64,000 nt of DNA from Chlorobiaceae bacterium (GCA_013334565.1 JAAXXI010000007.1:1-64000), one strand, 5' to 3'. Positions 1-64,000 are shown, numbered from the stretch's first letter. The notes: generated from the letters alone by a model not told the origin. Program-made: numbers and translations.

Positions 1-214
1 GCCGCAGTTCGGGCTTTTCCTGGATCAGTCCGCCGATCACTTCAGCCGATCCGTCAGTGGATCCGTCATCGACCATGATGATCTCGAAGGTGAATGGTTT
101 GCCCAGGAGATCGTGCAGTTCCTTTTCACGCATGGCGGCATAGAGCCCGTCAAGCAGCTCGGAAAGCGATTCCCGTTCGTTGAACAGGGGAACGATGACG
201 GAAAGGGACGGCAA
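1..214 (-). CDS. family 2 glycosyltransferase, N-terminal part only (runs off the window)
   Basis: The reverse strand reads LPSLSVIVPLFNERESLSEL and then FEIIMVDDGSTDGSAEV, the opening beta strand and the nucleotide-binding VDDGSTD motif of GT-A family 2 transferases of the dolichol-phosphate-mannose synthase type. Such enzymes move a sugar from a nucleotide sugar to a polyprenyl phosphate or a glycan acceptor at the inner membrane. Only about 70 residues lie in the window, so acceptor and any membrane segments cannot be judged. No ATG occurs in this frame upstream; TTG at 214 is the best start and lacks a clear ribosome binding site. The start is therefore uncertain. Confidence 0.8.
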   Translation of the reverse strand, partial: MPSLSVIVPLFNERESLSELLDGLYAAMREKELHDLLGKPFTFEIIMVDDGSTDGSAEVIGGLIQEKPELR

Positions 215-285
215 GATGAGTAGTGGTAAAAGGTTAAACGCCCTAAAATGAAAGTAACGAGTAAACCTGCAAAAATCAAAACAGG

Positions 286-936
286 CTAAACCCCTCTCAT
301 GCGAGGGTCCCAGATGTATTTGTGGAGCTGCAGCTGCAGCCTTGTCCTGAGGTGGTCTGCGAGGATCCATCCGGCCAGTTCTGACGGATCGAGCTGGCCG
401 AAAGCCACACCCATCAGGACGGTGCAGACGTCCGGCAGGCCGGTTTGCCGCAGCAGTTCCCTTGCCCAGAGGTAATCGTTTCTGTCGGCAATGACAATTT
501 TAAACTCGTAATGTCCCTTTCGTTCGAGGGCGAGAGTTATGTTTTCCGGGTTGTTTTTCTCCGATACGCCGGATGACGGGGCTTTCAGGTCGATGATGCA
601 ATGGACGCGCGGGTCGACATCGGCGACAGAGAGGAACCCGCCGGTTTCAAGGAGGACGGTATCGCCTTTCTCGCAGAGCATATGCATGAGCGGGTGGACG
701 TCGTCCTGGAGCAGAGGTTCTCCACCGGTAATTTCAACAATCGGCGCCCTGAACTCCGAAACGCGGCGGGCGATCTCTTCCGGTTCAAGGGTGAAACCTT
801 CCCCTTCGGCATAGGCCGTATCGCAATAGCGGCAGCCGTGGCCGCATCCGGCCAGGCGTACGAAAATACAGGGCCAACCGGCAAACGATGATTCCCCCTG
901 GATCGAGTGGAAGATTTCGCTGATCTGCAGGCTCAT
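286..936 (-). CDS. queE: 7-carboxy-7-deazaguanine synthase QueE (radical SAM)
   Basis: This enzyme converts 6-carboxytetrahydropterin to 7-carboxy-7-deazaguanine in the queuosine/preQ0 pathway. The 216-residue protein opens with ISEIFHSIQGES, typical of QueE, and carries the cluster motif C31-x3-C35-x2-C38 in GCGHGCRYCD, followed by EITGGEPLL, the SAM-binding GGE motif. I start it at the ATG whose ATGA overlaps the stop codon of purN, which implies translational coupling; a GTG nine bases earlier is the alternative. The family normally uses CxxxCxxC, as here. A second queuosine gene, queG, lies at 22904-23869 but is not linked. Confidence 0.93.
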   Translation of the reverse strand: MSLQISEIFHSIQGESSFAGWPCIFVRLAGCGHGCRYCDTAYAEGEGFTLEPEEIARRVSEFRAPIVEITGGEPLLQDDVHPLMHMLCEKGDTVLLETGGFLSVADVDPRVHCIIDLKAPSSGVSEKNNPENITLALERKGHYEFKIVIADRNDYLWARELLRQTGLPDVCTVLMGVAFGQLDPSELAGWILADHLRTRLQLQLHKYIWDPRMRGV

Positions 937-1547
937 CCTCCGCACCCTGCTTTTCGCTCTCCGAGCAGCTTTTCAAGCGCCAGGGGGAAGAGTTCATGTT
1001 CGCAGGCAAGGACCCTTGCGGCAAGCGTTTCAGGGGTATCGCCGGGGAGCACCGGTACGCTCTGCTGCATGAGGACCCTGCCCCTGTCATAGACCTCGTC
1101 CACAAGATGGACCGTCGCGCCGCTTTCTGTTTCTCCGGCTGCCAGCACCGCAGCATGCACGCGGATGCCATACATGCCTTCCCCGCCGAATTTCGGCAGG
1201 AGGGCTGGGTGGATGTTCAAGATTCTGTCGCGGTATGCGTCAACGATCAGGTCCGGGATTTTTCTCATATATCCCGCAAGGATAAGGTAGTCAGTCCCAT
1301 GCTCTTTCAGCGCGGATAGCATGGCAGCGCTGAAGCTATCATGATCGGGGAACTGGTTTTCCTGGAGATGCAAAACCGGAATACCGTTTATACGCGCATA
1401 TTCGGTTGCTCCGCATTGCGAACGGTTGGATATGCAGAGCACGAATTCAGCATCGATCTGTTTTTCGGTAATGGCACGCTGGAGGGCCTTGAAATTACTG
1501 CCGGTCCCTGAGCAGAAAACAGCAAGCCTGGTTTTATGGATAGGCAT
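933..1547 (-). CDS. purN: phosphoribosylglycinamide formyltransferase PurN
   Basis: PurN transfers a formyl group from 10-formyl-THF to GAR, the third step of purine synthesis. The 204-residue product has the N-terminal nucleotide loop AVFCSGTGSNF, the catalytic Asn/His pair in LNIHPALLPKFGG and the late Asp in HLVDEVYDRG, the usual N-H-D set. Start chosen at MPIHKTRL because the formyltransferase fold begins there; the frame is open for 16 more codons upstream without a better ribosome site. Its stop overlaps queE as ATGA, so the two are one operon although the pathways differ. purH lies apart at 20.6 kb. Confidence 0.93.
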   Translation of the reverse strand: MPIHKTRLAVFCSGTGSNFKALQRAITEKQIDAEFVLCISNRSQCGATEYARINGIPVLHLQENQFPDHDSFSAAMLSALKEHGTDYLILAGYMRKIPDLIVDAYRDRILNIHPALLPKFGGEGMYGIRVHAAVLAAGETESGATVHLVDEVYDRGRVLMQQSVPVLPGDTPETLAARVLACEHELFPLALEKLLGERKAGCGG

Positions 1548-1813
1548 CGAATGATTGTTCAGCGTAACAAATGCCCTTGAAGATTCCGGCAGCATGATGC
1601 TTTCGAAATGTTCATCATGTTGTGAACTTCCCTTGAAAGATAAGCAACTTCTGGAGATTGACGGAGCGAAGTGTTTGTTTGAAATTCATTGCTCTTTATT
1701 TGCAATCTGCTGAACAGGCAAGGTTCCAGCGTGGTGAGACTGTTTGCAGTCCTGTTCGAAACAGGCAGGAAATACTTATTGAAAGGTTTTTCCTGCCTGG
1801 CTACGACAATTTG

Positions 1814-2173
1814 TTATCGTGAAGGTGGTAATGTCACGGGTCCTTTTGTGTCTGTATCAGTTGTCAGGAGTTGTCCGTAAATATTTACAGATGAGCCTTT
1901 CATTACTAATGTTCCTGCAACTGGCGCCTGTCTGACGATAATTCGTGCATTGCCGTCCCGGTCACTTATCTGTGTGATCGGTACAAGCCCGACTGACCGT
2001 AATGTCTGGATTCCTGGTACAAGCCTGCTTCCAATGACATTCGGAACAGCTACACGGGATGGAAGATTGACCGGGCCTTTTTCGTCTGTTTCCCCGATTG
2101 CCGTGGAAATGACCGCTGATACCAGCAAAAAAGCGGATAGTGAGGAAATGAAGAGTTTTTTTGTCGCTTTCAT
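1814..2173 (-). CDS. small secreted protein with a single PASTA domain
   Basis: The 119-residue protein has a hydrophobic signal peptide (about residues 1-27, ending near STAIGE) and one PASTA-like module (about 43-107: VPNVIGSRLVPGIQTLRSVG then RQAPVAGTLVMKGSSVNIYG). PASTA modules normally occur in tandem on penicillin-binding proteins or Ser/Thr kinases and contact peptidoglycan; here one stands alone with no catalytic domain. The module is bracketed by near-identical peptides, KGPVNLPSR before it and KGPVTLPPSR at the C terminus. It stands alone on the minus strand, with 266 bases of apparently empty sequence between it and purN. A periplasmic cell-wall role is inference. Confidence 0.7.
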   Translation of the reverse strand: MKATKKLFISSLSAFLLVSAVISTAIGETDEKGPVNLPSRVAVPNVIGSRLVPGIQTLRSVGLVPITQISDRDGNARIIVRQAPVAGTLVMKGSSVNIYGQLLTTDTDTKGPVTLPPSR

Positions 2174-2307
2174 TTTTCCTTATTGTTTGATGTTACAGTG
2201 AGTACTGCAGGTAAAGGCAAAACAGAAAGGGATCCGATTTGTTTCCTGACAGAATCAGAGATCGAACAGCGAAAGTATCTTCACTAATTTACCATTTCAG
2301 GAATACA

Positions 2308-2335
2308 GAAAAAAAGTCCGGCGCAAAAGCCGGAC
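2308..2335 (-). terminator. rho-independent terminator after the CI-like gene
   Basis: GTCCGGC at 2316-2322 pairs perfectly with GCCGGAC at 2329-2335 around a six-base loop. Read on the minus strand the stem is followed by eight consecutive T residues (A-run at 2308-2315). It lies just past the stop codon of the gene at 2346-2657. Confidence 0.9.
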
Positions 2336-2345
2336 CTCCATAGAT

Positions 2346-2657
2346 TTATCCTACCGTTCTGAGCCTGTGGCAGACTTTGAAAAGCATGTGTTCCATTTTC
2401 CGGAGTTCACGGGCTTTTTTGCCAGGGTCGTTATTGTTCTCCTTTCGGTACATACATCCTTCCCCGGTAAGAAGCCAGTGCGGGTCAATGCCTCTGGACA
2501 GGACCTTCCTGATCAGAAGATCGAGTTTCAGTTTTCTCTTTCTTTTTTCCGGATCGGCTGCATTCCTGCGGCCGGAATCCGAAGCGCCGAGCACAGTCGG
2601 GCCTTCCGTGATTTCGAGGGCGTGCTCGAGCCGTTCGATAAGTTTGTTGCTGTTCAT
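2346..2657 (-). CDS. small phage-repressor-like (CI N-terminal type) DNA-binding protein
   Basis: A basic 103-residue protein when started at MNSNKLIERL; the frame also allows a start 12 codons earlier. The segment RKVLSRGIDPHWLLTGEG matches the end of the helix-turn-helix domain of CI/Cro-type phage repressors, where xPxWLLTGEGPM is a signature. No peptidase or dimerisation domain follows; instead there is a charged tail (EKARELRK type). The first recognition helices are interrupted by a basic stretch (EKRKRKLKLD), so the fold may be atypical. No phage genes are nearby. Function as a transcription factor is inferred from the motif only; it has its own terminator. Confidence 0.55.
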   Translation of the reverse strand: MNSNKLIERLEHALEITEGPTVLGASDSGRRNAADPEKRKRKLKLDLLIRKVLSRGIDPHWLLTGEGCMYRKENNNDPGKKARELRKMEHMLFKVCHRLRTVG

Positions 2658-3052
2658 GGTCAACGATTCAGGTATCATAGTTACAGGTATCATCCGTGCA
2701 GGATAATCGATACATCAAAAAGTGTGCCGATCATCAATAAGTACACATGGGGAAATAAGTAATGAATACTTTGATAAAATCAAAAGAAAACTTGCGTTTC
2801 TGTAGGAAAATTTTCAGAAAAGTAACAGGAGGAAGTTGAGCACAACGTTAGTTCCAGGATTTGAATACCTTCCAAGGCATTAATCCGCCGAAGAAAAAAA
2901 TCGACTTTACCAACCGCAGAGAGGATTGATGCTCTGAAGTTCTCCAATAACTAAGGCTGAAAGGCCATTCCGTGAAGAACGGTTCTGTTATCCTTTAAAA
3001 AATAGTTTTAACGCTTGCCTTGATCGGCCGCGGATTCGATATCGGCAGAATA
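2658..3052. other. non-coding stretch
   Basis: About 395 bases without a convincing reading frame, tRNA or riboswitch on either strand. It is AT-rich compared with its neighbours and must hold the promoter of the minus-strand CI-like gene. No clear -35/-10 pair was identified. Confidence 0.4.
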
Positions 3053-3089
3053 CAGCACAAAACCCGGTTTCCGGCCGGGTTTTGTGCTG
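3053..3089 (-). terminator. strong hairpin, probable terminator of the proline-rich gene
   Basis: CAGCACAAAACCCGG (3053-3067) and CCGGGTTTTGTGCTG (3075-3089) form a perfect 15-bp stem with a seven-base loop, six bases beyond the stop codon of the minus-strand gene at 3095. There is no clean T-run after the stem on the minus strand, so it may act as an mRNA 3'-end stabiliser rather than a classic terminator. Confidence 0.65.
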
Positions 3090-3094
3090 CTGTT

Positions 3095-4408
3095 TTATTT
3101 TGGCCAGGATGGCGGACCACTGTTATGGTTGCCATTGTTATCATTGTCATGATGGTTTCCGTGCCCCCCCGAATTACCTTGAGGCGGTGGAGGAGGGGGA
3201 GGGTTTCCAGATCCCTTGTTAAATCCGGACGGTGGTGGTGGACCGCCATGATTGAACGGTCCTCCTGGTCCCTTGTTCCATCCCGACGGTGGAGGAGGTG
3301 GCGGTGGCGGTGGCGTGCCGCCCTGAATGATTGGTCCTCCTGGTCCCTTGTTCCATGTCGATGGCGAAGGCGGTGGCGGAGGTGGTGGAGTGACACCCTG
3401 ATTGAACGGTCCTCCAGATCCCTTGTTCCATCCCGACGGTGGAGGAGGTGGCAGTGGCGTGCCGCCCTGAATGATTGGTCCTCCTGGCCCCTTGTTCCAT
3501 GTCGATGGCGAAGGCGGTAGCGGAGGTGGTGGAGTGACACCCTGATTGAATGGTCCTCCTGGTCCCTTGTTCCAACCCGACGGCGGTGGAGGTGGCGGCG
3601 GCGGAGTGCCGCCCTGGTTGAAAGGTCCTCCTGGTCCCTTGTTCCAACCCGACGGCGGTGGAGGTGGCGGCGGAGGCGGAGTACCGCCCTGGTTGAAAGG
3701 TCCTCCTGGTCCCTTGTTCCATCCCGACGGCGGTGGAGGTGGCGGCGGAGGCGGAGTACCGCCCTGGTTGAACGGTCCTCCTGGTCCCTTGTTCCATCCC
3801 GATGGTGACGGAGGTGGCGACGGAGGCGGAGTGACACCCTGATTGAAAGGTCTGACAGGACCCTTGTTCCATCCCGGTGCTCCCGGGCCTGGAGGCGGAG
3901 GGCCGCCCGGTCCGAACGGTTTCATGAAATGCCAGTCTTTTGACGGCAGTGGCGGTGGTGGTCCACCGGGCTGGCGCCGGTAAACCGGGGGATGCTGGCG
4001 GAAAAAGAGCCTGTCCCTCTCAAACCGCTGGTCCCAGAACCTGCGGTCGTGCCGCCTGTATTCATAGTCCCTGAACCTCGCTATTTCAAGCCAGGGGTGA
4101 CGCCTGATGTTGAGCGGCAGGTAATCGAACCTTATAGGATACCATGGACCGAAATAGTCCCAGGAGTAGTACCATGTGCCATACCAGTAAAGATAGTAAT
4201 ACTCGTCCATATAGATCATGTCATACTGGGTGCCGTAGGAGACGTAGAACTCCAGGTCCGGCAGGTAAATGAAATCAGGACGATCATCCTGGCCATATCC
4301 GGAGTCGTCGTACCCGTAGTCATATCCATTCTCAGCTCTCAGGGCCGGAGGTGTGCCTGCTGTCATCAATCCTGCAATTCCCACAGCAATGACAAAGTGC
4401 TTTTTCAT
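3095..4408 (-). CDS. secreted proline-rich tandem-repeat protein
   Basis: 437 residues. A signal peptide (about 1-25) precedes an acidic Tyr/Asp stretch, an aromatic segment very rich in Tyr and Trp (EYYYLYWYGTWYYSWDYFGP), an Arg-rich linker, and then about ten copies of a 19-25 residue unit of the form GWNKGPGGPFNQGGTP plus a run of 5-9 prolines. It ends in a His/Asn/Gly-rich tail (GNHHDNDNNGNHNSG). No enzyme domain is recognisable. Two unit subtypes occur, GWNKGPGGPFNQG and TWNKGPGGPIIQG, and they alternate late in the array. Polyproline helices with spaced aromatic and lysine residues suggest an extended surface or periplasmic structural protein; this is inference. It stands alone, followed by a hairpin. 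Confidence 0.8.
   Translation of the reverse strand: MKKHFVIAVGIAGLMTAGTPPALRAENGYDYGYDDSGYGQDDRPDFIYLPDLEFYVSYGTQYDMIYMDEYYYLYWYGTWYYSWDYFGPWYPIRFDYLPLNIRRHPWLEIARFRDYEYRRHDRRFWDQRFERDRLFFRQHPPVYRRQPGGPPPPLPSKDWHFMKPFGPGGPPPPGPGAPGWNKGPVRPFNQGVTPPPSPPPSPSGWNKGPGGPFNQGGTPPPPPPPPPSGWNKGPGGPFNQGGTPPPPPPPPPSGWNKGPGGPFNQGGTPPPPPPPPSGWNKGPGGPFNQGVTPPPPLPPSPSTWNKGPGGPIIQGGTPLPPPPPSGWNKGSGGPFNQGVTPPPPPPPSPSTWNKGPGGPIIQGGTPPPPPPPPPSGWNKGPGGPFNHGGPPPPSGFNKGSGNPPPPPPPQGNSGGHGNHHDNDNNGNHNSGPPSWPK
3185..3880 (-). repeat. in-frame tandem repeat array (about 72-75 bp period) encoding polyproline units
   Basis: About ten units share the core that translates as W-N-K-G-P-G-G-P-F-N-Q-G followed by CC-rich proline codons. 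Units differ by whole codons, so the frame is kept, the usual mark of slippage or unequal crossing over under coding selection. On the plus strand the proline runs are (GGN)n tracts with G-quadruplex potential. Other frames also stay open through the array and give spurious frames. Confidence 0.9.
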
Positions 4409-4745
4409 CTTTCAGGGTTTTATTGGCCAAAGCCGGTTGTTTCAGGTTTTTTTTTCTGTGTTTATTATGCTTTGACGTTGTTACTTATCCATTCTTTCTA
4501 TCCTTTCGTCATTTTCAGAGAAATGTTCAATGGCAGGACGATCATGGAAAGTTCCCTGATCCATGTCGTCAGGAATCATATTCTTCCTGCAGAAAAACCG
4601 TTTGTCAGGTGTGACCCAACATGGCCGGTTCCTTTGTGGGTAGTATCGTAAATGAGCGGCTCTATTATCTCAATATCAGGTCGTCAATCCTCGTCGATCA
4701 CTTCCGCATCGGCCTTGATGTCTCCGATTTTATCGATTCATTGAA

Positions 4746-4887
4746 GGGCACCTCTATTTATTTGTTCCGAACCCCTATTGCTGTGTTGGGCGGTGCTCGA
4801 AATCCTCATGTACGCTGTGTACACTCCGGTTTCTCCGCTCCGTCCGCCTTGCACTCGTGCTTCTCACGACAATAAATAGAGGTGCCC
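4746..4887. mobile_element. MITE-like element, 142 bp with 17-bp terminal inverted repeats
   Basis: GGGCACCTCTATTTATT at 4746-4762 is exactly the reverse complement of AATAAATAGAGGTGCCC at 4871-4887. The bases immediately outside both ends are TGAA (4742-4745 and 4888-4891), consistent with a 4-bp target duplication. It encodes no protein. A related left-end copy occurs at 33465-33503. The surrounding 763-base gap (4409-5171) contains no other convincing feature. Confidence 0.75.
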
Positions 4888-5171
4888 TGAATATGAAGTC
4901 CGATCTCTTTTTCCTGACAGCATCGGGCAATCCATCAAGGATCGTACCCTTTCCGGTTGGTTTTTATCACGAAATGCGCTCCCCGCATGCTCTGCAGTTT
5001 ATCTTTTTATACGCATTTCGACGTCAGTAGCTTTCATCCTTTTCGGTAAAAATTCATACCGGTTTATTGAAAAGCTTTTCCTCGAACTGAAGAAAAAATA
5101 TGAAGTTGTTGCCTCCAAGCCGGATTAAACAATTCTTTTATCGTGGATCGGACAAGGGGCGAAAAAGCGCC

Positions 5172-5690
5172 TCAGTGATTAACGGAACCGGATTCTTCAG
5201 GTTGGTTGTGGCGGTAGAGCAGGAAGCGTGAAGTCAGCAGGTTTATCGTCATTCCCGCAATGCTTCCGCAAGCCACTCCGAGCACCGGTTGCCGGGCGGC
5301 AAGGGCGCTGGTTGCTATCATGAAGGCATAGACGGTATAATTGACGCTGCCTCCTGCCAGCATCAGGGCGATGTAGATTCCGAATTCCCTGGTTTTTGAA
5401 TGACCGGATTTTCGGTTTCGGAAGGTGATGCTGCGGTTGAATATCCAGGTCGCGAGTACAGCAGAAAAGAACGATACGGCCCGTGCACCGTAAAGTCCCA
5501 GTGAGCCTTTGAGAAGGTAGAGTATTCCGGTATCGACGATAAAGCCGATAACTCCCGAAATCCCGAACCAGAAAAAACGGGATATAAATCCAGGGAATCC
5601 TTTTCTGAATGCCGCCATTCCCAGACTGTCTCGCTTGTTTTCGACCGGATTCAACCTTCGGTCCCGATTTTTTGTGACGCTTTCAGCCAT
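5172..5690 (-). CDS. GtrA-family membrane protein
   Basis: 172 residues with four predicted membrane helices (FFWFGISGVIGFIVDTGILY; AVSFFSAVLATWIFN; IYIALMLAGGSVNYTVYAFM; VACGSIAGMTINLLTSRF) and the family motif NRSITFRN between helices 2 and 3. GtrA proteins are small four-helix proteins thought to help flip or present polyprenyl-linked sugars. Its start overlaps the end of the upstream glycosyltransferase by 40 bases, fitting the common pairing of a DPM1-type transferase with GtrA. An internal ATG at 5618 (MAAFRKGF) is an alternative start and would remove the overlap. Confidence 0.88.
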   Translation of the reverse strand: MAESVTKNRDRRLNPVENKRDSLGMAAFRKGFPGFISRFFWFGISGVIGFIVDTGILYLLKGSLGLYGARAVSFFSAVLATWIFNRSITFRNRKSGHSKTREFGIYIALMLAGGSVNYTVYAFMIATSALAARQPVLGVACGSIAGMTINLLTSRFLLYRHNQPEESGSVNH

Positions 5691-6622
5691 GATGGCGGAA
5701 AAGAGAGGTAGGCGAGCCGCTTGATCTCGTGGCGCCCGATGGTGACATTGTCAAGGATCAGTCCACAGACGAAGGAAAGAAGGGAGCAGATCATGACGCC
5801 GATCGACAGGACAAACGTCGGAATGCGCGGCACGAGACCTGTCGAGAGGTATTCGCCGATAACCGGGATGTTGATGACAACCGAAAACAGGGCCATGAGG
5901 CTTGCGCAGATACCGTAAAAGGAGAACGGCCGTTCGGAAATATAGAGGCGGATGATGGTTTTCAGGATGCGGAATCCGTCACGGTAAGTCGAGAGCTTGC
6001 TTTCCGACCCTTCGGGGCGTGAGCCGTAAGGCGTGACAACCTCTCCGTAGGGCATGCGGAGCTCCAGCGCGTGAACAGTCAGCTCGGTTTCGATTTCGAA
6101 CCCTTTGGAGAGGGCGGGAAACGATTTCACATACCGTTTCGTGAAAGCCCGGTATCCCGAAAGCATGTCGGTAAAACCGCCGCCGAATATATTGATCGTG
6201 CTCCGGGTCAGCATCCTGTTTCCCCACTGGTGTCCCCGCCTGTATGCAGCATCGGCTTCTTCGACGGCAGTTTCCCTGCACCCCACTACCATGTCAAGGT
6301 GCTCGTCTATCAGTTTATCGAGAAGTCCGGTCACTGACGGAGCATCATAGGTGGCATCTCCATCGACCATGACATAGATATCCGCTTCCACATCGGCGAA
6401 CATCCTTCTGACCACGTTGCCCTTGCCTCGCAGGGGCACGTTGACGACAGTCACCTTTTCCGCTCTGGCAAGTTCCGATGTGCGATCCGATGAATTGTTG
6501 TCGAAGACGAAAATTTCGATCCCAGGCAAGGCATGCCTAAACCCTCTGATCACCTGCGTGATCGACGCTTCCTCGTTGTAGCATGGAACGATCAGGGCAA
6601 TGCTGAGGCCACGATACGACAT
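5651..6622 (-). CDS. polyprenyl-phosphate glycosyltransferase, GT2 (DPM1/ArnC-like) with C-terminal membrane helices
   Basis: 323 residues. The GT-A domain shows IVPCYNEE, FDNNSSDRTS and the metal-binding DGDATYD; it ends with two hydrophobic helices (ICASLMALFSVVINIPV and FVLSIGVMICSLLSFVCGLI). Expected role: transfer of a sugar from a nucleotide donor to undecaprenyl phosphate on the cytoplasmic face. The start at MSYRGLS is supported by GGAGA eight bases upstream; the frame extends 13 codons further without such a site. It forms an operon with the overlapping GtrA gene, which probably handles its lipid-sugar product. The sugar cannot be told from sequence. Confidence 0.88.
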   Translation of the reverse strand: MSYRGLSIALIVPCYNEEASITQVIRGFRHALPGIEIFVFDNNSSDRTSELARAEKVTVVNVPLRGKGNVVRRMFADVEADIYVMVDGDATYDAPSVTGLLDKLIDEHLDMVVGCRETAVEEADAAYRRGHQWGNRMLTRSTINIFGGGFTDMLSGYRAFTKRYVKSFPALSKGFEIETELTVHALELRMPYGEVVTPYGSRPEGSESKLSTYRDGFRILKTIIRLYISERPFSFYGICASLMALFSVVINIPVIGEYLSTGLVPRIPTFVLSIGVMICSLLSFVCGLILDNVTIGRHEIKRLAYLSFPPSWLKASQKIGTEG

Positions 6623-6763
6623 GAATCTCTCCTTTACCGGAAATTTCCGCAGATTTTCCACACTGCGGTGATGGTTGATGAAATCATTCGATCAGACCGG
6701 AATCAGGCCTGCTCTGATAAATGTATGCTTTATCGGTCATTCGACAACGCGGAGCATATTTCA

Positions 6764-8383
6764 TTATGGCGTTCCGCTTTCGGGATTCCGTGAAGTATCC
6801 GGAGCACGCTCGAAGGTGGATGGGCATTTTCCTGCCGGGAGCATCAAGCGGCTTTTCCCTGCCCTTATTTCAAGTGCAAACAGTTTTCGCCGGAGATGAT
6901 CAGCCTCTTCGCTGTTGTCGCTTTCAGCAGGGAGCTCGATCGCCGGAATGAGAAAGTCGAGCGACTGTGCGAACAGCGCAAGGTTCTGCCCTGACGTTTC
7001 CCTCGCATGGAAATCGAGGGCTGAGGACCCGGAGACAATCGCAGAACATGAGCGCGATCCCTTCCATCTTTCATGGACCCTGGTGCCGATGGTTGCCGCG
7101 AGCCCCGAAAGGACGTCGGCACGCCAGCTCATCCAGGTGTTGTATTCTTTGTTCAGGAGATCCGAAAGGGTTGGGAGGTGACCTGTGCCGTGTGCCCGGG
7201 CATAGTTCTCCAGCATCTGCCTGGAATAATCATATTCATCGTTCGGGTAGGAAATATTGTCGAGGCAAATACCGTCGAAGCGGAACGTACCGAGGAGCAC
7301 AAGCGCCGAATGAACCATATAGGCTACCGCATCGGGATTGGCGGGCGAGAGGAGTTCGGTTGAAGGGTCACCGTTTTTCCCGCACATTGCCCAGTCCGGA
7401 TGCTTTTTTACAGCCTCCCTGTCGCAGAGAGGCGATATCAATCCATGTACCCTTAAACCTTTCGATTTCAGAACGGCTATTGTCCTGCCAAGCAAGACCG
7501 CGCGTCTTCCCCGGAACTCTCCGGGCCCTGTCCGGAGGAACACGTCCGTTGCGCCGGTTGCAGAGATCGAAGCCGCAAGTTTCCTGGCCTGCGTGAGGTT
7601 TCCCGCCGGTTCCGCCCATGCCGCGGTTCTTGTAACGCGGTTCTTCTGCACCGATGCCCTGAAGCTGTCGAAAGTCATGAAGGTGCCATGGCGTTCGCCG
7701 ACAAAGCGGACAAAGCGACGGTAGACATCCGGGTATTTGACGGACACCGCCGGATGGGCCAGGATCACGACCGGCTGGCCGGAACCTTCCTTCTGCAGAT
7801 AAAGCTTCCGGAGAGCGGCATCATAAGCTTCTTCGGTGAAATGTTCTTCATCGATCATGTCGTAATCTGATGCAATGAGGTCTTCATTCTTGAAATCCGA
7901 AATGGGGAGTTCATCGATAACGGATTGCAGCGCCCAGGTTTCCTTGTCGGAACTGTCGCCCGTGAAACCCAGCGATTTCAGGGTACGGAGGGTCCTCTGG
8001 TCGTATTCGAGGTAAGGGCTCCTGAACCATATGACCGGTTTGCCCGTAATGGATTCGATGGTTTGTTTCGATCCTGCAATATCTTTCAGGACGGCCTTGT
8101 CGTTCAAAGTCCTGAAATGAGGATGGGTATCGGAATGCGAACCTATCGTATTTCCGGCGTCGGACAGGCCGCGAACGAACTCCCTGTGCTTTATGGCGAA
8201 CCTGCCGGTCACGAAATAGGTCGCAGGGACGCCAGGGACCAGTTTTTCAAGTGAAACCTCATCGCCGGGTGTTTCGACATCGAACGTGAGGAGTACCGGA
8301 GAACTTTGCGCTGCCGGTGACACCGCCAGTCCTGAAAACAGCATATATGCCAAGGCAACAGCTTTTGCCGGAAATTTTCTCAT
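6764..8383 (-). CDS. two-domain exported polysaccharide deacetylase, PgaB-like
   Basis: About 539 residues. A signal peptide (MRKFPAKAVALAYMLFSGLA) is followed by a NodB-type deacetylase domain with LLTFDVE (metal Asp) and GSHSDTHPHF (the two metal His), then WFRSPY. From about residue 265 a second domain with VFLRTGPGEFRG, GLRVHGLISP and FDGICLDNISYP resembles the glycoside-hydrolase-like C-terminal half of PgaB/BcsB-type poly-N-acetylglucosamine deacetylases. Such enzymes partly de-N-acetylate and may trim a periplasmic polymer. The next gene on the same strand upstream is a processive GT2 (8491-10587), so the two probably make and modify one polymer. A GTG three codons upstream is an alternative start. 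Confidence 0.72.
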   Translation of the reverse strand: MRKFPAKAVALAYMLFSGLAVSPAAQSSPVLLTFDVETPGDEVSLEKLVPGVPATYFVTGRFAIKHREFVRGLSDAGNTIGSHSDTHPHFRTLNDKAVLKDIAGSKQTIESITGKPVIWFRSPYLEYDQRTLRTLKSLGFTGDSSDKETWALQSVIDELPISDFKNEDLIASDYDMIDEEHFTEEAYDAALRKLYLQKEGSGQPVVILAHPAVSVKYPDVYRRFVRFVGERHGTFMTFDSFRASVQKNRVTRTAAWAEPAGNLTQARKLAASISATGATDVFLRTGPGEFRGRRAVLLGRTIAVLKSKGLRVHGLISPLCDREAVKKHPDWAMCGKNGDPSTELLSPANPDAVAYMVHSALVLLGTFRFDGICLDNISYPNDEYDYSRQMLENYARAHGTGHLPTLSDLLNKEYNTWMSWRADVLSGLAATIGTRVHERWKGSRSCSAIVSGSSALDFHARETSGQNLALFAQSLDFLIPAIELPAESDNSEEADHLRRKLFALEIRAGKSRLMLPAGKCPSTFERAPDTSRNPESGTP

Positions 8384-8424
8384 AACCTGCACCGATTCAT
8401 GTTGTGTCGAGAGATCATAAAGTC

Positions 8425-8459
8425 AAAGCGACGGCAGGGTTTCGCCATGCCGTCGCTTT
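8425..8459 (-). terminator. hairpin between the GT2 and deacetylase genes
   Basis: AAAGCGACGGCA (8425-8436) pairs perfectly with TGCCGTCGCTTT (8448-8459) around an 11-base loop. Read on the minus strand it follows the GT2 stop codon and ends in TTTGACTTT, a weak T tract. It may partly separate expression of the two genes. Confidence 0.7.
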
Positions 8460-8490
8460 ACAGATAACGATAATATCCGGGACCTCTATG

Positions 8491-10587
8491 TCAGCCCGGC
8501 TGCTGGGCGGTCGAAAGGAACATCTTCCTCAGTGTCGGCAGTTTCGGTTCAACCACATTCATGACATCTTCATAACTTTCCCTCAGCCCGATGAAGCTGA
8601 TGATCGCATAAAGAAGAACAACGGCATTGACCATCGAAAATATGCCGAGGACCAGATGGCCGCTGACGGCGCTGAAAATGCCGCCGGCAAAGAACTGTGC
8701 GAACAGGGCATAGGAGGAGACGATGTACAGCGGGCTTGCTGCGGTACGGCCCTCGATTTTCGGGGTTCGGGCAAAAGGAATGTGCTTGCCGGTGAACGCC
8801 TGTTCGATGGATTTGAAGACGCCGCCGAGGTTGACCGGTATCAGCAGCAGGTTCAGAGCATAGACGTTGAAGACGTCGGAAATCTTGTAGCCGCATTTCT
8901 TGAGGTCTCGCGCATACAGGATATAGTAGGTCAGCGATGTCAGCGGTAACCAGATGCTGTTGCAGAGCTGGCCGAACGGAAGAAGCATCAGAAGCAGCAT
9001 GCCGATGTTGACCGCGGCAGTAGATATCAGATAGTGCACGCGGAAGAACCCTTCCCGGAACCTCGAAAGCGAAGGTTTCGTAAAGAGGTAGGAAAGCAGC
9101 TTCGGCATGATCAGGAGCCCGCCGTTTGCCCAGCGCCTGCGCTGGATGAGCAGCGATCCGTAATCCGGAGGTGTCGCACTGAAAGCGAGCCTTTCAGGAT
9201 GATTGTGCAGGGTCCATTTTTTGTCTGCAAGGTCGATGCTTGACTCGGTGTCTTCAATGACTGTCCTGTCCTGGATATACTTATAGACTTCGTACCCGCG
9301 CTCGGAGACCACAGACTTGATATCTTCGAGTGCCTCTGCACGGATGAGGGCATTGGCGCCAACCCAGTAGGTGGCATTGTACGATGTCAGGCCCTGATGG
9401 ATCAGGTACTGGATGTCGGTGGTCGCGCCTGCAACCCTTTCGATGACATTGTCTGCTTCAGGTACGGCGCTGTAAGGCGTCTGCACGATGCCGAGACGTT
9501 CGTTTGACGGTTTTTCCATGATCGCGATCAGCCTGTTCGCGTATTCAGGTACAATCAGGCTGTCTGCATCGAGCGTGATGTAATAGTCCGTTGCCGGAAC
9601 AGAGAGGGTTGCCTCTTCGCTCGAGCATTTCGCGAGGATTGTTCCGCCAGGAACCGTTCTTTCGGTAAAGCAGCCGCCGCAGAGGCCGATGTAGCTGTTG
9701 AGGTTCATCGCCTTGTTTGCGGCATGGGAGAGGTTCAGATAGCGCTTGCGCTCGAAGGATTCGAACTCGACATCGAACAGTATCGTCAGGAAACGGTATT
9801 CACGGGCGATGTTTTCAGCGCTCAGCTCTCCAGGTATGGCCCTTTTCCCGGCAATGATTTCCGCAAGGCGTTCGTAGGTCACCTCAAGAAAAAGACGGTC
9901 AACATGGTTGCCGACATCATAAGACGAAATATTGCCGTTGAAATGACCCTCGAGTTCGGCCCACAACTTTTCAAGCCTTGCTTTTTCAGCTGCCGGATCG
10001 AAGGCGGAGGATGAGCGGCGGTTCTCGAAAGCCTGTTCCGCTTCAAGGTACTGCTGCCTGCGGGTCTTGAAGTAGTTTGTCAGGTTTACGGGGATATTGC
10101 GGGCATCGCACAACAGGTGGTAATCATTCCCTGAACCGGATGTTACCGGAGGGTTGTCGATAAGCAGCACGACGCGGCGGTTCGGGTAGAGCTGGAAGCC
10201 TGCGGACAGGAGTGTCTGGGTGATAACTTCAGGCTCTTCCTTGTATGATGGCACGAGGATGGTGAGGCGGGGTGCATTTTCCCTGAAGAGAAGGGCTTCC
10301 TCGCCCTGAAGGTCGGCAAGAGGGGCTGCGCTTCTTTTGAAATAACCGATCCTTGTAAAATGATAAAGGACGCCTCCATAGACCAGAAACGAACTCAGTA
10401 CAATGAAAAAAACATGCATGATCATCGGCATCCATGCTTCCTGGTAATACAGGGTAGGCAGAATGTTCGACTGTTCATACACGAAGAAACCATAGGTTGC
10501 AAGTGTAAAAATCAGAAATACAGCAGTCAGCCTGATTTCAAATTTACTGCCAGTTCCCGTCGTAACACCGGTTTTAACTTGATACAT
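8491..10587 (-). CDS. processive membrane glycosyltransferase, cellulose-synthase/PgaC-like GT2
   Basis: 698 residues. Two N-terminal membrane helices (AVFLIFTLATYGFFVY; MIMHVFFIVLSSFLVYGGVL) precede a large cytosolic GT2 domain with TILVPSYKEEP, VLLIDNPP, the DxD in TLDADS, the TED equivalent VIEDTES and the processivity motif QRRRWANGG. Four or five C-terminal helices follow. These match beta-glycan synthases that polymerise and extrude the chain. An unusual insert of roughly 150 residues (about 160-290), partly coiled-coil-like, separates the first Asp motif from DxD. No PilZ domain or co-polymerase is adjacent. With the deacetylase downstream, a PNAG-like or other hexosamine polymer is plausible but not proven. 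Confidence 0.82.
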   Translation of the reverse strand: MYQVKTGVTTGTGSKFEIRLTAVFLIFTLATYGFFVYEQSNILPTLYYQEAWMPMIMHVFFIVLSSFLVYGGVLYHFTRIGYFKRSAAPLADLQGEEALLFRENAPRLTILVPSYKEEPEVITQTLLSAGFQLYPNRRVVLLIDNPPVTSGSGNDYHLLCDARNIPVNLTNYFKTRRQQYLEAEQAFENRRSSSAFDPAAEKARLEKLWAELEGHFNGNISSYDVGNHVDRLFLEVTYERLAEIIAGKRAIPGELSAENIAREYRFLTILFDVEFESFERKRYLNLSHAANKAMNLNSYIGLCGGCFTERTVPGGTILAKCSSEEATLSVPATDYYITLDADSLIVPEYANRLIAIMEKPSNERLGIVQTPYSAVPEADNVIERVAGATTDIQYLIHQGLTSYNATYWVGANALIRAEALEDIKSVVSERGYEVYKYIQDRTVIEDTESSIDLADKKWTLHNHPERLAFSATPPDYGSLLIQRRRWANGGLLIMPKLLSYLFTKPSLSRFREGFFRVHYLISTAAVNIGMLLLMLLPFGQLCNSIWLPLTSLTYYILYARDLKKCGYKISDVFNVYALNLLLIPVNLGGVFKSIEQAFTGKHIPFARTPKIEGRTAASPLYIVSSYALFAQFFAGGIFSAVSGHLVLGIFSMVNAVVLLYAIISFIGLRESYEDVMNVVEPKLPTLRKMFLSTAQQPG

Positions 10588-11046
10588 CGGTTTTGTTAGT
10601 TGATTGGAAGTGCGTTGCGAATAAAATTGTCACTTTTTCCACTCCGGGGCTGAATTGCGGATCCGGTTTTCAAATTCCGGATTTCCCCCCTTTTGCTGCT
10701 TAACGATGCCTATAATACGAGAGCTGGGCAGAATTTCTTTCAATTTTTTTTATAAAAAAAGCAAAATTATTGGGGGGGGGATGTGGTAAAAGTGTAAAGA
10801 GTGCGTCCTTATTCTTAAATATCGACATAATAATGAGTTCTGGCCGGGTTTTTGCCTGGGGTGAAAACGTGCAGGTTCTTTTTTCGTTTGTTTTAATGTG
10901 TTCGGTCTCATTCGAAATGGATTTTTTACCTGGAGGAGCCGTCCATCCGTTTTCCATACCTGCAGATGCTTTTTGATCATTTATGGGTACTTTTACTGAT
11001 AATTGTCTTCCTTTTCCCTCAAACAGTCTGATCAGCGGCACAACCC
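10588..11046. other. divergent intergenic region with a nine-G tract
   Basis: 459 bases between divergently transcribed genes, so promoters in both directions are expected. It holds A/T-rich runs, a run of nine G at 10772-10780, and a small inverted repeat ATCCGG (10661-10666)/CCGGAT (10677-10682). A minus-strand open frame here has low-complexity translation and no ribosome site and is not called. Confidence 0.4.
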
Positions 11047-11817
11047 ATGATCGCCGATAATTTCAACCTTCAGGCATATTTCCGGCGAACCGGTTACCAG
11101 GGAACCGTTTTGCCCGATTTTGAGACACTGAGGCTCATGATGCGATGCCAGCTCTTTTCGGTCCCGTTCGAAAACCTTGATGTCCAGGCGGGGAAGCTGG
11201 TGTCGCTTGTCCCTGAGGATATCTTCATGAAAATCGTTGAACACGGCAGGGGAGGTTACTGTTACGAAGTCAACGGCCTCTTTGCCATGGCGCTCGAAGC
11301 GGCAGGCTTCATTTACCGCATGATAGCCGCAAGGCCGATGACCTATCCGCAGAGGCGTCCGAAAACCCATATGGCCCTTGTTGTTGAAATCGGGGGAGCT
11401 GCATGGCTTGTTGACCTCGGTTTCGGAAGCTTCGGTATAAGGGAGCCGCTGAACCTTGCCCAGACCGGTCTGGAGGTCAGGCAGGCAAACGAGACGTTCC
11501 TGCTCGACATGACCGGCGATGGCGCATACCTGCTGCGCTCCTTCGATGGCGATTCCTGGAGAAACCTTTACGAATTCACGCTTCAGCCTCAGGAGTGGGT
11601 GGATTTCGAGCCGGCCAACTTCCTCAACTCGAAACATCCCGATTCGATTTTCGTCAAAGGATTGATAGCCGTTCTTCAGCAGCCAGGGGGGAAGATTGTG
11701 CTCAACGGCGACCAGTTCAAATCGGTCTCCGAAGAAGGGACCGAATACAGGACGGTTTTCCCCGGTGAACTGCCCGCGCTGCTCCGGGAACGCTTTTCTT
11801 TGAGGTATCCTTTGTGA
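11047..11817 (+). CDS. arylamine N-acetyltransferase (NAT)
   Basis: 256 residues, the usual NAT length. The catalytic cysteine lies in GRGGYCYEVNGLF, the histidine in RPKTHMALVVE and the aspartate in WLVDLGFG, the Cys-His-Asp triad of the family; FSVPFENLDV near the N terminus is also typical. NATs transfer acetyl from acetyl-CoA to arylamines, hydrazines or, in biosynthetic relatives, amine intermediates. It is a lone gene, divergent from the GT2 and 80 bases ahead of a LysE exporter; the natural substrate is unknown. Confidence 0.9.
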   Translation: MIADNFNLQAYFRRTGYQGTVLPDFETLRLMMRCQLFSVPFENLDVQAGKLVSLVPEDIFMKIVEHGRGGYCYEVNGLFAMALEAAGFIYRMIAARPMTYPQRRPKTHMALVVEIGGAAWLVDLGFGSFGIREPLNLAQTGLEVRQANETFLLDMTGDGAYLLRSFDGDSWRNLYEFTLQPQEWVDFEPANFLNSKHPDSIFVKGLIAVLQQPGGKIVLNGDQFKSVSEEGTEYRTVFPGELPALLRERFSLRYPL

Positions 11818-11897
11818 TTTCCGTTCCGTTTTATCTGCATGTACTTCAGTTAACGCATTATCTTGCTGTCAAGATATCGGGATAAAGAAAACTTGAC

Positions 11898-12554
11898 ATG
11901 ATAAAGGTTTTCCTTAACGGGTTTTCGACAGGTTTTCTCCTGCAGTTTGCGCTTGGACCAGTTTTTTTCTTCGTTCTCGATACCGCTCTACGGCGAACGA
12001 TGTCCGATGGTTTCACTGCTGTTGCTGGTGTGGCTGTCGGTGATTACTTCTATATCTTTCTGGCTGCCTGTGGGGTAGGTGTATTGCTGAAAAACACGAA
12101 AATCCATACCATATCCGCTTTTTTGGGCGCGCTTATTCTCGTGATCTTCGGATCATATACAGCGTTGCATGCTCTTTTCGATCCTGTTCCATCCGCCGTG
12201 GTTAACAGCGTTATGCCGGATAACTGTTCGAGCTTTATCAGTGCGTTCGCACTTACAGTTTCAAATCCCCTGACCATTGTTTTCTGGACCGGTCTTTTTA
12301 CTTCGAAAGCTTTTGAACATGGTTATACCAGGAATTCTCTCGCAATATTCGGTTTTTCCGCAGGTCTTGCGACTCCGGTTTTTCTCGCTGCAGCGGTGCT
12401 CTGTATCGAAATGCTGAAAGGATCGGTATCTCCGGCAATAACTGAAGATCTGCATGTCCTTGTAGGCGCAGTCCTTGCCGGATACGGGATCTTGAGAGTC
12501 GCCACGTTCTGCGGAAAGGGTATTGGGCATTCCACGGGAGAGCGGCAAGGATAA
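11898..12554 (+). CDS. LysE/RhtB-family amino-acid exporter
   Basis: 218 residues with about six hydrophobic segments. The N-terminal FLNGFSTGFLLQFALGPVFFFVLDTALRR region carries the conserved GPxxxF of LysE permeases, and SNPLTIVFWTGLF matches the second-repeat signature (NP-x-x-x-x-F). LysE proteins export basic or neutral amino acids or related small molecules. Its substrate cannot be assigned. It converges on the oxidoreductase gene ending at 12569. Confidence 0.82.
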   Translation: MIKVFLNGFSTGFLLQFALGPVFFFVLDTALRRTMSDGFTAVAGVAVGDYFYIFLAACGVGVLLKNTKIHTISAFLGALILVIFGSYTALHALFDPVPSAVVNSVMPDNCSSFISAFALTVSNPLTIVFWTGLFTSKAFEHGYTRNSLAIFGFSAGLATPVFLAAAVLCIEMLKGSVSPAITEDLHVLVGAVLAGYGILRVATFCGKGIGHSTGERQG

Positions 12555-12568
12555 ACAGACGGGGTGTA

Positions 12569-13660
12569 TCAGCGATTCATCGTTACCGATACCTGCACAC
12601 CCATATTCTGCAGGTTTCTCCAGAAAAACGAAGGATCAACATATAGCGCCTGTCGCCAAAGTCCCGTTCTGGCGGGTTGCATGGCAAATTGCCTGATGCA
12701 GGCGACAACAGGTATAGCTGTCAGTTCATATGGATCATCGTATGAAACAGCTATTGTAATCGTCCCCCCTTTTCCTCGGCCAATGAGCCTCATCTCTGCC
12801 CATTCATCGCCGTTGCAGAATGTACCGAGACTCCATAGGAAAAACTTTCCAATCTGCTGTTTTGCATTGGGAAATAACGCAAGGGCTGCAAAACATGAAG
12901 GCAGGACAACCCAATCGACCACCTTGCCGAAACCGGCGATGAAGAAGCCCGCATTATTCAGGGTCGGGATGTACTGGCGGATAATCCTGATTTCGTCCAT
13001 ACCCATGGCGAAACAGTTCCGTATGCCACGGCCGTCATTGAAATCGAACCTCCTGTTTTTCAAGCACGTTTTCCATTGGCTGTTTTCCAGGATGGACATA
13101 TCCATGGTTTTGAGTTCCCTGGTGAAGTCGGCTATCGTTTCAGTTGCGAAACGTTTAGCTTTCCAGTTCAACCCGAACGAGCCGAAAATATCCACATCAT
13201 GCAAGCCTGGACAAAGTTCGTCGGCCCATCGAGCCATTGCACCGGGAATACCGGGATGATAGCCGCAATCAGTGATGTAGCATATCCCGCTTTTTTTGAA
13301 CAGTTCATGATTTGATTCAAGCACTTCACGTTTTTCCTTGCTCCCGAGAAGTATGTCGATGCAATGGGTTCCGGTTGCAAGAGCCGCACTGATTATTGCA
13401 GGAAGGTTTTCAGGGGAGCTGAGGGCGATTATCATGAAATCGAGCTTCCGGAATGCCTTTTCAAGTGCATTCGGGTCTCGAATATCGACAACAGCTGTTT
13501 CAAGCTTTTCAGAAGCAAGATGCCGGAGGGAATCGCTCAGCGTTTCAAGCTTTTCCGGATACCTCCCGAAAAGTACAGGGATGCCTGCTTTTTCTGATAG
13601 CAGTTTTGCGGCAATGATTTTTCCTGCCTGGCCTGTTGCACCGAGAATACCGATTTTCAT
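12569..13660 (-). CDS. saccharopine dehydrogenase-like NAD(P)-binding protein
   Basis: 363 residues beginning MKIGILGATGQAGKIIAAKL, a Rossmann GxxGxxG loop at the extreme N terminus, followed by VVDIRDPNALEKAFRKLDFMIIAL as in saccharopine dehydrogenase/homospermidine synthase relatives. TDCGYHPGIPGAMARWA corresponds to the conserved GxxPG element of this family. The C-terminal half is not recognised. Many members act on membrane or amino-acid-like substrates; no specific reaction can be given. Stand-alone gene, convergent with the LysE gene and 176 bases from the divergent methyltransferase gene. Confidence 0.7.
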   Translation of the reverse strand: MKIGILGATGQAGKIIAAKLLSEKAGIPVLFGRYPEKLETLSDSLRHLASEKLETAVVDIRDPNALEKAFRKLDFMIIALSSPENLPAIISAALATGTHCIDILLGSKEKREVLESNHELFKKSGICYITDCGYHPGIPGAMARWADELCPGLHDVDIFGSFGLNWKAKRFATETIADFTRELKTMDMSILENSQWKTCLKNRRFDFNDGRGIRNCFAMGMDEIRIIRQYIPTLNNAGFFIAGFGKVVDWVVLPSCFAALALFPNAKQQIGKFFLWSLGTFCNGDEWAEMRLIGRGKGGTITIAVSYDDPYELTAIPVVACIRQFAMQPARTGLWRQALYVDPSFFWRNLQNMGVQVSVTMNR

Positions 13661-13836
13661 GGACCGAAAAACTGGTGGACTATTCTTATCTCAAGAATAC
13701 GAAATTTACTCATAGGGAGAGGAATGAAAATCGAGGAATGAATGCCGGCAAGAGAACATACAGATCCGCAGGATTATCCTTAACTTGAAAGCTGGATTCG
13801 TGTTACCTTGAACCTTTTCAGTGAGGATACCGGAAG

Positions 13837-14652
13837 ATGTCCGTCAAATATGCCATCGAGCTCGGGAGTGTCCAGATAACCCTTCTTCTTCCGCTTTGGG
13901 GTCGCACGTGTGAAACCCTCAAGAAGCATCCGAGGATTGTCGACAGGAAAGCCTGTGAAATCATCACGAAGATCGATTACGATTTTTCGAAAATCGCGGC
14001 GAAGATCAAGTATATATCGCAGCTCGAGTGGATAGCGAGGAGCATCCATATCGACAGGACCATCAAAGAGTACCTTTCCCGTTATCCAAATGCGACGATC
14101 GTCAACGTCGGCTGCGGGCTCGATACTACCTTCGACAGGGTGGATAACGGCCAGCTTGTCTGGTACGATCTCGATCTGCCCGACGTAATCGACCTCCGCA
14201 GGAAATTCATTCCCGAAATCGGCCGTCGGACATTTATTTCAGCTTCATTCCTCGACAAAAGCTGGTTCAGGAGGATACATCCTTCGGAGCATGTGCTTTT
14301 CATGGCTGCGGGAGTACTCTACTATTTTGAGGAGAACGAGGTCAGAGAGATTTTCAATAATCTGTCAGCCTCATTCCCTGAAAGCGAATTCGTGTTCGAC
14401 GCAGCTTCCCCGTTCGGAGTAAAACTGGCCAACAGGAAGATAATCCGCAGCATTGGCCTCGGCGAACAATCCTGCCTCAAGTGGGGGCTTGAAAGGGCAT
14501 CGGATATCGTCAGATGGAACGGCAGTATCGAGGTTGTCGGGGAATATCCCGTCTACAGGGGGATGACGAAGGGGCTGAACCTGAAAGACCGGTATCTTGC
14601 GTTTATTGCCGACAGGCACCGGCTTATGTTCATGGTGCACCTGAAAATGTGA
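13837..14652 (+). CDS. SAM-dependent O-methyltransferase, leucine carboxyl methyltransferase (LCM) family
   Basis: 271 residues. The motif IVNVGCGLDTTFDRVDNG is the SAM-binding signature of the LCM/polyketide O-methyltransferase family, and WYDLDLPDVIDLRRKFI is its typical second strand (YDLD, VIxLR). HVLFMAAGVLYYFEENEV corresponds to the post-II AxGVLxY element. It methylates an unknown small carboxylate or hydroxyl substrate. The gene is isolated. A second LCM-type enzyme is encoded at 55953-56723. Confidence 0.8.
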   Translation: MSVKYAIELGSVQITLLLPLWGRTCETLKKHPRIVDRKACEIITKIDYDFSKIAAKIKYISQLEWIARSIHIDRTIKEYLSRYPNATIVNVGCGLDTTFDRVDNGQLVWYDLDLPDVIDLRRKFIPEIGRRTFISASFLDKSWFRRIHPSEHVLFMAAGVLYYFEENEVREIFNNLSASFPESEFVFDAASPFGVKLANRKIIRSIGLGEQSCLKWGLERASDIVRWNGSIEVVGEYPVYRGMTKGLNLKDRYLAFIADRHRLMFMVHLKM

Positions 14653-14680
14653 TCCGGTCAAATCCTTTTTCCTTCTATGG

Positions 14681-14726
14681 AAGCGGTTTTAAGAATCTAC
14701 TCGACTAAAAAGGGGAAAAACCGCTT
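14681..14726 (+). terminator. possible terminator after the LCM methyltransferase
   Basis: AAGCGGTTTT (14681-14690) and AAAACCGCTT (14717-14726) form a 10-bp stem with a 26-base loop, 28 bases past the methyltransferase stop. The right arm overlaps the -35 box of the rhodanese promoter by two bases. No strong T-run follows. Confidence 0.4.
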
Positions 14727-14776
14727 GGTGGTTTATCTCTGTTTTTGTATTATATACCTATACCGGGTATTGGTAT
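14725..14776 (+). promoter_or_regulatory. promoter with symmetric four-pentamer operator ahead of the rhodanese gene
   Basis: TTGGTG (14725-14730), a 17-base spacer and TATTAT (14748-14753) make a near-consensus sigma70-type promoter. Directly after the -10 box comes ATACC-T-ATACC-G-GGTAT-T-GGTAT (14754-14776): four pentamers in dyad symmetry with one mismatch. Its position at the transcription start fits a repressor site. ATACC/GGTAT half sites recall operators of CsoR/CstR-type copper or persulfide repressors; that assignment is inference. Confidence 0.6.
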
Positions 14777-14892
14777 TTTTTTACTTTTCAGGTATGCTTT
14801 CAGGTCGAACGACAATCCGCCGACTGAATTGCGAACTCTTTACGCCTGAGAGCAACAGGGCCTTCAGCGCATAACAGACATCAGGAAAAAAT

Positions 14893-15267
14893 ATGAAGAA
14901 CATAAAAGAGGTGACGGCATCCAAAGCTTTTGAGATGATAAGGAATGGCGCGGTTATGGTGGATGTGCGCGAGTTGCGCGAAGCCGAGGCAAAATCGTTC
15001 GATGTCGAGGGAATCATGGTGGTGCCGCTCAGTGATTTCGGAAAACGGTTCCGTGAAATTCCGAAAAACGAAGAAGTGATCCTTGCCTGCAGGAGCGGCA
15101 ACCGTAGTTTGATGGCTGCAGGTTTCCTGGCTGAAAACGGGTACGGCAAGGTTTTCAACCTGCAAGACGGCATGATGAGCTGGGACAAGGAAGGGCTTCC
15201 GATCAGACGGTCAGCTCAGGAAGGCTTTTTTGCCAGGTTCATTCCCGGTATGCTCAGGGAAGCGTGA
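14893..15267 (+). CDS. single-domain rhodanese (sulfurtransferase)
   Basis: 124 residues, one rhodanese domain: GAVMVDVRELREAEA, then the active-site loop LACRSGNRS with the persulfide-forming cysteine, then GYGKVFNLQDGMMSWDKEGLP. The six-residue loop suits sulfane-sulfur chemistry, such as handling persulfides during sulfide or thiosulfate oxidation. No signal peptide, so cytoplasmic. It follows a strong promoter with an operator-like palindrome, suggesting substrate-responsive control, and is followed after 29 bases by a UbiA prenyltransferase gene. Confidence 0.9.
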   Translation: MKNIKEVTASKAFEMIRNGAVMVDVRELREAEAKSFDVEGIMVVPLSDFGKRFREIPKNEEVILACRSGNRSLMAAGFLAENGYGKVFNLQDGMMSWDKEGLPIRRSAQEGFFARFIPGMLREA

Positions 15268-15296
15268 GAAAAGTTTTCGGTATCAGTCTGGAATAA

Positions 15297-16148
15297 ATGA
15301 ACAACGGAAAAATTCGGGGTCTGCTTGCCCTTTTCCGTCCCGAGCTGTCGACAGCCGCAGGAATATGTGTTCTTCTTGCCGAAATACTCGCACTTGGCGG
15401 AATTCCCCCTTTGAACCCTGCCTTGACCGGCTTCCTGAGCTTTTTCTGCATATCCGCAACAGCCCTCATCCTCAATGACTGTTACGATATCGAGTCAGAC
15501 CGTATCAACAGCCCCATGCGCCCCCTTGTGTCGGGAACGGTATCGAGGAGCGAAGCAGTCGTTCTTTCAGCCGCTGTCGCTTTGCTGGGTTTCATATCGA
15601 GCATGGCGGCCGGCTTGCCTGCATTCATTCTCGTTCTCGTCGTATGGCTTGCAGGTTTTTTTTACAACTGGAAGCTGAAAAAGTCAGGTTTGGCTGGCAA
15701 CCTCCTTGTCAGTTTCTCTGTTGGTATGGCATTTATCTTCGGCGGGGTTGTTGTGGGGAACCCATTCGAAAAAACCGTCTGGTATTTCGCTTTCACAACC
15801 ATGCTCGTGGATCTTGGGGAAGAAATAGCCGCGGACGCCCTGGATGTTGAAGGTGACCGGCAAAGCGGTTCACGATCGATTGCAGTCATTTTCGGACCTG
15901 TTGCCGCCATGCGGATAGCCTCTGCTCTTTTTGCCATAGTAATAATCGGCAGTTTTGTTCCGTTCGCCTTCGGGTGGTTCGGCTGGCCATTCCATGTTCC
16001 GGTGTTCCTTTTTGATATTCTGCTGCTTTTATCCGCAAGGAACCTTCTGGATGAAAATCGAAAAAACAGACAGAGCGATATCCGGCATATCTACCTGGGG
16101 GGAACAGCCATGCTTGTTTCATTTATCATCATCAGGTTATGTTCCTGA
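15297..16148 (+). CDS. UbiA-family prenyltransferase
   Basis: 283 residues, about eight membrane helices. The first Asp-rich motif is NDCYDIESDRINSP (NDxxDxxxD) and the second is DLGEEIAADALDVEGDR, both needed for Mg2+-diphosphate binding. The second motif form (D-x3-D-x-EGD) resembles the branch containing (geranyl)geranylglyceryl-phosphate synthases and chlorophyll synthases. In a green sulfur bacterium, quinone, (bacterio)chlorophyll or lipid prenylation are all possible; no neighbour decides. It may be cotranscribed with the rhodanese gene. Confidence 0.82.
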   Translation: MNNGKIRGLLALFRPELSTAAGICVLLAEILALGGIPPLNPALTGFLSFFCISATALILNDCYDIESDRINSPMRPLVSGTVSRSEAVVLSAAVALLGFISSMAAGLPAFILVLVVWLAGFFYNWKLKKSGLAGNLLVSFSVGMAFIFGGVVVGNPFEKTVWYFAFTTMLVDLGEEIAADALDVEGDRQSGSRSIAVIFGPVAAMRIASALFAIVIIGSFVPFAFGWFGWPFHVPVFLFDILLLLSARNLLDENRKNRQSDIRHIYLGGTAMLVSFIIIRLCS

Positions 16149-16226
16149 TGCCGTTCATTCCGTTTAAACTTGTTTGTATTCCGGATTATTTTCATAGATT
16201 TCCTCCACTCTGTTTTTTTCTTACTG

Positions 16227-16433
16227 AAGAAACTCGACACCCCTGACGGGGTTTAATTGGGAATCACGTGTAAATCGTGAGCTGACGCGCAACTGTAAAG
16301 CCGATAGTTCATCCTGCAGCGTTGCAACCACTGTTCCGCCTCAAGCGGAATGGGAAGGTGCCGCAGGACCGGCAAGCCAGGAGACCTGTCCTGTTTCTTG
16401 AATCCGTAACATGCTTTCGCGGTCCAAAGCATG
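16227..16433 (+). ncRNA. cobalamin (AdoCbl) riboswitch controlling nrdD-nrdG
   Basis: The B12-box AGCCAGGAGACCTG is at 16375-16388 and the upstream core GGGAATCACG...GCGCAACTGTAAAGCCG at 16259-16303 matches the conserved junction. P1 is formed by AAGAAAC (16227-16233) and GTTTCTT (16393-16399). A hairpin follows, CATGCTTT (16410-16417)/AAAGCATG (16426-16433), whose loop holds CGCG complementary to CGCG at 16286-16289 in the L5 position, the expected L5-L13 kissing loop. The element lies about 190 bases upstream of nrdD. There is no T-run after the last hairpin; control may be at translation or further downstream. Confidence 0.93.
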
Positions 16434-16622
16434 GTAAGTGACTTGGTCTGACGCATTCAATCCGCTCTTTCCAGCCCCTTGTCTTCTTTTTTCCGCACAA
16501 GCTCAGAGCATCAATCAGAATTGTCCAGGCAGTTCCGTCTCCAAAGGTCTTTTGGCTGGAAGCTGTCGTCCAATGATGATGATGAAATACCATTGTTTCT
16601 GCCAACAAAAGAAAAAAGGATC

Positions 16623-18776
16623 ATGAAACATTCGTTCACCACTCCACAGGTGATCATCAAGCGTGACGGACGGAGTGAGCCGTTCGATCATGAACGCATA
16701 ACGTATGCTGTTTTCAGGGCTTTGCGTGCGGTCGGAAAACCCGACAGGCAGAAGGCGGAACTGTATAGCTCGGCTGTGGTTGCGAAGATCCGGCAGGGCG
16801 GCAGTCAAAAGCCTCCAAAGGTGGAAGAGGTGCAGGATATGGTCGAAAACGTTTTGTTCCTGCATCAGGAATTCGCTGCGGTGAAAGCCTACATCCTATA
16901 CCGGCATCAGCATCGGAACATCAGGGATGCCAGGGAGATGTTCAGCAACATCGACCTGGTGGACAGCTACCTTCACCTCGAAGACTGGCGTGTGAAGGAA
17001 AGTGCGAATTCATCCTATTCCCTGCAGGGGCTCAATCAGCACATTTCGACTCTGGTGAGTGCCCAGTACTGGCTGAACAGGATCTATCCACCTGAAATAA
17101 GCGATGCGCACAAGTCGGGCGTCATGCATATCCACGATCTCGGCTTTCTGAGCGTCTACTGTGTGGGCTGGGATCTGGAGGATCTTCTTTTTTCCGGATT
17201 TACCGGCGTTGCCGGGCATGCTTCAAGCAGACCGGCGAGGCATCTGCGCTCAGCTCTCGGGCAGGTCGTGAATTTTTTTTACACCATGCAGGGGGAAGCT
17301 GCCGGAGCACAGGCTTTTTCCAGTTTCGATACCCTGCTTGCTCCTTTCATACGTTATGACCAGCTGGATTATGCCGATGTGCGGCAGTGCATGCAGGAAT
17401 TCTTTTTCAATATGAATGTCCCAACGAGGGTCGGTTTCCAGACTCCTTTCACCAATGTCACTCTTGATCTGAAAGTGCCCGGCATGCTCAGGGACAAACC
17501 GGTGATTATTGGAGGACGACCGATGGAAGAGCCGTACGGTGACTTTCAGGCGGAAATGGACCTTTTCAACAGGGCGTTTACCGATGTCATGCTTGATGGT
17601 GATGCCAATGGGGCGGTATTTTCTTTTCCCATTCCAACCTACAATATTACTCCAGACTTCGACTGGGACAATCCAAATTTCGAAGGGATATGGAAAATGA
17701 CAGCCAGATACGGGATCCCTTATTTTTCCAATTTCGTCAATTCCTCGATGAGCCCTGACGACGTCAGGAGCATGTGCTGCAGGCTCCGGCTCGATAAACG
17801 GGAGCTTCAAAAAAAAGGCGGTGGCCTGTTCGGTTCCAATCCCCTTACCGGCTCGGTCGGTGTCGTCACCTTGAACCTTCCTCGCATAGGTTACGAATCG
17901 AAAAGCGTGGAAGAGCTGTTCGAGCGGCTCGGGCATGCCATGGAGCTTGCAAAAAGCAGCCTCGAAATCAAGCGCAAGGTTATCGAGCGCCTCACAGGGG
18001 AAGGGCTCTATCCCTATTCCCGCTTTTATCTTCGCCATGTAAGCTGCAAGAACGGCCTGTTTTGGGAGAACCATTTTTCTACCATAGGCATCACTGGCAT
18101 GAATGAGTGCTGCCTGAACTTTCTGGGATGTACGATCGCGGAACCGCGAGGAAAGGTATTTGCCCTCGAAATCATGGACTTCATGCGGAACCGTCTTGAA
18201 TCTTTCCAGGAAGAAACAGGCAATATTTACAACCTTGAGGCAACTCCGGCAGAAAGCACTGCATACCGTCTTGCCAGAACCGATAAATCTCTTTACCCTG
18301 ATCTTATTGCAGCGAATGAGGATGCTGTGCGCAACGGAGCTGAACCGTATTATACAAATTCGACCCAGTTGCCCGTCGGTTATACCGATGACCTGTTCGA
18401 AGCCCTCAGGCTTCAGGACGAACTGCAGTCACGCTATACAGGCGGTACGGTTTTTCATGCATTTGTCGGTGAAAAAGAATTGCCTGCAGAGGCCGTCAAG
18501 AAACTGGTTCGCCTGGTAATGAACAACTTCACCCTGCCATATTTCACCCTCTCCCCGACATTCAGCATCTGCCCTTCCCATGGTTATCTGTTCGGAGAAC
18601 ATCATCATTGCCCATCCTGTCTGCAGAGCGGTAAGGAACAGCCCTGCACGGTCTATTCAAGGATTGTCGGGTACCTCAGACCCGTCATGCAATGGAATGG
18701 AGGAAAACAGAGCGAGTTTCAGGAGCGGAAACTGTTTAAACTCGGCACTGTGGTCGAGGATTGCCCGTATTCCTGA
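16623..18776 (+). CDS. nrdD: anaerobic (class III) ribonucleoside-triphosphate reductase
   Basis: 717 residues. An ATP-cone (IIKRDGRSEPFDHERITYAV onward, about residues 8-100) precedes the glycyl-radical enzyme barrel. The C terminus has cysteine pairs for the structural zinc (SICPSHG, HCPSC, EQPC) and the radical-glycine element RIVGYLRPV with WNGGKQSEFQER. It reduces NTPs to dNTPs without oxygen and without B12 after activation by NrdG. Start chosen at the ATG preceded by AAAAAGGA; the open frame extends 48 codons into the leader but the ATP-cone begins here. Its riboswitch implies expression when cobalamin is scarce. Confidence 0.95.
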   Translation: MKHSFTTPQVIIKRDGRSEPFDHERITYAVFRALRAVGKPDRQKAELYSSAVVAKIRQGGSQKPPKVEEVQDMVENVLFLHQEFAAVKAYILYRHQHRNIRDAREMFSNIDLVDSYLHLEDWRVKESANSSYSLQGLNQHISTLVSAQYWLNRIYPPEISDAHKSGVMHIHDLGFLSVYCVGWDLEDLLFSGFTGVAGHASSRPARHLRSALGQVVNFFYTMQGEAAGAQAFSSFDTLLAPFIRYDQLDYADVRQCMQEFFFNMNVPTRVGFQTPFTNVTLDLKVPGMLRDKPVIIGGRPMEEPYGDFQAEMDLFNRAFTDVMLDGDANGAVFSFPIPTYNITPDFDWDNPNFEGIWKMTARYGIPYFSNFVNSSMSPDDVRSMCCRLRLDKRELQKKGGGLFGSNPLTGSVGVVTLNLPRIGYESKSVEELFERLGHAMELAKSSLEIKRKVIERLTGEGLYPYSRFYLRHVSCKNGLFWENHFSTIGITGMNECCLNFLGCTIAEPRGKVFALEIMDFMRNRLESFQEETGNIYNLEATPAESTAYRLARTDKSLYPDLIAANEDAVRNGAEPYYTNSTQLPVGYTDDLFEALRLQDELQSRYTGGTVFHAFVGEKELPAEAVKKLVRLVMNNFTLPYFTLSPTFSICPSHGYLFGEHHHCPSCLQSGKEQPCTVYSRIVGYLRPVMQWNGGKQSEFQERKLFKLGTVVEDCPYS

Positions 18777-18787
18777 GTATCGGATTA

Positions 18788-19501
18788 ATGACTGAATATT
18801 GTGATTACGGGATCGTGTATAAAAGAGAACTGCCGGTTGGGGGGTATATACCCCAGAGTTTTGTCGATTACCCTGAACTGATTTCAGCGGTTGTCTTTAC
18901 ATCCGGCTGTAATCTGCGCTGTCCCTACTGTCATAACCCAGGGCTTGTTCTTCCCTCGCGCATCGAACAGGGGATACTGATTCCTTTAGGGCATATCCTG
19001 GAAAGCATCGGACGTAACCTCGGATTAATCGACGGGGTTGTCGTGACCGGGGGTGAACCGACAATCCACGACGGGCTTCCGGAAGCTTTGCATGAGTTCA
19101 GGAAATTCGGCCTGCGCATAAAACTCGATACGAACGGCACGAATCCCCGTATGCTCGACCGACTCATCGGCGAAAGGCTTGTCGATCTGGTTGCGCTCGA
19201 TATCAAGGCCCCTCTGGATCCCCTGAGATACAGTGAAGTTGCGGGTATTCACTTTACTCCAGGCATGATCCGGGACATCTGGCGCTCATGCGAACTGATC
19301 AGGTCATCCGGAATCCCGTCTGTTTTCAGAAGCACGGTCGTCAGAGGATTGCATACTCCGGATGCTGTTGCCAGTATGGCGCGGACGGCAGGAAAAAAAC
19401 TCGTCTTGCAGCGCTTCAGGCCTGGCGATATCCTGGGCAGGATCGATGAAGGTGATTTCAGCGAAGAAGAATTTCATGCATTAACCCGGATGATTGGTTA
19501 A
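18788..19501 (+). CDS. nrdG: anaerobic ribonucleotide reductase activase (radical SAM)
   Basis: 237 residues. The cluster motif CNLRCPYCH (CxxxCxxC) and VVVTGGEPT identify a glycyl-radical-enzyme activase; VGGYIPQSFVDYPE before it is the usual lead-in of NrdG-type activators that act in the same operon as nrdD. It uses SAM and a [4Fe-4S] cluster to put the radical on the NrdD glycine. Starts 11 bases after the nrdD stop, hence cotranscribed and under the same riboswitch. The longer anaerobic-RNR-activating-protein form is used rather than the short enterobacterial type. Confidence 0.92.
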   Translation: MTEYCDYGIVYKRELPVGGYIPQSFVDYPELISAVVFTSGCNLRCPYCHNPGLVLPSRIEQGILIPLGHILESIGRNLGLIDGVVVTGGEPTIHDGLPEALHEFRKFGLRIKLDTNGTNPRMLDRLIGERLVDLVALDIKAPLDPLRYSEVAGIHFTPGMIRDIWRSCELIRSSGIPSVFRSTVVRGLHTPDAVASMARTAGKKLVLQRFRPGDILGRIDEGDFSEEEFHALTRMIG

Positions 19502-19626
19502 CCCGGGACCGAGTTTTTCCAGGATTTTTCTAATCGTGTCCCTGATTGACAGGAAGTGGTTTCTATTCAGTACCTTATCCATTATTATTCACTGGTATTC
19601 TTCCTGTAATCGTGAAAAAGGGAAAT

Positions 19627-20145
19627 ATGAACACACTGACATTGTTTCGTGAGCTTTCAAGGCATACGGAATGGGCCGACGCCGTCGTGTTTTCCGTAAT
19701 CAACGCCAATCCGGCGGCACAGGAGGACGAACGTCTTTTCGTCACCCTCAGGCACCTGCATCTGGTGCAGAAGGTTTTTCTCGACGTCTGGCGCAACGAA
19801 CCCGTCAATCCCGAAGAGACCGGTTCGTTTTCAGTTCCGGAACTTGAACAATACGTCCGGAAAAACCACCTCGCGATCGGATGTTTTCATGATACACTGA
19901 CGGCCGGTATGCTCGATGATGCCGTCAAGCTGCCCTGGGCGGGACTTGTCAGCAGAAACCTCGGTTTCGAGGTCGCAAAGCCGACGATCGGAGAAACACT
20001 GATGCAGGTCCATGCCCACAGCTCCTATCATCGCGGACAGGTCAACGCCAGGCTTCGTGACCTTGGCATCGGCCCGCCCATGACCGATTATATCGCATGG
20101 GTCTGGGCGCACAAGCCCTCTGCCCAATGGTCCGCGATCAACTGA
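19627..20145 (+). CDS. DinB-superfamily protein
   Basis: 172 residues, a four-helix DinB fold. Metal-ligand histidines are visible at RHLHLVQKV and in AHSSYHRGQVNARL, the HxxxHRGQ signature. DinB proteins are mostly thiol-S-transferases or unassigned metalloenzymes, often stress induced. Start chosen at MNTLTLF because AAAAAGGGA stands just upstream; the frame is open 27 codons further. It may be cotranscribed with the small gene 18 bases downstream. Confidence 0.85.
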   Translation: MNTLTLFRELSRHTEWADAVVFSVINANPAAQEDERLFVTLRHLHLVQKVFLDVWRNEPVNPEETGSFSVPELEQYVRKNHLAIGCFHDTLTAGMLDDAVKLPWAGLVSRNLGFEVAKPTIGETLMQVHAHSSYHRGQVNARLRDLGIGPPMTDYIAWVWAHKPSAQWSAIN

Positions 20146-20163
20146 GGGATATGCGGTATAGTC

Positions 20164-20418
20164 ATGGAATCAGGTCGTTCTCTTAAAAGGCCGGCAAACC
20201 CGATGCCGGATTTCGTGCGCGATGCGCTCGAGTGCCGGTCCCTGATGAAGGCTTATCAGTCCCGTCCGGCTTATCAGCGAAATGACTATCTTGGATGGAT
20301 AGGGAGGGCGAAACTCGATTCGACGCAAAAGAAACGCCTTGCACAGATGCTTGATGAGCTTGAAAAGGGCGATCTGTACATGCACATGAGATGGAAATCA
20401 GCGAAGCGGTGCAAATAA
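20164..20418 (+). CDS. small OmdA/YdeI C-terminal-type protein
   Basis: 84 residues. AYQSRPAYQRNDYLGWIGRA and KKRLAQMLDELEKGDLYM match the bacteriocin-resistance YdeI/OmpD-associated (OmdA) domain, where the RPxYQRxDYLxWI core is conserved. In longer homologues this domain sits C-terminal to a DUF1801-like part; here it is free-standing. Highly basic at both ends. Molecular role is unknown. Confidence 0.75.
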   Translation: MESGRSLKRPANPMPDFVRDALECRSLMKAYQSRPAYQRNDYLGWIGRAKLDSTQKKRLAQMLDELEKGDLYMHMRWKSAKRCK

Positions 20419-20641
20419 CGCATTGCGGAACAGGACAACCTTTAGCGGTTACCCGGCAAAAGGTAGCTTTGATGCAGCGATAAAACAGCGTCAGAGCCGT
20501 CGCATGAGGATATCGAGTAGTCTGGGATAATCTGTCGCGCATCGGTCTTTCCCCGGTACGATGACGGACCATGAATAATTTGGTGATTATTTGTTAGATT
20601 CCGCCGTCACCTTTGCAACCAAACCGATAAATCTTCAGCAA

Positions 20642-22219
20642 ATGTCCGAACCTGTCATCAAACGGGCCCTTGTTTCCGTATCCGATAAAACCGGTATCGT
20701 CGATTTCTGCCGCGAACTTTCCCTTCTCGGCGTCGAGATCTTTTCAACCGGAGGCACCCTGAAAACCCTTCAGGAAGCCGGTATCGCCGCCGCGTCGATA
20801 TCGACCATCACCGGGTTCCCGGAAATCATGGACGGCAGGGTGAAGACGCTCCATCCCAAGATCCATGGAGGGCTGCTGGCCGTCAGAGAGAATGCGGACC
20901 ATGTGAAGCAGGCCCTGGAGAACGGGATCGGGTTCATCGACATGGTTGTCGTCAACCTGTATCCGTTCGAGGCGACGGTTGCCAGGCCGGAAGTCACCTT
21001 CGAAGATGCCATTGAAAATATCGACATCGGCGGTCCTTCCATGCTCCGGAGCGCAGCGAAGAACAACGAATCGGTAACGGTGCTCACCGACAGTACCGAT
21101 TATGCGCAGGTGCTTTCCGAAATGCGTGACAACGGGGGAGCAACGAACCGCGCAACCCGTCTCAGGCTGGCCCGCAAGGTTTTCGAACTTACTTCCCGTT
21201 ACGATCGCGCTATTGCCGAATATCTCACACGCAGCGAAGGTGTTACCGATGGAAACGCTCCCGGTTCTATAACGGTGAGGCTCGACAGGGAGCTCGACAT
21301 GCGCTACGGCGAAAACCCGCATCAGAGCGCGGGACTATACCGGTTTTCAGGCCCCGAAGGCACCCGTTCTTTCGGCGAATTTTTTGAAAAGCTGCACGGA
21401 AAGGAGCTTTCCTACAACAACATGCTCGATATTGCCGCGGCAGCTGTCCTCATCGAAGAGTTCAGGAACGAGGACCCGGCGGTCGTCATCGTCAAGCATA
21501 CCAACCCGTGCGGCGCAGCCCAGGCCCCGACACTTGCCGAAGCATACCGCAAGGCGTTTTCGACCGACACACAGGCCCCGTTCGGTGGCATCATATCCTT
21601 CAACCGCCCTCTCGATATGGCTGCAGCCGAAGCGGTCAACGAAATCTTCACTGAAATCCTCATCGCTCCGGGATTTGAAGAAGGGGTACTCGAACTGCTG
21701 ATGAAGAAAAAGGACCGCAGGCTCGTACTGCAGAAAAAAGCGCTGCCCGGAAGCGGCTTCGAGTACCGGTCAACACCGTTCGGCATGCTGGTCCAGGACC
21801 GCGATACGAAGACGGTGTCCCTGAGTGAACTGAAAGTCGTGACGAAAAGGCAGCCGACGGCAGAAGAGCTTGCAAACCTCATGTTCGCCTGGAAAATCTG
21901 CAGGCATATCAAGTCGAACACCATCCTCTATGTCAAGGACCGTCAGACTTACGGTGTCGGCGCCGGGCAGATGTCGCGGGTCGATTCTGCGAAAATCGCA
22001 CGATGGAAAGCTTCCGAGGCTGGGCTCGACCTCAACGGTTCAGTCGTTGCTTCGGATGCGTACTTTCCTTTTGCCGACGGTCTTCTTGCCGCTGCGGAGG
22101 CAGGGGTGACCGCAGTCATACAGCCTGGTGGATCAATCAGGGACAACGAGGTCATCGAAGCCGCCGATGCCAACAACATCGCCATGGTGTTCACCGGCAT
22201 GCGCCATTTCAAGCATTGA
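20642..22219 (+). CDS. purH: bifunctional AICAR formyltransferase/IMP cyclohydrolase
   Basis: 525 residues, the usual PurH length. The N-terminal cyclohydrolase (MGS-like) domain shows [15 protein letters not shown] and [10 protein letters not shown], then [12 protein letters not shown]; the C-terminal transformylase domain has [13 protein letters not shown] (Lys-His catalytic pair) and RVDSAKIA, and ends with [13 protein letters not shown]. It performs the last two steps of IMP synthesis. Start at [10 protein letters not shown] by family alignment; no ribosome site decides. A stem-loop terminator follows. Confidence 0.96.
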
Positions 22220-22243
22220 ATTTTCCTGCAGCCTTCGACTGAA

Positions 22244-22289
22244 AAATGCCCTGCATATCTGGACAACGGAGCGGATGTGCAGGGCATTT
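22244..22289. terminator. bidirectional terminator between purH and the DUF1566 gene
   Basis: AAATGCCCTGCA (22244-22255) pairs perfectly with TGCAGGGCATTT (22278-22289), with A residues before and T residues after. It lies between convergent genes and can serve both. Confidence 0.85.
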
Positions 22290-22293
22290 CCGT

Positions 22294-22797
22294 TTAAAAA
22301 GTTCTTACCGCCCGAGCATAGCCGGTTTTCGACATTTTGTCCACTGCAAGCTCTTTTCCGGTTTTAAAACTTCGTCCCCGTGAATAATCGGCATCCTTCT
22401 CGGAAGAACTCCAGTAAAATCGTTCCTGCTTGCCGTTTCTGACGAAGCCACCTGCTGAAAATCTGTTCGCATAGAGCTTTTCGAGCTCATTGCGGTCGGG
22501 GAGGTACCAGTCGCTATACCCGTTTTTTTTCAGTCTTTCGCATGCTGCAAGCGCATCGGGCCAATCGAAAACACCTGGAAGGTCGGCGGTATCGGCTATG
22601 ATGCCATGCGTTTTTTCGGGATCATACCCTTTTTCTCCGGGTTTCAGGAGATAAACAATTTTTCCCCCTTCATAGCTGTTGCCGATTGCAGGGGTTATTG
22701 AAGCTGAATTTTTTTGAGCCGCTCCAGTATTGGTGAACGCAAGGAAAAGAGCGAAGCATGTTACACAGAGGATCCTGTTCATCATGGGCATAAGCAT
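22294..22797 (-). CDS. exported Lcl/DUF1566-domain protein
   Basis: About 167 residues with a signal peptide (NRILCVTCFALFLAFTNTGAA). The remainder is one Lcl C-terminal/DUF1566 domain: GGKIVYLL, FDWPDALAACERLKKNGYSDWYLPDRNELEKLY and FYWSSSE...A-x-A-V-R-x-F are its hallmark WxLP and YWSS elements, related to C-type-lectin-like folds of fimbrial or surface proteins. Role unknown; probably periplasmic or surface. Three closely spaced ATG codons make the start uncertain by five residues. Confidence 0.8.
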   Translation of the reverse strand: MLMPMMNRILCVTCFALFLAFTNTGAAQKNSASITPAIGNSYEGGKIVYLLKPGEKGYDPEKTHGIIADTADLPGVFDWPDALAACERLKKNGYSDWYLPDRNELEKLYANRFSAGGFVRNGKQERFYWSSSEKDADYSRGRSFKTGKELAVDKMSKTGYARAVRTF

Positions 22798-22903
22798 TTA
22801 GTCTTCGGTGTCGGGAGATGGGTGGTGATAAACAATTGTTAAAAGTAACAATAAAGTCGCATGTCAAGCAAGAGGGTTGTGAATGAAGAATGCTCGAATT
22901 TTT

Positions 22904-23869
22904 TCAGTTTCCGGCTTTCTGATCAGATCTTCCCAGGTTTTCCGCGACTGCACGGGCGTTTCGTTTCAGGCGCCTGAGGCCGATCCGGAAAACGGGTGTT
23001 CCATGAAAAAGTTTGCGGAATTCTGATTTGCCGAGGCCCAGTATGATTTCCGGGGTGATGCCGCAAAGTTCCTTTTTCGGGGAAAAGGATTTGTCGGCCC
23101 TAACATTGGCCTGCCGGTTCCACGGGCAGACTTCCTGGCACCGGTCGCATCCGAAGAGGTTGTTTCCCGTGGATGAAGCTTCTTCAGGGGTGAACTCCCT
23201 TTTCAGTTCTATGGTGAGGTAGGAGATGCATTTCCTCGCGTCGAGCTTTCCGGGTTCCACGAGCGCGCCGGTCGGACAATGTTCGATACAGGCGTTGCAC
23301 CCTGCGCAGGGGTAGGGGAGGGGTTGTTTTGGTGTTCCGATTTCCCTGTCCAGGAAAAGTTCGCCGAGGAAAACATAGGAGCCTGCAGATGGAACGATGA
23401 GCAGGGTGTTTTTGCCGGTCCTTCCAATGCCGGAATGCTCGGCCCAGGCTTTTTCCAGAACCGGTCCGCTGTCGACGCTCACCGATGTCCGGACGGGTCC
23501 GTCAAGGAGTGATCTGATGAATTCTCCCAGCTTTTCAAGCTTATTCCTGACGACGGTATGGTAATCGTCGATCAGCGCATATCTTGCGATTTTCGTTCCT
23601 TTTTCATCGTACTCTAACCGGTTGTTGTAGCTGATCGCAGCGGATATGATGGTGCCGAGGCCGGGAAAGATCATATCCGGACGGTTTCTTTCCTCTTTCT
23701 GCCTTTCCAGGTAGGACATTTCGCCGTGCCTGCTCTCACCGAGCATATTTTCATAGCGTTTCATAGCCTCTGCAAGCGATGAAGGACGTGAAAATCCTAC
23801 TGCTGCGAACCCGAGCCGTGAAGCTTCCCGGCGGATTTCAGCCACGATATTCACCGATGAGGTAGCCAT
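22904..23869 (-). CDS. queG: epoxyqueuosine reductase QueG
   Basis: 321 residues. The central segment LIVPSAGSYVFLGELFLDREI and the tandem ferredoxin motifs CAGCNACIEHCPTGAL and CDRCQEVCPWNRQ are diagnostic for QueG, which carries two [4Fe-4S] clusters and cobalamin and reduces epoxyqueuosine to queuosine in tRNA. VDSGPVLEKAWAEHSGIGRTGKN contains the conserved catalytic Asp region. Cobalamin dependence links it conceptually to the B12-controlled nrd operon. Single-gene unit; queE is 22 kb away. Confidence 0.95.
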   Translation of the reverse strand: MATSSVNIVAEIRREASRLGFAAVGFSRPSSLAEAMKRYENMLGESRHGEMSYLERQKEERNRPDMIFPGLGTIISAAISYNNRLEYDEKGTKIARYALIDDYHTVVRNKLEKLGEFIRSLLDGPVRTSVSVDSGPVLEKAWAEHSGIGRTGKNTLLIVPSAGSYVFLGELFLDREIGTPKQPLPYPCAGCNACIEHCPTGALVEPGKLDARKCISYLTIELKREFTPEEASSTGNNLFGCDRCQEVCPWNRQANVRADKSFSPKKELCGITPEIILGLGKSEFRKLFHGTPVFRIGLRRLKRNARAVAENLGRSDQKAGN

Positions 23870-23960
23870 TTGCGGAAAAAAGGATGCAAAGGTTTGTTAT
23901 GCAGGTAGTTATCTTTACCCTTAAGGTATGGGCATTTCGGGTTATTGCTCCGATTTTGGT

Positions 23961-24052
23961 ATTCTGAGGCCGATGGGTCGGCCGAAGAATCCATAACTTA
24001 CTTTTCCAATAAATATAATGGATTCTTCATTCCGCTACGCTTCATTCAGAAT
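23961..24052. repeat. fold-back dispersed repeat of the GGATTCTTC family
   Basis: ATTCTGA (23961-23967) and GAAGAATCCAT (23984-23994) are mirrored by ATGGATTCTTC (24018-24028) and TCAGAAT (24046-24052). About 60 bases from 24018 are closely similar to 52304-52366. The 304-base gap before the oxidoreductase gene holds nothing else recognised. Confidence 0.7.
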
Positions 24053-24173
24053 GACAACCCGGTTCCATGGATTTCCTTGCGACTTATTGTCGCAGGCACA
24101 ATAAGTGTTCCTTTTCGGGTCAATCGCCCATAAATAGATAATCACAGGCACAGCCTCATCAGCGCTGCAACAG

Positions 24174-26096
24174 ATGGAAAGACGGGAATTCATCAAAAAA
24201 ATATTTCTGAGGACCGGGATCGGAACCGGGGTTCTGGCGACAGGCGCAGGCGGATTGGCAGGTTATTACCAGCCGAGAAAGGCCCTTTACAAGGGTGAAT
24301 CTCAGGATGAGGAAGGTTCGGAAAAGCTGGAAATACCTCGCAGGGCAGCGGTCATCGGCGGCGGGCTTGCGGGCGTCAGCGCCGCTCTCGAACTTGCGGA
24401 AAAAGGGTTCGACGTGACGCTGGTGGAATCTTCCGCCTCCCTCGGGGGTAAACTGACCGGATGGAATATCGATGCGCTCGGGGATACATTTCCTGTCGAG
24501 CACGGCTTCCATGGATTTTTCGACCAGTATTACAATCTCAACGAAATATTTGCAAAAGGCGGGGTCAAACAGGCGGTTTTCAACGAATCTCCCGGTTACC
24601 CCGTTCTTTTCAGGGAATTTCCGGCCGAAATTTTCGGACAGACTCCGAAATATTTTCCCTTCAATGTTTTTTCCATCCTTGGCCAGTCCAGAAGGCTCGA
24701 CCTCATCTCGTTCCTGAAAAACTCGAAAGGACTGCTTTCGACGCTGCAGCTGTTCGAGTACGATTATTCACGTGTTTTCCGGCAGTACGACAATATCGAT
24801 TTTATGACTTTCTGCCGCCGGGGAGAGATCCTTCCCGCTTTTGTAGATACCGTCCTGCACCCCTTCGCCGATGCTACCATGAACCGCATGGAGGTTTTGT
24901 CGGCCGCGGAAGCACTCCGCTATTTCCATTTTTACTTCATGGGAAGCCCGGAGGGCCTTGCCTTCAGGATTACGAACCGCGACTGCATGACCGCCCTCAT
25001 CGATCCTCTCGAAGCAAGGTTGAGACAGCTTGGCGTAACCATCATGAAAGGTTGCACGGCAAGGAAGATCGTCGCCGAAGGGCAAAAAGTGAACGGAGTC
25101 CTGCTCGACCGGGGAAGCGGCGGTTCCGGCCTGTTCATGCAGATAAAGACATCCGAAGTTCCTGCATCAGGTTTCGGTTCCTTTCTTTCACCAGAAGGGG
25201 TCCCGGTTCTGATCGGACGGAGGAACGGCGGTTATGCCGTCTTCGATGCCCGCTGTACCCATATGGGGTGCCCTGTCAGCTATGATACTTCCGTCGCAGG
25301 GTTCTACTGTCCCTGCCATTCCGGTCGTTACGATCTTGCCGGCGTGCCGCTGAGCGGTCCTCCAAAAGAGTCCCTAGCTCCTCTTTCAGTGACTGAACAT
25401 GGAGGAACACTGATCGTGAGAAGGTCGGGAGGTACCGGGGGCGAAGTGCTTGCATGCGACTACTGCGTGGTTGCTTCCAATGTCAGCGGGACCCGCTCGA
25501 TCTTCAGAAATTCGGATACTGTCAATCCTTTGTTCGAAAAACAGATATCGTCGCTCGGCGAGGCCGATCCCTATGCAGTTTACCGCGTATGGCTCGACAG
25601 GCCCCTCCACTCTTCGCATTTTCCTTTCTACACCACTTCAGGGTTTACCTATACCGACTCGATCACGATCTATTCCCATTTTCAGGAGCCGTTCATCTCC
25701 TGGGCGAAAAAGAACCGCGGAGCAGTTCTGGAACTGCATGCCTATGCCATCGCGCCGGAAGACATCAAACCGGAAGAAGTGGTCAAAGCCACGATGCTGA
25801 AGGAAATGAGGACCATGATTCCCGAACTTGCGGGCGCGAACGTGCTGTACGGCCTGTTCATGCAGCAGTCAAATTTCACTCGATGGGCCCCCGGTGACCA
25901 TGCTTCGAGGCCGGGCGTGGAAACACCTTATGCCAACCTCTTCCTTGCCGGTGACTGGGTGAAGGTCGATGCACCGGTTTTTCTCATGGAAGCTGCGGTA
26001 TTTACCGGAAGGATGGCGGCAAATGCCATATTCAGAAACGAATCGCTGAAACCGGTACCACTTCCCATTGTCCCCATGGAAGGCCTGTTCGCCTGA
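24174..26096 (+). CDS. crtU: FAD-dependent carotenoid desaturase-type oxidoreductase with embedded Rieske domain; candidate isorenieratene synthase CrtU
   Basis: 640 residues. The FAD-binding loop AAVIGGGLAGVSAALELAEKG (about 55-75) with ESSASLGGK places it in the phytoene-desaturase/amine-oxidase superfamily. Within the substrate half sits a Rieske [2Fe-2S] domain: C361-T-H363-M-G-C366 and C379-P-C381-H382, giving two Cys, two His ligands and the disulfide pair of high-potential Rieske proteins. FLAGDWVKVDAPVFLMEAAVFTGR near the end is the second FAD motif. The N terminus ERREFIKKIFLRTG is twin-arginine-like. Isorenieratene synthases of green sulfur bacteria are, to my knowledge, of this type, converting beta/gamma-carotene ends to aromatic rings. 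Gene name is tentative. Confidence 0.65.
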   Translation: MERREFIKKIFLRTGIGTGVLATGAGGLAGYYQPRKALYKGESQDEEGSEKLEIPRRAAVIGGGLAGVSAALELAEKGFDVTLVESSASLGGKLTGWNIDALGDTFPVEHGFHGFFDQYYNLNEIFAKGGVKQAVFNESPGYPVLFREFPAEIFGQTPKYFPFNVFSILGQSRRLDLISFLKNSKGLLSTLQLFEYDYSRVFRQYDNIDFMTFCRRGEILPAFVDTVLHPFADATMNRMEVLSAAEALRYFHFYFMGSPEGLAFRITNRDCMTALIDPLEARLRQLGVTIMKGCTARKIVAEGQKVNGVLLDRGSGGSGLFMQIKTSEVPASGFGSFLSPEGVPVLIGRRNGGYAVFDARCTHMGCPVSYDTSVAGFYCPCHSGRYDLAGVPLSGPPKESLAPLSVTEHGGTLIVRRSGGTGGEVLACDYCVVASNVSGTRSIFRNSDTVNPLFEKQISSLGEADPYAVYRVWLDRPLHSSHFPFYTTSGFTYTDSITIYSHFQEPFISWAKKNRGAVLELHAYAIAPEDIKPEEVVKATMLKEMRTMIPELAGANVLYGLFMQQSNFTRWAPGDHASRPGVETPYANLFLAGDWVKVDAPVFLMEAAVFTGRMAANAIFRNESLKPVPLPIVPMEGLFA

Positions 26097-26116
26097 AAAA
26101 CGGAATTTCCTGCAGG

Positions 26117-27262
26117 TCACCTGATGCCGAGGCATCTGACGACCGTGTCGTGCAATACGGGACGGAACTTGCGGATTTTGATGTTTTCTGAGGTGGGGTA
26201 GACCCGGTTGCAGAGGAAAATGACGGCAAGGTTTTTTGTCGGGTCGATCCAGATGCTGGTGCCGGTATAGCCGAGGTGCCCGAAGGATGCGGTAGAGAAA
26301 AGGGTTCCGGCCGACGAACTGCTTCCGGGTGACCGGACATCCCAGCCGAGCGCCCTGAGCCCTTCGGGATGGGAGAGGAATTTGCCGAGGGTTGTTCCCC
26401 CGATATAGGTTCTGCCATCGAGTTTCCCTCCGTTCATGATCATCATGACGAATCGGGCAAGGTCGCCGGTAGTGGAATAGAGACCGGCATGTCCAGCCGC
26501 ACCGCCGAGAAGCGCGGCATTCTGGTCGTGGACCGTCGGGCGGGGCGTTGAGAGAGGCCAGTCATGATCCTGTTCAACCGGTGCGATACGGTCTGCAAGC
26601 GACAGCGGAGGGTTGAACATGGTCGAATTCATGCCGAGAGGGACGGCGAAACGTTCGTGGAAGTTCGATGCGAGGCTTTTTCCTGTAACAGTCTCGATGA
26701 TCTTTCCAAGCGTGATGAACCCGAGGTCGCTGTATATGGTCGCGGTGTTCGGGGGGCACAGCAGGGTGTCTGCGTAAATGGTCCGGTAAACCTGCTCCGG
26801 GGTCCTGCATGTTTTCGCGAAATAGGAATGCGCCCTCAAACCGGATGTATGGCGTAGCAGGTTTTCAAGGGTGACCGCTTTTTTGCCGTTTGCGGCGAAG
26901 TCCGGAAGGTAGCGGCCGACGGGTGCCTGGATTGAAAGTGAGTCCCGTTCGCTGAGCTGCATGACGATGCTTGTCGTGCAGACCGCCTTGGTGAGCGATG
27001 CGAGGTCGTAGAGCGTTTCCTTGTTTACCGGCAGGCTCTTGCTCTCGTAGGTCATCCTGCCGAACGCCTCACGGAAAACGACCTGGTCGCCATAGACAAC
27101 GGCGATGCTTGCGCCTGGAAAAACGGTATCCCTGACGGCGTTCCTGATCAGGGTGCGCAGGGGGCCGAAATCATAACCGTAAACCTTGCCTGGCAGGATG
27201 GTGACCAGGAAAACGAGGAGTGTCCTGACGGCAAGGATTGGCCGGTGCCTGCGCATGCTCAT
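26117..27262 (-). CDS. beta-lactamase-fold serine hydrolase (class C/EstB-like), exported
   Basis: 381 residues with a signal peptide (LAVRTLLVFLVTILPGKVYG). The catalytic S-x-x-K is in YDLASLTKAV; the second motif is YSDLG in place of Y-x-N; the third is FGHLGYTGTS. This set is typical of penicillin-binding-protein-related esterases and D-aminopeptidases rather than true beta-lactamases. VTLENLLRHTSGL is a further family signature. It follows mlaD by 8 bases and probably belongs to that operon, which hints at an envelope role. Substrate unknown. Confidence 0.85.
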   Translation of the reverse strand: MSMRRHRPILAVRTLLVFLVTILPGKVYGYDFGPLRTLIRNAVRDTVFPGASIAVVYGDQVVFREAFGRMTYESKSLPVNKETLYDLASLTKAVCTTSIVMQLSERDSLSIQAPVGRYLPDFAANGKKAVTLENLLRHTSGLRAHSYFAKTCRTPEQVYRTIYADTLLCPPNTATIYSDLGFITLGKIIETVTGKSLASNFHERFAVPLGMNSTMFNPPLSLADRIAPVEQDHDWPLSTPRPTVHDQNAALLGGAAGHAGLYSTTGDLARFVMMIMNGGKLDGRTYIGGTTLGKFLSHPEGLRALGWDVRSPGSSSSAGTLFSTASFGHLGYTGTSIWIDPTKNLAVIFLCNRVYPTSENIKIRKFRPVLHDTVVRCLGIR

Positions 27263-27269
27263 CTCCTGT

Positions 27270-28148
27270 TCAGAAGAGGGAGAATTTCACGTAACGGCCC
27301 GGTTTTCTTTTCAGGTCGACCAGGACTGAATCAAGCGAGGTGAGCGTATGGCTCAGATTGTTGTACAGCGCCGGATTTGACGTGAGTTGGCCGAGGGTGC
27401 CCTTGTCGTCGTTGATTTTCCCGATGAGCTGTTCGGTCTGCTGTGCCGCCTTGTTGAGCCGGTCGATGGTCTGGGTCGTGTTGTTCGCCAGCGACTTGTC
27501 GTTCAGCAGTTTGGGCAGGAGGCCCTCGCCATGGGACGCTTTTTTTGAAAGCGCTGAAAGCTCGGTTGTCGCCGATTTCAGGTTCGCAACGGTTTCGACA
27601 AGGTCGGTTCCCATTTTTTCGTCTGATACGATCCTGCCTGCCATGCCCTTGCCGTTGTTGAGATGATCGAGCAGGACGTTGATCTTTTCAAACGCCGCAG
27701 CGGCTTTGTCGGTAAGGTTCGCCATGCCGTCTTCGGTCTGCAGGGCGATGAAGTCGCCATTTTTCACCTTTGGCCCTTTTCCTGTCTTGATGTCGATGAA
27801 TTTGTCGCCGAGGATGCCGAGAGATTTGATCGTCGCCCTTGAATCCTTTGTGACGAGGGGAGCGAATTCGTTCTTCAGCCGCAGTTCGGCAACCACGAAC
27901 AGGGAGTCGTTCCTGTTAAGAAAACCCATTTTTGAAACTGTGCCGATCCTCTTTCCTGAAATGGATACGAAATTGTTTTCAGCAAGGCTCTGCATATCCT
28001 GCGAAAGGACCTGGATGGTCGTGACACCGGTGAACATATTGGTGTTCTTGCCGATCACGATACCGAGATATGCTGCGAAACCGATGCCAAGAATGAAAAA
28101 GATGCCGGTTTTCAGATCGCTCCATTTCAAAGCGTTCGGGTTTTTCAT
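27270..28148 (-). CDS. mlaD: MCE-domain lipid-transport protein MlaD-like
   Basis: 292 residues: short N-terminal cytosolic part, one membrane helix (IFFILGIGFAAYLGIVIG), an MCE domain (VTTIQVLSQDMQSLAENNFVSISGKRIG... SLGILGDKFIDI) and a helical tail with repeated Leu/Asn/Asp stretches. MCE proteins form periplasmic hexamer rings that pass phospholipid between membranes with an MlaE permease and MlaF ATPase, both encoded just upstream. Start taken at MKNPNALKWSDLKTG; the frame runs 46 codons upstream into mlaF. The tail is much longer than E. coli MlaD and could bridge the periplasm. Confidence 0.88.
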   Translation of the reverse strand: MKNPNALKWSDLKTGIFFILGIGFAAYLGIVIGKNTNMFTGVTTIQVLSQDMQSLAENNFVSISGKRIGTVSKMGFLNRNDSLFVVAELRLKNEFAPLVTKDSRATIKSLGILGDKFIDIKTGKGPKVKNGDFIALQTEDGMANLTDKAAAAFEKINVLLDHLNNGKGMAGRIVSDEKMGTDLVETVANLKSATTELSALSKKASHGEGLLPKLLNDKSLANNTTQTIDRLNKAAQQTEQLIGKINDDKGTLGQLTSNPALYNNLSHTLTSLDSVLVDLKRKPGRYVKFSLF

Positions 28149-28168
28149 ACAGGAAAAATCATTAGGTG

Positions 28169-28903
28169 TTATAATTCGAGAATCTTGTCTGACAGTATCG
28201 AACGGATGAACGGGTGTTGCGCGTCGTGGAGCTTTTCCGTCACATCGTCGAAAATGATCTCTCCCTGGTAGAGCACGGCAACGCAATCGGCGACATTGAA
28301 GACATCGTCGATGATATGGGTGACGATAACCGCACCGAGGTTGCTGGTGTGCCTCAGGGAGCTGATAAGCGAGAGAATTTTTTTCGAGCTGACCGGGTCC
28401 AGGCCGGCGGTCGGTTCGTCAAAAAGGATCATCCTGGGGTTGAAAACCATTGCCCTGCCTATCGCCACCCGTTTGCGCATGCCGCCGCTGAGGCTTTCGG
28501 GGAGCTGGTCTTCGTATCCTTCGAGGCCCGCGAAGTTGATCTGCTCCTGAACCTTCTTTCTTACCTGATCTTCAGGCAGTTTGAGGTTTTCACGAAGGAA
28601 AAATCCGATGTTCTGGCTTATGGTAAGCGAATCGAACAATGCATTGCCCTGGAATACCATGCCCATTTTCCGGCGTATGTCGTACAGCTCGGTTTCCTTC
28701 AAATTTGTGATATCCTGCCCGTCGACAAACACTTTTCCGCAGTCCGGCTTGATGAGCCCGAGCATGAGCTTGAGAATGGTGCTTTTTCCGACGCCGCTGG
28801 GGCCGAGGATCGCCTTGATGGTGTTGTCCTGGACCTTGAGTGAGACATTTTTCAGGATCAGTTTGTCCCCGTAACTCAGGCAGACGTTTTTCAGCTCGAT
28901 CAT
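28169..28903 (-). CDS. mlaF: ABC transporter ATPase MlaF
   Basis: 244 residues: Walker A GPSGVGKST, Q-loop MVFQGNALFDSL, signature LSGGMRKRVAIGRA, Walker B MILFDEPTAGLDP and H-loop VIVTHI. LFDSLTISQNIGFFL with GMRKR is characteristic of the MlaF/Ttg2A lineage. It energises phospholipid movement through MlaE. It lies 4 bases after mlaE and 20 bases before mlaD, in the order E-F-D on the minus strand. Confidence 0.94.
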   Translation of the reverse strand: MIELKNVCLSYGDKLILKNVSLKVQDNTIKAILGPSGVGKSTILKLMLGLIKPDCGKVFVDGQDITNLKETELYDIRRKMGMVFQGNALFDSLTISQNIGFFLRENLKLPEDQVRKKVQEQINFAGLEGYEDQLPESLSGGMRKRVAIGRAMVFNPRMILFDEPTAGLDPVSSKKILSLISSLRHTSNLGAVIVTHIIDDVFNVADCVAVLYQGEIIFDDVTEKLHDAQHPFIRSILSDKILEL

Positions 28904-28907
28904 GGCG

Positions 28908-29702
28908 CTACATGTTCTCCAGGACTATTTTGGAAACGTAGAAATTCGCAACCAGCACAAGGCCTGAAGAGACGACGATCCCCTTGATGGTGGAACGACC
29001 GACCCCTGCAGTTCCTCCCCTGGCGGAAAATCCGTTGAAGCTGCTGACGAGCGTGATGATGATGGCAAATACCGGAGCCTTGAGGAATCCTACGACAAAA
29101 TCCTTCGGCAGGAGCCTTGGGTAGACCGAATTCCAGAAGATGCCCGGATCGAGCTTGTGGTAATGTTCGGCGAGATAGGCTGCACTGTGCAGGCCAGCAT
29201 AGTCTGAGAGGGCGGTCAGCGGGAAGAACATGATCAGCGCCGCGACAAGCCTCGGCATGACAAGCTTTGCCACGGGATCGGTGCCGAAAGCCCTGAGCGC
29301 GTCGATCTGTTCGGATATTTTCATTGCGCCGAGTTCTGCGCCGTTGCGCGACCCGAACCTTGCGGAAAGCATGAGGCCCATGAGCAGAGGGCCGAGCTCA
29401 CGCAGCACGGATATGGAAGTCGAGCGGCCGAGCATGGTTTTCGCCCCGAAATCCTCAAGCAGGTTTCCCACCTCTATGGCAAGCAGGGCACCGATGGATA
29501 TGGAACTGACAAGCACGATCGGAATGGAATCAGTTCCGCAGATGGTCATCTGGTCGAGAACGTCGCGCCAGTATGTCCGTACTTTCGGAAAAGTCACAAA
29601 CGCCCTTACTGAAAAGAGAAAAAATTCCTGAATGTTGAGCAGGAACGCCTTCAGGTCGTAGATCATCTGTTTGTACAGATTCCGAACAATAGTCAAATGC
29701 AT
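28908..29702 (-). CDS. mlaE: ABC transporter permease MlaE
   Basis: 264 residues with five or six helices. STSISVLRELGPLLMGLMLSAR and GAELGAMKISEQIDALRAFGTDPV are the hallmark of the MlaE permease family (E-L-G-P and EQIDALRxxGxxP, the coupling helix). First gene of the E-F-D lipid-transport operon. No MlaB (STAS) or MlaC gene is adjacent, so the complex here may be the minimal type seen in many non-enteric bacteria. Confidence 0.92.
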   Translation of the reverse strand: MHLTIVRNLYKQMIYDLKAFLLNIQEFFLFSVRAFVTFPKVRTYWRDVLDQMTICGTDSIPIVLVSSISIGALLAIEVGNLLEDFGAKTMLGRSTSISVLRELGPLLMGLMLSARFGSRNGAELGAMKISEQIDALRAFGTDPVAKLVMPRLVAALIMFFPLTALSDYAGLHSAAYLAEHYHKLDPGIFWNSVYPRLLPKDFVVGFLKAPVFAIIITLVSSFNGFSARGGTAGVGRSTIKGIVVSSGLVLVANFYVSKIVLENM

Positions 29703-29800
29703 AGAGAATCAATGGTAAGGGGCGAAACAAGGATGCTGCGCTGCCTGAAAAACACGCTCAAATAATAGCAAAACTTCATGAAAAGGCAAATCACTTGTTT

Positions 29801-30661
29801 TCAGGCATTTACCAGCCTGCATTTCATTTTCGTCACCCACTGGTAAGGTATGGTCACCCTGCCGAAGGTATCTTCATCGCGTTCTTTCAGACCGTGGTAA
29901 TCGGAGCCTCCTGAAAAAAGCAGGAAGTACTCGTTCGCGATTTCCCGGTAGTAATTCTGCTTGTACGTATCATGTGAAGGATGGACGATCTCGATACCGT
30001 CAAGGCCAAACGTGATAAGCTGCTTCAGGGTTTCGTCGGGAACATTCTGTGCCGGGTGGGCAAGGAACGAGAGCCCGGAAGCTTCGTTGATCAGCCTGAT
30101 CACTTCACCAGGATGCGTTTCAATGCTTTTGACGTATGCCGGACTGTGGGCGCCGAGGTATTTGCTGAAAGCTTCGCTGAAGCTTTTCACGTAACCGACG
30201 TCCTGGAGGACGGCTGCGATATGCGGCCTTCCGACGCTTCCGTTCTGGGCTTTGGTGATGATCTGCTCGATGCCGATCTTCACGCCCATCCTGGCGAGCT
30301 TGTTGACCATGCGTTCAGCCCTTTCTGTTCGAAGACGGCGGCAATGGTCAAGATAACTCTTCAGCTCGGAGTGCTGATAGTTGAAAAAATAACCAAGGAC
30401 ATGGATATCATAGCCCTTGTAGGTCGAGCTCATTTCTACACCCGGAATAAGCTCGACGCCTTTCTCCAAGGCTAATGGCTTTGCTTTGTCGATTCCTAAA
30501 ACAGAGTCATGGTCAGTGATGCTGATGGCCTTCAATCCCGCATGTGCCGCCTTTTCGACGATTTCTTCAGGAGTGAACAGTCCGTCAGAACATTTTGTGT
30601 GTATATGTAAGTCTGCTTTTTCAAAGCCATTATGCCCTACGCCTGATGAGCTGTACGGCAT
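29801..30661 (-). CDS. PHP-domain phosphoesterase (YciV/RNase AM-like)
   Basis: 286 residues. Metal-binding motifs of the PHP family: ADLHIHTKCSDG, SITDHDSV, the glutamate in LIPGVEMSS, GRPHIA, FLAHPAQNV and GGSDYHG at the C-terminal end. Relatives include 5'-3' nucleases acting on nucleotide or RNA 5' ends and 3',5'-nucleoside bisphosphate phosphatases. Stand-alone gene 99 bases upstream of mlaE on the same strand. Confidence 0.88.
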   Translation of the reverse strand: MPYSSSGVGHNGFEKADLHIHTKCSDGLFTPEEIVEKAAHAGLKAISITDHDSVLGIDKAKPLALEKGVELIPGVEMSSTYKGYDIHVLGYFFNYQHSELKSYLDHCRRLRTERAERMVNKLARMGVKIGIEQIITKAQNGSVGRPHIAAVLQDVGYVKSFSEAFSKYLGAHSPAYVKSIETHPGEVIRLINEASGLSFLAHPAQNVPDETLKQLITFGLDGIEIVHPSHDTYKQNYYREIANEYFLLFSGGSDYHGLKERDEDTFGRVTIPYQWVTKMKCRLVNA

Positions 30662-30852
30662 GGCTGACAGGTTAAAAGGTTGATTTTATCATTCTCCTAT
30701 ATAACAAAAATAACGGGTCCGTTTCAGAGAAAAGAGAATAATTTTTCGGATTAAAAAGTTGCTCCGGGAAAACGGTTTCAAACCACGCTGACAGCAGGGT
30801 GAACCTTCGCTGAAATAAAGCGAAAGGGCGGAAAGTGGAAGTTCCGGTGCGT

Positions 30853-31701
30853 TTACGGTTTCAGCACACCAGCGGAGAGAAGCGCAAGGATAGCCGTGCC
30901 TGCTGCAATGCGGTAAACGATGAAAATGGTGGTCGTATGCTTTTTCAGGTAGCTGAGCAGGAACGCTATCGATGCGTAACCGCTGACGGCTGCGACCAAA
31001 GTGGCAACGGCGAGGTTCACTTCGCTGGCAGGGGAAGAAACGATGCCGTGCCAGTTATGGTAGAACTCGAGCAGTGCTGCGGCGAAAACGGAAGGGAGCG
31101 AAAGCAGGAATGAAAAACGTGCTGCTGTTTCACGATCGAGGTTGGCGAGCAGTCCGCCGGTGATGGTCACTCCCGAACGCGACGAGCCCGGTATAAGCGC
31201 GACGCTTTGCGCGAGGCCGATCAGGAGAGCTTCCTTCCATCCGATCCGGTCCATGGTTATCAGGGGAAGGTTGTGTTCCATGCGATGCTTCAATTTCAGT
31301 TCAGCCAGGATAAGCACGACGGCGAGGACGATGAGGGCTCCGCTGATCCAGTAGAGGGAGCGGAGGGTCGTTTCTATCGGTGTCTTGAAGAGCAGTCCGA
31401 AAACGACGATGGGGAGCGTACCGGCTGCGATCATCCAGCCTGTTTTCGATTCGGGGCTTTCGAGCGGTTTGCCATGGAGTATCCCGAGGATGACGGCCCG
31501 GGTGATGGTGTAAATATCCCTGCGGAAATAGAGGATTACTGCGGCGAGGGTGCCGAGCTGGATAATGGCGGTAAAGGCGGCCCCGGGATCTTCCCATCCT
31601 GCAAGGGCAGGAATGATCCTGATGTGGGCAGTGCTGCTGACAGGAAGGAATTCGGTCAGGCCCTGGACAAGGCCGAGAAGGGCGGCTTCAGCGAGGTTCA
31701 T
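30853..31701 (-). CDS. uppP: undecaprenyl-diphosphatase UppP (BacA)
   Basis: 282 residues, about eight helices. [22 protein letters not shown] (motif 1, split here: LVQGLTEFLPVSSTAH) and LIGLAQSVALIPGSSRSGVTI are the two catalytic motifs of the BacA family. It recycles undecaprenyl diphosphate to the monophosphate for peptidoglycan and O-antigen precursors, and its loss raises bacitracin sensitivity. Its start overlaps the end of rdgB by 14 bases, so it is the last gene of the pdxJ-rdgB-uppP unit. Confidence 0.95.
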   Translation of the reverse strand: MNLAEAALLGLVQGLTEFLPVSSTAHIRIIPALAGWEDPGAAFTAIIQLGTLAAVILYFRRDIYTITRAVILGILHGKPLESPESKTGWMIAAGTLPIVVFGLLFKTPIETTLRSLYWISGALIVLAVVLILAELKLKHRMEHNLPLITMDRIGWKEALLIGLAQSVALIPGSSRSGVTITGGLLANLDRETAARFSFLLSLPSVFAAALLEFYHNWHGIVSSPASEVNLAVATLVAAVSGYASIAFLLSYLKKHTTTIFIVYRIAAGTAILALLSAGVLKP

Positions 31702-32410
31702 GGGTATCGGTCGATAGCTTTGCGGGGAGATCGTGTGTCTGGAAAATTATTTTCAGGTCAGCCACGGCCTGTTTCACGGCCAGTGCCCTGTGACTCAGCG
31801 TGTTTTTTTCGGCGATGCCCATTTCGGCATAGGTCCGGCCTCTGCCGTCCACGACGAATACCGGGTCGTACCCGAAGCCTTCTGTGCCTTTTCTTTCGAG
31901 GTCGATCGTTCCTTTTACCGATCCTTCCGAAGTTCGTTCGAAAGAGAAATCCCCGTTCCGCGACGGGATGCGCCCTTTCATGGCGATGACGGTGCGGAAG
32001 CTGGCGGCGCGGTCGGTGATTCCCTGCATGCGTTCGAGCAGGTAGCGGACATTGTCTTCGTAAGCCGGTGCCATGCCATCCGGCATCGGGGCGAAGCGGG
32101 CGGAATAGACACCGGGCGCACCATCCAGTGCAGCGACTTCGAGCCCGGTGTCGTCGGCAAGGGCTATCATATACCCCAGGCGGCCCGAAAGATGCCTGAA
32201 TATGGCCCTTGCCTTGAGCAGCGCATTTCCTTCGAGGGTTTTTTCGGTCTCTTCAACCTCGATTTCTGCACCGAGGTCCCTCAGGCAGGCAACTTCGACG
32301 AGGGGCGATACATGTTCGAGAAGGGGGCGCATTTCGCGGACCTTGTCGGGGTTTCCCGTAGCGAGGACGATCGTGATCTTTTCCGTTCCCGGTGTCGCCA
32401 TCGTGTTCAT
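31688..32410 (-). CDS. rdgB: XTP/dITP pyrophosphatase RdgB
   Basis: 240 residues. [17 protein letters not shown] is the N-terminal signature; [43 protein letters not shown] and [19 protein letters not shown] complete the Ham1/RdgB family pattern. It hydrolyses non-canonical purine triphosphates to monophosphates. Its ATG overlaps the pdxJ stop as ATGA, implying coupled translation. Somewhat longer than the E. coli enzyme, with extra residues at the C terminus. Confidence 0.95.
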
Positions 32411-33117
32411 CCGATAAGTCCCAGCATTTCCCGGACCGCTTCGCCGAGCCCCGTCATGACGGCACGGGCGATGATGGCGTGGCCGATGCTCACTTCCTCG
32501 ATTTCCGGGATTTCCCTGAACGGCGCAATGTTGCCGTAGTTGAGGCCGTGGCCCGCAACGACTTTCAATCCGATGCTTTTTGCATAGGAGGCCGCCTCCC
32601 TGATCCGTCGGAACTCGCGATCTCCATTGACGCTGTCGGTCTGCAGCGCGTATTTACCGGTATGCAGCTCGACAAGGTCGGCGCCTGCCTCAAGTGAAAG
32701 ATCGATGGCATGTTTATCCGGTTCGATGAACATGCTCACTTCTATGCCGCTCCTCTTGAAGGGTTTGATGAATTCAGCAAGGGACCCGAAGTGGGCGGTG
32801 ATGTTGAAACCTCCCTCGGTGGTCAGCTCTTCCCTTTTTTCAGGGACCAGCGTGATGAGCTCCGGTTTCGTGCGCAGCGCGATCATCTGCATTTCAGGCG
32901 TCATGGCCATTTCCAGGTCGAGCTTCGTCGTGATTGACGCCCTGAGGTTCCTGAGGTCTTCGTCCTTGATGTGCCGGCGGTCCTCACGAAGGTGGCAGAC
33001 GATGCCTGCCGCGCCGTTTTTTTCGGCGAGCAGCGCTGCTTCCACCGGATCGGGGACTCCTTCACCCCTTGCATTCCTCAGGGTGGCGATATGATCTATA
33101 TTGACTGCCAGTCTCAT
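32407..33117 (-). CDS. pdxJ: pyridoxine 5'-phosphate synthase PdxJ
   Basis: 236 residues. [36 protein letters not shown] and [14 protein letters not shown] are the conserved PdxJ segments including the catalytic Glu region; [15 protein letters not shown] and [13 protein letters not shown] bind phosphate. It condenses 1-deoxyxylulose 5-phosphate with amino-acetone phosphate to form PNP. DXP supply comes from dxs at 37.3 kb. First gene of a three-gene overlapping operon. Confidence 0.96.
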
Positions 33118-33230
33118 GGTGATTTTCGATGAACCGTTGATAGTTATGCTCTGTGCCGACCATCCCGTTTCTCCTCAGGTCCGCGTTTAAAGCGAAGGTA
33201 ATGAAAAAAAGATAAAAGAGATAACGCTCT

Positions 33231-33446
33231 TCAGCTGTCGCCGGTACCCCAGCGTATCCGGCTCCATACCCGTTCATGCAGGAAATAGCCGAGGGTTGTG
33301 TAGATGTTGCTCACGATCATGAAGCCGAGAGCGAGCCGCACCTTACCCGTGAACAGGTAGATGGTCAGGAAATCGAGGCAGACAATGAAGATGCGGTAGG
33401 TGAACGCTTTGACAAGCGATCTTTTCAGGGTGACGGTCCGTGCCAT
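33231..33446 (-). CDS. small DUF2061-type membrane protein
   Basis: 71 residues from MARTVTLKRS; eight more codons are open upstream. RSLVKAFTYRIFIVCLDFL and LALGFMIVSNIYTTLGYFLHERVWSRI match the DUF2061 family of small two-helix membrane proteins, with the conserved YYxHERxW ending (here YFLHERVW). Function unknown; family members often sit beside sulfate-assimilation genes but none is present here. Confidence 0.78.
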   Translation of the reverse strand: MARTVTLKRSLVKAFTYRIFIVCLDFLTIYLFTGKVRLALGFMIVSNIYTTLGYFLHERVWSRIRWGTGDS

Positions 33447-33464
33447 AACGTCTCCGGTTCGTGA

Positions 33465-33503
33465 GGGCACCTCTCTTTTATTTCTGTTCCGAAGCCCTGT
33501 TGC
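33465..33503. repeat. left-end copy of the MITE-like element
   Basis: GGGCACCTCT followed by a T-rich stretch and GTTCCGAAGCCCTGTTGC here parallels 4746-4783, with only a few substitutions and small insertions. The right end with the inverted repeat is not found nearby, so this is a truncated or rearranged copy in the 303-base gap between the DUF2061 gene and mutS2. Nothing else was recognised in that gap. Confidence 0.55.
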
Positions 33504-33749
33504 CCGGAACTTTGTCCGGCCTGCACCCGGGCTTCCGGCAATAGTGGTCGGTGCCGTTCAATGATGTGTCCTGCTGCCAGCTCTGTTACCTGAACGGTTT
33601 TGTGCCGGTTATTGATTCCGTTACGCCTGGAAAAAATCCGGCCACATGAAAATTTCCCGTGTTTGATGACCGTTTGAAAGCCCGTCGCGGTTGTTTATGT
33701 TTACGGCGGATGAATGGGAAATAGGTTATCAAGTATTCAGGGATCACGG

Positions 33750-36134
33750 ATGTTGTCTATGAACGCACTTACACTGAAAAAACTGGAATTTGACCGGGTT
33801 GCCGCTTACGCCGCCCGTTTTGCCCTTTCACCGATGGGCAGCGACCGGCTGCTCGGATCGTGCCCGTTCCAGGAAAGGGAGGCGCTGACAGAAGAGCTCG
33901 AGAGAGTGCTTGAATTGAGGAACTTGCTGATGGAAGGCCTTTCGCTCCCGTTTTCGTTCCTGCCCGATACGAGGCCGCACCTGAAAAAGCTCGAGATCCT
34001 CGAAAGCACGCTCGAGCCAGAGGAACTGCAGGATGTTTTCCAGCTTCTCCATGCTTCGGTCCTGCTCCGCAAGTTCATGTTCCAGAACCGGGAGGTCTAT
34101 CCACGGCTCAATGACCTTACCATCGCCATCTGGCTTGAGCGTAGCCTGCAGGCGGCTATCCGTGCGGTGATCGATGAACAGGGCAATGTGAGGGATACGG
34201 CCAGCGACGCGCTTTACCTGATCCGCAGGGAGCTCGGTGAAGGAAGGGAACAGGTCCGCAGGAAGATGGAGCGCCTCCTGAGGCACTGTTCCGCGAACGG
34301 ATGGCTCATGGAGGATGTCGTCGCCGTGAAGAACGGCCGCCTCACGCTCGCTCTGAAGGTCGAATACAAGCACAAGCTGAGCGGCTATATCCAGGATTAT
34401 TCCGGGTCAGGCCAAACGGTTTTTATCGAGCCGGGCGAAACGCTCGAGCTCAGCAACAGGATTCAGCATCTGCAGATAGCCGAGCGCAGGGAGATTGAAA
34501 GGGTCCTCAGGGAGGTCTCCGGAAAGCTGCGTGCCGAACTGGAAAACATCAGGCATAATGAAACCCTGCTTTCGGAATTCGATTCCATCTACGCCAGGGG
34601 TCGCTTCGCCGTCGAAATCGGGGGCGTGCTGCCTGCGATTTCGACGGACCGCACCCTGCGCATTGTCAGGGGATATCATCCGTGGCTGCTCATTTCCCAC
34701 CGGGACAAGAAGGTGGTCCCCCTGGACCTCGATCTCGGGGAAGATGAGCATGTGCTGGTCATTTCCGGGCCGAATGCCGGAGGCAAGACCGTCGCCATGA
34801 AAACCGCCGGTCTGCTCTGCTGCATGCTGCTCCACGGCTATCTTCCCCCTTGCAGCGAAAGTTCGGTTTTTCCGCTTTTCAGCAACATTTTCATTGAAAT
34901 CGGTGATGACCAGTCCATCGATAACGACCTTTCGACATTCAGTTCCCATCTTGAAGAGATCAGGAAGATCATCGGGTCTGCCGGCAGCCGGGACCTCGTG
35001 CTTGTCGACGAGCTCTGCGCAGGGACCGACGTCGAGGAAGGCGGTGCGATTGCACGTGCCATTATCGAGGAGCTGCTCGAAAGGGGCTGCAAGTGCGTGG
35101 TGACGACGCATATCGGCGAGCTCAAGGCATATGCGCATGAACGGGCGGGTGTGCTGAACGGCGCCATGGAGTTCGACCGCACAGGCCTCCAGCCGACCTT
35201 CAGGTTCATCAAGGGGCTGCCGGGCAACAGCTTCGCTTTCGCCATGATGAAACGGATGGGCTTTCCGGAAAAGATGATAGAGCGGGCCGCGGGGTATATG
35301 CATGGCGAGAAAATCGGACTTGAAACGATGCTCGATGACCTCAAGTCGATGCTCGAAGAAAACCGCTCCCTGCGCAAACGGCTCGGCGAGGAAAATGCCG
35401 CACTCGACGAGCGCGAGCGCAGCATGCGCGAGGAAGAATCGAAGCTCCTCCGCAGGCAGCGGGAGCTGAAGCTTGGCGTTTCGAGGGAAATCATGAGGGA
35501 GGTCGAACATGCCCGCAAGGAAATCAAAGGTATCCTTCAGGAGGTGAAAAACGCCCCTTCAGATGAAGAAGCGGTGCGTGAAGCGAGGAATAAGCTCGGC
35601 CGGAAGCTGCAGGAAGCGGTAAGGAAGGCTGGGGAAAGGGATGAAGAAAACCGGTTCACCGGCGATTTGTCGATCAGGGAAGGCGACCTTGTCAGATTTC
35701 TTGATTCGAACGCAACGGGCGAAGTGGAAAGCGTGAGCAGGGACACGGCGATCGTCCGTTGCGGAAATTTCAGGCTCACCACCTCACTGAGGAACCTGGA
35801 AAAAATTTCAAGGAAAGAGGAGCGGAAAATGCAGAGATCTCCCGAAGTTCCGGGAAAGAAAAGTTCATGGTCGGTCGCTTCCGGTTTATTCGAATCGACG
35901 AGGCTCGATCTCCGGGGACTTGCCGGCGACGAAGCTATCATGAAGATCGACCGTTTCATCGACTCCATGAGGCTGAACGGTATTCGCTCGGGCATCATAG
36001 TTCACGGGAAAGGGTCGGGGGCTCTCCGGCAGAGGACGGCGGAATTCCTGCAGCAGCACCCGTCGGTGAAAAACTTCCGTCTTGGGGAATGGGACGAGGG
36101 CGGGACCGGAGTGACCGTGGTTGAGCTCAAGTGA
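33750..36134 (+). CDS. mutS2: MutS2 endonuclease/ATPase
   Basis: About 794 residues. Core and clamp region, then the ATPase: VISGPNAGGKTVAMKTAG (Walker A), SIDNDLSTFSSHL, LVLVDELCAGTDVEEGGAIA (Walker B) and VTTHIGELKAYA. A long coiled coil (about 520-640) leads to the KOW-like segment and a C-terminal Smr nuclease domain (TRLDLRGLAGDEAIMKID... IVHGKGSGALR). MutS2 lacks the mismatch-recognition domain and acts against recombination or on collided ribosomes. ATG at 33750 or 33759 may be used; family alignment favours the MNALTLKKLEF region. Confidence 0.95.
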   Translation: MLSMNALTLKKLEFDRVAAYAARFALSPMGSDRLLGSCPFQEREALTEELERVLELRNLLMEGLSLPFSFLPDTRPHLKKLEILESTLEPEELQDVFQLLHASVLLRKFMFQNREVYPRLNDLTIAIWLERSLQAAIRAVIDEQGNVRDTASDALYLIRRELGEGREQVRRKMERLLRHCSANGWLMEDVVAVKNGRLTLALKVEYKHKLSGYIQDYSGSGQTVFIEPGETLELSNRIQHLQIAERREIERVLREVSGKLRAELENIRHNETLLSEFDSIYARGRFAVEIGGVLPAISTDRTLRIVRGYHPWLLISHRDKKVVPLDLDLGEDEHVLVISGPNAGGKTVAMKTAGLLCCMLLHGYLPPCSESSVFPLFSNIFIEIGDDQSIDNDLSTFSSHLEEIRKIIGSAGSRDLVLVDELCAGTDVEEGGAIARAIIEELLERGCKCVVTTHIGELKAYAHERAGVLNGAMEFDRTGLQPTFRFIKGLPGNSFAFAMMKRMGFPEKMIERAAGYMHGEKIGLETMLDDLKSMLEENRSLRKRLGEENAALDERERSMREEESKLLRRQRELKLGVSREIMREVEHARKEIKGILQEVKNAPSDEEAVREARNKLGRKLQEAVRKAGERDEENRFTGDLSIREGDLVRFLDSNATGEVESVSRDTAIVRCGNFRLTTSLRNLEKISRKEERKMQRSPEVPGKKSSWSVASGLFESTRLDLRGLAGDEAIMKIDRFIDSMRLNGIRSGIIVHGKGSGALRQRTAEFLQQHPSVKNFRLGEWDEGGTGVTVVELK

Positions 36135-36270
36135 GCTTTTTCCGCTTTTCGTCTGCAGCTGCGGATTGAAAAACAGCGTGCAATGCACTATCTTAAGCCG
36201 TAGGTGCCCGAACGGGGTGTAAACCGTGTCCCGGTACCCGATACCATAACTATCCATAAAACCGCAGGGC

Positions 36271-36888
36271 GTGAAACAGCAGTTACATACATACCTGACC
36301 ATTCCCAACCTGCTGACTGCCCTGAGGATAGCGCTCGTCCCGGTTTTTGTATTTCTCCTGCTTCAGGATGATCCGGCCAGCAAGGTCGCAGGCGTCATTG
36401 TGTTCGCTTTCGCCTCGCTGACCGATATTTACGACGGCTACCATGCACGCAAGTACGGAGAGACAACGAGGCTCGGCGCATTTCTCGATCCTCTTGCCGA
36501 CAAACTGCTTATTACGGCGGCATTCCTGCTCTACGTCTGGCTCGGTTACCTTCAGCTCTGGATGGTCCTCCTGGTCGTTGTCCGGGATGTCGTTATCACC
36601 GGCCTGCGGATCTATGCCGAAATGAAGGACAAACCGGTCGTGACCAGCATGGAAGCGAAATACAAGACGCTCGTTCAGCATCTCTTCGTCTATGCGGTCA
36701 TGTTCCTCGTGCTTCTCAAGGAGACTGCCTTCCTTGGCCGAAGCGCAACGAGCATGATCAGCACGTTCCTCATGAACGATATCCTGAATTACATCATGCT
36801 CGCGGTTACCGTCCTCACGGTCTACACGGGGATTTCCTACCTGGTGAGCAACTGGAAGATTTACTCCGGCAAGCCATTTCAGGGTTGA
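36271..36888 (+). CDS. pgsA: CDP-diacylglycerol-glycerol-3-phosphate phosphatidyltransferase
   Basis: 205 residues, GTG start preceded by GCAGGG. The CDP-alcohol phosphotransferase motif is DIYDGYHARKYGETTRLGAFLDPLADK split around position 55-80 (D-G-x2-A-R-x8-G-x3-D-x3-D, here DGYHARK...GAFLDPLAD). N-terminal IPNLLTALRIALVPVFVFLL is the usual PgsA opening. It makes phosphatidylglycerophosphate; the next gene, pgpA, removes its phosphate, so two successive steps of phosphatidylglycerol synthesis are paired. Confidence 0.92.
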   Translation: MKQQLHTYLTIPNLLTALRIALVPVFVFLLLQDDPASKVAGVIVFAFASLTDIYDGYHARKYGETTRLGAFLDPLADKLLITAAFLLYVWLGYLQLWMVLLVVVRDVVITGLRIYAEMKDKPVVTSMEAKYKTLVQHLFVYAVMFLVLLKETAFLGRSATSMISTFLMNDILNYIMLAVTVLTVYTGISYLVSNWKIYSGKPFQG

Positions 36889-36895
36889 GGGTGTC

Positions 36896-37372
36896 ATGAG
36901 GCTGACCGTAGCGAAAATTATCGGGACCTGTTTCGGGGCCGGATACTTTCCCTGGGCCCCCGGGACCTTCACCAGCCTCCTTGCCGTCCTTCCCTGCATC
37001 TTTTTTCCAGGCATGCTCGATCCAAAGGTCATGTGCGGTCTCGTGGCCGTCGCCTGTGCCGCCGGAGTATGGGCCGGAACGGTCATGGAAGAGCATTTCG
37101 GGGAGGATCCCTCCATCGTTACCATTGACGAACTTGCCGGCCAGTGGCTGGCGCTCGCGGCGGTTCCCTACGGAGTGGTCCCATTCACGCTTTCCTTTCT
37201 TTTTTTCCGCCTGTTCGATATTCTCAAGCCAGGCCCAATCGACGCCCTTCAGCGGTTGCCCGGGGGATGGGGCATCATGGCCGATGACCTGCTTGCCGGC
37301 ATCCTTGCCAACATTGCGGCAAGGTGTGTGCTTGCGCTGCTCATGCTGCTTCACCTGCCTTCCGGCATATAG
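36896..37372 (+). CDS. pgpA: phosphatidylglycerophosphatase A
   Basis: 158 residues. FGAGYFPWAPGTFTSLLA is the PgpA N-terminal signature, and PSIVTIDELAGQWLAL plus WGIMADDLLAGILANI carry the acidic catalytic residues. It dephosphorylates phosphatidylglycerophosphate at the inner membrane. It follows pgsA by 7 bases. Its 3' end overlaps the convergent dxs gene by 22 bases. Confidence 0.93.
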   Translation: MRLTVAKIIGTCFGAGYFPWAPGTFTSLLAVLPCIFFPGMLDPKVMCGLVAVACAAGVWAGTVMEEHFGEDPSIVTIDELAGQWLALAAVPYGVVPFTLSFLFFRLFDILKPGPIDALQRLPGGWGIMADDLLAGILANIAARCVLALLMLLHLPSGI

Positions 37373-39282
37373 AACGCCGATATCTTCGATGTCAACGCAG
37401 GGATGTCGAAACCGGTTTCCCTGTAGAGGTCGTCCATGTGGCCGTGCGTTACGAATGCGTCCGGTAGCGCGAGCTTCAGCAGGGGATGCTGCATTCCGGC
37501 CGCATTGAGGTGGTCGATAACAGCACTGCCGAGACCGCCGATGCAGCTGTTTTCCTCGATAACCGCGAAATGGGTGACTTTCGGGGCGAGCTCACCGATA
37601 ATCGCGGTATCCAGAGGTTTGAGGAACCTCATGTTCACCACTGCGGCGTCGATGCCCTTTTCCCTGAGGCTCTCAGCCGTTTCGAGGCCTTTCTGCACCA
37701 TGTTGCCCATGCAGAGCAGGGCGATGCCAGTGCCTTCACGGACAACGGCCGCCTTGCCGATTTCCATCGGCAGGAACTCCCTGCGCAGGGTGATGCCGGT
37801 TCCGCTGCCTCTCGGATAACGGATCGCGACTGGACCGTTGACCTGGTACAGGGCGGTATAGAGCATGTCGCGAAGCTCCTGTTCGTCGGCCGGGGCCATG
37901 ATCACCATTCCCGGGACCGGCTGGAGGTAGGAGAGGTCGAAAGCCCCGTGGTGCGTCGGGCCGTCTTCGCCCACGAGTCCTGCCCGGTCGATGGCAAAGA
38001 CGACGTGGAGGTGCTGCTGGGCGACGTCGATGAGGATCTGGTCGTAAGCACGCTGCAGGAAGGTCGAATAGATGGCGCAGACAGGTTTGAGCCCCTGCGT
38101 CGCAAGCCCGGCCGCAAAAGTGACGGCGTGACCCTCCGCGATACCGACATCGTAGAAGCGCAGCGGGAGGGCTTCCTGGAAGAGATCGAGAGAGGTGCCT
38201 GACGGCATGGCCGCGGTGATGGCGGTGATCCGGATATCTTTCTGGGCAAGTTCGACAAGCGCTTCACCGAAGACCTCCTGGAATTTCGGAGGCTGCGGTT
38301 TATCCGCTGTTTTGATAGATTTGCCCGTGACGATATCGAAGCCCCCGCTGTGCGCATGCCACTTGCTCTGGTTTTCCTCCGCCGGTCTGAACCCTTTTCC
38401 TTTTGTCGTCATGACATGCAGGAGTTTGGGATGGGGAAGGTCGCGCATCTCCCTGAGCGCCTTGACCAGCTGCTCCATGTTGTGCCCGTCGATCGGGCCG
38501 AAATAACGCAGGCCGAGCGCTTCGAAGAATGCTCCTGGCGTCAGGGCGGCCTTGATTCCGTCTTCGATCTTGTGCAGCGCTTTCTGGGCCGAATTGCCCA
38601 GATCGTTGTTGAACAGGGAAACCGATTGCCAGATCAGCTTGCGGAGCCTGTTGTAAGTCTTGTTCAGGCTTATGTTGATCAGATGGTTTTTCAGACCGCC
38701 GGTGCTCGGGGAAATAGCCATCTGGTTGTCGTTCAGGATCACGAGGACGTCGCTTTTCAGGTCCCCCAGATGGTTCATGGCCTCGAATGCCATGCCACCG
38801 GTCATGCTGCCGTCGCCGATGACGGCGATCACTTTCTCCTTTCCGCCGATAAGGTCCCTTCCTGCCGCAATTCCCGCTGCCGCGGATATCGATGTGGAAG
38901 CGTGCCCTGTGCCGAACGGATCGTGCGGGCTTTCGGAAATTTTCGGGAACCCTGCGAGGCCGCCGTACTGGCGGTTCGTATGCATCCGGTCGAACCTTCC
39001 GGTCAGCAGTTTATGGATGTAGGCCTGGTGGCCGACGTCCCAGATGATTTTATCCTTCGGAGAATTGTAGACATGGTGCAGTGCCACGGTCAGCTCAACG
39101 ACGCCAAGGCTCGAAGCGAAATGTCCGCCGTTCATGGAAACCAGCTCGATGACCTCTTTCCTGCATTGCTCGGCAAGGGCTGTCAGTTGGGGAATATCGA
39201 GATTTTTCAGGTCTTCCGGCGAACGGATATCGGCGATGCGCAGGGGTGCTGTAACGGATGGGACCGGGTTTGGGTCGGACAT
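37351..39282 (-). CDS. dxs: 1-deoxy-D-xylulose-5-phosphate synthase
   Basis: 643 residues. The thiamine-diphosphate motif is IGDGSMTGGMAFEAMNHLG...VILNDNQMAIS (GDG-x-N type), with HSTSISAA-like GHASTSISAAAG, and the transketolase-type domain has EGHAVTFAAGLA and DRAGLVGEDGPTHHG. It makes DXP from pyruvate and glyceraldehyde 3-phosphate, feeding isoprenoids (carotenoids, bacteriochlorophyll tails, quinones), pyridoxal and thiamine. In phototrophs it is the flux-setting MEP enzyme. Confidence 0.97.
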   Translation of the reverse strand: MSDPNPVPSVTAPLRIADIRSPEDLKNLDIPQLTALAEQCRKEVIELVSMNGGHFASSLGVVELTVALHHVYNSPKDKIIWDVGHQAYIHKLLTGRFDRMHTNRQYGGLAGFPKISESPHDPFGTGHASTSISAAAGIAAGRDLIGGKEKVIAVIGDGSMTGGMAFEAMNHLGDLKSDVLVILNDNQMAISPSTGGLKNHLINISLNKTYNRLRKLIWQSVSLFNNDLGNSAQKALHKIEDGIKAALTPGAFFEALGLRYFGPIDGHNMEQLVKALREMRDLPHPKLLHVMTTKGKGFRPAEENQSKWHAHSGGFDIVTGKSIKTADKPQPPKFQEVFGEALVELAQKDIRITAITAAMPSGTSLDLFQEALPLRFYDVGIAEGHAVTFAAGLATQGLKPVCAIYSTFLQRAYDQILIDVAQQHLHVVFAIDRAGLVGEDGPTHHGAFDLSYLQPVPGMVIMAPADEQELRDMLYTALYQVNGPVAIRYPRGSGTGITLRREFLPMEIGKAAVVREGTGIALLCMGNMVQKGLETAESLREKGIDAAVVNMRFLKPLDTAIIGELAPKVTHFAVIEENSCIGGLGSAVIDHLNAAGMQHPLLKLALPDAFVTHGHMDDLYRETGFDIPALTSKISAFYMPEGR

Positions 39283-39386
39283 GTCTGGTGAAATTTCAGT
39301 TTAGTGGGCTTTCCAATGCAGTAACCATATTTCGGCCTTTCCGGTTCCACCCTCTTTTTATCCTCCCGGGGCAGGGGAGGAGCCCC

Positions 39387-39812
39387 TCAGACGCCGGAAA
39401 TCTGGAAGAGAACGGTTCTTTTTTCGCGAGGCCCGTCCAGCTCGATGAAGAAAAGGGACTGCCATTCGCCCAGCAGCAGCTTCCCGTGGGCGACCGGAAT
39501 GGTTTCGGACGCGTTCATGAACAGGCCGAGAAGATGGGAGTGGGCGTTGTCCCTGCCGTCGACCGACGTCAGGTTGTGCCGGTAGTTGCCGTCTTTGGGC
39601 ACAAACCGTTTGAGGAAGGTTTCCATGTCTTCGAGCAGGCTTTCCTCTTTTTCATTGATCGCGATGAAGGCGGTCGTATGCCGGCTCATCACGTTGAGCT
39701 GCCCGTTGACGATTCCCGACGCCGCGACTGCGGCATCCGCTTCCGGGGTGATGTCGATGATTTCCAGAGGCCTGGTTGTCCTGAGAGAGACGGTTTTGAT
39801 GATGAATTGCAT
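39387..39812 (-). CDS. YjbQ-family protein (secondary thiamine-phosphate synthase type)
   Basis: 141 residues, whole length one UPF0047/YjbQ domain: RPLEIIDITPEADAAV, SRHTTAFIAINEKEE, and AHSHLLGLFMNASETIPVAHGKLLLGEWQSLFFIELDGPREK. The conserved H-x-T, H-x-H and GxWQ elements are present. Some members have weak thiamine-phosphate synthase activity in complementation tests; the true role is uncertain. 104 bases upstream of dxs on the same strand, so possibly cotranscribed. Confidence 0.85.
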   Translation of the reverse strand: MQFIIKTVSLRTTRPLEIIDITPEADAAVAASGIVNGQLNVMSRHTTAFIAINEKEESLLEDMETFLKRFVPKDGNYRHNLTSVDGRDNAHSHLLGLFMNASETIPVAHGKLLLGEWQSLFFIELDGPREKRTVLFQISGV

Positions 39813-39892
39813 CGGGAAATATCGTTATGGTTCTTCAACGTTCGAGAAGTGTACCAAGGGCCTTTGCCAGCCCCTGTGTTCCGGAAGTTTCC

Positions 39893-41335
39893 TCACGGAG
39901 TGATGACGACAGCTTCGTGAGGAGAGAGCCTCACATGGAAAAATGGTGCGTCGTAGGTCATGTCGGCGCTTTTGTCGACATCTTCCGAACTGATGTAGTT
40001 CAGTGCATCGATATCAAGATTTTCGGGCGACGGGTGCCTGAACTCCATGGTGATGCCCGTTGCCGTGAAGTTGGCGAGGACGAACGCGTATTCGTTGCCG
40101 AGGAAGCGCTGGAAGCCGAAACAGTGGGAGCTGCATGCGGTGTTCACTTCGAGCCAGGATATCTGGCCTTCCTGGAACAGCGGTTTTTTCTGCAGCTGGA
40201 AGAGTTTGCCGTAGAGTTCCTCGAGATCGGTGTCGTTCATTTCCGGGGCCTGCTTGAGCAGCTGGACGGGAATTTTCTTGTGGTATCCCGACATCTGGTC
40301 CTGGTGGACGAGGTGCATGCCCGGCGCGGTAAGGAAAACCAGCGCGGCGGCCTTGTTGTTGAGCCCGATTTTTTCGGCGGCCCTCTGCTCGTCGTGGTTT
40401 TCGATGAAACGGCAGAGGTGCTTCTGGTAATCCCACTGCCCCTTCAGGTGGCCCGAGAGCTTTTCGACGTTGACCGGGGCGCTGCTGATGAAGTCATAAA
40501 AGGGCATGTCGTAGGTGAAATCAAAGCCGAGCTGCTGGAGCTCCCACTCTTTGTTCCAGTAGGATTCGGCAAGAAAAATGAACCCTGGGTGCCGCGCTTT
40601 CACCGTCGCAATGGCATTGCTCCAGAACTCTTGCGGCATCGGGCCGCTGAGACGGCTCCAGGTGCTGTTGAACACGCTCTTGAGCACCAGCATGGCTACG
40701 TCGCACCGTACCGCATCGCAGAGGTCGCTGATTTTCAGGAGGTTTCCGGTCATCATCTCGTGCGTCTCATGCCTTGCATAATTGAGCTGCAGCGTATCGG
40801 TCCAGGGCGCGAAAAACGGGTCCTTGCCGCATGCGAGGTACTTGCCGTGCATGTATTCGAAGCCGGCTCCGGGATCATGTACCCACTCGGCACGCGGCAG
40901 CGATATGAAATACTCCGGGTGTTTCGGAAGCCATTCGTTGTCGAGCGCCAGATGGTTGGGCACGAAATCGAGCATCAGCTTTATGCCGTATGCATGCAGT
41001 TTTTCCCTGAACTGAACCAGTTCGTCTTTACCGCCGAGCAGGTCGCTGACCGTGTAGGAAGGGATCGAGTACGGGGAAGAGGCGATGTCGCCGGGAGCGA
41101 TCTCATCGACATGTTCGAAAAAGGAGGTCCTGAGCCCTGGGTGGGCCGTCGCGATCGATTTGCTGTAGAGGCTGGGGTTCCAGACCCCCATCAGCCAGAC
41201 GATGTCGAAACCGGACGAGGCGAAAAAAGCGAATTCGCTTTCGGGAACATTGCCGAGGGTTATTGCCCTGTTGTGGATTGCGCTCAGTTTTTTCAGCCAG
41301 ATTCTCGTATTGATTTCGTAAACGAGAGGAAACAT
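39893..41335 (-). CDS. GH13 alpha-amylase-family enzyme
   Basis: About 480 residues. The four GH13 regions are visible: LMLDFVPNHLALDN (region I, D-x3-NH), LCDAVRCDVAMLV (region II, nucleophile Asp after R-x), FIFLAESYWNK (region III, acid/base Glu) and FIENHDEQRA (region IV, N-H-D). A beta-sandwich-like C-terminal part follows (SHCFGFQRFLGNEYAFVLANF). No signal peptide from the chosen start MFPLVYEINTRIW, so it acts in the cytosol, probably on glycogen or maltose/trehalose derivatives. The frame is open 38 codons further upstream. Exact specificity cannot be read. Confidence 0.85.
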   Translation of the reverse strand: MFPLVYEINTRIWLKKLSAIHNRAITLGNVPESEFAFFASSGFDIVWLMGVWNPSLYSKSIATAHPGLRTSFFEHVDEIAPGDIASSPYSIPSYTVSDLLGGKDELVQFREKLHAYGIKLMLDFVPNHLALDNEWLPKHPEYFISLPRAEWVHDPGAGFEYMHGKYLACGKDPFFAPWTDTLQLNYARHETHEMMTGNLLKISDLCDAVRCDVAMLVLKSVFNSTWSRLSGPMPQEFWSNAIATVKARHPGFIFLAESYWNKEWELQQLGFDFTYDMPFYDFISSAPVNVEKLSGHLKGQWDYQKHLCRFIENHDEQRAAEKIGLNNKAAALVFLTAPGMHLVHQDQMSGYHKKIPVQLLKQAPEMNDTDLEELYGKLFQLQKKPLFQEGQISWLEVNTACSSHCFGFQRFLGNEYAFVLANFTATGITMEFRHPSPENLDIDALNYISSEDVDKSADMTYDAPFFHVRLSPHEAVVITP

Positions 41336-41637
41336 TGGGCGTTTTTTGTTTGGCGATTGTTTGAAGGAGAATATAGCAACTCTCGGGGCAACATGCGTAA
41401 CTCTGTATAAAATATTCCGGAAGCCCTCCGGTGGCGGGTCCGGCGCCACGCTTTCCGGAGGAAGGGGATGTTCGTTCCCGATATGCGGAAAGAAGAGGGA
41501 GCGGAAGGCCGGTTAAATGTTTCCGGTTATTTGTAAAAAGGGTAAAGTTGTACGAAATTCATCAGGATATTTTTTCGGTGCCCGAGGGGAAATCCAGGAC
41601 AAGGCAGGCACTGCAACCGATAAAGCGAGCAAGAGGT

Positions 41638-43857
41638 TTGACGGATTTTCTGAACGAACTCAACGAGGTGCAGCGCGGCGCCGTGACGGCGACTTCCGGG
41701 CCTGTGATGGTGCTTGCCGGGGCAGGTTCCGGCAAGACCAGGGTCATCACTTACCGGATAGCTTACCTGATCAGGAACGAAGGGGTATCACCCGCCAACA
41801 TCCTGGCCCTGACCTTCACCAACAAGGCTGCAGGTGAGATGCGCCACCGCGTCGATTCCCTGCTTCGCCACGGCAGCGCCGGGGGGTTGTGGATAGGCAC
41901 GTTCCATTCGATTTTCGCCCGCCTGCTGCGCAATTACATCGACCTTCTCGGGTTCAGCCGCAACTTCACCATTTTCGATGCCGATGACAGCAAGAGCCTG
42001 ATCCGGCAGTCGATGACCGATCTCAACATTTCCCACGACTCGGTCCCGGTCAATACCATCCAGGGAATCATCAGCCGGGCGAAAAACAGTTTCATCAAGC
42101 CGGGCGAGTTCCAGCGCAGCGCCGGGGATTACAACCAGCAGAAGGCGGCGGTCATTTACGAACATTACGACCGGAAGCTGAAGGAAAACAACGCCCTCGA
42201 TTTCGATGACCTGCTCATCAAGCCGATCGAACTGTTCAACCAGTTTCCGAGGGTGCTCGAAGAGCTGCAGGATATGTTCCATTACATTCTGATCGACGAG
42301 TACCAGGATACCAACCGCGCCCAGTACCTTGCCGCGAAAATGCTCGGCGCGCGACGCCGGAACATCTTCGTCGTGGGCGACGACGCGCAGTCGATCTATT
42401 CGTGGCGTGGCGCCGACATCACCAACATCCTGAACTTCCAGGACGATTACAAGGAAGCGAAGACCTTCAAGCTGATCGAAAACTACCGCAGCACGGGCAA
42501 CATCCTGAAAGCCGCCAACAGCGTCATCAGCCGCAATGTCAGGCAGATCCGCAAAGAGCTGGTCTCCCATCGGAACACCGGTGAGCCGCTGACGCTGATG
42601 GAAGCGCAGGACGAGCGGCGGGAAGCCGAAAAAGTCGGGGAGCGCATCAATTCGCTGCGCATGAAACAGGGTTATGAATACAGTGCCTTCGCCGTGTTCT
42701 ACCGGACCAATGCGCAGTCGAGGGTGATCGAGGATATCATGCGCCGGCTGCGCATTCCCTACAGGATCTTCGGAAGCGTTTCGTTCTACAAACGCAAGGA
42801 GATCAAGGACGCCGTGGCTTATCTCCGCTTTATCCTCAACGACCGCGATACCGAATCGCTGCTGCGGATACTGAATTTCCCGCCGAGGAAAATAGGGGAT
42901 GTCAGCGTCGCCCGCCTGAGGGAGTTCGCCGAGGAGAAAGGCATCTCGCTCTACGAGGCGATAAAGCGTGCCGAAGAGGGCGGTTTCCAGCAGCGCCTCG
43001 TCAACGCGCTCGCTTCTTTTGCCGGTGTTATCGACAAGCTCGAATCAATGGCGGAAACCGCAACAGTCTACGAAGTCCTTTCGGAGCTGTTCACCCTGAC
43101 CTCGATACCCCTTCTGCTCCAGGCCGAGAACACTGCGGAGTCGCTGGCCCGGTATGAAAACCTGCTGGAACTGCTTTCGATGGCGAGGGATTTTTCCGAT
43201 CATAACCCTGACGGCAGCTCTCTCCGGGATTTCCTTGAAAATATTTCCCTCGCCTCGAACTACGACGAGGCCCAGGATTCGGACAACTATGTTTCGCTGA
43301 TGACGGTGCATGCGGCGAAAGGCCTCGAGTTCCCCGTCGTGTTCATCACGGGCCTCGAAGAGAAGCTCTTTCCGCTCAACGCTTACGAGCCGGAACAGCT
43401 CGAGGAGGAGCGCCGACTTTTCTACGTGGCCATGACGAGGGCGCAGGAGAAGATTTTCCTTTCATGGGCCCAGACCCGTTATCAGTACGGCCAGCCCCAT
43501 TACTGCCTGAAATCGATGTTTATCGGTGAAATTGACGCGTCGATCGTCCAGAAGGAGAGCGGTGCCTACCTGTCCGATATCCAGGCAAAGGAACGGCAGG
43601 GCGGCCAGCCCGTCTCCCGTCCGGAACTTGCTCGGAGGCAGGACCTGGCGGCAGCCCCTTCCGCTCCTGAAAGCAGGCCGAAACCACAGGCGGCAGGCAT
43701 CCGAAAGGGAACGATGGTGCATCATGCGGTGTTCGGCTCCGGGACCGTGCTCGATGTCCAGGGTACCGGCGCGAAGCAGAAAGTCAGGATACAGTTCAGG
43801 AGCGCGGGAGAAAAGACGCTGATGGTCCAGTATGCCAATCTTACGGTCCAGAGGTGA
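41638..43857 (+). CDS. UvrD/PcrA-type DNA helicase
   Basis: About 739 residues. Superfamily 1 motifs in order: Q-motif LNEVQRGAV, Walker A VLAGAGSGKTRVITYR, Ia ILALTFTNKAA, II YILIDEYQDTN, III FVVGDDAQSIYSWRGAD, IV ENYRSTGNI, V VSLMTVHAAKGLEFPVVFITG, VI EERRLFYVAMTRAQEKIFLSWA. The C-terminal tail has the short PcrA/UvrD Tudor-like element (MVHHAVFGSGTVLDVQG). It unwinds DNA in repair and replication restart. The start is uncertain: TTG at 41638 fits the family, but the frame is open back to GTG 41431. Confidence 0.93.
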   Translation: MTDFLNELNEVQRGAVTATSGPVMVLAGAGSGKTRVITYRIAYLIRNEGVSPANILALTFTNKAAGEMRHRVDSLLRHGSAGGLWIGTFHSIFARLLRNYIDLLGFSRNFTIFDADDSKSLIRQSMTDLNISHDSVPVNTIQGIISRAKNSFIKPGEFQRSAGDYNQQKAAVIYEHYDRKLKENNALDFDDLLIKPIELFNQFPRVLEELQDMFHYILIDEYQDTNRAQYLAAKMLGARRRNIFVVGDDAQSIYSWRGADITNILNFQDDYKEAKTFKLIENYRSTGNILKAANSVISRNVRQIRKELVSHRNTGEPLTLMEAQDERREAEKVGERINSLRMKQGYEYSAFAVFYRTNAQSRVIEDIMRRLRIPYRIFGSVSFYKRKEIKDAVAYLRFILNDRDTESLLRILNFPPRKIGDVSVARLREFAEEKGISLYEAIKRAEEGGFQQRLVNALASFAGVIDKLESMAETATVYEVLSELFTLTSIPLLLQAENTAESLARYENLLELLSMARDFSDHNPDGSSLRDFLENISLASNYDEAQDSDNYVSLMTVHAAKGLEFPVVFITGLEEKLFPLNAYEPEQLEEERRLFYVAMTRAQEKIFLSWAQTRYQYGQPHYCLKSMFIGEIDASIVQKESGAYLSDIQAKERQGGQPVSRPELARRQDLAAAPSAPESRPKPQAAGIRKGTMVHHAVFGSGTVLDVQGTGAKQKVRIQFRSAGEKTLMVQYANLTVQR

Positions 43858-43898
43858 AATGCATTGAGATGCGTATCACGTAAAACAAAAGCAGCAGC

Positions 43899-44930
43899 AT
43901 GAGGATCCTATTCGGTGTGCAGGGAACGGGTAACGGCCATATCAGCCGGAGCAGGGAACTGGTCCGCAGGCTGAAGGAGGACGGCCACGATATCGAAGTC
44001 ATCATAAGCGGACGCAAGGAGAGCGAGCTCAGGGAAATCGAGGTGTTCAGCCCCTACCGGGTCATGAAGGGGATGACGCTCGTGACCTACAAGGGGAAGA
44101 TGAACTATATCGAGACCATGTTCCAGCTCGATCTCAGCCGCCTGATGGCTGATGTCCTGACCCTCGACACGTTGGGCATCGACCTCGTCATCACCGATTT
44201 CGAGCCGGTCAGCTCGATGGCCGCAAGGCTGCGGAACATCCCCTCGATGGGGTTCGGTCACCAGTACGCTTTCAAGTACAACATTCCCTTCGCACGGGGC
44301 AATGTCTTCGAGAAATACACTCTGTTGAATTTTGCGCCCGCCCGCTATAATGCCGGGTTGCACTGGAGCGATTTCGGGCAGCCTATCTTTCCGCCGGTCA
44401 TTCCGGCATCCCTCTACGAACAGGATGTCCTGCTCCGCGTCCAGGGCAAGATACTCGTCTACCTGCCCTTCGAGGAGGTCGAGGATGTCACCGCGTTCAC
44501 CAGGCCTTTCAGCGGTTACGAATTCTACATCTACGGCAAGGTCAGCGAAGCGGGCGACGAGGGCCACCTGCACTACCGCACCTATTCGCGGGAAGGGTTC
44601 CTGCGTGATCTCATGGAATCCGACGGGGTGGTCTGCAATGCCGGGTTCGAGCTTCCGGGTGAAGCGCTCCATCTCGGAAAAAAACTTCTCCTCAGGCCTC
44701 TTGACGGCCAGATCGAACAGGAATCGAACGCTCTCGCCATGGACCAACTCCACTACGGCATGGTCATGCACGCGCTCGACCGCAGCGTACTTGACGAATG
44801 GCTGAAAAGGCCCTGCAGGGAGCCGTTGAACTATTCCAGGACGGTGGATTATATTGCTGAATGGATAAAAAGCGGGCACTGGGGAGATCTGACGAAATAT
44901 ACCCAGGCAGCCTGGAGCGAAAAGCCTTAA
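43899..44930 (+). CDS. MJ1255/VC2487-family glycosyltransferase
   Basis: 343 residues, MurG/GT28-like fold. The glycine loop FGVQGTGNGHISRSRELVRRL is the signature of the MJ1255/VC2487 family, followed by DLVITDFEPVSSMAARL and FGHQYAFKYN. The C-terminal nucleotide-sugar part has DGVVCNAGFELPGEALHLGKKLLLRP, where E in GFELPxEAL is typical of GT28-type donors. Cytosolic or membrane-associated; probable lipid or surface glycan role, substrate unknown. Downstream genes follow within 12-21 bases on the same strand. Confidence 0.85.
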   Translation: MRILFGVQGTGNGHISRSRELVRRLKEDGHDIEVIISGRKESELREIEVFSPYRVMKGMTLVTYKGKMNYIETMFQLDLSRLMADVLTLDTLGIDLVITDFEPVSSMAARLRNIPSMGFGHQYAFKYNIPFARGNVFEKYTLLNFAPARYNAGLHWSDFGQPIFPPVIPASLYEQDVLLRVQGKILVYLPFEEVEDVTAFTRPFSGYEFYIYGKVSEAGDEGHLHYRTYSREGFLRDLMESDGVVCNAGFELPGEALHLGKKLLLRPLDGQIEQESNALAMDQLHYGMVMHALDRSVLDEWLKRPCREPLNYSRTVDYIAEWIKSGHWGDLTKYTQAAWSEKP

Positions 44931-44942
44931 CCACGATACCGC

Positions 44943-45521
44943 ATGCTTTTCAGGGATCTTGTAACAAGGGGCCGGAACTACGTGAAATTCGACGGCTCCC
45001 TTGCCGTTCCGGATGAGCTGCTGCGTTCCCTTGTGGAGCTTGCCTGCTATGTTCCTTCCCGGGGCAACCTCCAGCCGCTCAAATACCTCCCGGTCACAGA
45101 CCCCGCGGATACCGCTGCGCTCGTATCGATGCTTCTCCCTGAAGGATCTTTCGCCGGGTGGTCGGGCATGCCGGAAAGCGAGCGCCCGACTGCCTTCATC
45201 ATCATGTTCGGTGACCTTTGCCTCGGCAGCGATTTCGGCATGGACAGCGGCATTGCCGCACAGGCTATCCTGCTCGGAGCCACCGATGCCGGATTTGGTG
45301 GCAGTATCATATCATCTTTCGACAGGGAAGGGGTGAACAATCATTTCGGGATTCCTTCCCTTTTTCTCCCCCTGCTTGTCATTGCGCTCGGAAAACCGGC
45401 GGAAACCGTGGTCATCGAGCAGATGTCCGAAGACGATCCGGTCGGCAGCCGCACCGATGCCAACGGTATCAGGCGCATTCCCAAACGTGTTCCGGAAGAT
45501 GTCCTTCTCAAGTCCCGCTGA
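44943..45521 (+). CDS. nitroreductase-family FMN protein
   Basis: 192 residues. ACYVPSRGNLQPLKYLPV is the FMN-binding opening (S-x-x-N-x-Q-P of nitroreductases), FGMDSGIAAQAILLGATDAGFGG the central helix, and IALGKPAET the C-terminal motif. Such enzymes reduce nitro groups, quinones or flavins with NAD(P)H. Starts 12 bases after the glycosyltransferase gene. Physiological substrate unknown. Confidence 0.88.
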   Translation: MLFRDLVTRGRNYVKFDGSLAVPDELLRSLVELACYVPSRGNLQPLKYLPVTDPADTAALVSMLLPEGSFAGWSGMPESERPTAFIIMFGDLCLGSDFGMDSGIAAQAILLGATDAGFGGSIISSFDREGVNNHFGIPSLFLPLLVIALGKPAETVVIEQMSEDDPVGSRTDANGIRRIPKRVPEDVLLKSR

Positions 45522-45542
45522 TCGGGGCAACCTTATCTTGCC

Positions 45543-46142
45543 ATGATCCGTATCGATGAACTGCTCAAGGCGTACCGGCTCGGGTATTTTCCCATGGCGA
45601 ACCCGGAAGACGGCAAGCTCTACTGGTGCCAGCCGCATAACCGGGCTGTTTTCCCCCTTGACAGCTACAAGCCTTCTCGCCAGGTGAAGCGGGTGATCAG
45701 AAACAACGAATACACGGTCACCATCGACAAAGCGTTCGACAGCGTTATCAGGCAATGCGCGGCACCCAGGAGAAACGACAGCAACACCTGGATTTCCGAT
45801 GATATCGTCGAAGCCTATCTCATGCTGCACACTCTCGGTGTGGCGCACAGTTTCGAATGCTGGCACGAGGGGGAACTTGCCGGGGGACTTTACGGGGTCG
45901 CGATGGGCGCCGCGTTTTTCGGGGAGTCGATGTTTTTCCGCCGTGCCTATGCCTCCCAGGTTGCCTTCGACAGTCTTGTTAGCCATTTGAGACAGAAAGG
46001 CTACCTTCTCCTTGACGCTCAGATCATGAACCCCCACCTCGAGAAGCTCGGAGCAGTGGAAATCACCCATGAAGAGTATATGCGCCGGCTCCTGCCTGCG
46101 CTGAAGAAAAAGATTGTGTTTCTCGAAGCAGGGGAAATGTGA
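45543..46142 (+). CDS. aat: leucyl/phenylalanyl-tRNA-protein transferase
   Basis: 199 residues. LGYFPMANPEDGKLYWCQPHNRAVFPL, WISDDIVEAYLMLHTLGVAHSFECW and GLYGVAMGAAFFGESMFFRRAYASQVAF are the family signatures. It adds Leu or Phe to N-terminal Arg/Lys of proteins, marking them for ClpSAP in the N-end rule pathway. Separated by 21 bases from the nitroreductase gene. Confidence 0.95.
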   Translation: MIRIDELLKAYRLGYFPMANPEDGKLYWCQPHNRAVFPLDSYKPSRQVKRVIRNNEYTVTIDKAFDSVIRQCAAPRRNDSNTWISDDIVEAYLMLHTLGVAHSFECWHEGELAGGLYGVAMGAAFFGESMFFRRAYASQVAFDSLVSHLRQKGYLLLDAQIMNPHLEKLGAVEITHEEYMRRLLPALKKKIVFLEAGEM

Positions 46143-46223
46143 TACTTTCTTAAATTACGGTTCTGATTCTCCTGTGGGGGAAGGCCTAATCACGATCATT
46201 GACCTTTAACAGCGGAGTTTTTT

Positions 46224-47525
46224 ATGTCGTCGAGGGATTTAACGGAAAACGAACTGCAGACAAGAGTTATCATCTATTCGGGCAAGGGAGGGACCGGCAA
46301 GACCACGATTTCCTCCTGCACTGCCGTCGCACTGGCCAGGCAGAACAAGAAGGTCCTCATCATGTCTTCTGACCCTGCGCACTCTCTTTCGGATGTTTTC
46401 AACATGAAAATAAGCCGCAACGAGCCCCAGAAAATCGAACACAACCTTTACGGGCTCGAAGTCGATACCATCCACGAGCTGAAGAAAAATATGTCCGGGT
46501 TCCAGAAATTCGTTTCTTCCTCATACAAGAACAAGGGGATCGATTCCGGAATGGCAACCGAGCTGACCACCCAGCCCGGCCTCGACGAAATCTTCGCGCT
46601 CAGCCGCCTTCTTGACGAGGCGCAGTCCGGCAGGTGGGATACCGTCGTGCTCGACACATCCCCGACCGGCAACACCCTTCGCCTGCTCGCCTATCCCGAG
46701 ATCATCATCGGCGGCAACATGGGCAAGCAGTTTTTCAAGCTCTACAAGAGCATGTCTTCCATCGCGAGGCCGCTGAGCGGCAACTCCATACCCGACGACG
46801 ATTTTTTCAACGAGGTCAACCTGCTGCTCAAGCAGATGGAGGATATCAACAAATTCATCCTCAGCCCGGAAGTCACGTTCCGCCTCGTCCTGAACCCGGA
46901 GAAACTGTCCATCCTCGAAACCAAGCGCGCCTATACCTTCGTGCACCTCTACGGTATCAATATCGACGGGATCGTCATCAACAAGATCCTGCCGACATCG
47001 AAGACCGTCGGAGAATACTTCGAGTTCTGGGCCGACCTGCACAGCCGTTACCTCATGGAGATCGACAACTCATTTTATCCGACCCCGGTTTTCCGCTGCC
47101 ACCTCCAGAGGACCGAACCGATCGGCCCCGACGCCCTTCACGATATCAGCCGCAAGGTGTTCGGCGAACAGTCGCCCGACAAGATTTTCTACACCGGCAA
47201 GAACTTCTGGATCGAGAGCAAGAAAAATGCCCTCACCGAAGACCATCGTGAAATCCTCTGCATCAAGATTCCTTTTCTCAAGGATGTCGAGGAGGTTTCC
47301 GTCGAGCGCATGGGCACCGATATTGTCGTGACCATCGACCGTGCGCAGCGCATCATTACCCTTCCGAGGGCGCTCTACAGCCTCGAAATGGAAAAATTCT
47401 ACCGCGAGGACAACCTCCTCAGGGTTGTTTTCAAGGACACTCCGGCAGACAAGGAGGAGAGCGAGTTGAGCGTGAACAAGAACGTGCTCGACAAGCTGCG
47501 TTCGATGAGGAAAATGAAGATATAA
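46224..47525 (+). CDS. ArsA/GET3-family ATPase
   Basis: 433 residues. Deviant Walker A IYSGKGGTGKTTISSCTAVALA, switch I MSSDPAHSLSDVF, and LDTSPTGNTLRLL (switch II) identify the anion-pumping ATPase family; the single ATPase domain is followed by a C-terminal extension (about 330-433) with ITLPRALYSLEMEKF as in bacterial ArsA-like proteins carrying an Hsp20-like (ArsA_HSP20) domain. No ArsB or arsenic genes are nearby. Green sulfur bacteria carry several such ATPases of unclear role; membrane-protein targeting is one possibility. Confidence 0.88.
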   Translation: MSSRDLTENELQTRVIIYSGKGGTGKTTISSCTAVALARQNKKVLIMSSDPAHSLSDVFNMKISRNEPQKIEHNLYGLEVDTIHELKKNMSGFQKFVSSSYKNKGIDSGMATELTTQPGLDEIFALSRLLDEAQSGRWDTVVLDTSPTGNTLRLLAYPEIIIGGNMGKQFFKLYKSMSSIARPLSGNSIPDDDFFNEVNLLLKQMEDINKFILSPEVTFRLVLNPEKLSILETKRAYTFVHLYGINIDGIVINKILPTSKTVGEYFEFWADLHSRYLMEIDNSFYPTPVFRCHLQRTEPIGPDALHDISRKVFGEQSPDKIFYTGKNFWIESKKNALTEDHREILCIKIPFLKDVEEVSVERMGTDIVVTIDRAQRIITLPRALYSLEMEKFYREDNLLRVVFKDTPADKEESELSVNKNVLDKLRSMRKMKI

Positions 47526-47661
47526 CCATGGCAAAGGTTGATCGGGAGGAGAAAAATTGCAGGGAAACTGTTTAAGTTTTCACGCCAATCTCGTATCTTC
47601 ATTGTTTTAATATTTGAAAAGGCTGTCAGCCCCAATTTCTGTCAAAGAAGAAGCATATATC

Positions 47662-48543
47662 ATGTCCGAGAAAGCGCACTATGGTTTGTTGAAAGGGAAA
47701 AAAGGCATTATTTTCGGCCCTCTCGATGAGAGCAGTATCGGCTGGCAGATAGCCCTGCATGCTTATCAGGAAGGTGCACAGATCGCTATATCGAACGTCG
47801 CTGCGGCCATGCGCTTCGGTAAAATTGATGAACTTGCGGCACTGTGCGGCAATGCGCCGGTGATCCAGTGTGACGCGTCGAAAAACGAAGATGTCGAAAG
47901 CTGCTTCATTGAACTGAAAGAGAAGCTCGGTCCCGTCGATTTTATCGTTCATTCGATCGGCATGTCGCAGAATATCCGCAAGCAGTTACCCTACGAAGAT
48001 CTCAACTACGAGTGGTTCATGAGGACTCTCGACGTTTCGGGCCTGTCGCTTCACCGTATTGTCTCCATAGCGCTCAAAAACGGAGCGATCAGTGACGGCG
48101 GCAGCATCCTCGCTCTTTCCTATATCGCTTCACAGCGGAACTACTGGACCTACTCGGACATGGGCGACGCGAAATCGCTGCTCGAGTCCATCGTCCGCAG
48201 TTACGGACCGAGGCTTGCAAGGAGGGGCATACGCATCAACACGATTTCACAGAGCCCGACCTACACGAAAGCCGGAAGCGGCATCCCGGGTTTTGAAAAG
48301 ATGTACGAATACAGCGACCTGATGTCTCCTCTCGGGAATGCCTCCGCAGAAGAGTGCGCAGAATACTCCATAACCCTGCTCAGCGATCTCACCAGAAAGG
48401 TGACCATGCAGAACCTTTTCCACGACGGCGGCTACAGTTCCATGGGTGCTACCATACCCATGATCAAGCTTGCCCACGAGGTGCTGACCGATTCGGAGCT
48501 GGCCGCAAGAGTAGGTCTCGATGAGTTTTATTCCTCACGGTAA
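47662..48543 (+). CDS. fabI: enoyl-[acyl-carrier-protein] reductase (NADH) FabI
   Basis: 293 residues. KKGIIFGPLDESSIGWQIALHAYQEG is the FabI N-terminal motif (S-I-x-W), FIVHSIGMS the NAD loop, and Y-S-D-M-G-D-A-K (within WTYSDMGDAKSLLESIVRSYGP) gives the catalytic Tyr-x6-Lys. INTISQSPTYTKAGSGIPGF follows. It performs the last reduction of each fatty-acid elongation cycle. Start at MSEKAHYGLLKG by family alignment. A strong terminator lies 80 bases after the stop. Confidence 0.94.
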   Translation: MSEKAHYGLLKGKKGIIFGPLDESSIGWQIALHAYQEGAQIAISNVAAAMRFGKIDELAALCGNAPVIQCDASKNEDVESCFIELKEKLGPVDFIVHSIGMSQNIRKQLPYEDLNYEWFMRTLDVSGLSLHRIVSIALKNGAISDGGSILALSYIASQRNYWTYSDMGDAKSLLESIVRSYGPRLARRGIRINTISQSPTYTKAGSGIPGFEKMYEYSDLMSPLGNASAEECAEYSITLLSDLTRKVTMQNLFHDGGYSSMGATIPMIKLAHEVLTDSELAARVGLDEFYSSR

Positions 48544-48625
48544 CCGTCAGCGGAACCGAGGTTGTAGCAGGTTTCCCTGTTATTATGTGATATTATCCGG
48601 CAATCGCCCGGAACTTGTCCGGGTC

Positions 48626-48670
48626 GCAGCTTTTCCTTTCCAATCCTTTTGACTGGACAGGAAAAGCTGC
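48626..48670 (+). terminator. terminator after fabI
   Basis: GCAGCTTTTCCT (48626-48637) pairs perfectly with AGGAAAAGCTGC (48659-48670), and TCCA/TGGA inside the loop can extend the stem. It is followed by CCCGGAGCCCTTTTT. The rest of the 394-base gap before icd holds a small CCGGA...TCCGG repeat and nothing coding that I trust. Confidence 0.8.
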
Positions 48671-48901
48671 CCGGAGCCCTTTTTCTCCAGCCTGTTTCTT
48701 TCATGCAGGCGGGTTTGCATTATTTTCTATAGAACATAAGCTGCGCCGAGGCCGCAGGGCGAAAGCCATCCGAACCCGCACAGTATAACCGTACCTGCGT
48801 GACGGCCGGTGTGCGCCTTTAAGTTTATGTGTTCGAGGTCCGGGAAGGCAGGTTTGCCGTCCATCCGTCCTGCCGGATCGTTCTGGTGTGATTCCAAATG
48901 A

Positions 48902-51163
<2,262 letters not shown>

Positions 51164-51181
51164 ATGGCATAGACAAATACA

Positions 51182-51213
51182 ACAGAAAACCCGGAGCGAT
51201 CCGGGCTTTCTGT
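51182..51213. terminator. bidirectional terminator between icd and the L,D-transpeptidase gene
   Basis: ACAGAAAACCCGGA (51182-51195) and TCCGGGCTTTCTGT (51200-51213) form a long stem with one mismatch and a GCGA tetraloop, followed by TTTT on the plus strand. It sits between two convergent stop codons. Confidence 0.9.
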
Positions 51214-51216
51214 TTT

Positions 51217-51876
51217 CTATCGATATCCCTTCGTTCCCGAAGTGTCGGCCCAGGCGTAAATGAACGCTCCACGAGAGAACTTCGCGACAATCTCTTCGAT
51301 CTCGGAGGGTGAAACGACGAAACAACCGTTGCTTCTGCCGATCATCGGACCGTTGAACGTCATCAGGTTGAGCAGGATATAGCCCTGTGAGACGTAGCTC
51401 GCCGAGTGCAGCACAATGTCCCGGACGAAAACGCTGTCGTTCAGCGCCGGTTCAAGACCTTCGAGCCGCATGGCTTTTCCGTGATCGCCATAATATGCGT
51501 CGAGCACCTTGTAGAGGCCGAGGCTGCTCATGTTCGACTGGGGAATGTTGGAGAATATCCGGGAATAGAGTTGCCCTGATTTTTTCCCGTGTGCTACCCG
51601 GTAAAACGTCTCGCTGCCGTTCGTCAGGTCAACGACAGCCATGCGTTCAACATATGACGGTTTGGAAAAATCCACGATCGCGATGGTGAGGGGCTGTTCT
51701 CCGGGATGCTGCGCGCGGTAGCGGCCAAGGGCGGCATAGGCAGCGCGGTAGGCTTCCGGGGATATTTTTTCAGGCGGCTGAAACAGACTGCTTCCTGCAA
51801 AAAGTAAAACCAATGCGAGGAAAGCCGTACCGAAGATTTTCACCGCCAGCCATTTACACGACACCTGTTTTTCCAT
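51217..51876 (-). CDS. L,D-transpeptidase catalytic-domain family protein (exported)
   Basis: 219 residues. N-terminal signal or anchor (WLAVKIFGTAFLALVLLFAGSS), then a YkuD_2-type domain: IAIVDFSKPSYVERMAVVDL, LYKVLDAYYGDHGKAMRLEGLE and, at the active site, MIGRSNGCFVVSP with the SNGC cysteine. This family (sometimes murein L,D-transpeptidase-like) is believed to act on peptidoglycan crosslinks, though few members have been tested. Stand-alone gene. Confidence 0.85.
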   Translation of the reverse strand: MEKQVSCKWLAVKIFGTAFLALVLLFAGSSLFQPPEKISPEAYRAAYAALGRYRAQHPGEQPLTIAIVDFSKPSYVERMAVVDLTNGSETFYRVAHGKKSGQLYSRIFSNIPQSNMSSLGLYKVLDAYYGDHGKAMRLEGLEPALNDSVFVRDIVLHSASYVSQGYILLNLMTFNGPMIGRSNGCFVVSPSEIEEIVAKFSRGAFIYAWADTSGTKGYR

Positions 51877-52061
51877 GGCATATGTGGATCATCATTTAAT
51901 CATTACTGCGGCAAGTAAAACTGTCAGTTTTGATGTGTAAAATAAATAGCCCTGATTTTGTCATTCTGAGTTTCCTGTACCCGGCCGCTAACGCAAACGG
52001 GCGATTCTTGCCTTCTGGTTTTTTTTACATCCTGCCTTTTCTTGTCATTCTGTCCTTTTTC

Positions 52062-52088
52062 TGTCATTCTGAACGAAGTGAAGAATCC
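52062..52088. repeat. copy of the TTCTGAACGAAGTGAAGAATCC dispersed motif family
   Basis: TGTCATTCTGAACGAAGTGA then AGAATCC is the reverse-complement half of the repeat seen at 24018-24055 and 52304-52350. It lies in the 586-base gene-free gap 51877-52462, which is a patchwork of such half-copies. Confidence 0.6.
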
Positions 52089-52135
52089 ATCATGGGCAAC
52101 GTCTGGAAATGGATGCTTCACTGCATTTCATTACG

Positions 52136-52167
52136 TTCAGCATGACATTATGGTTCGTCATGCTGAA
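52136..52167. repeat. perfect 11-bp hairpin in the repeat-rich gap
   Basis: TTCAGCATGAC (52136-52146) and GTCATGCTGAA (52157-52167) form an 11-bp stem with a ten-base loop. There is no T-run, and no gene end is nearby, so it fits a REP-like palindrome better than a terminator. Confidence 0.6.
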
Positions 52168-52235
52168 TCCACGGTTTCCGGTCGCTACCGCACACGGACC
52201 ATGAACAATAACCTCGTAAATTCTGGGCACCGTAT

Positions 52236-52366
52236 ATTCTGAATGTGGTACCTGTTCATGGAAAGCACAGCGAAGAATCCTTAAATTATTGTATAGAAAT
52301 CAAATGGATTCTTCATTTCGCTATGCTTCATTCACAATGACAGACCCGATGCATGGATTTCCCTGC
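52236..52366. repeat. second copy of the fold-back GGATTCTTC repeat
   Basis: CGAAGAATCC (52271-52280) is mirrored by GGATTCTTCATTTCG (52306-52320). From 52304 to 52366 the sequence follows 24018-24080 with roughly one difference in eight bases, ending with the shared CATGGATTTCC-x-TGCG. The outer arms are more degenerate than in the 24-kb copy. Confidence 0.65.
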
Positions 52367-52462
52367 GCTTTGTTGTTGCCTCAGTAATAACCTCGGTTAC
52401 GATTCATAAAAAGATACGGGATAATCCGGATCGTTTCCACCGGCTTTTGATGAGCGATGGTA

Positions 52463-53047
52463 TTATCCCGCTTTCCGACCGAGTTGTGAAGCCGTCTCAA
52501 GCCACTTCTGTCGCTGCTCGGGTGTTGATGTCCTGACGGGGCCGAATTCTGAAATGAAGACAGGCCGTATGCCGCAGAAATCGAGAATGGTTCGTTTCAT
52601 CTGGTTGTGGCCGGGCATTCGGTATATGAGACGATAGTACCAGGGCGGGGTATCCATCGTGACCAGCAGGCGGGCTGAACGTCCTGCAAGAAGACGTTCC
52701 CAGCGCAGAGCATGCGGATTGTTGAACTTGAAAGCGATTCCCGGCAGGAAGAGACGGTCGAAAAATCCCTTCAGCAGCGCGGGAGGTCCTCCCCACCAGA
52801 CAGGATAGACAAAAACAAGGTGACCGGCCTGAATGAGAGCCTCTTTGGCATCGAGCAGGTCTGGTTCGAGAGGCTGGACTTCACGATAACCTTTGTGCAG
52901 TACGGGATCGAAGCTGAGTTCGCCGAGGTCGATGCGGCTTACGGAATGTCCGGCATGGGCAGCCCCGGATTCGTAGGCAGAAGCGAGCGCTCCGCAGAAA
53001 CTTTCGCTGTCCGGATGAGCCTGGATAATCAGGAGTTTCTTTTCCAT
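52463..53047 (-). CDS. flavodoxin-fold NAD(P)H-dependent (quinone) oxidoreductase
   Basis: 194 residues. LLIIQAHPDSESFCGALA is the N-terminal FMN/FAD phosphate loop of the KefF/MdaB/NQO1 family; LVFVYPVWWGGPPALLKGFFDRLFLPGIAF is the diagnostic P-x-W-W-x-x-P-A-x-LKGxxDR segment; RLLVTMDTPPWYY follows. Such enzymes make two-electron reductions of quinones. The gene has a TATAAT-like box and a 16-bp palindrome upstream, implying regulated expression. No adjacent regulator gene. Confidence 0.88.
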   Translation of the reverse strand: MEKKLLIIQAHPDSESFCGALASAYESGAAHAGHSVSRIDLGELSFDPVLHKGYREVQPLEPDLLDAKEALIQAGHLVFVYPVWWGGPPALLKGFFDRLFLPGIAFKFNNPHALRWERLLAGRSARLLVTMDTPPWYYRLIYRMPGHNQMKRTILDFCGIRPVFISEFGPVRTSTPEQRQKWLETASQLGRKAG

Positions 53048-53097
53048 ATTGGGTGCCCCTGAATGGATTATGGCCTCTGGTCGGGCCTCAGTTTAAG

Positions 53098-53132
53098 ATT
53101 ATAATAACAAAACAGGTATCACGATCGTGATA
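53098..53132 (-). promoter_or_regulatory. promoter with perfect 16-bp palindrome ahead of the oxidoreductase gene
   Basis: Read on the minus strand, a perfect TATAAT (53098-53103) lies about 50 bases upstream of the start codon. TATCACGATCGTGATA (53117-53132) is a perfect palindrome sitting where the -35 box would be. No good -35 hexamer is present, which suits an activator site or a repressor operator. The plus-strand thioredoxin-like gene is divergent, 180 bases away. Confidence 0.55.
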
Positions 53133-53311
53133 TTTCCGGACAGAAGGAAAGGGTGGGTGACGATATGGGTAAAGGTTGTTATATTACACCATAAGTTCCT
53201 GTTGATATACACGGAACAGATAAACCGACCGTTTCGATTTGCCGGCCATCAGCGTGATCCCGGGAATTTACAGCCTCCAGGAGTATCTGGCAAACAAACC
53301 TGAATTTTGTC

Positions 53312-53647
53312 ATGCAAATTAAAGTATTGGGTACTGTGGGGCTTGAAAGCACCCGGCTTGCCGATCTGGTCAAAACAGTAATCACGACCGCTGGTGTCGA
53401 TGCCGTGGTGGAAAAGGTGGAAGAGTACCGGGAAATTGTCCGGCATGGCGTCATGTCAATGCCGGCCCTGATCATCGACGGGAAGGTCCGTTGCCGGGGA
53501 CGGGTGCCATCGCTTGAAGAGATCTGCCAGATGTTGAACGTGCCCTTGCCACGCAAGCTTCGTGAAGAACAGCCGAAGGTGGCGGAAATAGACGAGGAAA
53601 TTTTTTCTGAAAGGCCAAGGATATTCATGCGGGAGATCAGAAAATAA
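53312..53647 (+). CDS. thioredoxin-fold protein of the redox-active-disulfide-2 type, lacking the CXXC
   Basis: 111 residues. The pattern MQIKVLGTVGLESTRLADLVKTVI...VEKVEEYREIVRHGVMSMPALIIDG follows the small thioredoxin-like family (normally KVLGxGCxxC) including the cis-proline after MSM, but both active-site cysteines are absent: the position reads GLES. One Cys remains in VRCRGRVP, another in EEICQML. After the fold there is an added acidic-basic tail (EIDEEIFSERPRIFMREI). It cannot do ordinary dithiol chemistry; a scaffold or regulatory role is inference. Confidence 0.7.
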   Translation: MQIKVLGTVGLESTRLADLVKTVITTAGVDAVVEKVEEYREIVRHGVMSMPALIIDGKVRCRGRVPSLEEICQMLNVPLPRKLREEQPKVAEIDEEIFSERPRIFMREIRK

Positions 53648-53656
53648 TCGTATGGT

Positions 53657-53962
53657 TCAAATGAAATTCCTGCCGCAGCTCTGATCCCCTGTTGCTGGTT
53701 TCAGGTAACTCAAGAAATCTGAATACCTTGCTTTCCAGTCTTCTGACGAATTCTCCAAAACAGGTATTTCTTTGCCATCACATTTCCCCCGGCATTTGGC
53801 CATTAATTTTTCGGAACGGAAAGCACTTCTTTCGATACGCTCGTCGCTCTCTGTTTTGTCAGCTGTTTCTTCGTTGAGAAGGAAATACCTGCGAGTATCC
53901 CAAGAGAGTATCTTCTGACCGCTGTTCTTTATGTTCGGTTCGGATGTATAGGGTAGATCTCT
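53657..53962 (-). pseudogene. coding-like open frame without a start codon (possible gene remnant)
   Basis: Between stop codons at 53963-53965 and 53657-53659 the minus strand is open for 101 codons and reads like a real hydrophilic protein (for example SWDTRRYFLLNEE, RIERSAFRSEKLMAKC, SSEDWKARYSDFLSYLKP). It contains no ATG, GTG or TTG before an internal ATG at 53801-53803, halfway through. Just upstream another frame also reads protein-like, suggesting a frameshift. I do not recognise the family. The rest of the 565-base gap to 54212 holds nothing else I can name. Confidence 0.35.
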
Positions 53963-54212
53963 TTATCTGCTACGAAGCACAGTCGATGGGTGAAGCTGTT
54001 TTAGGGACTTCCTTTTTGAATATGATCCCGATTTTGCTGGAACTCCGCTCGACTTCCATTCGTTATTTCAATGCATGTTCAGAGAGATGTAAAATCATTT
54101 AATGATAACAGGTATGGTGTCTATACCGTGATGATGATCAAATTTTTTTGATGGTTGTCTGTGCTTGTTCACTTTTCAGTACCCCTCAAAAATCCTTAAA
54201 CAGGAGGTCCAA

Positions 54213-54617
54213 ATGTCAAACATATCAGAGATAGAAGGTATCGGAGAAAGTTATGCTGCAAAACTGCAGAGTGCCGGAATAACGACTGTTGAATCTTTGC
54301 TCGAACAGGGCAGTACTGCAGCCGGAAGAAAAACCATTGCCGAATCAACCGGTATTTCCGATGTCCTTATCCTGAAGTGGGTAAATCACGCGGACCTGTT
54401 CCGCCTTAAAGGGGTCGGCGGGGAGTTTGCCGAACTTCTGGAAGCTGCCGGTGTCGATACTGTCCCTGAATTGGCACAGAGGAGGGCGGATAACCTTGCA
54501 GGCAAAATGGCCGAGATCAATGGGGCAAAAAATCTTGTGCGCAGAGTGCCTGCGGAATCAGAAGTGGAAAGCTGGATATCACAGGCGAAAACGCTTGGAA
54601 AAAAGGTTTCCCATTGA
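54213..54617 (+). CDS. DUF4332-type helix-hairpin-helix protein
   Basis: 134 residues, strong ribosome site AGGAGG nine bases upstream. Two helix-hairpin-helix-like units are visible: EIEGIGESYAAKLQSAGITTVESLLEQG and FRLKGVGGEFAELLEAAGVDTVPELAQR, the I-E-G-I-G/L-K-G-V-G pattern of the DUF4332 family. Such domains often bind DNA or proteins non-specifically; exact role unknown. It forms an apparent two-gene unit with the next gene, 34 bases away, which also has a strong ribosome site. Confidence 0.8.
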   Translation: MSNISEIEGIGESYAAKLQSAGITTVESLLEQGSTAAGRKTIAESTGISDVLILKWVNHADLFRLKGVGGEFAELLEAAGVDTVPELAQRRADNLAGKMAEINGAKNLVRRVPAESEVESWISQAKTLGKKVSH

Positions 54618-54651
54618 CAATGCTGAAAACCTTCAAACAGGAGGATCATTT

Positions 54652-55092
54652 ATGGATTTTTCCGGAATAATGGAATGGGGCGCATCAGTAATCAGGCAAA
54701 ATCTCGGACAGGAAATGGATGCCCTTCCGTCGGACCAGCTTGTTTCTGCACTTCAAAATTTATTCGGAGCTCAGGGCGGTTCGCTCAATCTCGCTTCACT
54801 TGTCTCAACCATGCAGGAGGGCGGACTTGGCGATATTGTCAATTCCTGGCTTGGTACCGGGGCCAATACGGTGATATCTCCCGATATCCTTACGAAAATT
54901 ATCGATTCGGGCAAGATCCGGGAGTTTGCTTCACAAACGGGTATTTCGGAAGAGAGTGCCAGAACGGCGATAGCGAACGCGTTGCCTGAAATTATCGATA
55001 AAGCCAGTCCTGCCGGGAATCTTCTCGAGCATGTTGCCGTAAATTTCGGGAATCTCGGAGGATTGACTGATATTGTCGGCAAATTCTTCTGA
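54652..55092 (+). CDS. YidB/DUF937-like small protein
   Basis: 146 residues; ATG preceded by AGGAGGATC. GLGDIVNSWLGTGANTVISPDIL and FASQTGISEESARTAIANALPEIIDKASPAG match the YidB/DUF937 family, where GLGxxVxSWxGxGxNxxIS is conserved, though the ending (NFGNLGGLTDIVGKFF) lacks the family's usual LG-x-LLGG tail. Function unknown. With the preceding DUF4332 gene it forms a short highly translated-looking pair ending in a bidirectional terminator. Confidence 0.82.
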   Translation: MDFSGIMEWGASVIRQNLGQEMDALPSDQLVSALQNLFGAQGGSLNLASLVSTMQEGGLGDIVNSWLGTGANTVISPDILTKIIDSGKIREFASQTGISEESARTAIANALPEIIDKASPAGNLLEHVAVNFGNLGGLTDIVGKFF

Positions 55093-55126
55093 GTGTTCAG
55101 GTATTGCCCTTCCTCGATTGAAATAG

Positions 55127-55167
55127 AAAGAGGCCGTCCTTCCTGTAATCTGAAAGAGAGCCTCTTT
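55127..55167. terminator. terminator between the DUF937 and LuxR-type genes
   Basis: AAAGAGGC (55127-55134) pairs with GCCTCTTT (55160-55167) and is followed by T residues on the plus strand. It separates convergent genes and may work in both directions. Confidence 0.7.
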
Positions 55168-55187
55168 TCGTTCGTTCAATTCTTTGA

Positions 55188-55691
55188 TTATTCACTGACA
55201 GCGAAATCGGAGAGGTAGGTTTTGATCGACTGGTGCTTACCGAGGTCCAGCTTTTTGTGCAGGCGGTAGCGAATACTTTCCAGCCCTCGTGTCGAGATGC
55301 CGATGGTCTGGGCTATTTCCCTCGTATCCTGGTTGAGCTTTACAAGGTGGAGCACTCTCATTTCGCGCTGGTTGAGCTTCGGGTGTTTTTTCTGAAGCCT
55401 GGAAAGAAATACGGAATCCGCTTCGGTCAGCTCCGCATTGATCATTTTACCGATGGTGTGGCTGTCTATGAGTGTGAGGCATGACTCCTTCATGCTTTTT
55501 TTCGTTGCCTGGTCCAGTTCGAGGCTTTCTATCTGATCAAGAAGTCGTTTAAGCTTGCTTGTCTTCTCAGCAACCGCAGTGGATATCCTGGTAAGTTCCA
55601 TGTCCTTGAAGGTGATCCTTGCCTTGAGATCGGCAACTTCTTTCTCGAGGTCATGGACATTTTTTTTATGAGTCTCTGGATTCGTTTTCAT
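55188..55691 (-). CDS. coiled-coil LuxR-type helix-turn-helix regulator
   Basis: 167 residues. A heptad-rich coiled coil (about 8-65, VHDLEKEVADLKARITFKD and onward) leads to a GerE/LuxR-type DNA-binding domain (about 108-155): LNQREMRVLHLVKLNQDTREIAQTIGISTRGLESIRYRLHKKL, split here as LNQREMRVLHLVKLN and IAQTIGISTRGLESIRYRLHK. The same HTH form ends many Bacteroidetes/Chlorobi TPR or sensor proteins, but no receiver or sensor domain is present here. It probably dimerises through the coil. It follows the methyltransferase gene on the same strand after 261 bases. Confidence 0.8.
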   Translation of the reverse strand: MKTNPETHKKNVHDLEKEVADLKARITFKDMELTRISTAVAEKTSKLKRLLDQIESLELDQATKKSMKESCLTLIDSHTIGKMINAELTEADSVFLSRLQKKHPKLNQREMRVLHLVKLNQDTREIAQTIGISTRGLESIRYRLHKKLDLGKHQSIKTYLSDFAVSE

Positions 55692-55933
55692 ACTGGTTCA
55701 TTTTAATTGCCGCGATATCACTGACAGGAACATCAGGATTGCCGTAATAATTTCACATCAATCGCAATTTTACGAAAAAATTCGGTTATTAACATGATTT
55801 TATTTGTATTTCCTGTTCTGCCTGCTGAAAACACGGTTCCGTTACCAGACATACAGGAGCGGCACATTCATGAGCTGTTCCGGTGCATGACCGCTACTTC
55901 GATCCATCCATCCTTCCTCTCCGGAAAAAGCGG

Positions 55934-55966
55934 TTTATCGATATTTCCGGTATTATTTATCGATAT
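55934..55966. promoter_or_regulatory. two TTTATCGATAT boxes spaced 22 bp
   Basis: TTTATCGATAT occurs at 55934-55944 and 55956-55966; each contains the 8-bp palindrome TATCGATA, and the copies are exactly 22 bases apart, two helical turns. The second overlaps the methyltransferase stop region, and both lie about 245 bases ahead of the LuxR-type gene. They could be operator half sites; no protein can be assigned. Confidence 0.35.
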
Positions 55967-56723
55967 CCGAAAGCGAATAACAGCGGTCAACGGATACTGA
56001 AGGCTCAAATTTCAGTTCATCCTCGCTCCAGCAGGTAACCGATGGGGGGCTTGAACAGTATGCCATGATTTCCGTAAAGACAGCTTCGGGAATATGTCTC
56101 CTTCCTGCATTTACTGACGAAAGAGGCACGAGGTACTCGAAGATGACCGGCGATTCCGGAGCAACGAGTTCCCATAGCTTTCTTGCGCTTTCTTTCTGCA
56201 GGTAATAGGATATTCCTTCGATTACGAGCAGTGTTGGCTCGGCCCTTTTCCATCCAGCAACCGACAGCAGGCGTTCAACCTGACCACAATCGCAGATGTC
56301 GGCAGCGATGCAGTGCAGGCTGCTGTCAGCGGCATAGCGGAGGGCCCTGGTAATTTCCTGTTTTTCCGGCATGCCGTCCCTGTCGAGTTCGAACACATCT
56401 AAACCGGAAAACATCGCGGCGAGCTCGATGCCGAGCATGGAGAAGCCTGCGGCGGGTATGACGACCTGCCTTATCGTTCCGTTCCTCAGCAGCGAAGATG
56501 CAGTTTTTGCGATGCAGGATTTGCGTAACCGGATCACTTTTCCGTACTCCGGCCAGACGGCGTTACATCGCTTCAGAAGTTCTCTGCCGTTGTTCAGGTC
56601 AAGTTTTCGGGAATATTGTTCAACCGCACCGGTCCGGTAGATTTCATGTCCGCACCAGAGCAGGACGAGGGCCGAAGTATCGGCAAGCGGATGTGCCGGG
56701 GAGGTTTCTGTCGGGAGTTGCAC
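55953..56723 (-). CDS. LCM-family SAM-dependent methyltransferase next to the ATP-grasp gene
   Basis: 256 residues. VVIPAAGFSMLGIELAAMF corresponds to motif I of LCM/O-methyltransferases (usually VxLGAGxDxR; the canonical glycines are partly changed to PAAGFS), VFELDRDGMPEKQ is the ExD motif, and TLLVIEGISYYLQKESARKLW is the E-G-x-x-Y-Y-L element of this family. It would methylate a carboxylate or hydroxyl. It lies 126 bases after the ATP-grasp ligase gene on the same strand, so the two may act on one product. The altered motif I could mean divergent cofactor binding. Confidence 0.75.
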   Translation of the reverse strand: MQLPTETSPAHPLADTSALVLLWCGHEIYRTGAVEQYSRKLDLNNGRELLKRCNAVWPEYGKVIRLRKSCIAKTASSLLRNGTIRQVVIPAAGFSMLGIELAAMFSGLDVFELDRDGMPEKQEITRALRYAADSSLHCIAADICDCGQVERLLSVAGWKRAEPTLLVIEGISYYLQKESARKLWELVAPESPVIFEYLVPLSSVNAGRRHIPEAVFTEIMAYCSSPPSVTCWSEDELKFEPSVSVDRCYSLSDIDK

Positions 56724-56848
56724 AGGTGCGTCAAGATTTTACGGTTTGCCCGGAACTCTCCTGTCAGAATTTTATTCCATGACCGGCTTCCGGAGAAGAA
56801 CATTTTTATTATCTGAAACAAGGATCACTGCATACCGGTTTTCAGATT

Positions 56849-58666
56849 TCACTCTGGGTTACTATCTGCTGACGCATGTGTTTTCAGGATTCGGAAGCAT
56901 TCGTCCCAGGAGGAAAATTTGACTACGGACCCACTGCACTCTTCGAGCACAACCACCCATTCATCGATCAAAGGCAAGTCCCCGCATATGCAGGTGCGTT
57001 CGACCCGATCAACAGGAAGTCCGTTCCTCATGATCTGCTCCGGTGTACAGACTGCGATGACTTCAGTCACAAGCCGGTTGATGAGCAATGATAGAATACC
57101 GGGCCATGTTCCGTCACCGCTAATGGAGAGAGGCATGTTTCCGATTTGCGTTTCGAACCCGCAGCAAGTCCATCCGATTCCATCCCGGAAACGATATTGT
57201 CTGAGGTTTTCAGCAGCGGCCCGTATTTCAGGCTCTCCTGCGATGACCAATTGGAATGGTATCCGTCCGACAAGGTTACCAAGGGTTCTGCAGGAAAGTT
57301 CGATAACATTTGCTCCTCCGCATAAAGCGACATCCAGTCCGGGAGTGGAATTAATCTCGATGATCGCACCGCCTTCGCACCAGGGTTTTCCGATATCCTC
57401 TGTGATATAATCGACACCTGCCGTTGAGAGACCCATGGTTTTAGCAATTGTTTCAGCCATTTTTCTGACATCGGGATGCACCAGGCTGCTTACATCGGTA
57501 GCTGATCCACCCGTTGATATGTTGGCGTTGGCCCTCAGGGTTATCTTTTTTTCTGAAGCGGGGATTGTATCAAGTTCCATTCCCTGCTGTGAAAGGTACA
57601 GCAGAAGGGTCTCATCTACAGGAACAGGACAGAGAAACCTGCTTTTGACAAGGTTATCCGTTCTTTCTCTGTTGACGTTCTCGATCAGTTCAAGTATTGT
57701 GCTCTTTCCATCACCTGTTACAAAAGGTGCATTGCGGCGGGTAACGGCCGTCAACTTTCCTCCGATGATTGTCAGCCGGTGATCATAGCCGGGAACAAAT
57801 CTTTCGACCAGCAATGGTCTGTCGGTAACCCCTTTTGTATGATCGAACGCCCTCTCCAGTTCAGACATGTTCCGGATTCCTACGGTGACCCCTTTTCCTT
57901 TCCCTCCGGATATCGGTTTCAGAACACAGGGCCATCCCACCTGTTCTGCAGCTTCTTCAAGTTCTCTTTTATTTCCGGCAAGTCGGGCAGCTGGTGTTGG
58001 AAACCCGAGTTTTTCGAAAACATTTTTTGAAAGGATTTTTGAATGTTGGAATTGGAACCCCAGCACTCCGTCAGCATTTGACGATGATTCGTAGAAAATC
58101 TCGGAGCGGCATCCCCAGCCGAACTGCCAGTACTTTGTTTGCGGGATGAAGGGCAAAAAGGGAATTCCCCTGCTTCGTGCACCCTCCATAAGGATGCATG
58201 CCTGGTAGTCGGGATGGTGCTCTCTGCAGGTCTGCCAGAACGATGCAAGGTCCGGGTCTGCCGCAGAGCGGCAAAATCCTTCATTTAGGCAGGCGTGCTT
58301 CAGGGTGTTCAGTCCAAGCTCGAGAGCATGAATGCTTACTCTGGGATGGTGGTAGCCGATCCAGACCAGAACCCCATCCGGTGATGATGCCGATCCGGTA
58401 TCATGAAGAAACCCCCTGACTTCGTTGAGAGCGCCAAGCGCCCATTGTACAATAGTCGTCCCGATCTGTTCGCCGGGAGGGAGATCGGGAGGAAATTCCG
58501 CAGGAATCCACTCGGGGAAAGCTTCCTGCAGCCGTCGGCATCCCTGCCTGAGGACTTCTCCAGTATAAGGATACTCGCCCGGCAGGTCGATAGCTGCCAC
58601 CACGACGGGTTCCATGGCAAAAGGGCTCGGCCCGGAAAAGGTGATCAGGTGCTTGACGTTCAGCAT
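56849..58666 (-). CDS. ATP-grasp ligase related to cyanophycin synthetase, without a working Mur-ligase half
   Basis: About 605 residues from MLNVKHLITF (TTG nine codons earlier is possible). N-terminal CphA-like domain (1-200, GPSPFAMEPVVVAAIDL, WGCRSEIFYESSSNADGVLG), then an ATP-grasp domain (about 210-440): LKPISGGKGKGVTVGI, LLVERFVPGYDHRLTIIGGKL, VTGDGKSTILELI, IIEINSTPGLDVAL. The remaining 165 residues track the start of the CphA Mur-ligase domain, but the P-loop is replaced (IAGEPEIRAAA) and the rest, about 270 residues, is missing. Full CphA is near 870. It could still ligate one amino acid to a carboxyl group but not build the Asp-Arg polymer by the known two-site route. Confidence 0.85.
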   Translation of the reverse strand: MLNVKHLITFSGPSPFAMEPVVVAAIDLPGEYPYTGEVLRQGCRRLQEAFPEWIPAEFPPDLPPGEQIGTTIVQWALGALNEVRGFLHDTGSASSPDGVLVWIGYHHPRVSIHALELGLNTLKHACLNEGFCRSAADPDLASFWQTCREHHPDYQACILMEGARSRGIPFLPFIPQTKYWQFGWGCRSEIFYESSSNADGVLGFQFQHSKILSKNVFEKLGFPTPAARLAGNKRELEEAAEQVGWPCVLKPISGGKGKGVTVGIRNMSELERAFDHTKGVTDRPLLVERFVPGYDHRLTIIGGKLTAVTRRNAPFVTGDGKSTILELIENVNRERTDNLVKSRFLCPVPVDETLLLYLSQQGMELDTIPASEKKITLRANANISTGGSATDVSSLVHPDVRKMAETIAKTMGLSTAGVDYITEDIGKPWCEGGAIIEINSTPGLDVALCGGANVIELSCRTLGNLVGRIPFQLVIAGEPEIRAAAENLRQYRFRDGIGWTCCGFETQIGNMPLSISGDGTWPGILSLLINRLVTEVIAVCTPEQIMRNGLPVDRVERTCICGDLPLIDEWVVVLEECSGSVVKFSSWDECFRILKTHASADSNPE

Positions 58667-58927
58667 GTGCAGTTCGAATCTTGTTTTTGTCAATCACTCG
58701 ACTGAAAGTCGCAAATCAATTCAGCTGAGAGGTTTGTCGTTTGGAATGAAGCGAGGAATACAATGGAATCCATCTTTTTTTACAAGATAAAAATAAACGG
58801 AATTTTCGCTTCACTCCTTATCACAGGAGTAAACAGTCCGATCCGACAGGGAGATGATACACTGCTATCGCCGGACCAAAAGCAACAGGCCGGCAGGGAG
58901 ATTCGGAAAATGAGCGCGGGACATAAT

Positions 58928-58951
58928 AAAAAAAGCCTCCGGAAAGGAGGC
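58928..58951 (-). terminator. terminator of tRNA-Gly
   Basis: GCCTCC (58935-58940) and GGAGGC (58946-58951) form a stem with a five-base loop. Read on the minus strand it is followed by seven T residues (A-run 58928-58934), 22 bases past the tRNA 3' end. The region 58667-58927 upstream of it shows no convincing gene. Confidence 0.88.
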
Positions 58952-58971
58952 CTTGGATGAGAGATATCGTT

Positions 58972-59045
<74 letters not shown>

Positions 59046-59152
59046 GTCGTTATGGGCATAAATATAAAGATATTTTATTTCCCTGCAACTCCTTTGTGAA
59101 TTTTCTTTTCACGCTTTTTCCGGTATTCGCGGAAGCGTGATTACTATGGGTC

Positions 59153-60352
59153 TCACAACCCGAGCTCGCGGATAATCGTCTCCATGTCCTTGTCTCCCCG
59201 CCCAGAAAGGTTGACGATCAGGATGCCGTCATCCGGCATGATGGCGGCCCGTTTCAGGGCATAGTGCATGGCGTGGGCCGACTCGAGTGCACAGATGATG
59301 CCTTCGGTCTCCGCGAGTGTCTTGAGCGCAAAGAGTGCTTCACTGTCCGTAGCGCAGGTATAGGTGACCAGCCCGAGTTCCTGAAAGTAACAATGCTCCG
59401 GACCTACTCCCGGATAATCGAGGCCGGCTGAAATCGAATGGGCTTCCTGGACCTGGCCGTCTTCATCCTGGAGGAGTTTCGTGAGTGCCCCGTGCAGCAC
59501 ACCGGGTTTTCCGAGCGTCAGGGAAGCTGCGTGTTTTCCCTCAAGTCCTTCGCCGGCAGCTTCGACACCGACGAGTTCGACGGTTGCCGTGTCGCCGAGG
59601 AATTCATAGAACATGCCCGCCGCGTTGCTTCCTCCGCCTACGCATGCCGTGACGACATCCGGAAGCCTCCCCGCCTGCCTGATTATCTGCTCCCGAGTTT
59701 CTTTTCCTATGACGGCCTGGAAGTCCCTGACAATCATGGGATAGGGGTGCATGCCCACAACGGAGCCGATAATGTAAAAGGTTTCCTCGGGATTGTTCAT
59801 CCAGTCGCGTATGGCTTCACTCGTGGCGTCCTTCAGTGTCCTTGACCCGCTGGTGACAGGACGGACCGTCGCTCCCAGCAGTTTCATTCTCGCTACGTTC
59901 GGGGCCTGCCTCCTGATATCCTCTTCTCCCATATACACCACGCATTCGAGGTCGAAGAGCGCGCAGACCGTTGCCGTCGCGACGCCGTGCTGTCCTGCGC
60001 CGGTTTCGGCGATGATCCGCTTTTTCCCCATTCTCCTGGCGAGCAGCGCCTGGCCCAGTGCGTTGTTGATTTTATGGGCCCCGGTATGGCACAGATCTTC
60101 CCTTTTAAGAAAAATCCTCGCTCCGCCTGCCGATCTGCTGAGACGTTCGGCATGATACAGCGGGGTAGGCCTTCCCACGTAGTCACGGAGGAGCCTTTCG
60201 AATTCCGATTTGAATGAAGGGTCGGTCTTGGCTTTGTGGTATTCCGCTTCGAGGTCCGCGGCATTTTTTATGAGAGTCTCAGGGATGAATTTGCCGCCGA
60301 ACAAACCGAAGTGGCCGGTTGCGTCGGGTGCTGAGTAGTCTTTCGGAAGCAT
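59153..60352 (-). CDS. trpB: tryptophan synthase beta chain
   Basis: 399 residues, standard TrpB1 length. The PLP lysine is in [53 protein letters not shown] and [12 protein letters not shown] are family blocks. It joins indole with serine in the alpha2beta2 complex. trpA is not adjacent, though the two are commonly linked in other bacteria. Ends 107 bases before the tRNA-Gly gene on the same strand. Confidence 0.97.
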
Positions 60353-60511
60353 GGAAAAGATCAGGATTATGATAATTTGCCGGTTGGACCGCCTTTTGCG
60401 ATGAAAGGCTTCGCCTTCCGCAGAAAAACACAGGTCGTATACCTGAAATAAAATAATATATTTAAACTTTTATCATCGAAACATCACCATACTCTTGCGG
60501 AGTCCTGCTGC

Positions 60512-63151
60512 GTGAAGTTTTTCTCTGGATATGCCACTGTTCCGGCCCTGATTTGCCTCATTGCTTTTGTGGAGCCACGCTGCTTCCCGGGGGAAGCTTT
60601 TGCTTCCGTGAGGCATTCGAAGAAGAAAACGGAAATCAGGCAGTCAAAAGATCTCAGACAGGCGGGCAGTTCTGAAAAACCCGGTCTGAACAGCATCATG
60701 TATTTTTCAGCCAGGGATTCTGTCATCTATGATCTGCGGAACAAGAAGATGGAGCTGTGGGGAAAAGCCCGTCTCAACCACGAAAATACTTCCGTCAATG
60801 CTCCCGAGATAACGATTGATCTTGAGACGGAACTTCTGCAGGCCACGCGCTCATCCGTTCCTTCGAACGGTCTTTCGGACCAGGCAGAGTTTTCGGATCT
60901 CGTCGGCAGTTTCAGGGCGAACAGGATTATCTATAATTTCAGGACAGGGAGTGGTGAAACGTCGGAAATCGAATCGACGGCGAATGGCATCATAGTCAAC
61001 GGTAAAAAGGTTGAACGTCGCGAAAACGGCGTCATGGAAATACGGGACGGCATGTTCACAACCTGTGAAGAACCTGAACCACACTACTGGGTTTCGAGCT
61101 CGCACATGACCATCATACCCGACAGCCGCATCATTGCGAGGCCTTTCGAGCTGCATGTCAGGCCCGAGCTTTTCTCCGGACGTTTGCCGGAGTTGCCGGT
61201 TCTGGTACTGCCGTATATGGTTTTCCCCATCAGGTCCGGCCGGGCATCCGGGTTCCTCATCCCCAAAATCGGACATGACGACAGGGGAGTGTATCTGTCG
61301 AAATTTGGCTATTTCTGGGCTATCAACGATTACCTGGACTTACACACCGAGGGCGACATCGCGTTCAGCGGGAGCTGGAGGCTCGGTGAACGGCTCAGGT
61401 ATGCCAAAACCGGCGCATTCACCGGAGCAATTTCTGCCGAATACAAAAATTATATCATCAGCAACGATTCGAAGCGGTACCGCAGTTCGACTGTCAATTT
61501 CTTTCACAATCAGGAATTCGATCCGACAGCCCGTCTCGATGTGAATATGAACCTGCTGGGAGACAACAGATATTACGACCTGAATTCGATGAACCCTCTC
61601 GACATCGTTAACCAGCAGACCATTTCCAATATCTCGTTCGGCAAGACCTTCAATGATGACAACGCTCTTCTGGCTTTGTTCTACGGCCGTTCCGAGAATC
61701 TGATCGACAAATCTTCCTTTCAGAAAACGGGAGCTTCATTCTATCAGAACCGGATGTACCCGTTCAGGACCCCGGGCAGGACAGGCTGGTTGAACGATCT
61801 ATCCATTACAGGCGGTGCCGCCTATACCGGAAACACGACCACCGACAGCGGCACATCGATTTACGGATATTCCGCCATCGCGAACCTCGAGATAGGATAT
61901 TTCCGTGAACTTGGAGATGGCAGTAAATCGCTCATTACCCAGGGGGTGACGGTCCAGCGGAGCCGTCCCGATGCAAATTTCTATGATGAAATCTTTGACG
62001 GCACGAGCGTGATGCTGCCGTTCAGGATGCAGTCGACGTTTTTCAACTATCTGAACGTCAATGCCGGATTGACGTACAACCGTTTCCGGCATGCTGCAGA
62101 CGGTTCGAAAGATTTTTCATCGACTCTCTTTACGATTGATGCAGGCACGAGGCTTTACGGTACGCTCGATACCGGGTTCCTTGAAAACATCACAGGGCTG
62201 AATGCGATAAGGCATGTTTTCATTCCGACGGTCACCTATTCATGGAACCCTGCCTTCACGGCAAGTGCCTACAATTATTACCACAAGCTGTATGACTGGA
62301 CAGACCCCCGGTTCTTCAACCGCTTCGACAACAATATATACGCAGGATTGCCGGAAGGTCAGAGTTCCCTGGGGATAACCCTCAAAAACATCATACAGGG
62401 CAAGTTCAGGGGGCCTGCGACCCCTGATGGTCAAACTTCGGGCGGTCATACAAAGCAGCTCCTTTCGCTGACCGCTTCTGCAGCATATAACTTCGCTGCG
62501 GCCAGATGCCCCATTGAGCCGCTCACCATCGTTGCTGCGAGCAATGCCTTGTCGGACAACCTGCTGATCAGCGCAGGCGGCATGTATGATTTTTACACGT
62601 ACGATCCGGCTACCGGTGAACGGTCCGGCCAGACGAACAGTTCTGCAGGCAAGGGCCTGTTGCGATTTGTGAAAGGCTTTCTCAACATGAGCTTGTTCCT
62701 GCCGGGCAGAAGGGCCGACGGTTCTTCCGGCCAGCCTGTGTTACCTACTTTGCCCAATGCGGCGCGTTCCTTGTACCTGAACCGCTTCAGTACCAACAAT
62801 TTCGATTCGATCGATTATTCCATTCCCTGGGAGTTGCGTGCATCGCTCTTTCTGCAGAGCGATAAAAGCAACCCGCTTGTTGCCGGGCAGGGAAACTACC
62901 TGCTCAATACCTCTGCGAAAGTTTCGATCATGAGAAAGTGGCAGATAGAACTCGATTCAGGCTATGATTTCGGGAACGATGAGCTGGTATTTCCCATGAT
63001 ACAGGTCTATCGTGACCTGCATTGCTGGCAGTTCGGTTTCCAGATGGTGCCATTCGGGCAGTACAGGAGCTTCGGAGTCCAGATCGGTCTCAAGGCCCCT
63101 CAACTCTCGGATATCCGGTTCAATGCGGGCAATTCTGCGAAAGGCTGGTAG
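60512..63151 (+). CDS. LptD-like LPS-assembly outer-membrane protein
   Basis: 879 residues, GTG start, signal peptide (VPALICLIAFVEPRCFPGEAFA). An OstA/LptA-like jellyroll segment follows (SARDSVIYDLRNKKMELWGKARLNHENTSV split; about 75-190), with RENGVMEIRDGMFTTCEEPEPHYWVSS, then a long beta-barrel region with alternating aromatic strands (GFLIPKIGHDDRGVYLSKFGYFWAIND) to the C terminus. This layout is the Bacteroidetes/Chlorobi-type LptD that inserts lipopolysaccharide into the outer leaflet. LptE and other Lpt genes are not adjacent. Divergent from trpB. Confidence 0.82.
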   Translation: MKFFSGYATVPALICLIAFVEPRCFPGEAFASVRHSKKKTEIRQSKDLRQAGSSEKPGLNSIMYFSARDSVIYDLRNKKMELWGKARLNHENTSVNAPEITIDLETELLQATRSSVPSNGLSDQAEFSDLVGSFRANRIIYNFRTGSGETSEIESTANGIIVNGKKVERRENGVMEIRDGMFTTCEEPEPHYWVSSSHMTIIPDSRIIARPFELHVRPELFSGRLPELPVLVLPYMVFPIRSGRASGFLIPKIGHDDRGVYLSKFGYFWAINDYLDLHTEGDIAFSGSWRLGERLRYAKTGAFTGAISAEYKNYIISNDSKRYRSSTVNFFHNQEFDPTARLDVNMNLLGDNRYYDLNSMNPLDIVNQQTISNISFGKTFNDDNALLALFYGRSENLIDKSSFQKTGASFYQNRMYPFRTPGRTGWLNDLSITGGAAYTGNTTTDSGTSIYGYSAIANLEIGYFRELGDGSKSLITQGVTVQRSRPDANFYDEIFDGTSVMLPFRMQSTFFNYLNVNAGLTYNRFRHAADGSKDFSSTLFTIDAGTRLYGTLDTGFLENITGLNAIRHVFIPTVTYSWNPAFTASAYNYYHKLYDWTDPRFFNRFDNNIYAGLPEGQSSLGITLKNIIQGKFRGPATPDGQTSGGHTKQLLSLTASAAYNFAAARCPIEPLTIVAASNALSDNLLISAGGMYDFYTYDPATGERSGQTNSSAGKGLLRFVKGFLNMSLFLPGRRADGSSGQPVLPTLPNAARSLYLNRFSTNNFDSIDYSIPWELRASLFLQSDKSNPLVAGQGNYLLNTSAKVSIMRKWQIELDSGYDFGNDELVFPMIQVYRDLHCWQFGFQMVPFGQYRSFGVQIGLKAPQLSDIRFNAGNSAKGW

Positions 63152-63183
63152 CGCACCCCTATCGATGTTTTCCCTGAAGAGAA

Positions 63184-64000
63184 CTATTCAAGAGATTTCA
63201 GGATGTACCCGAGCCTCTTGTTGAAAGCCTCATGGTCGTCATGATGGATGCAATGTGATGCTTTCGGGATGATGAAGGCGCCTGCCTGCGGCAGGAGTTC
63301 CTGGAATTCCGGTATGATTTTCTGGGGAGGAAGCGCCGTATCTTCAGCTCCCCAGACGAGGAAAGCATTCCCCTTGTAATTGCTTGGTTTCGGCAGATTG
63401 TCGAGCCTGAAATCCTGGGGCCTTTTTGATGGTGAAAGGTACGAGTGCAGCGCCCCCTTGTCCCTCAAAGGCTGACTGAACTGGTTGATGAGCTTGAGGT
63501 CTACCCTGTTCTGGTTGTAATAGGTCGGTAGAAGGCTCTGGCTCACCCCTACGGGGTTTGCGAACGCTGAAAAAAGCACTTCGCCGATGACCGGTGAACC
63601 GATCAGGCCGAAAAAAACGTTCGTCATCCCGTCCATCGTATCCCCGAAGAGCCCGGATGGGTTGGCAAGGATGAGTGCCCTGACTTTTTCGGGCATGTGG
63701 TGTGCGAAATAGATTCCGCTCGCCGCCCCCATCGAGTGACCGACGATGATGACCGAATCGAGCCCCTTGAGTTTCATGATCGCTTCTATCTGGGCGGCGA
63801 AGAGCTCAAGGCGGTAGCGCACGTTCGGTTTCTGGGATTTTCCGAAACCGATAAGGTCCATCGCATAGATTTTATAGTTGCCGGCAAATTCAGGAATGTT
63901 CCTGTTCCAGTGCTCCAGCATTGCCCCGTAACCATGGATGAAAAGCAGCGGAGGTTTTCCGGTGTCGTCGGGGCCGTATTCCTGATATCTGATTTTTGCC
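63184..64000 (-). CDS. alpha/beta-hydrolase fold protein, partial (N terminus beyond the window)
   Basis: About 272 residues are visible; the frame continues to the window edge (reading AKIRYQEYG at the border), so the annotated internal ATG at 63921 is not the start. [14 protein letters not shown] gives the oxyanion HG motif, [21 protein letters not shown] the nucleophile elbow GHSMG, and [17 protein letters not shown] the catalytic His. Closest in style to 2-hydroxy-6-oxo-dienoate hydrolase/esterase-type proteins or BchO-like proteins; substrate cannot be assigned. It faces lptD tail to tail. Confidence 0.85.

Follow-up and report, generated by a model that had tools for sequence, protein, structure and literature searches.

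A truncated cyanophycin synthetase relative of a green sulfur bacterium as a probable single-site ATP-grasp amide ligase outside cyanophycin metabolism

On the minus strand of the window (the whole stretch of 64,000 nucleotides analysed here), positions 56849-58666 encode an ATP-grasp ligase that belongs to the superfamily of cyanophycin synthetase, the enzyme behind the nitrogen-storage polymer cyanophycin. The ligase is 605 amino acids long from its ATG, or 614 from an alternative upstream TTG start at 58693. On balance, this protein appears to be a stand-alone carboxylate-amine (amide) ligase with a CphA2-like mechanism, which carries out one ligation step of a pathway other than that of cyanophycin. 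It is likely that the protein is not a cyanophycin enzyme, and a single-site ATP-grasp amide ligase mechanism, whose chemistry we infer, is likely as well. The genome carries the gene for the FMO bacteriochlorophyll protein (PF02327, E 5.7e-229), which identifies the host as a green sulfur bacterium. Its assembly (G000) consists of 91 contigs and is 86.8% complete, so the absence of a gene from it is not conclusive. In the preliminary description the feature spanned 55188-58666; the ligase in this range is real, but the range also takes in the genes for a methyltransferase and a LuxR-like protein, neither of which belongs to the feature.

The architecture, an N domain, an ATP-grasp domain and a truncated Mur core, can be regarded as established with high confidence, and it is already known from cyanobacterial CphA2, for which a truncated Mur core has been described (PMC9427784). 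The N domain (residues 1-155; 58202-58666, minus strand) was placed by profile alignment to 7ta5 and 7wac and by the residue table. It is followed by the G (ATP-grasp) domain (residues 156-450; 57317-58201, minus strand) and by a shortened Mur-ligase core (residues 451-605; 56852-57316, minus strand). Residues 3-444 align with positions 2-449 of the 871 positions of the NCBIfam cyanophycin synthetase model PRK14016, at 280.8 bits against a cut-off of 877; with TIGR02068 the score is 255.8 bits against a cut-off of 850, and the protein is thus no CphA1 equivalog. RimK/ATP-grasp models of Pfam match it above their cut-offs, while no Mur-ligase model of Pfam does; these matches, the ATP-binding lysines, the magnesium-binding Glu/Asn residues and the structure place it in the ATP-grasp superfamily. 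An AF2 model of the full protein (pLDDT 87.4, pTM 0.83) matched CphA1 and CphA2 in the PDB, with CphA2 7ta5 as the top full-length match (TM 0.74/0.76). A profile of nine homologues aligned residues 9-554 to residues 16-556 of 7ta5 (E 8.5e-78), the truncated Mur core included, and its score against CphA1 7wac (E 2.2e-77) was level with this. These profile alignments and structure matches bear out the earlier proposal that the protein follows CphA through the N domain and the ATP-grasp domain and then into the beginning of the Mur-ligase domain.

The ligase ends at residue 605, which makes it shorter than CphA1 by about 270 residues, as had been proposed. In the alignment with TeCphA1, the NGKT of the Mur loop (497-500) lies opposite E478-P479-E480-I481, and AGEPEIRAA (residues 476-484; 57215-57241, minus strand) occupies the place of the P-loop GTNGKTTTT, which agrees with the preliminary reading of a lost GTNGKTT-type ATP loop. 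EQIMRNGLPVDRVE (residues 543-556; 56999-57040, minus strand) aligns with the GGILRSGLGFD element, and its interpretation as a degenerate remnant of GGILRxGLxFD therefore holds. The P-loop NGKT, the lid and the C-terminal domain, by which a functional Mur domain is recognised in CphA1, are all missing. By sequence alone, the C-terminus matched nothing in Pfam, nor did its profile match any PDB sequence; because sequence methods are blind to this remnant, a fold comparison was needed. As a control against circularity, residues 446-605 were modelled alone, from an alignment of six relatives whose Mur domain is likewise incomplete. The best PDB matches of this isolated model (pLDDT 81.7) were all CphA1, CphA2 or MurE chains (best E 1.6e-4), and the 160-residue end thus has the Mur core fold. 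Profile comparison links the C-terminus of group 1, to which the ligase belongs, to group 2 at 97.1% and group 2 to CphA1 at 98.0%. The direct comparison of group 1 with CphA1 reaches 55%, which is weak on its own, and that with Bacteroidota CphA2-like sequences reaches 3%, weaker still. The structural matches and the profile chain together remove the concern, raised at the outset, that the C-terminal residues might bear no resemblance to a Mur ligase. The notion of a decayed Mur half is correct in so far as the domain is truncated and its ATP loop is gone; ongoing decay does not fit, as the architecture is known from CphA2 and the clade is conserved.

Six further genomes of the genus contain orthologues (46-92% identity, one genome with a tandem pair), which are patchily distributed there. 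Each of the seven orthologue-bearing genomes holds at least one further family member, G000 holding one. More distant relatives (31-43%) were found in two Comamonadaceae MAGs, one Burkholderiales MAG and one alphaproteobacterial MAG. In a comparison proposed in the preliminary description, orthologues and relatives stop at about the same position as the ligase, the exception being a fused extra domain in one of the Comamonadaceae MAGs (L057). Comparison with the 92% identical orthologue gives a dN/dS of 0.21 overall and 0.19 in the Mur remnant, with purifying selection in all three domains. The incomplete Mur half could also be that of a dying gene, or of a full CphA1 masked by a frameshift, but the shared endpoints and the purifying selection make this hardly credible; no frameshift hides a Mur domain, and the ORF that follows downstream encodes a methyltransferase and not a Mur domain. 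The evidence thus favours repurposing over gene death, as suggested earlier. Synonymous divergence from G241 is uneven (0.44 in the N domain, 0.16 in the G domain and 0.12 in the Mur remnant), a pattern suggestive of intragenic recombination. A search for viral relatives confirmed none, and plasmid records gave just CphA- or Ngg-type partial matches among the matches listed.

Comparison of active-site residues may provide some indication of what the ligase does. Invariance was scored over 12 homologue rows, CphA1 numbering was taken from TeCphA1, and five CphA2 rows were included. K210, K250, E288, R297, E437 and N439 are invariant in all 12 rows, and R309 and N394 of CphA1 are kept as R297 and N382. 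In CphA1, H267, R309, E215 and R458 are catalytic and recognition residues: E215 recognises cyanophycin by contact with its Arg side chain, R458 binds aspartate and R309 is assigned to the acyl phosphate (PMC9427784). In the ligase, H267 is replaced by K256, at a position variable within group 1 (K, G, C, A), E215 by Q205 and R458 by D445, group 1 having mostly Q and mostly D, respectively, at the latter two; the CphA2 rows have E or D at 215 (5/5) and F or Y at 458. The group 1 signature HPD(Y/F)Q, which reads HPDYQ in the ligase, replaces the GPST-type motif. Also missing is the N-domain peptidase motif Cx19HxxEH, which in CphA1 makes primers (PMC9262961). The ATP-grasp site, described earlier as intact, is therefore intact in its ATP and magnesium residues only. 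The charge of D445, opposite to that of R458, might mean that the incoming amine is basic. The reaction would follow the course known from CphA1 and CphA2: in the G domain, a carboxylate would be activated by ATP to an acyl phosphate, R297 would stabilise this intermediate, and the amine would then attack it. Of the two bond-forming sites of cyanophycin synthetase, only this one would remain. The Mur remnant could not bind ATP as an ordinary Mur domain does, and its role is probably confined to packing or oligomerisation.

In the phylogenetic tree, built on the G domain, group 1 and a long Synechococcus branch (L069) are separated from all other rows with support 99/93. CphA2 forms its own branch (100/100), with group 1 outside it, and joins CphA1 (95/80); support is 90/85 for a grouping of group 2 with the CphA1-like proteins found in the genus. 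A constraint that unites the full-length forms in one clade was rejected (p-AU 0.0165, a test weakened by the lack of a known root and by several long branches). This suggests that the Mur half was probably lost more than once.

At the window locus, the tRNA-Gly(gcc) gene (58972-59045, minus strand) lies downstream of trpB, and a group 1 gene is found immediately 3' of it in G000, G241, G040, G165 and G181. The ligase is followed by genes for a SAM methyltransferase (PF04072; 55953-56723, minus strand) and a LuxR/GerE-like protein (55188-55691, minus strand). Since the order trpB, tRNA-Gly, methyltransferase, LuxR is retained in G010 and G362, which have no ligase there, the methyltransferase and LuxR genes are residents of the locus and not partners of the ligase, and an operon comprising the three genes was rejected as evidence. 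The site at the tRNA gene is itself variable: it holds the ligase in five genomes, a cytochrome-like gene before the methyltransferase in G010, and nothing extra in G362. A mobile insertion with a duplicated tRNA end was considered and discarded, as about 9 kb of downstream sequence contains no second tRNA-Gly 3' end. Compared with its homologue in G241, the PF04072 methyltransferase falls about 28 residues short; its frame stops early, close to the C-terminus, possibly through a genuine change or through an error of assembly. A second PF04072 match in the window (14029-14364, plus strand) is present in G241 as well.

Loci that combine several ligases with tailoring enzymes were seen at two places in Comamonadaceae MAGs, and not at the window locus. 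The order in L057 is a CphA1-like gene, a group 1 gene fused to a Methyltransf_11 domain, a group 2 gene and an AMP-binding enzyme gene. In L176 (MAG G397), P450-like, group 2 and CphA1-like genes lie beside a divergent group 1 gene, and this CphA1-like protein is 51% identical to the green sulfur form. The group 2 genes of the genus are accompanied by methyltransferase genes, by a zinc dehydrogenase gene, or by a set comprising radical SAM, glycosyltransferase, phosphorylase and SDR genes; here and elsewhere, P450, glycosyltransferase, sulfotransferase and SDR assignments were made by reading the sequences rather than by search. Several further CphA-like genes were observed. Contig 5 of G000 (L055:5437-8706) carries a second CphA-like ATP-grasp gene (552 aa) right after an AMP-binding enzyme gene. 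A 1067-aa Comamonadaceae protein (L181:4582-7785) appears to be a fusion of an AMP-binding-like N-terminus with a CphA-like ATP-grasp ligase, and a further ATP-grasp gene lies downstream of it. Three loci of the genus (L046:6118-13642, L043 and L152) have a cluster of CphA-like ligase, radical SAM-SPASM, glycosyltransferase-like, PNP_UDP phosphorylase and SDR-like genes, with a second ligase in L046; these genes make up a candidate pathway. In a Burkholderiales MAG (G395, the genome of L056; loci L177-L178, L180 and L183-L185), there are 13 matches to the CphA-like ligase family, an unusual expansion, although a few of them may be fragments of one gene.

The similarity to CphA2 (7ta5 of Gloeothece citriformis; 8fxh/8fxi of Stanieria) raises the question of whether the ligase is a CphA2-type cyanophycin enzyme. 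Both have similar length, an N domain, one ATP-grasp site and a Mur core without P-loop and lid; both lack the N-domain peptidase motif and can have Lys at the H267 position, and CphA2 is the best full-length structural match. Moreover, a published survey of coral-associated Prosthecochloris, green sulfur bacteria that likewise have multiple CphA homologues, took these, on the strength of annotation, as nutrient storage (PMC10158934). The literature on green sulfur bacterial ATP-grasp ligases yielded nothing relevant beyond this remark. However, identity to CphA2 is 24%, the residues at 215 and 458 and the HPDYQ motif depart from those of CphA2, and CphA2 groups with CphA1, apart from group 1. 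Cyanophycinase and the two isoaspartyl dipeptidases, plant-type asparaginase (IaaA) and IadA, were found in none of the 65 genomes of the genus at E 0.001 or better (PF03575, PF01112, TIGR01975), and the 48 genomes that are more than 90% complete agree. In contrast, in another family of the phylum, CphA2-like genes adjoin a cyanophycinase-like gene (L161-L163). CphA1 was sought in G000 and not found, at the completeness given above, and the co-occurrence with cyanophycin synthesis or breakdown genes by which CphA2 is recognised is not seen for the ligase. The pocket residues and the genomic context together argue that it neither makes nor repolymerises cyanophycin, and a CphA2-type enzyme is unlikely. 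Relative to CphA1 (7wac/7wae, 7lg5), the ligase is homologous at residues about 5-551 and shares the G-domain ATP and magnesium residues, but it is without the Mur P-loop, lid and C-terminal domain, H267, E215, R458 and Cx19HxxEH.

A different storage polymer, in which one dipeptide or amino acid unit is repeated and which is degraded by enzymes unrelated to cyanophycinase, would be in keeping with the processive polymerisation typical of CphA-type enzymes and with the retained N domain. We regard it as doubtful, given that the distribution in the genus is patchy and that the homologue clusters resemble tailoring pathways more than storage and retrieval. The ATP-grasp fold is also common to RimK, and theoretically the ligase could modify proteins or ribosomal peptides, by amino acid addition or cross-links, as RimK or graspetide ligases do. 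Its N domain and Mur remnant are of CphA type, however, and no RimK-type equivalog scored above cut-off, which makes such a role quite improbable. N-acetylglutaminylglutamine synthetase (Ngg, TIGR03103) has a related ATP-grasp domain (150.2 bits for the ligase, cut-off 569), but the ligase is without an adjoining asparagine-synthase-like (AsnO-like) partner and falls on a separate branch of the tree; Ngg-type pairs do occur elsewhere in the order.

The amide ligase proposed here would most likely catalyse one step of a small pathway to a peptide or amide, independent of NRPS, in which several CphA-like ligases take part. Its membership in such a multi-ligase pathway is plausible: the support from gene clusters comes from MAGs of other phyla and from paralogues, the window gene itself standing without a biosynthetic partner. 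More tentatively, group 1, the green sulfur CphA1-like proteins, group 2 and the AMP-binding enzymes could form an undescribed NRPS-independent peptide-like route, with cyanophycin synthetases that repeatedly lost their Mur site and were put to new use as ligases of single bonds in both green sulfur bacteria and Burkholderiales.

Such genes carry the annotation cyanophycin synthetase, and the nitrogen-storage reading in green sulfur bacteria (PMC10158934) is doubtful. If they are single-site ligases of other pathways, the storage inference in these bacteria will have to be revised, and the family, for which a structural template has been solved, could be used to look for new amide products. 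Repeated loss of the Mur half would make CphA a natural test of the change from a two-site polymerase to a one-site ligase.
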